IMG/VR virus record: IMGVR_UViG_3300020438_000271
Span: 1-23,982 of that record
DNA length: 23,982 nucleotides
DNA from: a virus
Strand: one strand, 5' to 3'
Shown: piece by piece, positions 1 to 23,982 of the stretch
How the letters are laid out: every line of letters starts with the position of its first letter
Position numbering within the stretch: the first letter of the stretch is position 1
Notes under the pieces: model-generated
The model's database searches: none
Seen by the model: only the letters and a program-made list of their open reading frames with translations
Told to the model about the DNA's origin: nothing
Translations under genes and position numbers: made by a program

Positions 1-1037
1 TGTATTGGTAGCCAATTTCCCCAACCATGCAACCACCAATTATCACCATAATGATAAAAATCTAATCCAATAACTAATGAGGTTTCATTTTGATTACCCA
101 ATGCTTTTTTCTTACCACCAATATATTCTTCTAACATACCTGGAAAGTGATATATAAAATATTCTCTATCAGTATATGCAAATATTCTACCATCAGCATC
201 TCTCCATAACCAATCATGTCCCCAATACTCACCACCTTCATTCCAAAAAGGACCATCACCTTCTATTGGTACAAGCTCACCTGTTTCAGTATCATACTCA
301 AATAATTCTTGATTTATCCAATTTCCATCTTCATCTATCATTGTTGGATCAAACCACATATTATCATCTATACCAAAAGCATCTTCAGCGAAGTTCCACC
401 ATTGACCTCTATACCATGTCGTGTCTAATATCATAGCATCAAATCCATATACAGGATGGTTTCTATGTTTCACACCAACTGATAAATGTAATTTGTTACC
501 TAATGCTTTAGGTGTTAAATGAACTCTTAAATCAGCATGTGTATAATGAATATCTTCTAATCCCAATTCGGTCATACCAACTTTAGCCATTAAATAGTCA
601 CCAATGTATCTTAACCAATATTCTTGATTAACATATTCATTACCCCATTGTCTACCTTCTGACCATCTAATTAAATATTCCCAACCTTTAACAGGTCCGA
701 ATGTAGCACTCTCGTTAGCGTTTTGTTCTGAGCCATCATACCAAGTTCCACCTTTACCAGCACCCTTAACACCTCTTTTTGGTTCATATTGAAATCTACC
801 TACTTTTCTCAAACCAAATGATGTTTGGAAATCTGGTTTTAAATTTCTATCTGTTCTCTCTACTTCTAAAGTACCTGTGGATAAACCACCGATAATAGCG
901 AACCTATCATCTTGATATCGTGGAGCATTCAAACTAAAACTGGCGTACGCTGTAGAATACTTGAAGAAATCTCCAATTATATTTTGACTAAATAAAGATG
1001 AGCCTAAAAATAGGCTTACTATAAATTTCTTTAACAT
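1..1037 (-). CDS. Exported aromatic-rich protein, possible outer-membrane barrel (partial)
   Basis: The ORF starts at ATG 1037 and runs off the left edge, giving 345 codons without a stop. The start follows an SD (GGAG, about 6 nt upstream). The N-terminus MLKKFIVSLFLGSSLFSQ has the charged start, hydrophobic core and small residues of a signal peptide. The mature part is rich in W, Y, G and alternating polar/hydrophobic stretches that suggest beta-strands. It also has two acidic loops, DEDGNW and DADGRI (around residues 230-290), that look like DxDG calcium-binding loops. I do not recognise a family. It follows the virion genes and has its own candidate promoter at 1059-1070, so it may be a late gene. 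An exported or outer-membrane protein is unusual for a phage; host modification or superinfection exclusion are possible roles, but this is inference. The C-terminus is missing, so a terminal aromatic residue typical of barrels cannot be checked. Confidence 0.75.
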   Translation of the reverse strand, partial: MLKKFIVSLFLGSSLFSQNIIGDFFKYSTAYASFSLNAPRYQDDRFAIIGGLSTGTLEVERTDRNLKPDFQTSFGLRKVGRFQYEPKRGVKGAGKGGTWYDGSEQNANESATFGPVKGWEYLIRWSEGRQWGNEYVNQEYWLRYIGDYLMAKVGMTELGLEDIHYTHADLRVHLTPKALGNKLHLSVGVKHRNHPVYGFDAMILDTTWYRGQWWNFAEDAFGIDDNMWFDPTMIDEDGNWINQELFEYDTETGELVPIEGDGPFWNEGGEYWGHDWLWRDADGRIFAYTDREYFIYHFPGMLEEYIGGKKKALGNQNETSLVIGLDFYHYGDNWWLHGWGNWLPI

Positions 1038-1058
1038 CTGTTTTCTCCAGTTATGTAT

Positions 1059-1070
1059 TAATAAATATAA
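1059..1070 (-). promoter_or_regulatory. Candidate late promoter element, copy 1
   Basis: The minus strand reads TTATATTTATTA, ending 21 nt before the ATG at 1037. The same 12-mer occurs at 3915-3926 and 21233-21244, with a one-base variant at 15156-15167, each time in an intergenic gap upstream of a minus-strand gene. The placement (AT-only box, short leader, SD) resembles the arrangement of T4 late promoters, but the word is not TATAAATA. Function is inferred. Confidence 0.5.
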
Positions 1071-1080
1071 GGTGTGTGGA

Positions 1081-2094
1081 TTATATGTCAAACCTAACTA
1101 TAAAATTTGTCTCATAATCATCACTTAATTTTACTGCTTTTGCTAATTTACCAACAACTAATAATTCATTATTATCGTTGTATAAACCAATTGTAGTGAC
1201 ATAGGGTTTGAATAAAGAGTGAGTAGTAAAACCTTCATATTTTCCAGCTGCCTCATATGATGTTTTAAAAGTACCAATACCATTTGCATTTGGTTGGTCA
1301 CCAAAGGGCATAAATCTTGACATAGAAACAGTACCTTCTGGTAATGTTTGACTACCACTTCTTTCAAATGTAGTAGAGATATTTGTAGAACCATTATATT
1401 CACCAACTGCGGCATTCACCATATATTCATATTCATAGTTAGTATGTGTGGCTTTATATTTTAATTCATGTCCAGTACCCAATCCACAATTATAATATGA
1501 ACCAGTATCGGTGATTACCATTATACCATGTTCATAGAATATATTACCAACTTGACTACCACTTCCGTTTGAGGCAACACCATTGGCTCGATTAAAAGAA
1601 CTTGATTTATACGCTGCAAAACTAGATGAAAATGCAAAATCATATAAATTTCCTTCACCATCATCTTTAATAATAAAAGTTTTACCATTAGAAGTATCTT
1701 CTAACTCAATAGAACCAGGCTTTACTTTTTCACCAAATAGTTCTTGTGGTATTGTAAATATTCTAGCAGTATTGTGTAATTCTCGTTTTTGAATTTTATT
1801 ATTATTTATACCAAAAACTTCAAATGGTTTTTCCCAATTTTTATAATATAATCTATTTACAGAATGCCAATTTGGAATGTCATAATATGTACCTAAAGAA
1901 TATTGTTTTGTAGTACTATTATATTCACCAAAACTTTGAGATAGTGATTGACTTGGTATAAAATTCCAAGCACTAGAACCATCTGCGCGTAATACAACAT
2001 GACCACTCGCACTATGATTATGTGTTAATGTGAAATCCTTATAGACTTTATAAGGTTTGATTGACTTATTGGTCGGGTCAATGTTCTTAAACAT
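1081..2094 (-). CDS. Virion structural protein, paralogue of upstream gene
   Basis: This 337-aa protein starts at ATG with a strong G-rich SD (GGGGG) about 7 nt upstream. Its last about 45 residues (VTTIGLYNDNNELLVVGKLA and onward) match the end of the neighbouring 340-aa protein (ITSVGLYNDDNELLAVAKLS). The middle also shares a pattern in both: a PG-x-LxL strand, a DDG/GxLY turn, then a YxxGIxVITD strand. This layout is familiar from structural proteins of marine T4-like phages, though the exact role (fibre, neck or baseplate accessory) is unknown. It lies 10 nt after the 340-aa gene and is the last gene of the structural block before the exported protein. Assignment as a virion protein rests on context and on the shared C-terminal signature. 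Confidence 0.7.
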   Translation of the reverse strand: MFKNIDPTNKSIKPYKVYKDFTLTHNHSASGHVVLRADGSSAWNFIPSQSLSQSFGEYNSTTKQYSLGTYYDIPNWHSVNRLYYKNWEKPFEVFGINNNKIQKRELHNTARIFTIPQELFGEKVKPGSIELEDTSNGKTFIIKDDGEGNLYDFAFSSSFAAYKSSSFNRANGVASNGSGSQVGNIFYEHGIMVITDTGSYYNCGLGTGHELKYKATHTNYEYEYMVNAAVGEYNGSTNISTTFERSGSQTLPEGTVSMSRFMPFGDQPNANGIGTFKTSYEAAGKYEGFTTHSLFKPYVTTIGLYNDNNELLVVGKLAKAVKLSDDYETNFIVRFDI

Positions 2095-2104
2095 TTTTTA
2101 CCCC

Positions 2105-3127
2105 CTAGAAGTCTAACTTAACTTTTATGATAGCTTCCCTTGAATATGATTTAAGTACAGGTTTACTCAATTTAGCAACTGCTAAGAGTTCATTGTCATC
2201 ATTATATAGACCAACAGAAGTTATATAAACTTTAGGGTCCTTAAAGAATGTAGCATTTGTAAAATCACCAGTTGAACCAGTAGCAAAAGTTGGATTAGAA
2301 CTAAAGTTGTATTTCTTGTTATTTACCCTACAGAAAAAGTTAGTAGAACTAATTTCTTCTTCTCTTCTTACTTGAAAATAAGCACCAGCTTTAATTTTAT
2401 TATATAATTTTCTTGGATTATTATCAAATGCATTTGTACTTGTTCCTGTAGCAATACCAGTATCAGGTGCTCTATTTTTGATTCTAGTAGCATCCAATAT
2501 TATCAATCCTAAATCAGGATAAAATAATCCCAAACCACCATTTGTTTCATTAGCAGCAGTAGTTTTTACAACAGCTGCTCCAGTTGCTATTGAACCAGTA
2601 ACAACATTATAAACTCTACCACCTTCATTTACAGTTGGATTAGTAGTTGCGCCACTATCATCAATTAATTTTAACCCACCTAATCTCAATTCCCAATTAC
2701 CTGGATCAAGTTTTTCTCTCATACGAGAACGCATAAAACTTACAAAATAAAAATCCTTAGAACCAGTTGGGGCTCCTGTCATTGTAAATTGAGTTGTTGT
2801 TGGTGGCAATACAACTTGTGCAAATTGAGAATGCATTGCAAGACTTTCTCTATTACCTGCTGTAGTTTTTGTAGTATTACCCTTTGAACCACTACCAGCA
2901 TAGTGAGCATATCCAATATCAAATTGAACTTCAGCTGTTGCTGCAGTTCCACCTACATTTGGATCCTGATGGTATATTGATAAAAATGAACCAGTAGCCT
3001 GTTGTGTAGAACTGGTAAAAAATGATGTTAATGTTCCACTACCACCACTAAATATACCACTTGAGATTTTTGTTTTTTGATTTTCTACTACATCATTTTC
3101 AAAATCAAATTCTGTAAATATTGACAT
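2105..3127 (-). CDS. Virion structural protein (GLYNDxNELL C-terminal family)
   Basis: A 340-aa protein starting at ATG with SD AAGGAG. It is rich in Ser, Thr, Gly and Ala, as expected for fibre or decoration proteins. The C-terminal signature around residues 295-340 (VYITSVGLYNDDNELLAVAK, then KPV...KVKLDF) is shared with the next gene. An internal segment of the type LRLGGLKLIDDSG ... GLGLFYPDLGLIILD corresponds to the PG-strand/GIxVITD segment of that paralogue. The two genes look like an old tandem duplication that diverged strongly except at the C-terminus, perhaps because that part docks onto a common partner. It follows the 243-aa virion gene after 10 nt. The precise role is unknown. 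Confidence 0.7.
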   Translation of the reverse strand: MSIFTEFDFENDVVENQKTKISSGIFSGGSGTLTSFFTSSTQQATGSFLSIYHQDPNVGGTAATAEVQFDIGYAHYAGSGSKGNTTKTTAGNRESLAMHSQFAQVVLPPTTTQFTMTGAPTGSKDFYFVSFMRSRMREKLDPGNWELRLGGLKLIDDSGATTNPTVNEGGRVYNVVTGSIATGAAVVKTTAANETNGGLGLFYPDLGLIILDATRIKNRAPDTGIATGTSTNAFDNNPRKLYNKIKAGAYFQVRREEEISSTNFFCRVNNKKYNFSSNPTFATGSTGDFTNATFFKDPKVYITSVGLYNDDNELLAVAKLSKPVLKSYSREAIIKVKLDF

Positions 3128-3137
3128 TAATCACTCC

Positions 3138-3869
3138 TTATACTATTGGTGATGGTTTAACTGTTATAACGACATTAAAGATAGCACCAGAATCTACACC
3201 AACAATTGTTAGGTTAGTTGAAGTTAAAGTAGTTATGTTACGAGAAACAACATTAACTTTTCTACCAGTCAATGTTATAGATTTCTTTCTCTCTTCTTCA
3301 TTTAAAAATACAGGAGTAGTTGCACCAGCATTATATTGTAAATCATCTACTGCCTTATTGGTCATACCAGGTATATTAAAGTTAAATGGTTTTTTCTTTT
3401 TACCTTTACCAAATTTTTTCTTCTTTTTCTTTCCACCACCAACAAAAGGTGTTAGATTAGCAATAGTAGCGTCATGTAATATAAACATATACCCACTTTC
3501 CGCATCAGCACCATTTCTTGTATTTGGTGAAACAGTTTGTGTTATACCAGCTCCAGTAAAAGCTAAACTTGGTGCAGGTACTTCAAGAACAGGCATCTTA
3601 GCTGTATTTTTAGGTAATGTGATAAGTTTAAATCTCATTACTTGATTTTCATCAACAAATGATTCTAATAGAGGCATGTTCTCAATAACAGCACCATAAT
3701 AGTTTGAACCATTAGGATGTGCAGTATCCCATAAATTATAATCTATCTCATCATCAGATAAAGCAAATTTAGTTATCTGAAATTCATTTTGACCGCGAGC
3801 TAATAATTCTCGACCTTTTTTGGTTAAAATAGCATCTACGGTTACGCTTGTATTATTTAAAAAACCCAT
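3138..3869 (-). CDS. Virion structural protein with lysine-rich insert
   Basis: A 243-aa protein starting at ATG, with SD AGGAG 6 nt upstream. The N-terminus (FLNNTSVTVDAILTKKGREL then ARGQNEFQITKFALSDDEID) is the start of a virion protein family that I recognise from marine T4-like phages as structural but without a specific role. Residues 144-160 hold three glycines followed by a block with 11 lysines in 14 positions, interrupted only by F, G and G. This looks like an inserted basic loop and would be solvent exposed, binding nucleic acid, lipopolysaccharide or another acidic surface (inference). The gene has its own leader with a candidate promoter (3915-3926) and a hairpin (3891-3917), so it may be expressed independently of the large upstream gene. 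Confidence 0.7.
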   Translation of the reverse strand: MGFLNNTSVTVDAILTKKGRELLARGQNEFQITKFALSDDEIDYNLWDTAHPNGSNYYGAVIENMPLLESFVDENQVMRFKLITLPKNTAKMPVLEVPAPSLAFTGAGITQTVSPNTRNGADAESGYMFILHDATIANLTPFVGGGKKKKKKFGKGKKKKPFNFNIPGMTNKAVDDLQYNAGATTPVFLNEEERKKSITLTGRKVNVVSRNITTLTSTNLTIVGVDSGAIFNVVITVKPSPIV

Positions 3870-3890
3870 ATTTTACTCCTGTTTTGTATA

Positions 3891-3917
3891 TTATGGTGAG
3901 ATAGAACCTCTCCATAA
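3891..3917 (-). promoter_or_regulatory. Leader hairpin upstream of 243-aa virion gene
   Basis: The arms 3891-3900 and 3908-3917 pair at 9 of 10 positions (one internal mismatch at 3897/3911) around a 7-nt loop. The hairpin lies between the candidate promoter word, which it partly overlaps, and the SD of the 3869 gene. It has no U-tract on either strand, so it is not a typical intrinsic terminator. It could be a leader stem affecting mRNA stability or translation, or an operator. Confidence 0.45.
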
Positions 3918-3926
3918 TAAATATAA
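3915..3926 (-). promoter_or_regulatory. Candidate late promoter element, copy 2
   Basis: An exact TTATATTTATTA on the minus strand, 45 nt upstream of the ATG at 3869, in the 70-nt gap after the 1503-aa gene. See the copies at 1059-1070, 15156-15167 and 21233-21244. Confidence 0.5.
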
Positions 3927-3939
3927 AGAACTTAAATTT

Positions 3940-6900
3940 TTATTCAACTTTTAATGGTGATTCACCTGGCTCTTGACTTATTAAAGTTGTTGGAGATGTG
4001 ATTGTAATCTCAACAGGCTCTTTACCATCTATTGTATTCTTTTTTGTTAATGTTACTGGTTTATAATAAACCCTAAATAATGAACTATCCAATGCCATAC
4101 TCTCATATTCTGCTGGATGAAATGATGCACTACTTGGTACATTATTTTTGGCATTTTCTGGTGTACTATAAAACAGTCTTTTTATTTGGTTATGTGCAGA
4201 TATTCTTGAACTACTAATATTAGGTTGTATAGTTTCTGTAAATTCCTGTATAGTTCCACCAAATGTTATACTAGCAGAAACATAAGTACTTCCAAATGGT
4301 GTTTTACCATCTATCTTATCCAACGAGTTTAATGTATTTATATTCAAACTTCCATTTGCACCAGCACCTGGTTCACCAACTTTATCTGTATATCCAGTTA
4401 AATTTAAACTACCCTCGTTTTGATAAAATTCTCCACCCATAGTTATTGCTGCAGCATCAGAACCACTTTTATTATTTGATATCTGTAATCCTTCTTGAAA
4501 TTGATTAGCATTTTCAAAATAGTTATTATCTATCTCAGGTAACTTACCAATTACCTCTTTATCTCTTTCCAACATATTTGGTTCAATTAATATACCTAAT
4601 GTTGCATTTACACGAGCTGGAATAAATGAACGAATTTGGTCAAATATACCAGAATCATAATACTTTAAAATTCTTAAATAATCCCAAAAATTATTTGGTG
4701 AAGAATATTTTTTCCAATATTTTCTTTGTTCGTTTTCCAATCCTCTAAATTCTGGTTCGAACTCATCACGAGGATCACCTACTAAATCATCAAAATCAAA
4801 ATCTGCCATTGAATACATTATATCTTCATTAATAACATCAACTGGAGAAAAATAAATACCAACCTTATTACTATCTATTGGTGCAGTATCATAGGCAGAA
4901 GCTGCAACTCTTGTCTCTGGTGATAACATCCTATTACCCAATTGTTGATCTTCAATTCTTATTTTTGTAGCATTTCTCCTATTTGGACCTATATTTGGAA
5001 TTTTAACTTCTTCTTTATCTACTATACTTCTAAAAAAGTTTCCAGTAAATCCATTTGGTGTGCCATTTGCCTCATAAGTTGTTCTAGCAGATTTATCATC
5101 TACATTATTAGAACTTAAATTAATATTATCATTTAAGGGTAATTTAAAAACTAATTTTTCATAAGCAGATGAGGTAGTATTACCAACATAAGATTTTGGT
5201 GCCTTAACATGATCATTAAATTTTTCTTGTGACAAAACTTCTGTCCATAATCTATATTCCATTAATGAACCACTAAACATACTACCAAACTTACCATTAG
5301 CATTTCCACCCAATCTTGTATTAGTACTTGTAGTCCAATATTCGTTTTGTTCATATCCATTGGTGTTATTACCACCGCTTCCATCAGCTACAAATGAACT
5401 ACTACCTTGATATAATATAACTTCTCTCGTAGAATCATATTGTTTAGCTGTTAATTCATATTTAATTTTACTACCAGGACTTGCACTTGTTAGTTGAGCT
5501 CCACTTGAACTAGCACGAGTTAACATAACACTCCACATATCATCATTGTAAAATGGTAAACCATCTATAGAACATGAAGCAGCACTACTATTTGAACCAG
5601 ATAGTGCAAAGAATAAATTACCATAGGAATCAGTAGTTCCATTATCTTTTAGTCCAATAGCCCACCTATCATTGGTTTGTACTATTGCCATTGAACCAGA
5701 ATTGCCTACACTATAAGGTGTTCTAAATCTAAACTCAACCGTATCAGGATAAGTATTATCAACCGTATCTGCTCTCCAAGTATGTTGTACATATTGTGAA
5801 CCTTTAAAATCTAAAGCATAATTAAATTTTCTTTTAATTTCATAACTAACTCGTTCACCAATATCTGGACCACCATATTCCCTAACTCTTAAAATAGAAC
5901 TTGGTATACCATAACAATTTAATAATCCTTTCATTGCCCTAATACTACCTTTACTTTTTGAAAAGAAAGGCATATTACTTAAAATTCTTTTGTATATTTC
6001 TTTAGTGACATCTTCTTGTGGTGTAGAATAAACAGCAGAACCAGTAGTGTTTGTACCAAGTAAATACTCTGGTAATTCTAATAAATCATTACCATTAACT
6101 AAATTTAATCCAATAGATTTCGCAACTTGTTCTACTAAATCTTTTGATATACCCTCACCTAACCTACTTGTTCTTTCATTAACATCTGTAAAGTGTCTTG
6201 TATATAACCAATACTCGTCAAATTGTTGTCCCATCATATCAAAGAAATCTAAAAAGGTATTATTAGATGGATCCATAGAAACATGGGCTGGTAAATTACT
6301 TATAAATCTTTCCTTATTTATAATATCAAATTCTTTAGCTCTTGTATTCCAAGTATTATAATGAGAAATACCTAGAGAACTTGTAACTGGTGTTAAAGTA
6401 TATACATTATTTGAATAACTTGTTTTAGGCCAAGTTACATCATATCTCTCACCCAATGAACTTGTTGTATATGATGAAGATTCATAATACATATAATGTT
6501 CAAAATGGTCAAAGCTATTGATAACATTATTTTTTAATTTTCTATATTTTGTTTGAGTTTCTACAGAACTTGATATGTTTGAAAATACACCACTTTGAGA
6601 TGTATATGTTTCTATCAATGTTAATTTCTTTTTAAAATTTTCTACTCTTTTTTCTGCAGAACCATAATTAATAAATTTACCAAATCCATAATCATCTTGG
6701 TCTGGTGCTATTTCAGCATTTCGTCTACCATAATCAATATTTAATCTAGTGTCTAATAAACTACCAGAGAATATTTTTTCAGTTAACTTATCCTTAACTA
6801 AATTATTATTACCATTTAATGTATTAAAATTTTTAAAATTAGTTCTTCTAGGTCGTACTGGATTGTCTTTAGAATTCATATTAGGTATTCTTAAAAACTG

Positions 6901-8451
6901 AATATCATTATCAAAATCATCTTCAAATGGAATTAATCTAATTTTATCCTCATATGGTTCTAACTTTTCTTCAGCAAAATATACTAAGTCATATTGTTCA
7001 ATATCTTTTTCTAGTGGTTTATATAATTTAAAATATCTATTTAATACATCTTGAGTATTCCATGCTGGCTTACCAGGAGATGGGGCATATGTACCATCTT
7101 TAGGTCCACCCCAAATTGTACCATGTAATCCATAACCTTCTGTCCCCCTAGCTATTAAATAGTATTGGTCATTTACTACTAAGTAAGTATTACATCTATT
7201 AAAATCTGTTTGAGGTGCCCACACAACCCATGCATTACCTCTTGGTTTACCTTTTGGAAAAACTGGTTCTGGTACTAATAATCTATTTTTATCAGCAACT
7301 TGCTGAAACATGGATTGGTCTAATTGTGTTTGTGGAGCATATTCTCCATCACCAAATTTTATGGTTTGAGGTAAATCATATCCAGTATCATAATACTCTA
7401 TTTCTTCATCTTCACCATTCCACTTTTCTAATTTTTTTTGTAAAATATCCCTAGCTTCAGATTCATACTCAACAAAACTCTTTTCAACTCTTATGGTATC
7501 AAAGTCTAATACCTCTACTATTCGACTTTTAAATCTCATTTTAATAGTATCTCTTACACGACTTTCTACTTCTTGTGTTGACATATCTATTATTTCTTGT
7601 GGGTTATATCCTTGTTGTATCATCTGTTGAAATTCAGGAGACATTGGATTTGCTAATGCAGGATCAGCTGATATACCAGTTACAGAAACTTCTGGTCCTT
7701 GAAATTCATAAACCTCTCTAATTGAAATTGATTTACCAACAACCTCAGGATCAAAACCTGGATCACCATCATATTGTGGTATTAGTTTAATTATTGTTGG
7801 ATCATCTTTATCAAATTGTAAATGTCCCGCAGGATATTTTCTATTGGAATTGTTGGCATAAGAATATCCCCATCGTGGTATGGGTTTTTGTCTCATTATA
7901 GATCTTAATTTATCTTTATATCCCCAACTAGCTATATTTTGTGCATCAATTTCTACTTCTGTTTTATCAGGAGACATATTTAAAAGTAAATATTTATTTT
8001 CTATTTTCTTTAAAGGAATTTCTTCTGTACCATCGTTATTTAAATAAAAATATTGTTCCTCATCACCCAACATTCTTTTTTTAATCTTACCCCAATATAT
8101 AGTTTGGTCTGGATTTAAATAATAATGACTAGCTTCACCATAATTATCTGCATTGGAAGGTAGTCCAGCTAAAGCACTCATAAAGTAATATTTAACTTTA
8201 TAATCACCCTCTGTAAATCCCATGTTTCTTAAATGCTGTCCGATATCTAAATCGACAACTTGATTATCAACAACACTAATTTCATCTTGTGAAAGGTAAT
8301 CTCTAGCTAAAACTTTATCATTCATATCCGTAACATACAATTGGATATAGTCTATTTTATTAGGCGAATTTTCTATACCAAATGAAGAATAATCTTTATT
8401 TGCACTTGTTACTTGGTCAAATATTTTTTTATCTAGTGTAAATTTCTTCAT
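3940..8451 (-). CDS. Giant baseplate/tail-fibre protein with tail-protein-I-like and LamG-like domains
   Basis: At 1503 aa this is the largest gene in the window, starting at ATG with only a weak SD (AAGA). Residues 1-600 form an N-terminal region without a recognisable domain. Residues about 700-860 resemble phage tail-protein-I-type connectors, with a segment (around 828-860) reading SKSKGSIRAMKGLLNCYGIP followed by a VREYGG strand. Residues about 878-1085 look like a concanavalin/LamG jelly-roll: YVQHTW, EFRFRTP, WAIGLKDNG, MWSVMLTR, and a closing GSLMEYRLW strand. The rest (1090-1503) is Asn/Ser rich and ends with a conserved-looking YYKPVTLTKK segment. Position after gp25, gp6 and two linker genes fits a gp7/gp10-like wedge or fibre-attachment protein. 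The LamG domain suggests carbohydrate binding at the host surface. Assignment to a specific T4 gene product is not possible by eye. Confidence 0.7.
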   Translation of the reverse strand: MKKFTLDKKIFDQVTSANKDYSSFGIENSPNKIDYIQLYVTDMNDKVLARDYLSQDEISVVDNQVVDLDIGQHLRNMGFTEGDYKVKYYFMSALAGLPSNADNYGEASHYYLNPDQTIYWGKIKKRMLGDEEQYFYLNNDGTEEIPLKKIENKYLLLNMSPDKTEVEIDAQNIASWGYKDKLRSIMRQKPIPRWGYSYANNSNRKYPAGHLQFDKDDPTIIKLIPQYDGDPGFDPEVVGKSISIREVYEFQGPEVSVTGISADPALANPMSPEFQQMIQQGYNPQEIIDMSTQEVESRVRDTIKMRFKSRIVEVLDFDTIRVEKSFVEYESEARDILQKKLEKWNGEDEEIEYYDTGYDLPQTIKFGDGEYAPQTQLDQSMFQQVADKNRLLVPEPVFPKGKPRGNAWVVWAPQTDFNRCNTYLVVNDQYYLIARGTEGYGLHGTIWGGPKDGTYAPSPGKPAWNTQDVLNRYFKLYKPLEKDIEQYDLVYFAEEKLEPYEDKIRLIPFEDDFDNDIQFLRIPNMNSKDNPVRPRRTNFKNFNTLNGNNNLVKDKLTEKIFSGSLLDTRLNIDYGRRNAEIAPDQDDYGFGKFINYGSAEKRVENFKKKLTLIETYTSQSGVFSNISSSVETQTKYRKLKNNVINSFDHFEHYMYYESSSYTTSSLGERYDVTWPKTSYSNNVYTLTPVTSSLGISHYNTWNTRAKEFDIINKERFISNLPAHVSMDPSNNTFLDFFDMMGQQFDEYWLYTRHFTDVNERTSRLGEGISKDLVEQVAKSIGLNLVNGNDLLELPEYLLGTNTTGSAVYSTPQEDVTKEIYKRILSNMPFFSKSKGSIRAMKGLLNCYGIPSSILRVREYGGPDIGERVSYEIKRKFNYALDFKGSQYVQHTWRADTVDNTYPDTVEFRFRTPYSVGNSGSMAIVQTNDRWAIGLKDNGTTDSYGNLFFALSGSNSSAASCSIDGLPFYNDDMWSVMLTRASSSGAQLTSASPGSKIKYELTAKQYDSTREVILYQGSSSFVADGSGGNNTNGYEQNEYWTTSTNTRLGGNANGKFGSMFSGSLMEYRLWTEVLSQEKFNDHVKAPKSYVGNTTSSAYEKLVFKLPLNDNINLSSNNVDDKSARTTYEANGTPNGFTGNFFRSIVDKEEVKIPNIGPNRRNATKIRIEDQQLGNRMLSPETRVAASAYDTAPIDSNKVGIYFSPVDVINEDIMYSMADFDFDDLVGDPRDEFEPEFRGLENEQRKYWKKYSSPNNFWDYLRILKYYDSGIFDQIRSFIPARVNATLGILIEPNMLERDKEVIGKLPEIDNNYFENANQFQEGLQISNNKSGSDAAAITMGGEFYQNEGSLNLTGYTDKVGEPGAGANGSLNINTLNSLDKIDGKTPFGSTYVSASITFGGTIQEFTETIQPNISSSRISAHNQIKRLFYSTPENAKNNVPSSASFHPAEYESMALDSSLFRVYYKPVTLTKKNTIDGKEPVEITITSPTTLISQEPGESPLKVE

Positions 8452-8481
8452 ATTAAAATCTTATTAATCATAGTTTCTATC

Positions 8482-9042
8482 TCAATTTCTATTATCATTT
8501 CGATCACCTTCATCTTGTCTACCAGGTGACTTTCTGTTACTTGTCTGTTCCTTAACCTGCTCTGTTGTTTGTCCAGTAGATTCAGCCACTTTCTTTATTG
8601 CCTTGTCTTTAGCCTTAGTATCATCAATTTCTTTCTCTTGTTTCTTTATATTTTCTTCTGTTTCTTTTTCTGTAAATGGTTCGTTGTCATCTTCTTCAGC
8701 TGGTGGTTCAGCTGGCCAAAATTTTCTAGGTATAAATTCACTAAACTCTCTTTCTTTTGATAACTTACTCCTAAGTTGTTCTGTTACCGCATTTGGATAT
8801 ACCATTGGTAATCTAACTTTTTGTATTGGGCTAGGCATCGTTTTACCTTCTTCAAATGGTGATTCGTATGATAATATAAAACCTTCCTCATCTCGCAAAG
8901 TCTTTACCGCCTCCATAGTAGAACCAGATTGTTGTGCCCGTAACTCCTCATCTTCAAAATATTTTTTTAAATCATTCTTATCTGCTTCAATTATATTTTG
9001 ATATGATGGTTTATTTTTTAACTCTTCTATTGAATATGGCAT
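8482..9042 (-). CDS. Hypothetical charged virion-module protein
   Basis: A 186-aa protein starting at ATG 9042, one base before the stop of the upstream gene, with an SD-like GGTGAGAT at the end of that gene. The first 110 residues contain a Pro-rich strand (MPSPIQKVRLPMVYPNAV) and an FIPRKFWPAEPP turn. The C-terminal 70 residues are a highly charged, low-complexity Glu/Lys tail likely to be coiled-coil or disordered (EKETEENIKKQEKEIDDTKA), ending in a basic/acidic, Asn-rich stretch. I do not recognise a family. Its place between the DNRLRE-like protein and the giant baseplate protein suggests a small baseplate or assembly component, perhaps a chaperone or linker. Confidence 0.6.
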   Translation of the reverse strand: MPYSIEELKNKPSYQNIIEADKNDLKKYFEDEELRAQQSGSTMEAVKTLRDEEGFILSYESPFEEGKTMPSPIQKVRLPMVYPNAVTEQLRSKLSKEREFSEFIPRKFWPAEPPAEEDDNEPFTEKETEENIKKQEKEIDDTKAKDKAIKKVAESTGQTTEQVKEQTSNRKSPGRQDEGDRNDNRN

Positions 9043-9043
9043 A

Positions 9044-10222
9044 TTATCTCACCACTTTAAATTCATAACCCTCATCAAAAATCATTGATGTTTGGTCTGC
9101 TCCACTACCACTAACTACTTTAATTTCAAATTTATAAAATCTTTCTGGTTGAAATGTATCCATCCAAATATTAAAGTAATTGCCTTGTGAATCACAACTA
9201 ACAATTGAACCAGTACTAAATGGAACTACAACCTCATCGGTTAATGCATCCTTAACAGAATAGTATGTTCCCTGCTCTAATAATCTACTACCACTTGGTA
9301 GTGTCTTAATTGTTAATGCGGCTGGTGTAGTACCAAACCCTCTTGTTGGATATAATTCTCTACCAACTAATCTAAATTTTGTTTTTGATTTTTCTTTATA
9401 TTCAGGCTTAATTCCCTTGAAATAAACATTCAATCTTTCTAAATCTGTTGATGATAGTGGATCGAGAGAGCCAGTACTCCATTTTGAATCATCCCACTCT
9501 ACCTCTAACTTTGGTGGATATATAGTATCTGTTTCTTTTGAGAAAAATCTTAAATTACCCAAATGTTCCGTATTATGTTCAGCTGAACCAGTAGCGGTTG
9601 TTGGATCAAATATAGATAAAGCACTTTGACTTGTAGCTGTATTTAATCTTTTTATAATAAATCCATTATTACCATATACTGAACTTGAGGCTATTTGATT
9701 ATTAACCAAACCAGTAACATCTATTCTCAAATCTCTAGTTCCATATTTTAAACTATAAGATGAACTAACATTATATTGACCACTTAAACTTGAAGTAAAC
9801 CAATTACCACCTTGTGTATCGCTACCATTTAACCATTGTGTTTTGGTAGTGGTATCACCCCTATATTTCCAACTAACACCATCTTCTATAATTGGATTAC
9901 TATCTACTTTACCAGTACCTTGATTCCAAGTTCCATTAACTATATATACATATAAATCCTGTTCTACTTTTAATTCTTGCGAACCAGCATCATATAAATT
10001 CAAGTAATATTTAGCATCTGTTGGTATTGTACCAGCAGTTCTTTTTCTTGCAATATCAGTATAATCAAATTTCATTAATATACGAGAAACTGAAACAACC
10101 GTACCAGTTTCATCTACATTTTTTAATACTTCTATAATTTGATCACTACCAGCGTTTAATGATGAACTTAGGTTATTTTCATAAATTGTTGTGTCTGCTG
10201 TTGGGTATTGAAAATAATACAT
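9044..10222 (-). CDS. DNRLRE-like carbohydrate-binding virion protein
   Basis: A 392-aa protein whose start ATG overlaps the stop of gp6 (TAATG), with SD GGGAGAT. Residues 1-240 carry the run of landmarks seen in DNRLRE/CBM96-type beta-sandwich domains: ADTTIYE near the start, SRILMKFDYTDI (residues 46-57), a YLNLYDAGS strand, a NGTWNQGTG turn, a DVTGLVNNQ strand, an NGFIIKRL strand, FFSKE and a closing PPKLEVEWDD. Residues 260-392 form a second all-beta part (NVYFKGIKPEYKEKSKTKFR, ending DEGYEFKVVR). The DNRLRE family is known from secreted glycan-active proteins, so this is probably a baseplate or fibre protein that touches host polysaccharide. It sits where gp7/gp8-type wedge genes would be expected in a T4-like order, so a pure wedge role remains possible. 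Confidence 0.65.
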   Translation of the reverse strand: MYYFQYPTADTTIYENNLSSSLNAGSDQIIEVLKNVDETGTVVSVSRILMKFDYTDIARKRTAGTIPTDAKYYLNLYDAGSQELKVEQDLYVYIVNGTWNQGTGKVDSNPIIEDGVSWKYRGDTTTKTQWLNGSDTQGGNWFTSSLSGQYNVSSSYSLKYGTRDLRIDVTGLVNNQIASSSVYGNNGFIIKRLNTATSQSALSIFDPTTATGSAEHNTEHLGNLRFFSKETDTIYPPKLEVEWDDSKWSTGSLDPLSSTDLERLNVYFKGIKPEYKEKSKTKFRLVGRELYPTRGFGTTPAALTIKTLPSGSRLLEQGTYYSVKDALTDEVVVPFSTGSIVSCDSQGNYFNIWMDTFQPERFYKFEIKVVSGSGADQTSMIFDEGYEFKVVR

Positions 10223-12180
10223 TAAATATCTCCCACTACTCTACCCTCAATATCATTATCAGGGAATTTAATTTCAAAGATACATGGATCTAATGATGGA
10301 TATATAACACCATCTTTAGTTGCAGCATCTAAATCATAAACATTAGTATTATAACCAGCATCTCCATCATAAAGATTTTCTATAACAACCATTGATTTTT
10401 CAGGATTATCCTCAACTGGTGGAACAACACTAGCAACACCATTAACTAATGAAATTTGATAGGCTATATCACTTATTATTATAGGTTGGTTTATTTGCCA
10501 TTTCTTGGGACTTAAATGTTGTTTAACTTTATCAATACATTTCATCAACACCTCGTTTTTATTGAATCCCCTTTGTGTTATTATCGAAAACTTAACACCA
10601 ACATTTATTATAAATGCATCCTTAATATTGATAGCATCTGTCATCATTCTATATTGAGATAAATATATTTTTAAATTCTGTTTAGTTGCATTATTTAATT
10701 CCACAAAGTTTCTTTTAAAGTCATATCCTAATACATACATATTTAATGCAAGTGGATTACTAATTTCTTTAAATGATGGTTTTTCACCATCTTCACCACC
10801 AGCAACTTGGTCTAATTGTTCATCTTGTAATATAAATGCCTTTGCAATATTACCAAATTTTTGTGGTAAAGAATAAACTCTAGTTATATAGTCTTGCATG
10901 GTAACTGCTCTACCTTGTGTATTCATATAGGCCATAGCTCTTTGTCTGACTTCCTCTATAGTATCACCACTTGAACCACCAGTAGCTGGTTCTGGATTTG
11001 TAACTGTAACACTATTTTTAACATCTGTTACTTTGGTATTATCCAATCCACCAGGGGCTAAATTAACATTAGCAAGATTAACTTCTGTTATTTGGTTTGA
11101 TAAAACATTATCATCTAAAGAACCACCATAAGTATAATTAATTACTAATGTAATATTACTTGGAGATTGGCCAAATGTTTTTGTATTTAAAAAATTACTT
11201 GGATCAAAATTTGTATCTAACTTAGATAATCCACTACTTAATGAAGATCCAACATTATCTGGATTTGGAATCATCTCTTCATCAGCATTGCTACTAATAC
11301 CAGCACCAAATCTTATTTCGGTTTTACCATCACTTCTAACATAGGTAGTAAATCTTCTAGCAGTTTTAATTAACTTCATCATATATGGAGTATCTGCTGA
11401 ATACGAACTCATATCTGGACTATTAACAGGATTGTTTTCAACCGCATCGAATACAGTATCTTGTGCTAAATAAGGAACTTCATACCACTTGTTACCATCA
11501 TCATCAATAATAGATAGTATTTCTACAACATTAGGATTAGCTAATATTATTTTATTAAATTTTATCGCATTACCAAATGTAAATCTTTGCTCTGTTTGTT
11601 TACCAGATTCCACCAAAGCCTGTTTTGTTAGTTTATAGTGTGTTGGAACATCATCTTCCATTTGTGAAACAATAGATGTTCGTGTATCCAATGAAGATGA
11701 AGATTTAAAATTTACATCATCCATTAATCTAAATGTAACACCAGTATCACTATCGAACATACTATTTACAGTTAGTGTAGGGGCATAGTCTATGTCGGCT
11801 CTATAATTATTATCATCAATTGTTTCTGCAGGTACTTCTACAGAAACATCTACAATTGCTACTGCAGGATTAGATAATTTTGGCTTATAACCAAATGATT
11901 GTGCAAGTTTAAACACATTCTTTTTTTCTTCTGCACTATGTAGTAAAGCTTCTCTATATTGATTATCCATATAAAAATTTAATGTATCACCAACATAAGC
12001 GGCCATCTCAATAAACATCATTCCTGGAGATGATTCATTAAAATCATTATAAGCATTAGGAAAATATGATTTAGCAAATTCAATTAAATTAGCCCTAATG
12101 GTAGTAAATTCTCTACCTAAATATTTTACATCTTTTTTAACGGCTTTTATATTAGTACCGTATTCAATTTCTCTTGCCAT
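10222..12180 (-). CDS. gp6: Baseplate wedge protein gp6 (baseplate J-like)
   Basis: A 652-aa protein starting at ATG with SD GGGGA. It is close to the length of T4 gp6 (660 aa). The N-terminus shows the gp6-type pattern: residues about 30-80 contain a helix ending in YFPNAYNDFNESSPGMMFIE, then AAYVGDTLNFYMDNQYREAL and FKLAQSFGYKPK. The C-terminal half has the baseplate-J landmarks: ETIEEVRQRAMAYMNTQGRA-like loop (around residue 400-420), MQDYITRVYSLP, and an FIINVGVKFSIITQRG strand. In the virion, gp6 dimers form the inner iris-like ring of the baseplate together with gp25 and gp53. It lies 2 nt after gp25, as in many contractile tails. Confidence 0.92.
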   Translation of the reverse strand: MAREIEYGTNIKAVKKDVKYLGREFTTIRANLIEFAKSYFPNAYNDFNESSPGMMFIEMAAYVGDTLNFYMDNQYREALLHSAEEKKNVFKLAQSFGYKPKLSNPAVAIVDVSVEVPAETIDDNNYRADIDYAPTLTVNSMFDSDTGVTFRLMDDVNFKSSSSLDTRTSIVSQMEDDVPTHYKLTKQALVESGKQTEQRFTFGNAIKFNKIILANPNVVEILSIIDDDGNKWYEVPYLAQDTVFDAVENNPVNSPDMSSYSADTPYMMKLIKTARRFTTYVRSDGKTEIRFGAGISSNADEEMIPNPDNVGSSLSSGLSKLDTNFDPSNFLNTKTFGQSPSNITLVINYTYGGSLDDNVLSNQITEVNLANVNLAPGGLDNTKVTDVKNSVTVTNPEPATGGSSGDTIEEVRQRAMAYMNTQGRAVTMQDYITRVYSLPQKFGNIAKAFILQDEQLDQVAGGEDGEKPSFKEISNPLALNMYVLGYDFKRNFVELNNATKQNLKIYLSQYRMMTDAINIKDAFIINVGVKFSIITQRGFNKNEVLMKCIDKVKQHLSPKKWQINQPIIISDIAYQISLVNGVASVVPPVEDNPEKSMVVIENLYDGDAGYNTNVYDLDAATKDGVIYPSLDPCIFEIKFPDNDIEGRVVGDI

Positions 12181-12182
12181 TC

Positions 12183-12608
12183 TTATTCCCCTTTGTTAAA
12201 GGTAAATGTTATAGTATTTATTGAGCTAGGATCATCTACCTTAATAGAAAATTCAATTTGTATCATTACCATATTTGGATTAGTTTTTGGTACAGAGGTA
12301 AATGTATTTACTATTGTTATATAAGGCAACCACCTTGATACTGCTTCATTAATAGAAGCTTCTATTCTATCACCAATATCTGGTGTAATAGGTTCAAATA
12401 GAATTGAAGTAAGATTTGTACCAAATTCTGGTTGACCTACTCTTTCACCCTTATTAGTTAATATCAAGTTTTTTAAATTAGATGATGCCTGTTCTTTTAT
12501 TGTTCTTGTAGTTGGAAAAAATCCACCAAGTTGGCTATTATATTCCAATGGGAATCTTAACCCAAATCTAGCATCATCATTTTCATTCAGTTCCCTTACT
12601 GTTGCCAT
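12183..12608 (-). CDS. gp25: Baseplate wedge protein gp25 (GpW/gp25 family)
   Basis: A 141-aa protein starting at ATG, overlapping the stop of the upstream gene, with SD AAGGT. The sequence has the gp25 family landmarks: FPLEYNSQLGGFFPTTRTIK (residues 19-38), NLKNLILTNKGERVGQPEFG (46-65), SILFEP (68-73), and RIEASINEAVSRWLP (81-95) followed by a strand pair. T4 gp25 is 132 aa, so the size fits. The protein sits in the inner baseplate core wedge and helps trigger sheath assembly. Immediate adjacency to gp6 supports the call. Confidence 0.95.
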   Translation of the reverse strand: MATVRELNENDDARFGLRFPLEYNSQLGGFFPTTRTIKEQASSNLKNLILTNKGERVGQPEFGTNLTSILFEPITPDIGDRIEASINEAVSRWLPYITIVNTFTSVPKTNPNMVMIQIEFSIKVDDPSSINTITFTFNKGE

Positions 12609-13063
12609 TATTTACCTTTTTTAGTATTGATATGTTTCATTAAAGAACTATAATCTTTTGTTAAAGCATCTACCACACCTTCAGGTACTTGTTCGGTAGT
12701 AACTCCAGCATCTTTCATAGTCTGAACAGCGCCCATTTGTCTCTGTAATTCCTGATTACCTCCAGGTCCAATATTACCATACCCTAAAGCTTCTGCCATT
12801 TTTGTACTATCAAACGCACTTCCACCCATCGTTGGCCACTCTTCATCTTCCTGTGACTTATCATTCAAACCAACTGTTTCATTCAATACTTTATTCAGTT
12901 CAAGATTATCTGTATATTGTTTTTGAACTTTTGGTTTTGGTTTGGATTGTATAACAGGTTTAGGTTTGATACTCTTCTCTGTAATAAGTATCTGTTTAAC
13001 CTGTTTTTTAACTTCCTTACGAACTACTAATTCAATTATTTTTATTAATTCGCTTTTTTTCAT
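12608..13063 (-). CDS. Small basic/Gln-rich virion-module protein
   Basis: A 151-aa protein starting at ATG, with SD AGGAG 6 nt upstream. The N-terminus (MKKSELIKIIELVVRKEVKK and onward to residue 30) is a basic amphipathic helix of a type often found at the start of small structural proteins of T4-like marine phages. A Lys/Pro-rich linker follows, then a Gly/Gln-rich part with FDSTKMAEALGYG (around residue 85-97). No enzymatic motif is seen. It lies directly before gp25 and overlaps its start by one base, so a baseplate assembly role is likely by context only. Confidence 0.6.
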   Translation of the reverse strand: MKKSELIKIIELVVRKEVKKQVKQILITEKSIKPKPVIQSKPKPKVQKQYTDNLELNKVLNETVGLNDKSQEDEEWPTMGGSAFDSTKMAEALGYGNIGPGGNQELQRQMGAVQTMKDAGVTTEQVPEGVVDALTKDYSSLMKHINTKKGK

Positions 13064-13086
13064 TTCTAACTCCTATTATTAAATTC

Positions 13087-13560
13087 TTATGGTACTACTA
13101 TTGCGGTATTACCTGGTATTGGTGGTGAAGAAAGATGGCCAAAAACTAATCCACTATGAATTTCATCAAACATGGATATTACTCCATCTATAAATTCTTC
13201 AGCACTACTTGCTTGAGCTGGTATATTACCACTTGTAGCTTTAGGTGCATGACTACCTAATACTGTACTATATAAACCAGGTAAACTACCAAGTAACCAA
13301 AGAGAACTTATTGCTAAACTCAAACTGGCCTCCATCGCTTCGGGTCCTTTTTGTTGGTCAAATGTTTCTTCTAATGCTTCCTTCAACAAATCTAAAGCTG
13401 GTTGTAATAATTCTCCTGTTGGATCTAACCACACATTAGTAGTTCCATCTATAGCACTCAAATAATTATCTATCATAAAATCCACAACTTCTTTAGTACT
13501 TTTAAATCCATCACCATTTACAATTTCTAAATAATCATTTTTAAAATTAGTAAAACTCAT
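13087..13560 (-). CDS. Hypothetical baseplate-module protein
   Basis: A 157-aa protein whose ATG overlaps the stop of the spike gene (TAATG), so translation is probably coupled; no clear SD is visible. Residues 1-90 look helical and acidic (EVVDFMIDNYLSAI, LDLLKEALEETFDQQ). Residues 82-105 are hydrophobic (SLAISSLWLLGSLPGLYSTV), and the C-terminus is Pro/Gly rich (SSPPIPGNTAIVV). I do not recognise the family. The position between the spike protein and the gp25-adjacent gene suggests a baseplate hub or spike-tip accessory. Confidence 0.6.
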   Translation of the reverse strand: MSFTNFKNDYLEIVNGDGFKSTKEVVDFMIDNYLSAIDGTTNVWLDPTGELLQPALDLLKEALEETFDQQKGPEAMEASLSLAISSLWLLGSLPGLYSTVLGSHAPKATSGNIPAQASSAEEFIDGVISMFDEIHSGLVFGHLSSPPIPGNTAIVVP

Positions 13561-14753
13561 TATGAATCTATCAAATGTTTTGTACTTAAAGCACTTTTAA
13601 TATCTGCCATAGCAGTTGTTACCGCTGTCCAATTTGGTGAACTACTTAAAGGACCAGAAGGACCAGTTGGTGTTGGGATAGCAGCTACTAAGCCTAATTG
13701 TGTAATTAAAAAATCTAACTTATCAAATAATACTTGACCTAATACTTGAGGTTCTTCTGCATCTACACTACCTAATTTACTTGCTGGTGTTTCAATCACC
13801 ACTTCTGTTACTGCACTTAAAGCAATATTATTACTACTAAATATCGCAACACTACCCTCATTCTTAGTATTAAATATAATTCTATCACTATCTAATAAAA
13901 TATTTTTACCATCAAATGGTGCAAATGCACCACCCACTTCACTCTCTACTGCTGGTGTAAATTTTAATTCTTCATTTGTTGTTAGGTATATACTTGAACC
14001 ATCTTTATCAATATCCTCATAGATAGGTTTTTCTCTTGTACCATCATTATATGGTTCTTCTTTTTGCTTATCATACTTTTGTGAATTATCACTATCACCA
14101 TTTATCAAATGACCCACAGAAATAACAATATTTGGAGATTCCTCAAATGTAGCTTCTTCTATTTGATTACTACCAAGTCTAATCGAATTATTAAATCTAC
14201 CTTCAATTAATAACTCACCCTCTTTTGGCCGTAGTCTACGAGTGTAACCTAAATTTGGATATTTATCACCACTCTTTATAAAATATTCTCCAGGCTCATC
14301 TTCATTTGGTGGATTTCTATATGAACTTAAATTTTTTCTAATATTAGCGTTTGGACTACCAAAACAATTTAAAGTATGTGTATAATACCATTGACCTAAA
14401 TACTCCATACCAATAACAATTTCACCCCTTACTGGTGTCATATTTATATTAGGATTAATAGGCTTAAACCATTTACATTCTGGTTTTGGTTTATTTTGTT
14501 CTGAATAAATAAATCTACCCAAAACACCACCAGTATAACTATAATCCTTTTCACCTTCAGCTGTTAGTGGAAAATTCTCTACAGTGTCATCTACAAAAAC
14601 TTCCAATACTTCAAATGGTTCTAATTCATAAAATTCTTCACTACCAACACGAGTTTCGATAGCCCTCATAACCATTTCTTTTGTAACTATTGAACCTTGT
14701 AATTCTGAACCTGGTCTATCACTTTTTAAGGTTTTTTTAACTGTATGAGACAC
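13560..14753 (-). CDS. Baseplate hub spike protein (gp5/VgrG-like, no lysozyme domain)
   Basis: A 397-aa protein with a GTG start that overlaps the TAG of the upstream gene by one base; SD GGGAAG lies just upstream. Residues about 45-130 look like an OB-fold (EVLEVFVDDT, GGVLGRFIY, GEIVIGMEYLGQWYYTHTLN). Residues 178-215 carry LLIEGRFNNSIRLGS, which I associate with spike proteins of marine contractile phages. Residues 255-330 are short repeated beta-strands (SSIYLTTNEEL, NILLDSDRIIFNTKNEG, SVAIFSSNNIALSA, EVVIETP) typical of the gp5/VgrG beta-helical spike. T4 gp5 is 575 aa and includes a lysozyme domain. Here no such domain is visible, so peptidoglycan degradation would need another protein. 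The trimer would form the puncturing device under the tail tube. Confidence 0.75.
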   Translation of the reverse strand: MSHTVKKTLKSDRPGSELQGSIVTKEMVMRAIETRVGSEEFYELEPFEVLEVFVDDTVENFPLTAEGEKDYSYTGGVLGRFIYSEQNKPKPECKWFKPINPNINMTPVRGEIVIGMEYLGQWYYTHTLNCFGSPNANIRKNLSSYRNPPNEDEPGEYFIKSGDKYPNLGYTRRLRPKEGELLIEGRFNNSIRLGSNQIEEATFEESPNIVISVGHLINGDSDNSQKYDKQKEEPYNDGTREKPIYEDIDKDGSSIYLTTNEELKFTPAVESEVGGAFAPFDGKNILLDSDRIIFNTKNEGSVAIFSSNNIALSAVTEVVIETPASKLGSVDAEEPQVLGQVLFDKLDFLITQLGLVAAIPTPTGPSGPLSSSPNWTAVTTAMADIKSALSTKHLIDS

Positions 14754-15133
14754 TATTCTTCCCGACTACTTATAATCTTATCACTATAATCCTGTACTTC
14801 ATTAGAGACTTCTTGGATACTTGCTAGTAGTTGTTCTTTTTCTTTATCACTTATTCCAAACTCATCATCCGTATTGGAAGTTTTTGTTTGTGTAGCGATT
14901 CGTTGAACGATAGTGGCGAGTTTGACCAATTGTTCATCATTCTTTACATTGATTTCTAAATACTCTTTCAACATAGGAATGATTTGAACAGCGGTATCAC
15001 CGTCTTTAATAAAACCAACAACCTCTTTCATTAATACTTCGAGTTGTTGTTTATTTTTGTTTGAATTGTCGTAGATGTCTTTAAAGATATCGGATAATGT
15101 CTTACCTTCAAAGACTTCGAAATCTATTGCCAT
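14753..15133 (-). CDS. Small helical protein, first gene of the structural operon
   Basis: A 126-aa protein starting at ATG, with AGGTAA as SD. It is acidic and almost entirely helical by eye (LSDIFKDIYDNSNKNKQQLE, then heptad-like leucines and valines to the end), ending in a C-terminal segment EKEQLLASIQEVSNEVQDYS that could form a coiled coil. No known motif was found. It is the first gene behind the candidate promoter at 15156-15167 and is coupled to the spike gene. A role in baseplate assembly or as a chaperone is possible by position only. Confidence 0.65.
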   Translation of the reverse strand: MAIDFEVFEGKTLSDIFKDIYDNSNKNKQQLEVLMKEVVGFIKDGDTAVQIIPMLKEYLEINVKNDEQLVKLATIVQRIATQTKTSNTDDEFGISDKEKEQLLASIQEVSNEVQDYSDKIISSREE

Positions 15134-15155
15134 AATATTTACCTGTAATAGTTAT

Positions 15156-15167
15156 TAATAAATATTA
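15156..15167 (-). promoter_or_regulatory. Candidate late promoter element, copy 3 (one mismatch)
   Basis: The minus strand reads TAATATTTATTA, one base different from the 12-mer at the other three sites, ending 22 nt before the ATG at 15133. It precedes the whole structural block (15133 to 1081), which is where a late promoter is most expected. The following bases (ATAAC, then an AGGTAA SD) resemble copy 1. Confidence 0.5.
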
Positions 15168-15193
15168 CGACAATAGAAAAAAGTATATATATT

Positions 15194-15928
15194 TTAGATC
15201 ACAGGTCTATCAAACCAACTTCCTGTTTGTGTGGTTACAACAGAACCAGTAGATAAGTAGTTTTCCTGTAGTTTGAAGTGGTGTTTTTTCATCACATTTA
15301 CAACTCTTGTGATATGTTGTGTGTTTGAACCAGTCATTTCACGAATGAGAATGTATAATGCTTTCTTATTAAAGTTATCAATGTTCTCTTTCATATCCAT
15401 CAATTCAACAACAGCATTTGCAACATCTAAATCTTTCTTCCGTTTAAATACTGCAGTTAAATTATTTCTCCAATAATCTGCCAACACATCAACATATTCA
15501 ATCTTCATCTTTCTTGCATCTTTACTTTTAATCTCGGAGATTGGATCTCTTTTCCTATCAGTAACTTCAGCACCATCGTGTTGCTTCATTCTCTTATAGT
15601 TATTATTATTGTGAAGAATCAAATAGTTCTTTGCCACAATACTAAAGTATGAGAATGCTTTACCTTTACCTTCGGTAAACTTGTGCATATTCATATATAA
15701 AAAACTTACTACCTCATGTTTAACATCTTCACTCGGTACATCAAAATAATAAAATTTAAATGTGTGAATAATGTTCTCTGCCAACTTCTCAAATGCATTA
15801 CGAATATGTTCATTATAGATTCGTTCACGCATAACTGGTCGTACTTCTTTATTATGTCTAATGATAGCAGCTTGTGTATCCATATTAAAATAATATCTTG
15901 GTGAACCTTTTTTTGCTTTTCTTGGCAT
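15194..15928 (-). CDS. gp55: Late-transcription sigma factor, gp55-like
   Basis: A 244-aa protein starting at ATG with SD AAGGAT. Residues about 38-112 look like sigma70 region 2: IRNAFEKLAENIIHTFKFYY, then VPSEDVKHEVVSFLYMNMHKF, and GKAFSYFSIVAKNYLILHNN, i.e. the core-binding and -10-recognition helices seen in T4-type gp55. T4 gp55 is 185 aa; this one has a longer C-terminal helical and Ser/Thr-rich tail. In T4, gp55 binds host RNA polymerase and, with gp33 and the sliding clamp gp45, fires late promoters (TATAAATA). It lies just upstream of the structural genes and follows the small membrane gene without a gap. An exact TATAAATA sits at 15942-15949 on the coding strand 13 nt before the ATG, which could be autoregulatory or chance. 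Confidence 0.85.
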   Translation of the reverse strand: MPRKAKKGSPRYYFNMDTQAAIIRHNKEVRPVMRERIYNEHIRNAFEKLAENIIHTFKFYYFDVPSEDVKHEVVSFLYMNMHKFTEGKGKAFSYFSIVAKNYLILHNNNNYKRMKQHDGAEVTDRKRDPISEIKSKDARKMKIEYVDVLADYWRNNLTAVFKRKKDLDVANAVVELMDMKENIDNFNKKALYILIREMTGSNTQHITRVVNVMKKHHFKLQENYLSTGSVVTTQTGSWFDRPVI

Positions 15929-16179
15929 TATATATCCTTGTTATTTATATTAGTTAAATCATTAATTGTTCGTTTGATACCAGCAAATACAACACCAATC
16001 TCATCATCAGATTCAAACTTACCACCAGAATCTAATTCTTGTAATGTTGTATTAGCATCAATTACTCGTTGTGAATATTCCTCAACCCAATCTTCTAACC
16101 TTTCTACTTTTTTAAAAAGATTAAAACTTGTGTAACCCAATGTTAATGTGGTTAATGTTAATACGATTTCTAAAATCAT
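15928..16179 (-). CDS. Small membrane-anchored coiled-coil protein
   Basis: An 83-aa protein starting at ATG, with SD GGAG 8 nt upstream inside the end of the HD gene (4-nt overlap). Residues 2-22 are a hydrophobic segment (LEIVLTLTTLTLGYTSFNLF) that fits one N-terminal TM anchor. Residues 23-50 look like an amphipathic coiled coil (VERLEDWVEEYSQRVIDANT), and the C-terminus is acidic then polar. Similar small anchored proteins occur near gp55 in T4-like marine phages as far as I recall, without known function. Confidence 0.65.
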   Translation of the reverse strand: MILEIVLTLTTLTLGYTSFNLFKKVERLEDWVEEYSQRVIDANTTLQELDSGGKFESDDEIGVVFAGIKRTINDLTNINNKDI

Positions 16180-16964
16180 TTCTTTTCTCCAAATAACTCA
16201 TCAAATAAATCTTTAGCATTCTCACCTTTTGAATCACTACTAATAAATTTATTAGTGGTTGTTTCTGTAGCTTGTTTGATTTTATTTACACTTTCTTGAA
16301 CTCTTTTATTACTAGCATTATTACTTCTTTCCCACTCATTAAACTCAATGTGTGTTGCCATCATATCTGCCTGATGTAAAATGTAAGCAATATTAGATTT
16401 CAAATTATTTTGTGGAAAATAACTTTTCAAATAACTCTCGTTACCTTGTTCATACAAACCATCTGTTAATCTTAAACCCAAATATTCTAATTCACTCATA
16501 GGTATATTAAAATGTCCTAAAAGAAATACAGCCCTATCTGTAACTGTCATATAATTTAAGTCTCCATTGTGAGTATATATCTCACCCTTATTCTTACGAT
16601 GCCAATCACTTTCTTGTGGAACATAATAATCATTATGTAAATCTCCAACTTTACCTAAATCGTGATGCATGGCTGCAAAGATAAGTTCTTCATCGGTAAA
16701 GTCAATCTTACCACCATTCTTTTCCCAAAGGTCTTTTAGTTGAATTGCAAAACCTACTACATGAAGAACATGAGCAACATAACCACCAACCATAGCATAA
16801 TGGAAATGTTCCTTACCACTTGCTGGTGCCAATACCATTCTTTCTTCAAAGTAATCGTACATTTTGTTTAAGTTTTCTAATCGGTCACCTTCAAAAGTAT
16901 TATTTATAATACCTCTTAGTTCTTCCCAATTAGATAATATTTCTTTTTCTGTTAGCGTAATCAT
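16176..16964 (-). CDS. HD-domain phosphohydrolase
   Basis: A 262-aa protein starting at ATG with SD TAGGT. It shows the HD-superfamily metal ligands: His at 65/68 in GGYVAHVLHVVGFA, the HD pair at 101-102 in AAMHHDLGK, and Asp200 in HQADMMATHIE. Such proteins hydrolyse phosphoesters, for example nucleotides or cyclic nucleotides; the substrate here cannot be told. The C-terminal tail KDLFDELFGEKK is an acidic/hydrophobic peptide after a linker and could be a protein-docking motif. It is the first gene behind a near-consensus sigma70 promoter (16992-17020) and is followed by the anchored protein and gp55, so it probably belongs to the early/middle set. Confidence 0.85.
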   Translation of the reverse strand: MITLTEKEILSNWEELRGIINNTFEGDRLENLNKMYDYFEERMVLAPASGKEHFHYAMVGGYVAHVLHVVGFAIQLKDLWEKNGGKIDFTDEELIFAAMHHDLGKVGDLHNDYYVPQESDWHRKNKGEIYTHNGDLNYMTVTDRAVFLLGHFNIPMSELEYLGLRLTDGLYEQGNESYLKSYFPQNNLKSNIAYILHQADMMATHIEFNEWERSNNASNKRVQESVNKIKQATETTTNKFISSDSKGENAKDLFDELFGEKK

Positions 16965-16991
16965 ATTATTTTACCTATTTTATAACCCTTA

Positions 16992-17020
16992 AATATACAA
17001 CAATTTTTCATCAAAGTCAA
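16992..17020 (-). promoter_or_regulatory. Sigma70-type promoter upstream of HD/gp55 operon
   Basis: On the minus strand TTGACT (17020-17015) is separated by exactly 17 nt from TATATT (16997-16992). These are one-base deviations from TTGACA and TATAAT respectively, at optimal spacing. It sits in the 61-nt gap between the PLP-enzyme gene and the HD gene, 27 nt before the ATG at 16964. It would let host RNA polymerase transcribe the HD, anchored-protein and gp55 genes. Confidence 0.7.
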
Positions 17021-17025
17021 GAACT

Positions 17026-17850
17026 TTATGCTCCTACATTCCAAAATAATGCATTTGGTTTTGCATATTCCTTAACAAACTTCCAAGCCTTAGCATCGTA
17101 AGTTGGTGCTGATGGAAATGGTGGCATCTCTTCTTCTTTGATAATCTTATCAAACTTATAATCTGACCGATAGAACTTAGCCCTACCAATCTCTCTTTCA
17201 CTCATCTTATGTCCTACTGAAACAACATGGACATCTTTATTTGGAAATGCTAGTTGTAGTCCTCTATTAATAGTACCACTTGAACCAACACTCCATATTT
17301 CACTAAAATCATTCTCGTTTAAATTCTGTCTAGCAACTTTTATTATACTACCAACTACCGTAGGATGTTCCAAACCAATAGGAAATAAAACTCTATTATC
17401 AGGATCCTCTTCATAGTATTTCTTTGCTCTTGATTTGGTAACACTCAACATACCCATATTCACCCATTCGTAAATAGCACCCAAGTCCATACCTCGTCTT
17501 TGGTATTCGTGATAATTATCAGGATGTCGTTTAGCCATAAACAATATTACTTTCTTATCATACTTGTTAGCTACAGCTGGTAATGAGATTTGAGCATAAC
17601 CTGTAGCAGGACAACAACCAAATACTATTTCCTTAGCCTTAATATCTCTAATATATTTATCCACAAATCTAATCTTACTGCCGTGGTCTAATAAATCATC
17701 TCTAACAACTTTAATACCATCATACTCTTTTATAACTAATGGTGGATTAGGATCTTCCCAATCACTAACCATATCTAATAACTTATCAGTATCATACATA
17801 ACACCATTGTTATCTTCATAACATTGTTCTATAAAATCATTTAATCCCAA
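17026..17850 (-). CDS. Fold-type-II PLP-dependent enzyme (ACC deaminase/D-cysteine desulfhydrase-like)
   Basis: A 274-aa protein with a TTG start at 17850, chosen because SD AGGAG lies 8 nt upstream and no ATG is in a better place; it overlaps the upstream gene by 10 nt. Residues 49-62 (VRDDLLDHGSKIRF) match the RDDL...G.K.R signature of the ACC deaminase/D-cysteine desulfhydrase family, with Lys59 as the expected PLP-binding lysine. Residues 187-197 (SVGSSGTINRG) match the Gly/Ser-rich loop that binds the cofactor phosphate. Family members are usually 320-340 aa; this one is shorter, with a C-terminus ending ALFWNVGA. Known members eliminate or replace groups on amino acids. In this operon it may supply or transfer an amino-acid-derived group, which is inference; the substrate is unknown. 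Confidence 0.75.
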   Translation of the reverse strand: MGLNDFIEQCYEDNNGVMYDTDKLLDMVSDWEDPNPPLVIKEYDGIKVVRDDLLDHGSKIRFVDKYIRDIKAKEIVFGCCPATGYAQISLPAVANKYDKKVILFMAKRHPDNYHEYQRRGMDLGAIYEWVNMGMLSVTKSRAKKYYEEDPDNRVLFPIGLEHPTVVGSIIKVARQNLNENDFSEIWSVGSSGTINRGLQLAFPNKDVHVVSVGHKMSEREIGRAKFYRSDYKFDKIIKEEEMPPFPSAPTYDAKAWKFVKEYAKPNALFWNVGA

Positions 17851-18296
17851 AACTTATTCTCCTCTGTTTTTGGAAGTTTTAAATCACATAACTCTGCAAG
17901 TAATCTTGCTCTCTTTGATGGTCCTTTAACTCCAGTTTGCATAAAATAACACACCTTACCATTCTCATAATTTACATCTTCATAGTTAGGAAATTGGTCT
18001 ACTGTCAAATCTACTATTGTACCATCAGGCCATTTTAAAAATCTATGTAGTCCATCATCACCAGGTATATTAGGTAACTTATATGGTTTACTTCCTTTAG
18101 GTGCTAAATAATAAAACACCATTTCTGATACCACATAACAATAATTCTTAGTTGGATTATCTTCTGACCAAGCATCTCTCATTTGTTTTGTTTTCAATTG
18201 TTTAGTACCCATTTTCAATAACGCATCGTGTAATACTTTTTTCTCAATACCTGCAACCTTAAACATTGATTCTAATTTCTCATTACCAATTTTCAT
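17841..18296 (-). CDS. Cys-His-Asp (transglutaminase/papain-like) conserved phage protein
   Basis: A 151-aa protein. I take ATG 18296 as start because SD AAGGAG is 10 nt upstream of it, while a GTG at 18305 would be only 1 nt from the SD. The conserved core reads NPTKNYCYVVSEMVFYYL (48-65), then GLHRFLKWPDGTIVDLTVDQ (82-101), and GPSKRARLLAEL (125-136). I have seen this pattern in uncharacterised phage proteins. The order Cys53, His84, Asp96 resembles the catalytic triad of transglutaminase/papain-fold enzymes, so an amidase, transglutaminase or protease activity is possible. It overlaps both neighbours (14 and 10 nt) in the enzyme cassette. The fold call is by eye only. Confidence 0.6.
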   Translation of the reverse strand: MKIGNEKLESMFKVAGIEKKVLHDALLKMGTKQLKTKQMRDAWSEDNPTKNYCYVVSEMVFYYLAPKGSKPYKLPNIPGDDGLHRFLKWPDGTIVDLTVDQFPNYEDVNYENGKVCYFMQTGVKGPSKRARLLAELCDLKLPKTEENKFWD

Positions 18297-19578
18297 AATT
18301 AGCACTCTCCTTTTCAGGTGGATATGATTTCCTACTTCTCCTTAACCAAGCTCTTAAACTCTCACTTGACCTAACATCAATAATCAAATGATACCTATCT
18401 TCATCACCATGATTGATTGCTGTATGTGGTTTTCTCATATCCAAATACCACAACTCACCAATATCCATGTGTGCAACAGTTTCCGTACCATCAGTATTCC
18501 ATTGTGTAAAAAATACCCAATCATTAGTAACTAATGGAAAATGTAACCTAGCCCATTGACCATCATTTAGTCCAGCATCTCTATCTTGTATATCTGTATG
18601 TCGTTCTAACTCACCTTCATCTTTACCTAATTTTAATATCCTGACTCTTTCTATATCACTTTCTTCAACCTCTAATAACTCAATAAACTTCTCTACTTTA
18701 TCTAATCTTTTTCTTAATGGTGTATCTTTACATTCCCAATCTAATTTTTCTGCATTTTCTTTTTTCCAACTATTAGTCATCTCACTTGGCTTAATAATAA
18801 AATCTTCCTTGCCACCATAACCCTTTAATACAATACCTTTCCAAGTATTACCTTTGTTGTAATTGGAATAGTGATTAGCAAATAACTCATCTTCTATCTT
18901 ATACAATTGTTTTACCAAAGGCTGCACTGGTGGTACAACCATAATTAATCGTTGTAATGAACACTCTTGTGACTCTTCAATTTTCTCAATAGGTAATAAC
19001 TCATTTTGTTTACACCAAATACCATACATATCTGCAAAACTACTTACTTTATTATCTATTCTTTCAAATCCAAGAGATTCAAATACCCTTCTAAGTTGTT
19101 TATTTTGCATATCACATTCAGCAATAGTAGTACCAAATACCGTTTTAGAAAAGTGTCTCTCCATTAAAAAACCTAACCATCTTTCATATCCAACATCACA
19201 CGCAACATCAAATATATAAGAATCATTTTCACTCAATTCTATTTTTCTTTGTGTAAATGATGTGATAGTTTTTTTCTTATTTGACATTTTAGATATGTCA
19301 TAATAGATAATGGCTGTTCTAACTACACCATTTTCATCAGTAGCCCAATCTAAACATTTGTAATTATCATCATCAAAATAACCTTGCATTTTGTGTTTAT
19401 TAATCTTTCTAAATGGATCCAGTAATCTTGGTTTATTATCTTTATATTCTTTTACACCAATAGGTCTTTGTGTTCTAAGAAAACATTGCTCTACTTGTTC
19501 ATAAATTGTATCAGGATAAATCCACTTACCATCTTGATATGGTGGTTCTATTTTTTTATCAAAATCTCTAAAAATCAT
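18283..19578 (-). CDS. GNAT-like domain fused to Asp/Asn-hydroxylase-type 2OG-Fe(II) dioxygenase
   Basis: A 431-aa protein whose ATG overlaps the stop of the methyltransferase gene (ATGA), so it is coupled. The N-terminal part (about residues 60-200) resembles a GNAT acyltransferase: CLDWATDENGVVRTAIIYYD strands, a central helix, then NKQLRRVFESLGFER (159-173), the usual end of GNAT domains. The C-terminal part (310-405) matches the aspartyl/asparaginyl hydroxylase family: ELERHTDIQD (H327, D329), WARLHFPLV, GELWYLDMRKPHTAINH (H385) and DRYHLIIDV (R395, the likely 2OG-binding arginine). Known members hydroxylate Asp/Asn residues or small molecules. The combination with methyltransferase and PLP enzyme suggests a modification pathway. 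The GNAT part is less certain than the dioxygenase. Confidence 0.75.
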   Translation of the reverse strand: MIFRDFDKKIEPPYQDGKWIYPDTIYEQVEQCFLRTQRPIGVKEYKDNKPRLLDPFRKINKHKMQGYFDDDNYKCLDWATDENGVVRTAIIYYDISKMSNKKKTITSFTQRKIELSENDSYIFDVACDVGYERWLGFLMERHFSKTVFGTTIAECDMQNKQLRRVFESLGFERIDNKVSSFADMYGIWCKQNELLPIEKIEESQECSLQRLIMVVPPVQPLVKQLYKIEDELFANHYSNYNKGNTWKGIVLKGYGGKEDFIIKPSEMTNSWKKENAEKLDWECKDTPLRKRLDKVEKFIELLEVEESDIERVRILKLGKDEGELERHTDIQDRDAGLNDGQWARLHFPLVTNDWVFFTQWNTDGTETVAHMDIGELWYLDMRKPHTAINHGDEDRYHLIIDVRSSESLRAWLRRSRKSYPPEKESANYENW

Positions 19579-21092
19579 GATTTATAAAATACCAATATAG
19601 GTTCAAATTTATAATATTTACCATCAAGTTCTACTGAATTTTTAACATTACTCGCATTGATACCAACCATACGAGTCATTAACATTTTATAAATACCTTG
19701 ATATTCACCACCCAAAGATTCAACAACATCTATACTATCTTGTTCTAATGGAATGAATTTATTACTACCAACTTTGATGTCGGCGATGTTCCAACAAATG
19801 TATCTATCGTTTTTTAAAAAATTATAAGCCGTAGTTAAAGTCGGTTTTAAAAAATTATCTCTCCAATCTTCATACGCCGAAAACTTTTTAAACGATTGAT
19901 TTTCGTCTTGAGAATATTGTTCCCGATTAAAATAAGGTGGAGAGGTGAATACGAAATCAAGTTTACCAAAGTGTTTTAAAAAATTTTCGTCATCACCTAT
20001 AACCTCACTACCTAATTGATAAATTTCGTAAGAGTTGGAAGAACCATCGCCAAAGAACGGATTATTTTGGTTACAATGAGTATTGTAGAACTCAGCTACC
20101 CTCTCATATCTTCCAACATTATCCGGATTTGGATCTGTTCCTATATAATGTAATGGTCTATTAGTACACATCGCACCTAATATCCTACCACCCCATCCTG
20201 CACTCGGGTCATATACTGTAACCTTATCTGTATTATCTATATGTTTAGTAAAGTGTTCATATAAGAACTTAGCTGTTAATGGTGGAAAGTTTACTGCAGG
20301 TTGTCCTAATCCTAATCTGAATACTTGTAATGCTGATGGAAAGATTCTTTTGTTCCTATCATACTTACGAACATAATACCAATAATATCTTTTATTACCA
20401 TTCTTTAATTCATAACTATCGTCTACATCTCCCATAATAGTTTTTAAGTTCTGAGTAGTAAGATGACCGCTTTTTATATATTCATTAATTTTAGTTGAGC
20501 TAAATACTAAATAATTATATTCATCTGGTACTGGCGTTGGTTTAGCTTGTCTAATAATAGTAATACCACAATCTTTATCATTATTCAATTGTGTTAAATA
20601 TTCTTCTACATTACCGACATCTTCCATTAAAACAGATTTACCATAACTATACATTGAGTCTTTAAATAATCCGCGGAACATAGACTTCTTAAATTTTTCT
20701 TTTAAATCATCTTCTTTGAACATATCATAGATAGATGTAGCTCCCTCACTACTAACACCACTACTTATCTTAGTCTTTAACATAGTAGGAAAGAATTGAT
20801 TAACACCACTAGCCATCTTACTAAAGTTTTTAACCACTTTATGTTTATCATTATAGAACGAATCTACATCAAAGTCTTTAAGTTTAGACCAGCCTTTAAT
20901 TATCTCATCTTCATTTTTACCAATGACAGGTGGCTGTCCTTCTTTATCCCATTGTGTAATAACATACAGGCGTAACTCGTCAATCCAAGAATCTAATTCT
21001 TCGAAAGATTTTTGTAATATTTCATCGTATGTTATATTTAATGGATTATCTGTTGTGGCGATATTTGATTTTTCGTAAAACCCTTTACTCAT
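19575..21092 (-). CDS. DNA methyltransferase-like protein (DPxxGxGG / TSPPY)
   Basis: A 505-aa protein starting at ATG with SD AAGG. The C-terminal half is a Rossmann methyltransferase: motif I VYDPSAGWGGRILGA (residues 293-307), an acidic motif II YIGTDPNPDNV, and motif IV DFVFTSPPYFNREQYSQ (379-395). TSPPY is typical of exocyclic amino methyltransferases (N4-cytosine or N6-adenine). The N-terminal about 260 residues have no motif I recognise and include KMASGVNQFFPTMLK and a Tyr-rich KRYYWYYVRKYDRNKR segment; this may be a target-recognition part or a second function. It is the first gene of the four-gene cassette, behind a 174-nt gap with a candidate promoter at 21233. No restriction endonuclease is nearby. 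Modification of phage DNA against host nucleases is the likeliest role. Confidence 0.8.
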   Translation of the reverse strand: MSKGFYEKSNIATTDNPLNITYDEILQKSFEELDSWIDELRLYVITQWDKEGQPPVIGKNEDEIIKGWSKLKDFDVDSFYNDKHKVVKNFSKMASGVNQFFPTMLKTKISSGVSSEGATSIYDMFKEDDLKEKFKKSMFRGLFKDSMYSYGKSVLMEDVGNVEEYLTQLNNDKDCGITIIRQAKPTPVPDEYNYLVFSSTKINEYIKSGHLTTQNLKTIMGDVDDSYELKNGNKRYYWYYVRKYDRNKRIFPSALQVFRLGLGQPAVNFPPLTAKFLYEHFTKHIDNTDKVTVYDPSAGWGGRILGAMCTNRPLHYIGTDPNPDNVGRYERVAEFYNTHCNQNNPFFGDGSSNSYEIYQLGSEVIGDDENFLKHFGKLDFVFTSPPYFNREQYSQDENQSFKKFSAYEDWRDNFLKPTLTTAYNFLKNDRYICWNIADIKVGSNKFIPLEQDSIDVVESLGGEYQGIYKMLMTRMVGINASNVKNSVELDGKYYKFEPILVFYKS

Positions 21093-21232
21093 TTGATAAC
21101 CTTAATTTCATATTTTTTTAAAAACTTGTTAATTTAGAACCGCTTTTTATTTATTTAGTATCTTTATTGATCGTCACCAATACACTTTTTATCACGATTA
21201 GTCGTTTGAACTTTCGGTCTTTATACTAACAA

Positions 21233-21244
21233 TAATAAATATAA
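21233..21244 (-). promoter_or_regulatory. Candidate late promoter element, copy 4
   Basis: An exact TTATATTTATTA on the minus strand in the 174-nt gap (21093-21266), 140 nt before the ATG at 21092. It shares the preceding C with copy 1. The long leader behind it holds only a weak ACGA/TCGT stem around 21189-21205 and otherwise nothing I recognise. Confidence 0.45.
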
Positions 21245-21266
21245 GACAACCCAACTAAAATACATT

Positions 21267-21545
21267 TTATTTTTTCTTTTTTAATCCTAAGAGTTTTAGA
21301 TTATGTGAAATAAATCCACCTATCTCTGGCCTACCCGTTTTACTTCTATACACATTTTCTAATCTAGTCCAGGGACAATCCAATGTCCTACTAAAACCTA
21401 AATGCATTATCCATGCACATATAGGTAGAGATACATAAATTGGTTCTAATAATAATACCAATGGTACAGATACTCCAATCAATACCAAGAAAGTCCAATG
21501 TAACCATTGTATTAAAAATAATATTATTTCATTTATAATTTTCAT
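21267..21545 (-). CDS. DUF2784-like membrane protein
   Basis: A 92-aa protein whose ATG overlaps the stop of the 34-aa gene (ATGA). Residues 6-33 and 34-52 are hydrophobic and make two TM segments (FLIQWLHWTFLVLIGVSVPL; YVSLPICAWIMHLGF). The loop after them, LDCPWTRLENVYRSKTGRPE then IGGFISHNL, resembles the conserved CPLTxxEN...GGFI signature of DUF2784 membrane proteins. The C-terminus ends in four lysines. It is the last gene of the small operon behind the tmRNA. Function is unknown; the family call is moderate. Confidence 0.65.
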   Translation of the reverse strand: MKIINEIILFLIQWLHWTFLVLIGVSVPLVLLLEPIYVSLPICAWIMHLGFSRTLDCPWTRLENVYRSKTGRPEIGGFISHNLKLLGLKKKK

Positions 21546-21646
21546 TTATCTTTTTCCTCATCTGGTAGCTTATCCCAAATTAAAATTAGAGTTGACAACA
21601 TACCTACTCCTAACATTACAATTAACATTGAAATACATTCAATCAT
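21542..21646 (-). CDS. 34-aa single-TM peptide
   Basis: A 34-aa ORF starting at ATG 21646 inside the last codons of the upstream gene and ending in a TGA that overlaps the next ATG. An SD-like AGAGGTAA lies in the upstream gene. Residues 1-25 are hydrophobic (MIECISMLIVMLGVGMLSTL then ILIW), and the tail is charged (DKLPDEEKDK), so it looks like a one-TM peptide with its tail in the cytoplasm. Overlaps on both sides support a real, coupled gene. Function is unknown. Confidence 0.6.
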   Translation of the reverse strand: MIECISMLIVMLGVGMLSTLILIWDKLPDEEKDK

Positions 21647-21797
21647 ATTTTGTTACCTCTACTTTATAAGGACCACCATCCTCATCTATTTTATTTGTAT
21701 CTGCACTATAAACATATATAATGCATTTCTTCTCTTTCTCCGCCGTGATAGTGGCGCCACCAAATAATTTTTTTAATAATCTTATCAACTTCTTCAT
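21639..21797 (-). CDS. 52-aa basic small protein directly behind tmRNA
   Basis: I take ATG 21797 as the start, giving 52 aa; an in-frame ATG at 21860 would translate the tRNA-like end of the tmRNA and is rejected. The N-terminus MKKLIRLLKKLFGG is a basic amphipathic helix, followed by a strand-rich acidic part (CIIYVYSADTNKID; PYKVEVTKYD). The start is only 6 nt after the tmRNA discriminator base and has no good SD, so translation may depend on processing of the tmRNA end. The stop overlaps the start of the 34-aa gene by 8 nt. No family is recognised. Confidence 0.5.
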   Translation of the reverse strand: MKKLIRLLKKLFGGATITAEKEKKCIIYVYSADTNKIDEDGGPYKVEVTKYD

Positions 21798-21803
21798 ATC
21801 TTG

Positions 21804-22235
21804 TGGAGCTGTCGGGAATCGAACCCGAGTCTTACTATACCTATTTATTAAGTCGTTCACAGCTTAGACAGGTTTTCCCATTACTTGTAGAAGGCCTATT
21901 AATTTACCTGCAAAACCACTAACAACTTTATCCAGAGTTGCCAACTGGCAGTTTCTTTAATCACTAACTTCCATCTAGCTAAAGTGAGGTGGTCTAACTT
22001 ATTTTATGTTCGGGTGTTAGACAACCCAAAATCTTACGCAGCGTATGCTGAATAAGATGGTTGGTCATTACCGATTGGTGCAGCTGGGTAATCATACTCA
22101 GCTAGATGCCAATCAATGTCCAACCCGTCTAGCGATACTTCGCCAATTAGGTTAGTTGAGTCTTATTTAAGAGTCTACTCATACTCTGCTGCACTTTATA
22201 AACTGATTATAATAATCGATACCAAGTTCAGCCCC
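21804..22235 (-). ncRNA. ssrA: tmRNA (one-piece, phage-encoded)
   Basis: The RNA begins GGGGCUGAACUUGGUAUCGA, close to the E. coli tmRNA start, and ends with the T arm UCGGG-UUCGAUU-CCCGA and CAGCUCC plus discriminator A. The 7-bp acceptor stem (22235-22229 with 21811-21805) pairs fully, with the third pair G-U that sets alanine identity. The terminal CCA is not fully encoded (ACAA follows). The long H2-type helix can form between UUUAU-AAGU at about 22190-22200 and ACUU-AUAAA near 21843-21852. Three H-type pseudoknots are visible: 22157-22187 (AGAGU/ACUCU with UGAGU/ACUCA), 21992-22027 (GUCUAAC/GUUAGAC with GGGU/ACCC) and 21923-21948 (CCAG/CUGG with CAACU/AGUUG). A tag frame lies between PK1 and PK2. 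At 432 nt it is somewhat longer than the usual 350-400. It rescues stalled ribosomes by trans-translation. Confidence 0.93.
22034..22102 (-). other. tmRNA tag-peptide reading frame
   Basis: Within the tmRNA, after the sequence AUCUAG, a frame reads GCU GAG UAU GAU ... to a UAA at 22036-22034. If the resume codon is GCU the tag is 22 aa, beginning AEYDYPAAPIG and ending SYSAYAA; if it is GAG the tag is 21 aa. The UAG just upstream resembles the UAGUC element that positions the resume codon in E. coli. Most bacterial tags are about 10 aa and end in ALAA or AVAA. The AYAA end is a variation at the position read by ClpX. Confidence 0.8.
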
Positions 22236-22239
22236 AAAT

Positions 22240-22389
22240 TTATTCATCCCAATCTTCATAATAAGGATCTTCATACTCATCATCTTCTCTTTGTAATATT
22301 TCTAATTCTTCAATTATCTCCATTACCTTATTCCAATTATGAGTATTAATTGCATTTTTTAATTCTTTTATTATTTCTGTCAATGTCAC
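22240..22389 (-). CDS. 49-aa acidic protein, GTG start
   Basis: The GTG at 22389 is preceded by SD GGAG with 7 nt spacing. A competing ATG overlapping the previous stop opens only 18 codons in another frame. The product is helical and acidic: TLTEIIKELKNAINTHNWNK, then VMEIIEELEILQ, and a tail of Asp, Glu and Tyr (EYEDPYYEDWDE). The Trp-containing amphipathic helix pair suggests a small binding protein; the tail could mimic DNA charge, but that is speculation. Its stop is only 4 nt from the tmRNA 5' end, so both are probably on one transcript. Confidence 0.6.
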   Translation of the reverse strand: MTLTEIIKELKNAINTHNWNKVMEIIEELEILQREDDEYEDPYYEDWDE

Positions 22390-22401
22390 TATCTCTCTCC
22401 A

Positions 22402-22605
22402 TTATTTATCTTTTGAATATGTATGTGGAAAAGCTAAAATCTGAACCAGTAACAAAAACCCCCAGCATTGAAATAAAGATAAATTGGGTAATCCAAATAA
22501 TGGCATTATCCAATTCCATAATAGATAAAATGGTAATGTTGCAATTACCAATCCAACCACAAGTATTGATATTATAGTAACGAAAAATGTACCATCAGAA
22601 AACAT
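22402..22605 (-). CDS. Small two-TM membrane protein
   Basis: A 67-aa protein starting at ATG inside the end of the barrel gene (11-nt overlap), with an SD-like GGAGTAGAG upstream. Residues 7-33 (FFVTIISILVVGLVIATLPF and on) and 42-60 (LSLFQCWGFLLLVQILAF) are hydrophobic and are linked by a short LWNWIMPLFGLP turn. This LLWNW-MP-FGLP pattern occurs in small membrane proteins of bacteria and phages of unknown function. The tail is short and charged. Confidence 0.7.
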   Translation of the reverse strand: MFSDGTFFVTIISILVVGLVIATLPFYLLWNWIMPLFGLPNLSLFQCWGFLLLVQILAFPHTYSKDK

Positions 22606-23182
22606 ACTCTACTCCTATTTTACCTTTGTAAAATTCTTTACCTTGAAGTTTGGATATCTCACCTAAATTATATAATTTAATTTTATCTGTAAGTTTCCAA
22701 CTCACTTTAAATTTATCTTCAAATTCAAATGTGTTATTGTCGCCACTATCATCAGGTGGAAAATATCCATCAAATGAAACCACTACTTCAATTTTATCAT
22801 TATAATATTTCTTTGTCTTACTCATACCAACCGAAGCAAATGTTTCATATAATTTTAATGTCTCATCAGTAGAACGAGTTGTCAACCCAGCACTAATACC
22901 TTTCCAACTTCTACGCCAGTCAAGTTTTAGATACTTAATAGATTTACTTTGTTTATTCATATACTCTGGTTTAAAATATATACCCTCATCTAACTTAGCC
23001 CAAGCTAAGACATCATTATATTTTGTACCCAACTCTCGTTCCCATTGACGATTGAAATGAAAGTACTTATGTGTTAAACCTATACTTACTTCATAGTCAT
23101 CTGGGTTAGGTTCTACATTAGGTGTCCTAACCGCAAAGGAACTGAATAACATTACTCCTGCTAATAAACTATCTAGTACCAA
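22595..23182 (-). CDS. Predicted outer-membrane beta-barrel protein, TTG start
   Basis: I choose TTG 23182 as start: SD AAGGAG lies 7 nt upstream, and the resulting N-terminus MVLDSLLAGVMLFSSFAVRT has a hydrophobic core like a signal peptide. An ATG at 23221 would place Arg/Lys-rich residues in front and overlaps the zinc-protein gene fully. The 195-aa product has alternating strands (YEVSIGLTHKYF, KYLKLDWRRSWKGISAGLTT, KIEVVVSFDGYF, FKVSWKLTDKIKLYNLGEIS) and ends GKIGVEYVF. A C-terminal Phe after an alternating strand is the known signal for outer-membrane barrel insertion. A Gram-negative host is therefore likely. Role unknown; blocking of other phages or membrane alteration are possibilities. 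Confidence 0.65.
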   Translation of the reverse strand: MVLDSLLAGVMLFSSFAVRTPNVEPNPDDYEVSIGLTHKYFHFNRQWERELGTKYNDVLAWAKLDEGIYFKPEYMNKQSKSIKYLKLDWRRSWKGISAGLTTRSTDETLKLYETFASVGMSKTKKYYNDKIEVVVSFDGYFPPDDSGDNNTFEFEDKFKVSWKLTDKIKLYNLGEISKLQGKEFYKGKIGVEYVF

Positions 23183-23336
23183 CTTTTTTCTCCTTAACAA
23201 AGGTTTTCTTGTATAACTCATTGTAACATTCTAAACACAATTGACCAGCACCTTCAATATATCCAATCCTGAAATCAATATGTTCTTCTCTATCATAGAT
23301 AGATTTTTTGTTACAAGTTACACATTTATCCTTCAT
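23169..23336 (-). CDS. 55-aa zinc-binding protein (two CxxC)
   Basis: The ORF starts at ATG 23336, inside the last codons of the upstream gene, and ends at TAG 23171-23169, 14 nt into the barrel gene. Two CxxC pairs (C5-x-x-C8 as CVTC and C34-x-x-C37 as CLEC) are placed as in a treble-clef or zinc-ribbon finger. A charged stretch (KSIYDREEHI, then DFRIGYIEGAGQL) lies between them. The C-terminus is basic (YKKTFVKEKKVGTR), which would fit nucleic-acid binding. The overlaps on both sides and the cysteine pattern support a real gene. No specific family is recognised. Confidence 0.7.
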   Translation of the reverse strand: MKDKCVTCNKKSIYDREEHIDFRIGYIEGAGQLCLECYNELYKKTFVKEKKVGTR

Positions 23337-23538
23337 CAACTACCTCTATAATTTTTGACTCTTTTACCCATTTTACATCAAACGCGAATGGTGAGTTTTT
23401 TAACCATTCTCTAACTTTGTTTTCTGCAACAGAACAAGCATCACATTCCACCAGATAATTCTTACGAACTTTCTTTTCTTTAGTTCCATTCTTAACTTGT
23501 ACTTCTTCTATAAATAGTACTTGCACTTCATAATACAT
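23326..23538 (-). CDS. DUF4494-like small protein
   Basis: A 70-aa protein starting at ATG with SD AGGAG about 7 nt upstream. The sequence MYYEVQVLFIEEVQVKNGTK, then KNYLVECDACSVAENKVREW and FAFDVKWVKESKIIEVV follows the plan of DUF4494: two strands with a charged hairpin, a helix carrying an AE.K motif, then two final strands. The family is uncharacterised and, as I recall, common in Bacteroidetes and their phages. The gene overlaps the start of the zinc-protein gene by 11 nt. Confidence 0.6.
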   Translation of the reverse strand: MYYEVQVLFIEEVQVKNGTKEKKVRKNYLVECDACSVAENKVREWLKNSPFAFDVKWVKESKIIEVVDEG

Positions 23539-23554
23539 ATATAACTCCTATTAG

Positions 23555-23800
23555 TTAATTAGTTTTAAAATTTTTCCAATCTGATTGTTGGTTGTCATAG
23601 TCACCATTCTCCGCTTCATCGAGAATAGCTTCTATTACTTGTTTGGCAATCTTGTGGTTAAATGCTATACCTTTTTTAGTAGGCAAGTATTTACCACTAT
23701 TTTCATCCTTGAAATAGACCCTACAATCAATGAACTTGTTACCCTTGAATTCAGAGGTTTCAACTCTGATAATTTCATTTTTATTTTTTTGTATATCCAT
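23555..23800 (-). CDS. PC4-like ssDNA-binding transcriptional coactivator
   Basis: An 81-aa protein with ATG sharing a base with the stop of the upstream gene (TAATG). Residues 10-62 match the PC4/p15 fold: EIIRVETSEFKGNKFIDCRV (strands 1-2), YFKDENSGKYLPTKKGIAFN (strands 3-4 with the PTKKGIAF signature), then a helix KIAKQVIEAILDEA. The C-terminal tail is acidic and polar. PC4 proteins bind ssDNA as dimers, and phage versions (T5) act in replication or transcription. Being at the start of an early-type operon next to a DNA repair gene fits that. Confidence 0.8.
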   Translation of the reverse strand: MDIQKNKNEIIRVETSEFKGNKFIDCRVYFKDENSGKYLPTKKGIAFNHKIAKQVIEAILDEAENGDYDNQQSDWKNFKTN

Positions 23801-23982
23801 TATAAATAGATCCTTTGTCCTGTTCCTACATGCTGTTCATACCATTGACCTTCTACATCATGCCATACATAAGGAGACTCAGGATTTTCTGTCCACTTAA
23901 ATTGTGAATAATATTCTCTATCCTTACGCAACAAGTTAGCACGATGTGATGAATGAAAATCTTCTCTACCTAACCAGTGTGG
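23800..23982 (-). CDS. Pyrimidine-dimer DNA glycosylase-like protein (MSMEG_6728 type), C-terminal part
   Basis: Only the last 60 residues and the TAA are in the window; the gene enters from the right edge. The segment PHWLGREDFHSSHRANLLRK then DREYYSQFKWTENPESPYVW matches the WLG...FH.SHRSNLLRKDP.HY...PYVWP region that I know from proteins annotated as pyrimidine dimer DNA glycosylase (MSMEG_6728 family). These are expected to cut the glycosyl bond at UV-induced dimers and would help a phage living in sunlit water. The stop overlaps the start of the PC4 gene. The identity of the N-terminus cannot be checked. Confidence 0.7.
   Translation of the reverse strand, partial: PHWLGREDFHSSHRANLLRKDREYYSQFKWTENPESPYVWHDVEGQWYEQHVGTGQRIYL

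Follow-up and report, generated by a model that had tools for sequence, protein, structure and literature searches.

The window analyzed here, i.e. the whole stretch of 23,982 nucleotides of the viral record IMGVR_UViG_3300020438_000271, harbors on its minus strand a one-piece tmRNA (ssrA) gene, at 21801..22235 with its 5' end at 22235. tmRNA is the RNA by which bacteria free stuck ribosomes. The gene was delimited using ARAGORN, the Rfam model RF00023 and a set of 111 distinct full-length relatives. ARAGORN detected one tmRNA in the window, at 21803-22235 on the minus strand, and RF00023 aligned with 22235-21801 over the full model (1-374), giving 89.9 bits and an E-value of 4.9e-34, nearly twice the gathering score of 47 bits. 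None of the permuted-family Rfam models exceeded its threshold in the window and the standard-form model aligned from end to end, so the gene is not of the two-piece type. Both checks bear out the original prediction of a complete one-piece tmRNA, and its parts are conserved in the relatives. The tmRNA of this contractile-tail marine phage is confirmed as genuine, complete and one-piece.

The tRNA-like end was recognized from the sequence and the Rfam alignment. The 5' strand of the acceptor stem, GGGGCUG (22229..22235, minus strand), pairs with the 3' strand CAGCUCC (21805..21811, minus strand), and the G-U that had been predicted at the third pair is present as G3-U70, the alanine identity. 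The GGG opposite UCC (positions 70-72) is kept in 105 of the 111 relatives. The T arm, UCGGG-UUCGAUU-CCCGA, follows at 21812..21828 (minus strand), also as predicted. With 435 nt, the gene is longer than the 230-400 nt given for the standard tmRNA in a review (PMC3968760); another difference is that the 3' CCA is not encoded, the discriminator A at 21804 being followed by CAA, and the same is true of most relatives.

Three pseudoknots had been predicted, and two of them are upheld by strong covariation in the alignment of relatives. PK1 (GAGU/ACUC and UGAGU/ACUCA; 22157..22186, minus strand) is paired in 97.2% of cells and 7 of its 9 pairs display two-sided changes; 23 such changes were counted against a shuffled mean of 6.4, and 0 of 500 shuffles scored as high. 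PK2 (UUGGGU/ACCCGA and GUCUAAC/GUUAGAC; 21992..22029, minus strand) is paired in 98.2% of cells, with two-sided changes in 12 of 14 pairs (53 changes, shuffled mean 15.4). The compensatory changes of PK1 and PK2 far exceed both shuffled and slid controls. The third, a PK3-type pseudoknot (CCAG / GCAAC / CUGG / GUUGU; 21922..21948, minus strand), is a motif with moderate support, its strict form being found in 37 of 110 relatives versus 9% of shuffles.

The resume codon and the tag frame

A usual tmRNA tag has about 10 residues, and the one that ARAGORN assigns to this gene, GNDQPSYSAYAA, has 12, starting at a GGT at gene position 164. PK1 ends at gene position 79, and a GGC codon is found at position 92, exactly 12 nt on, with an A at -4 and a frame that stays open to the UAA of ARAGORN. 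The E. coli tmRNA has a spacer of 12 nt between PK1 and the codon at which translation resumes, and the base at -4 of that codon (A86) is critical there (PMC2481249). Since both the spacing and the A at -4 match these rules, we place the resume codon at position 92, and the best explanation of the sequence data is that translation resumes at this GGC. The tag frame would then span 36 codons, GEVSLDGLDIDWHLAEYDYPAAPIGNDQPSYSAYAA (22034..22144, minus strand; resume codon GGC at 22142-22144, stop UAA at 22034-22036), which is three times the length of ARAGORN's tag. The putative counterpart of A86, at 22148 (minus strand), is present in 93 of the 98 relatives with a nominal start; the 111-relative set is not independent evidence for this base, since its start rule demands it. 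The 5 exceptions are one-codon-longer forms, in which an A at -4 is regained with the resume codon one codon upstream. The 36 encoded residues fall outside the 8-35 residues reported for tmRNA tags in reviews (PMC8012679, PMC3968760), the corresponding figure being 34-42 in 100 relatives. The original prediction was right about the presence of a tag frame and its UAA stop; it had missed the length of the tag (about 36 residues), its two conserved modules and its location within a covarying hairpin domain.

ARAGORN's call is what speaks for a resumption at GGT and for GNDQPSYSAYAA as the true tag. However, the program starts differ between homologous genes (EYDYSVELP... in L126, AQNHQ... in L124), position 164 lies 84 nt after PK1 instead of 12, 100 relatives share an open frame under codon constraint that starts further upstream, and the 9-residue tags of the sister tmRNAs begin at that upstream site. 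We thus rejected the 12-residue tag on the grounds of position, sister genes and upstream codon constraint, and regard it as highly improbable. ARAGORN also missed altogether the tmRNAs of three relatives (L122, L125 and L128); because it missed or mis-started many of these genes, databases probably hold wrong tags, or none, for this group.

Long and short tags among the relatives

Relatives were gathered in four ways, i.e. through the neighboring methyltransferase, a 5'-end pattern, a tag pattern and a tag-independent 3'-half pattern. Among the 111 distinct full-length tmRNAs obtained, 100 possess tags of 34-42 codons, 10 possess tags of 9 and one (L233) has no stop. The long tags share a layout consisting of a near-invariant N-terminal module, G-D/E-x-S-L-x-G-L-x-I-D-W-H-L-A, a variable linker and a host-like tail, QPTYAYA/A; many of these sequences were found with the tag DNA pattern GGGTTRG..AT.GAYTGGCAYYT, so that part of the module invariance is built into the sample. 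In the tag-independent 3'-half sample, full-length sequences that lack the pattern display either the same long tag with conservative variants of the module (VDWHL, IDWQF, IDWHM, IIDWHL) or a 9-residue tag. The 9-residue tags (GNTANFAYA, GTEFNYAYA and others) begin at the aligned resume codon, GGC or GAC, of the long-tag forms. In one relative (L350), the tag ends with the classical YALAA.

In a tree of the neighboring HD protein, seven of the short-tag phages group in a single clade and another row stands apart, all of them nested among the long-tag phages. Tag length has thus changed state at least twice on this tree, the root of which is not known, and we rejected a single event as the origin of the short tag.

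Two side observations were made on these sequences. In L233 and L282, the stop codon is lost and the frame gains 10 residues (YAYA-QVSELSNTRT), the stop being kept in the close relative L244. The short-tag tmRNA of L346, L355 and L365 is immediately preceded by a tRNA-like gene.

Coding potential of the long frame

The frame is open in every relative whose tag could be aligned. Among 100 sequences, stop codons number 227 and 456 in the two alternative frames and 0 in the tag frame, a zero that is partly by construction, the interval ending at the first stop of that frame. Stronger evidence for coding comes from the constancy of the frame: tag length changes only by whole codons, and IDWH and YAYA never leave their common frame, although the linker varies in length. 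When the sequences are compared in pairs over a core of ten codons, 2861, 1884 and 8155 differences fall on the first, second and third codon positions, respectively, the third being the most variable. Synonymous one-step codon pairs make up 28 of 61 where 21% would be expected. Leu5 is invariant across CTA, CTC, CTT and TTA, and none of the search patterns fixes this codon. More generally, L5, I10, H13, L14 and A15 vary mostly synonymously, and the substitutions that occur are conservative (I/V, L/F/I, H/Q). The codon pattern and the open frame support the view that the long tag is likely to be translated.

RNA hairpins within the tag frame

The same stretch also displays covarying RNA structure. 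A small hairpin, GGCGA-AGUA-UCGCU (22131..22144, minus strand), sits on the resume codon and codes for G-E-V-S-L. An inserted hairpin domain closed by GGUUGG/CCAACC follows at 22059..22125 (minus strand). Pairing was scored in two alignments split by linker type. Pairing in the GGCGA/UCGCU helix reaches 98-100%, and its compensatory changes run from GC to AU and from CG to UA; for GGUUGG/CCAACC and the helix that continues it, the values are 92.6-97.0%, and the pair after the mismatch occurs as C-G, A-U or G-C, again a compensatory series. Judged from these alignments, the long tag corresponds to a hairpin domain that has been inserted into the frame, and is an RNA structure as well. In the resume hairpin, S-L is almost invariably written TCG-CT, and the Q-P codons pair with GGGTTGG; the RNA thus dictates residues S4, G7 and Q-P at least in part. 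A single RNA stretch is under folding and coding constraints at once.

One would wonder, then, whether the insert was selected as an RNA structure, with a hairpin domain that stabilizes or shapes the mRNA-like part of the molecule and a long peptide that is a mere by-product. Possible uses would be ribosome loading, binding of protein S1 or nuclease resistance, the frame remaining open only in order to reach the YAYAA degron. Supporting this idea, both helices are 92-100% paired with compensatory changes, and, among 80 distinct modules, TCG encodes Ser4 in 74 and GGG encodes Gly7 in all 80, a stronger codon bias than a peptide constraint needs. Moreover, tag templates can be replaced in E. coli without loss of activity (PMC2481249). 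On the other hand, DWHLA does not vary, whether a downstream CCRAUY partner is present (39 sequences) or absent (61 sequences), which favours, without proving it, an extra peptide constraint on the module. The mostly synonymous variation and conservative substitutions at the five residues listed above also argue against selection on the RNA alone. We consider this explanation a serious one, somewhat short of an even chance.

Distribution, synteny and candidate hosts

The tag DNA pattern was found in at least 119 stretches of viral contigs. Among 84,980 species genomes it gave 8 matches, of which only one (L325) is a tmRNA, on a contig with phage-like genes and three tRNAs inside the MAG TMED198, whose own tmRNA tag is ADYGYAAAA. 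A search for the tag peptide among 50,697 phage records returned nothing for the tag of the window and one chance match (E 8) for the second tag type. Elsewhere in the related loci, the tag motif occurs only in tmRNA copies and in weak matches in unrelated contigs.

TMED198 is listed as unclassified Bacteria at NCBI. In its phylum, 14 of the 29 tags read end with AYA or AYAA, versus 1 of 31 in Bacteroidota. Because these ends fit the tails of the phage tags, they suggest that the hosts may belong to the phylum of TMED198, without establishing it. The nearest isolates according to the gp6-like protein are Microcystis phage Mel-JY01 (45%) and Flavobacterium phage immuto (40%), in both of which no tmRNA was found over threshold. 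The description of the phage as T4-like is correct insofar as baseplate-wedge homologues are present in the window; at 40-45% in the gp6-like protein to the nearest isolates, the label holds only loosely.

Downstream of the tmRNA, a DNA methyltransferase-like gene with PHROG matches (19575..21092, minus strand) serves as a synteny anchor. It lies on the same strand as the tmRNA in 42 of 42 loci, at a median distance of 587 nt, and the HD gene shares the strand of the tmRNA in 77 of 77 loci. This bears on whether the tmRNA could be a passenger, i.e. a degenerate gene taken from a host by chance. Prophages commonly insert at tmRNA genes, and many matches of the 5'-end pattern carry the enterobacterial tag ANDENYALAA, as one could expect of a passenger. 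Such an origin is nevertheless barely conceivable given this synteny in diverse phages and the covarying structure and open frame, which argue for long selection.

Proposed function of the phage tmRNA

We propose, with a probability of about 0.78, that the locus encodes a functional one-piece tmRNA of the phage, which relies on the SmpB of the host and whose long tag combines a host-type degron with a phage-specific extension. The anatomy of the tmRNA, its resume site (from homology and position), the open codon-constrained long frame, the RNA covariation and the restriction to phages in the collections searched were computed. Expression, charging, use of host SmpB and degradation most likely follow from this anatomy along the known pathway. 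Host alanyl-tRNA synthetase would charge the phage tmRNA with alanine, and the latter, with host SmpB, would free ribosomes stalled on cut or damaged mRNA during infection. SmpB would have to come from the host because no SmpB gene was found in 15 related phage records. The tag added would amount to 36 residues (37 counting the tmRNA's own alanine). Its C-terminal degron, of the host-type -YAYAA class, would direct the tagged protein to an AAA+ protease of the host, and would be preceded by a phage-specific extension of about 27 residues, made of the near-invariant module and the variable linker and encoded in the inserted hairpin domain.

Candidate roles for the N-terminal module are a docking peptide, a spacer or a by-product of the RNA hairpin. 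The least certain part of our proposal is that the module acts as a peptide, for example by docking to a protease, an adaptor or a phage protein, rather than simply reflecting the hairpin. A bolder hypothesis would be that it is a targeting peptide made by the phage, docking rescued chains on a host or phage protein and thereby redirecting the products of trans-translation, with peptide and hairpin written in the same bases. Its partner could be a protease, an adaptor or the product of the small acidic ORF immediately upstream. The original prediction had mentioned redirected tagging, an idea made more plausible by the extra N-terminal module; we hold this hypothesis only tentatively and find it somewhat less likely than not. 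If true, it would give the phage a way of choosing the fate of rescued proteins. As for the tag being a known domain, this was rejected: no Pfam match was obtained, the best match to a solved structure had an E-value of 0.53, i.e. chance level, and AlphaFold gave no confident structure (pLDDT 63.5).

A parallel can also be drawn with the mini-tmRNA of mycobacteriophage DS6A, for which a role in competing with or blocking host trans-translation has been proposed. RNA of the DS6A type strongly inhibits tmRNA, perhaps by titration of SmpB (PMC4131195), and the resume-codon hairpin of the present RNA might hinder translation and so slow that of the tag. However, DS6A RNA consists of the tRNA-like part only, whereas the present gene has kept a full tag frame, a resume signal, a stop and two covarying pseudoknots, all needless in a simple decoy. 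We thus find it unlikely that blocking is its main role, and prefer a working tmRNA.

Relation to known tmRNAs

The phage RNA resembles the standard one-piece tmRNA (RF00023; E. coli tag ANDENYALAA) in its G3-U70 acceptor, its T arm, its order of PK1, 12 nt and resume codon, its A at -4, its tag frame with a stop, its further pseudoknots and its degron ending with Ala (YALAA in one phage relative). The group differs from it by a two-module tag of 34-42 residues and an extra covarying hairpin domain in the tag frame. Like the tmRNAs of Melnitz and of pelagimyophage Mosig (PMC9004378), it occurs in marine myophages, and translation upkeep or protein recycling has been proposed as the role of those two; those tmRNAs, however, are permuted, two-piece, of the alphaproteobacterial type and accompanied by a riboswitch, whereas the present one is one-piece. 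The tmRNAs of actinobacteriophages (mycobacteriophages, Gordonia and Streptomyces phages) are also phage-borne and one-piece, with some annotated tags of 13, 22 and 28 residues, but their tag sequences are different and the IDWHLA module was not found in these records. For the idea that the extension acts as a peptide, the best precedent is the extended tmRNA tag of Mycoplasma, which, according to the passages of PMC3985003 that cite Ge and Karzai 2009 and Gur and Sauer 2008, is recognized by Lon. As described there, that tag is likewise longer, with extra protease contacts, but it is host-encoded, has another sequence and an AFA end, and belongs to bacteria lacking ClpXP; a link of the phage tag to Lon would be by analogy.

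The presence of a tmRNA in a phage is not new by itself, and the long two-part tag is the distinctive feature. The claim that tmRNA is rare in phages has to be softened: it was reported in 402 of 18,146 phage genomes, the marine ones being mostly two-piece (PMC9004378), and 79 unique sequences in the tmRNA database come from phages (PMC11915505). Our literature search, whose scope did not extend to many subscription papers, found no report of this long tag. The present analysis describes a widespread group of uncultured marine phages whose tmRNA tags, which join a phage-specific module to a host-like degron, are the longest that we found described.

Neighboring genes

Just upstream of the tmRNA, a small acidic ORF of 49 aa with a GTG start and the C-terminal sequence ...EDDEYEDPYYEDWDE (22240..22389, minus strand) ends 4 nt before the tmRNA gene. 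An acidic ORF with a [D/N]W motif occupies this place in at least 36 of 104 relatives, short-tag ones included, and ends 3-11 nt upstream of many related tmRNAs; comparison loci without tmRNA contain 8 similar acidic ORFs in 967 kb. The ORF product looks helical and matches no Pfam family. It is possible that it is co-transcribed with the tmRNA and is a candidate partner of it. Promoter and terminator predictions scored no better than shuffles.

ClpP was rejected as a group-wide partner, being present in only 1 of 12 records. The ClpP-like protease gene was observed in a long-tag phage (L332, the record of L144; G004:79453-79947) and is absent from the 11 other records; it adjoins clamp-loader-like and methyltransferase-like genes. 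A more distant relative by methyltransferase (L165) contains 26 tRNA genes in a row. In the window itself, the gene at 17026-17850 (minus strand) matches PHROG 7093, annotated as threonine dehydratase (E 2.9e-38), a metabolic-type gene unusual in a phage tail-gene region. At the window edge, 3-1091 (minus strand) encodes a predicted secreted, aromatic-rich protein (MLKKFIVSLFLGSSLFSQ..., with the start inside the ORF), which is possibly an outer-membrane or host-derived protein.
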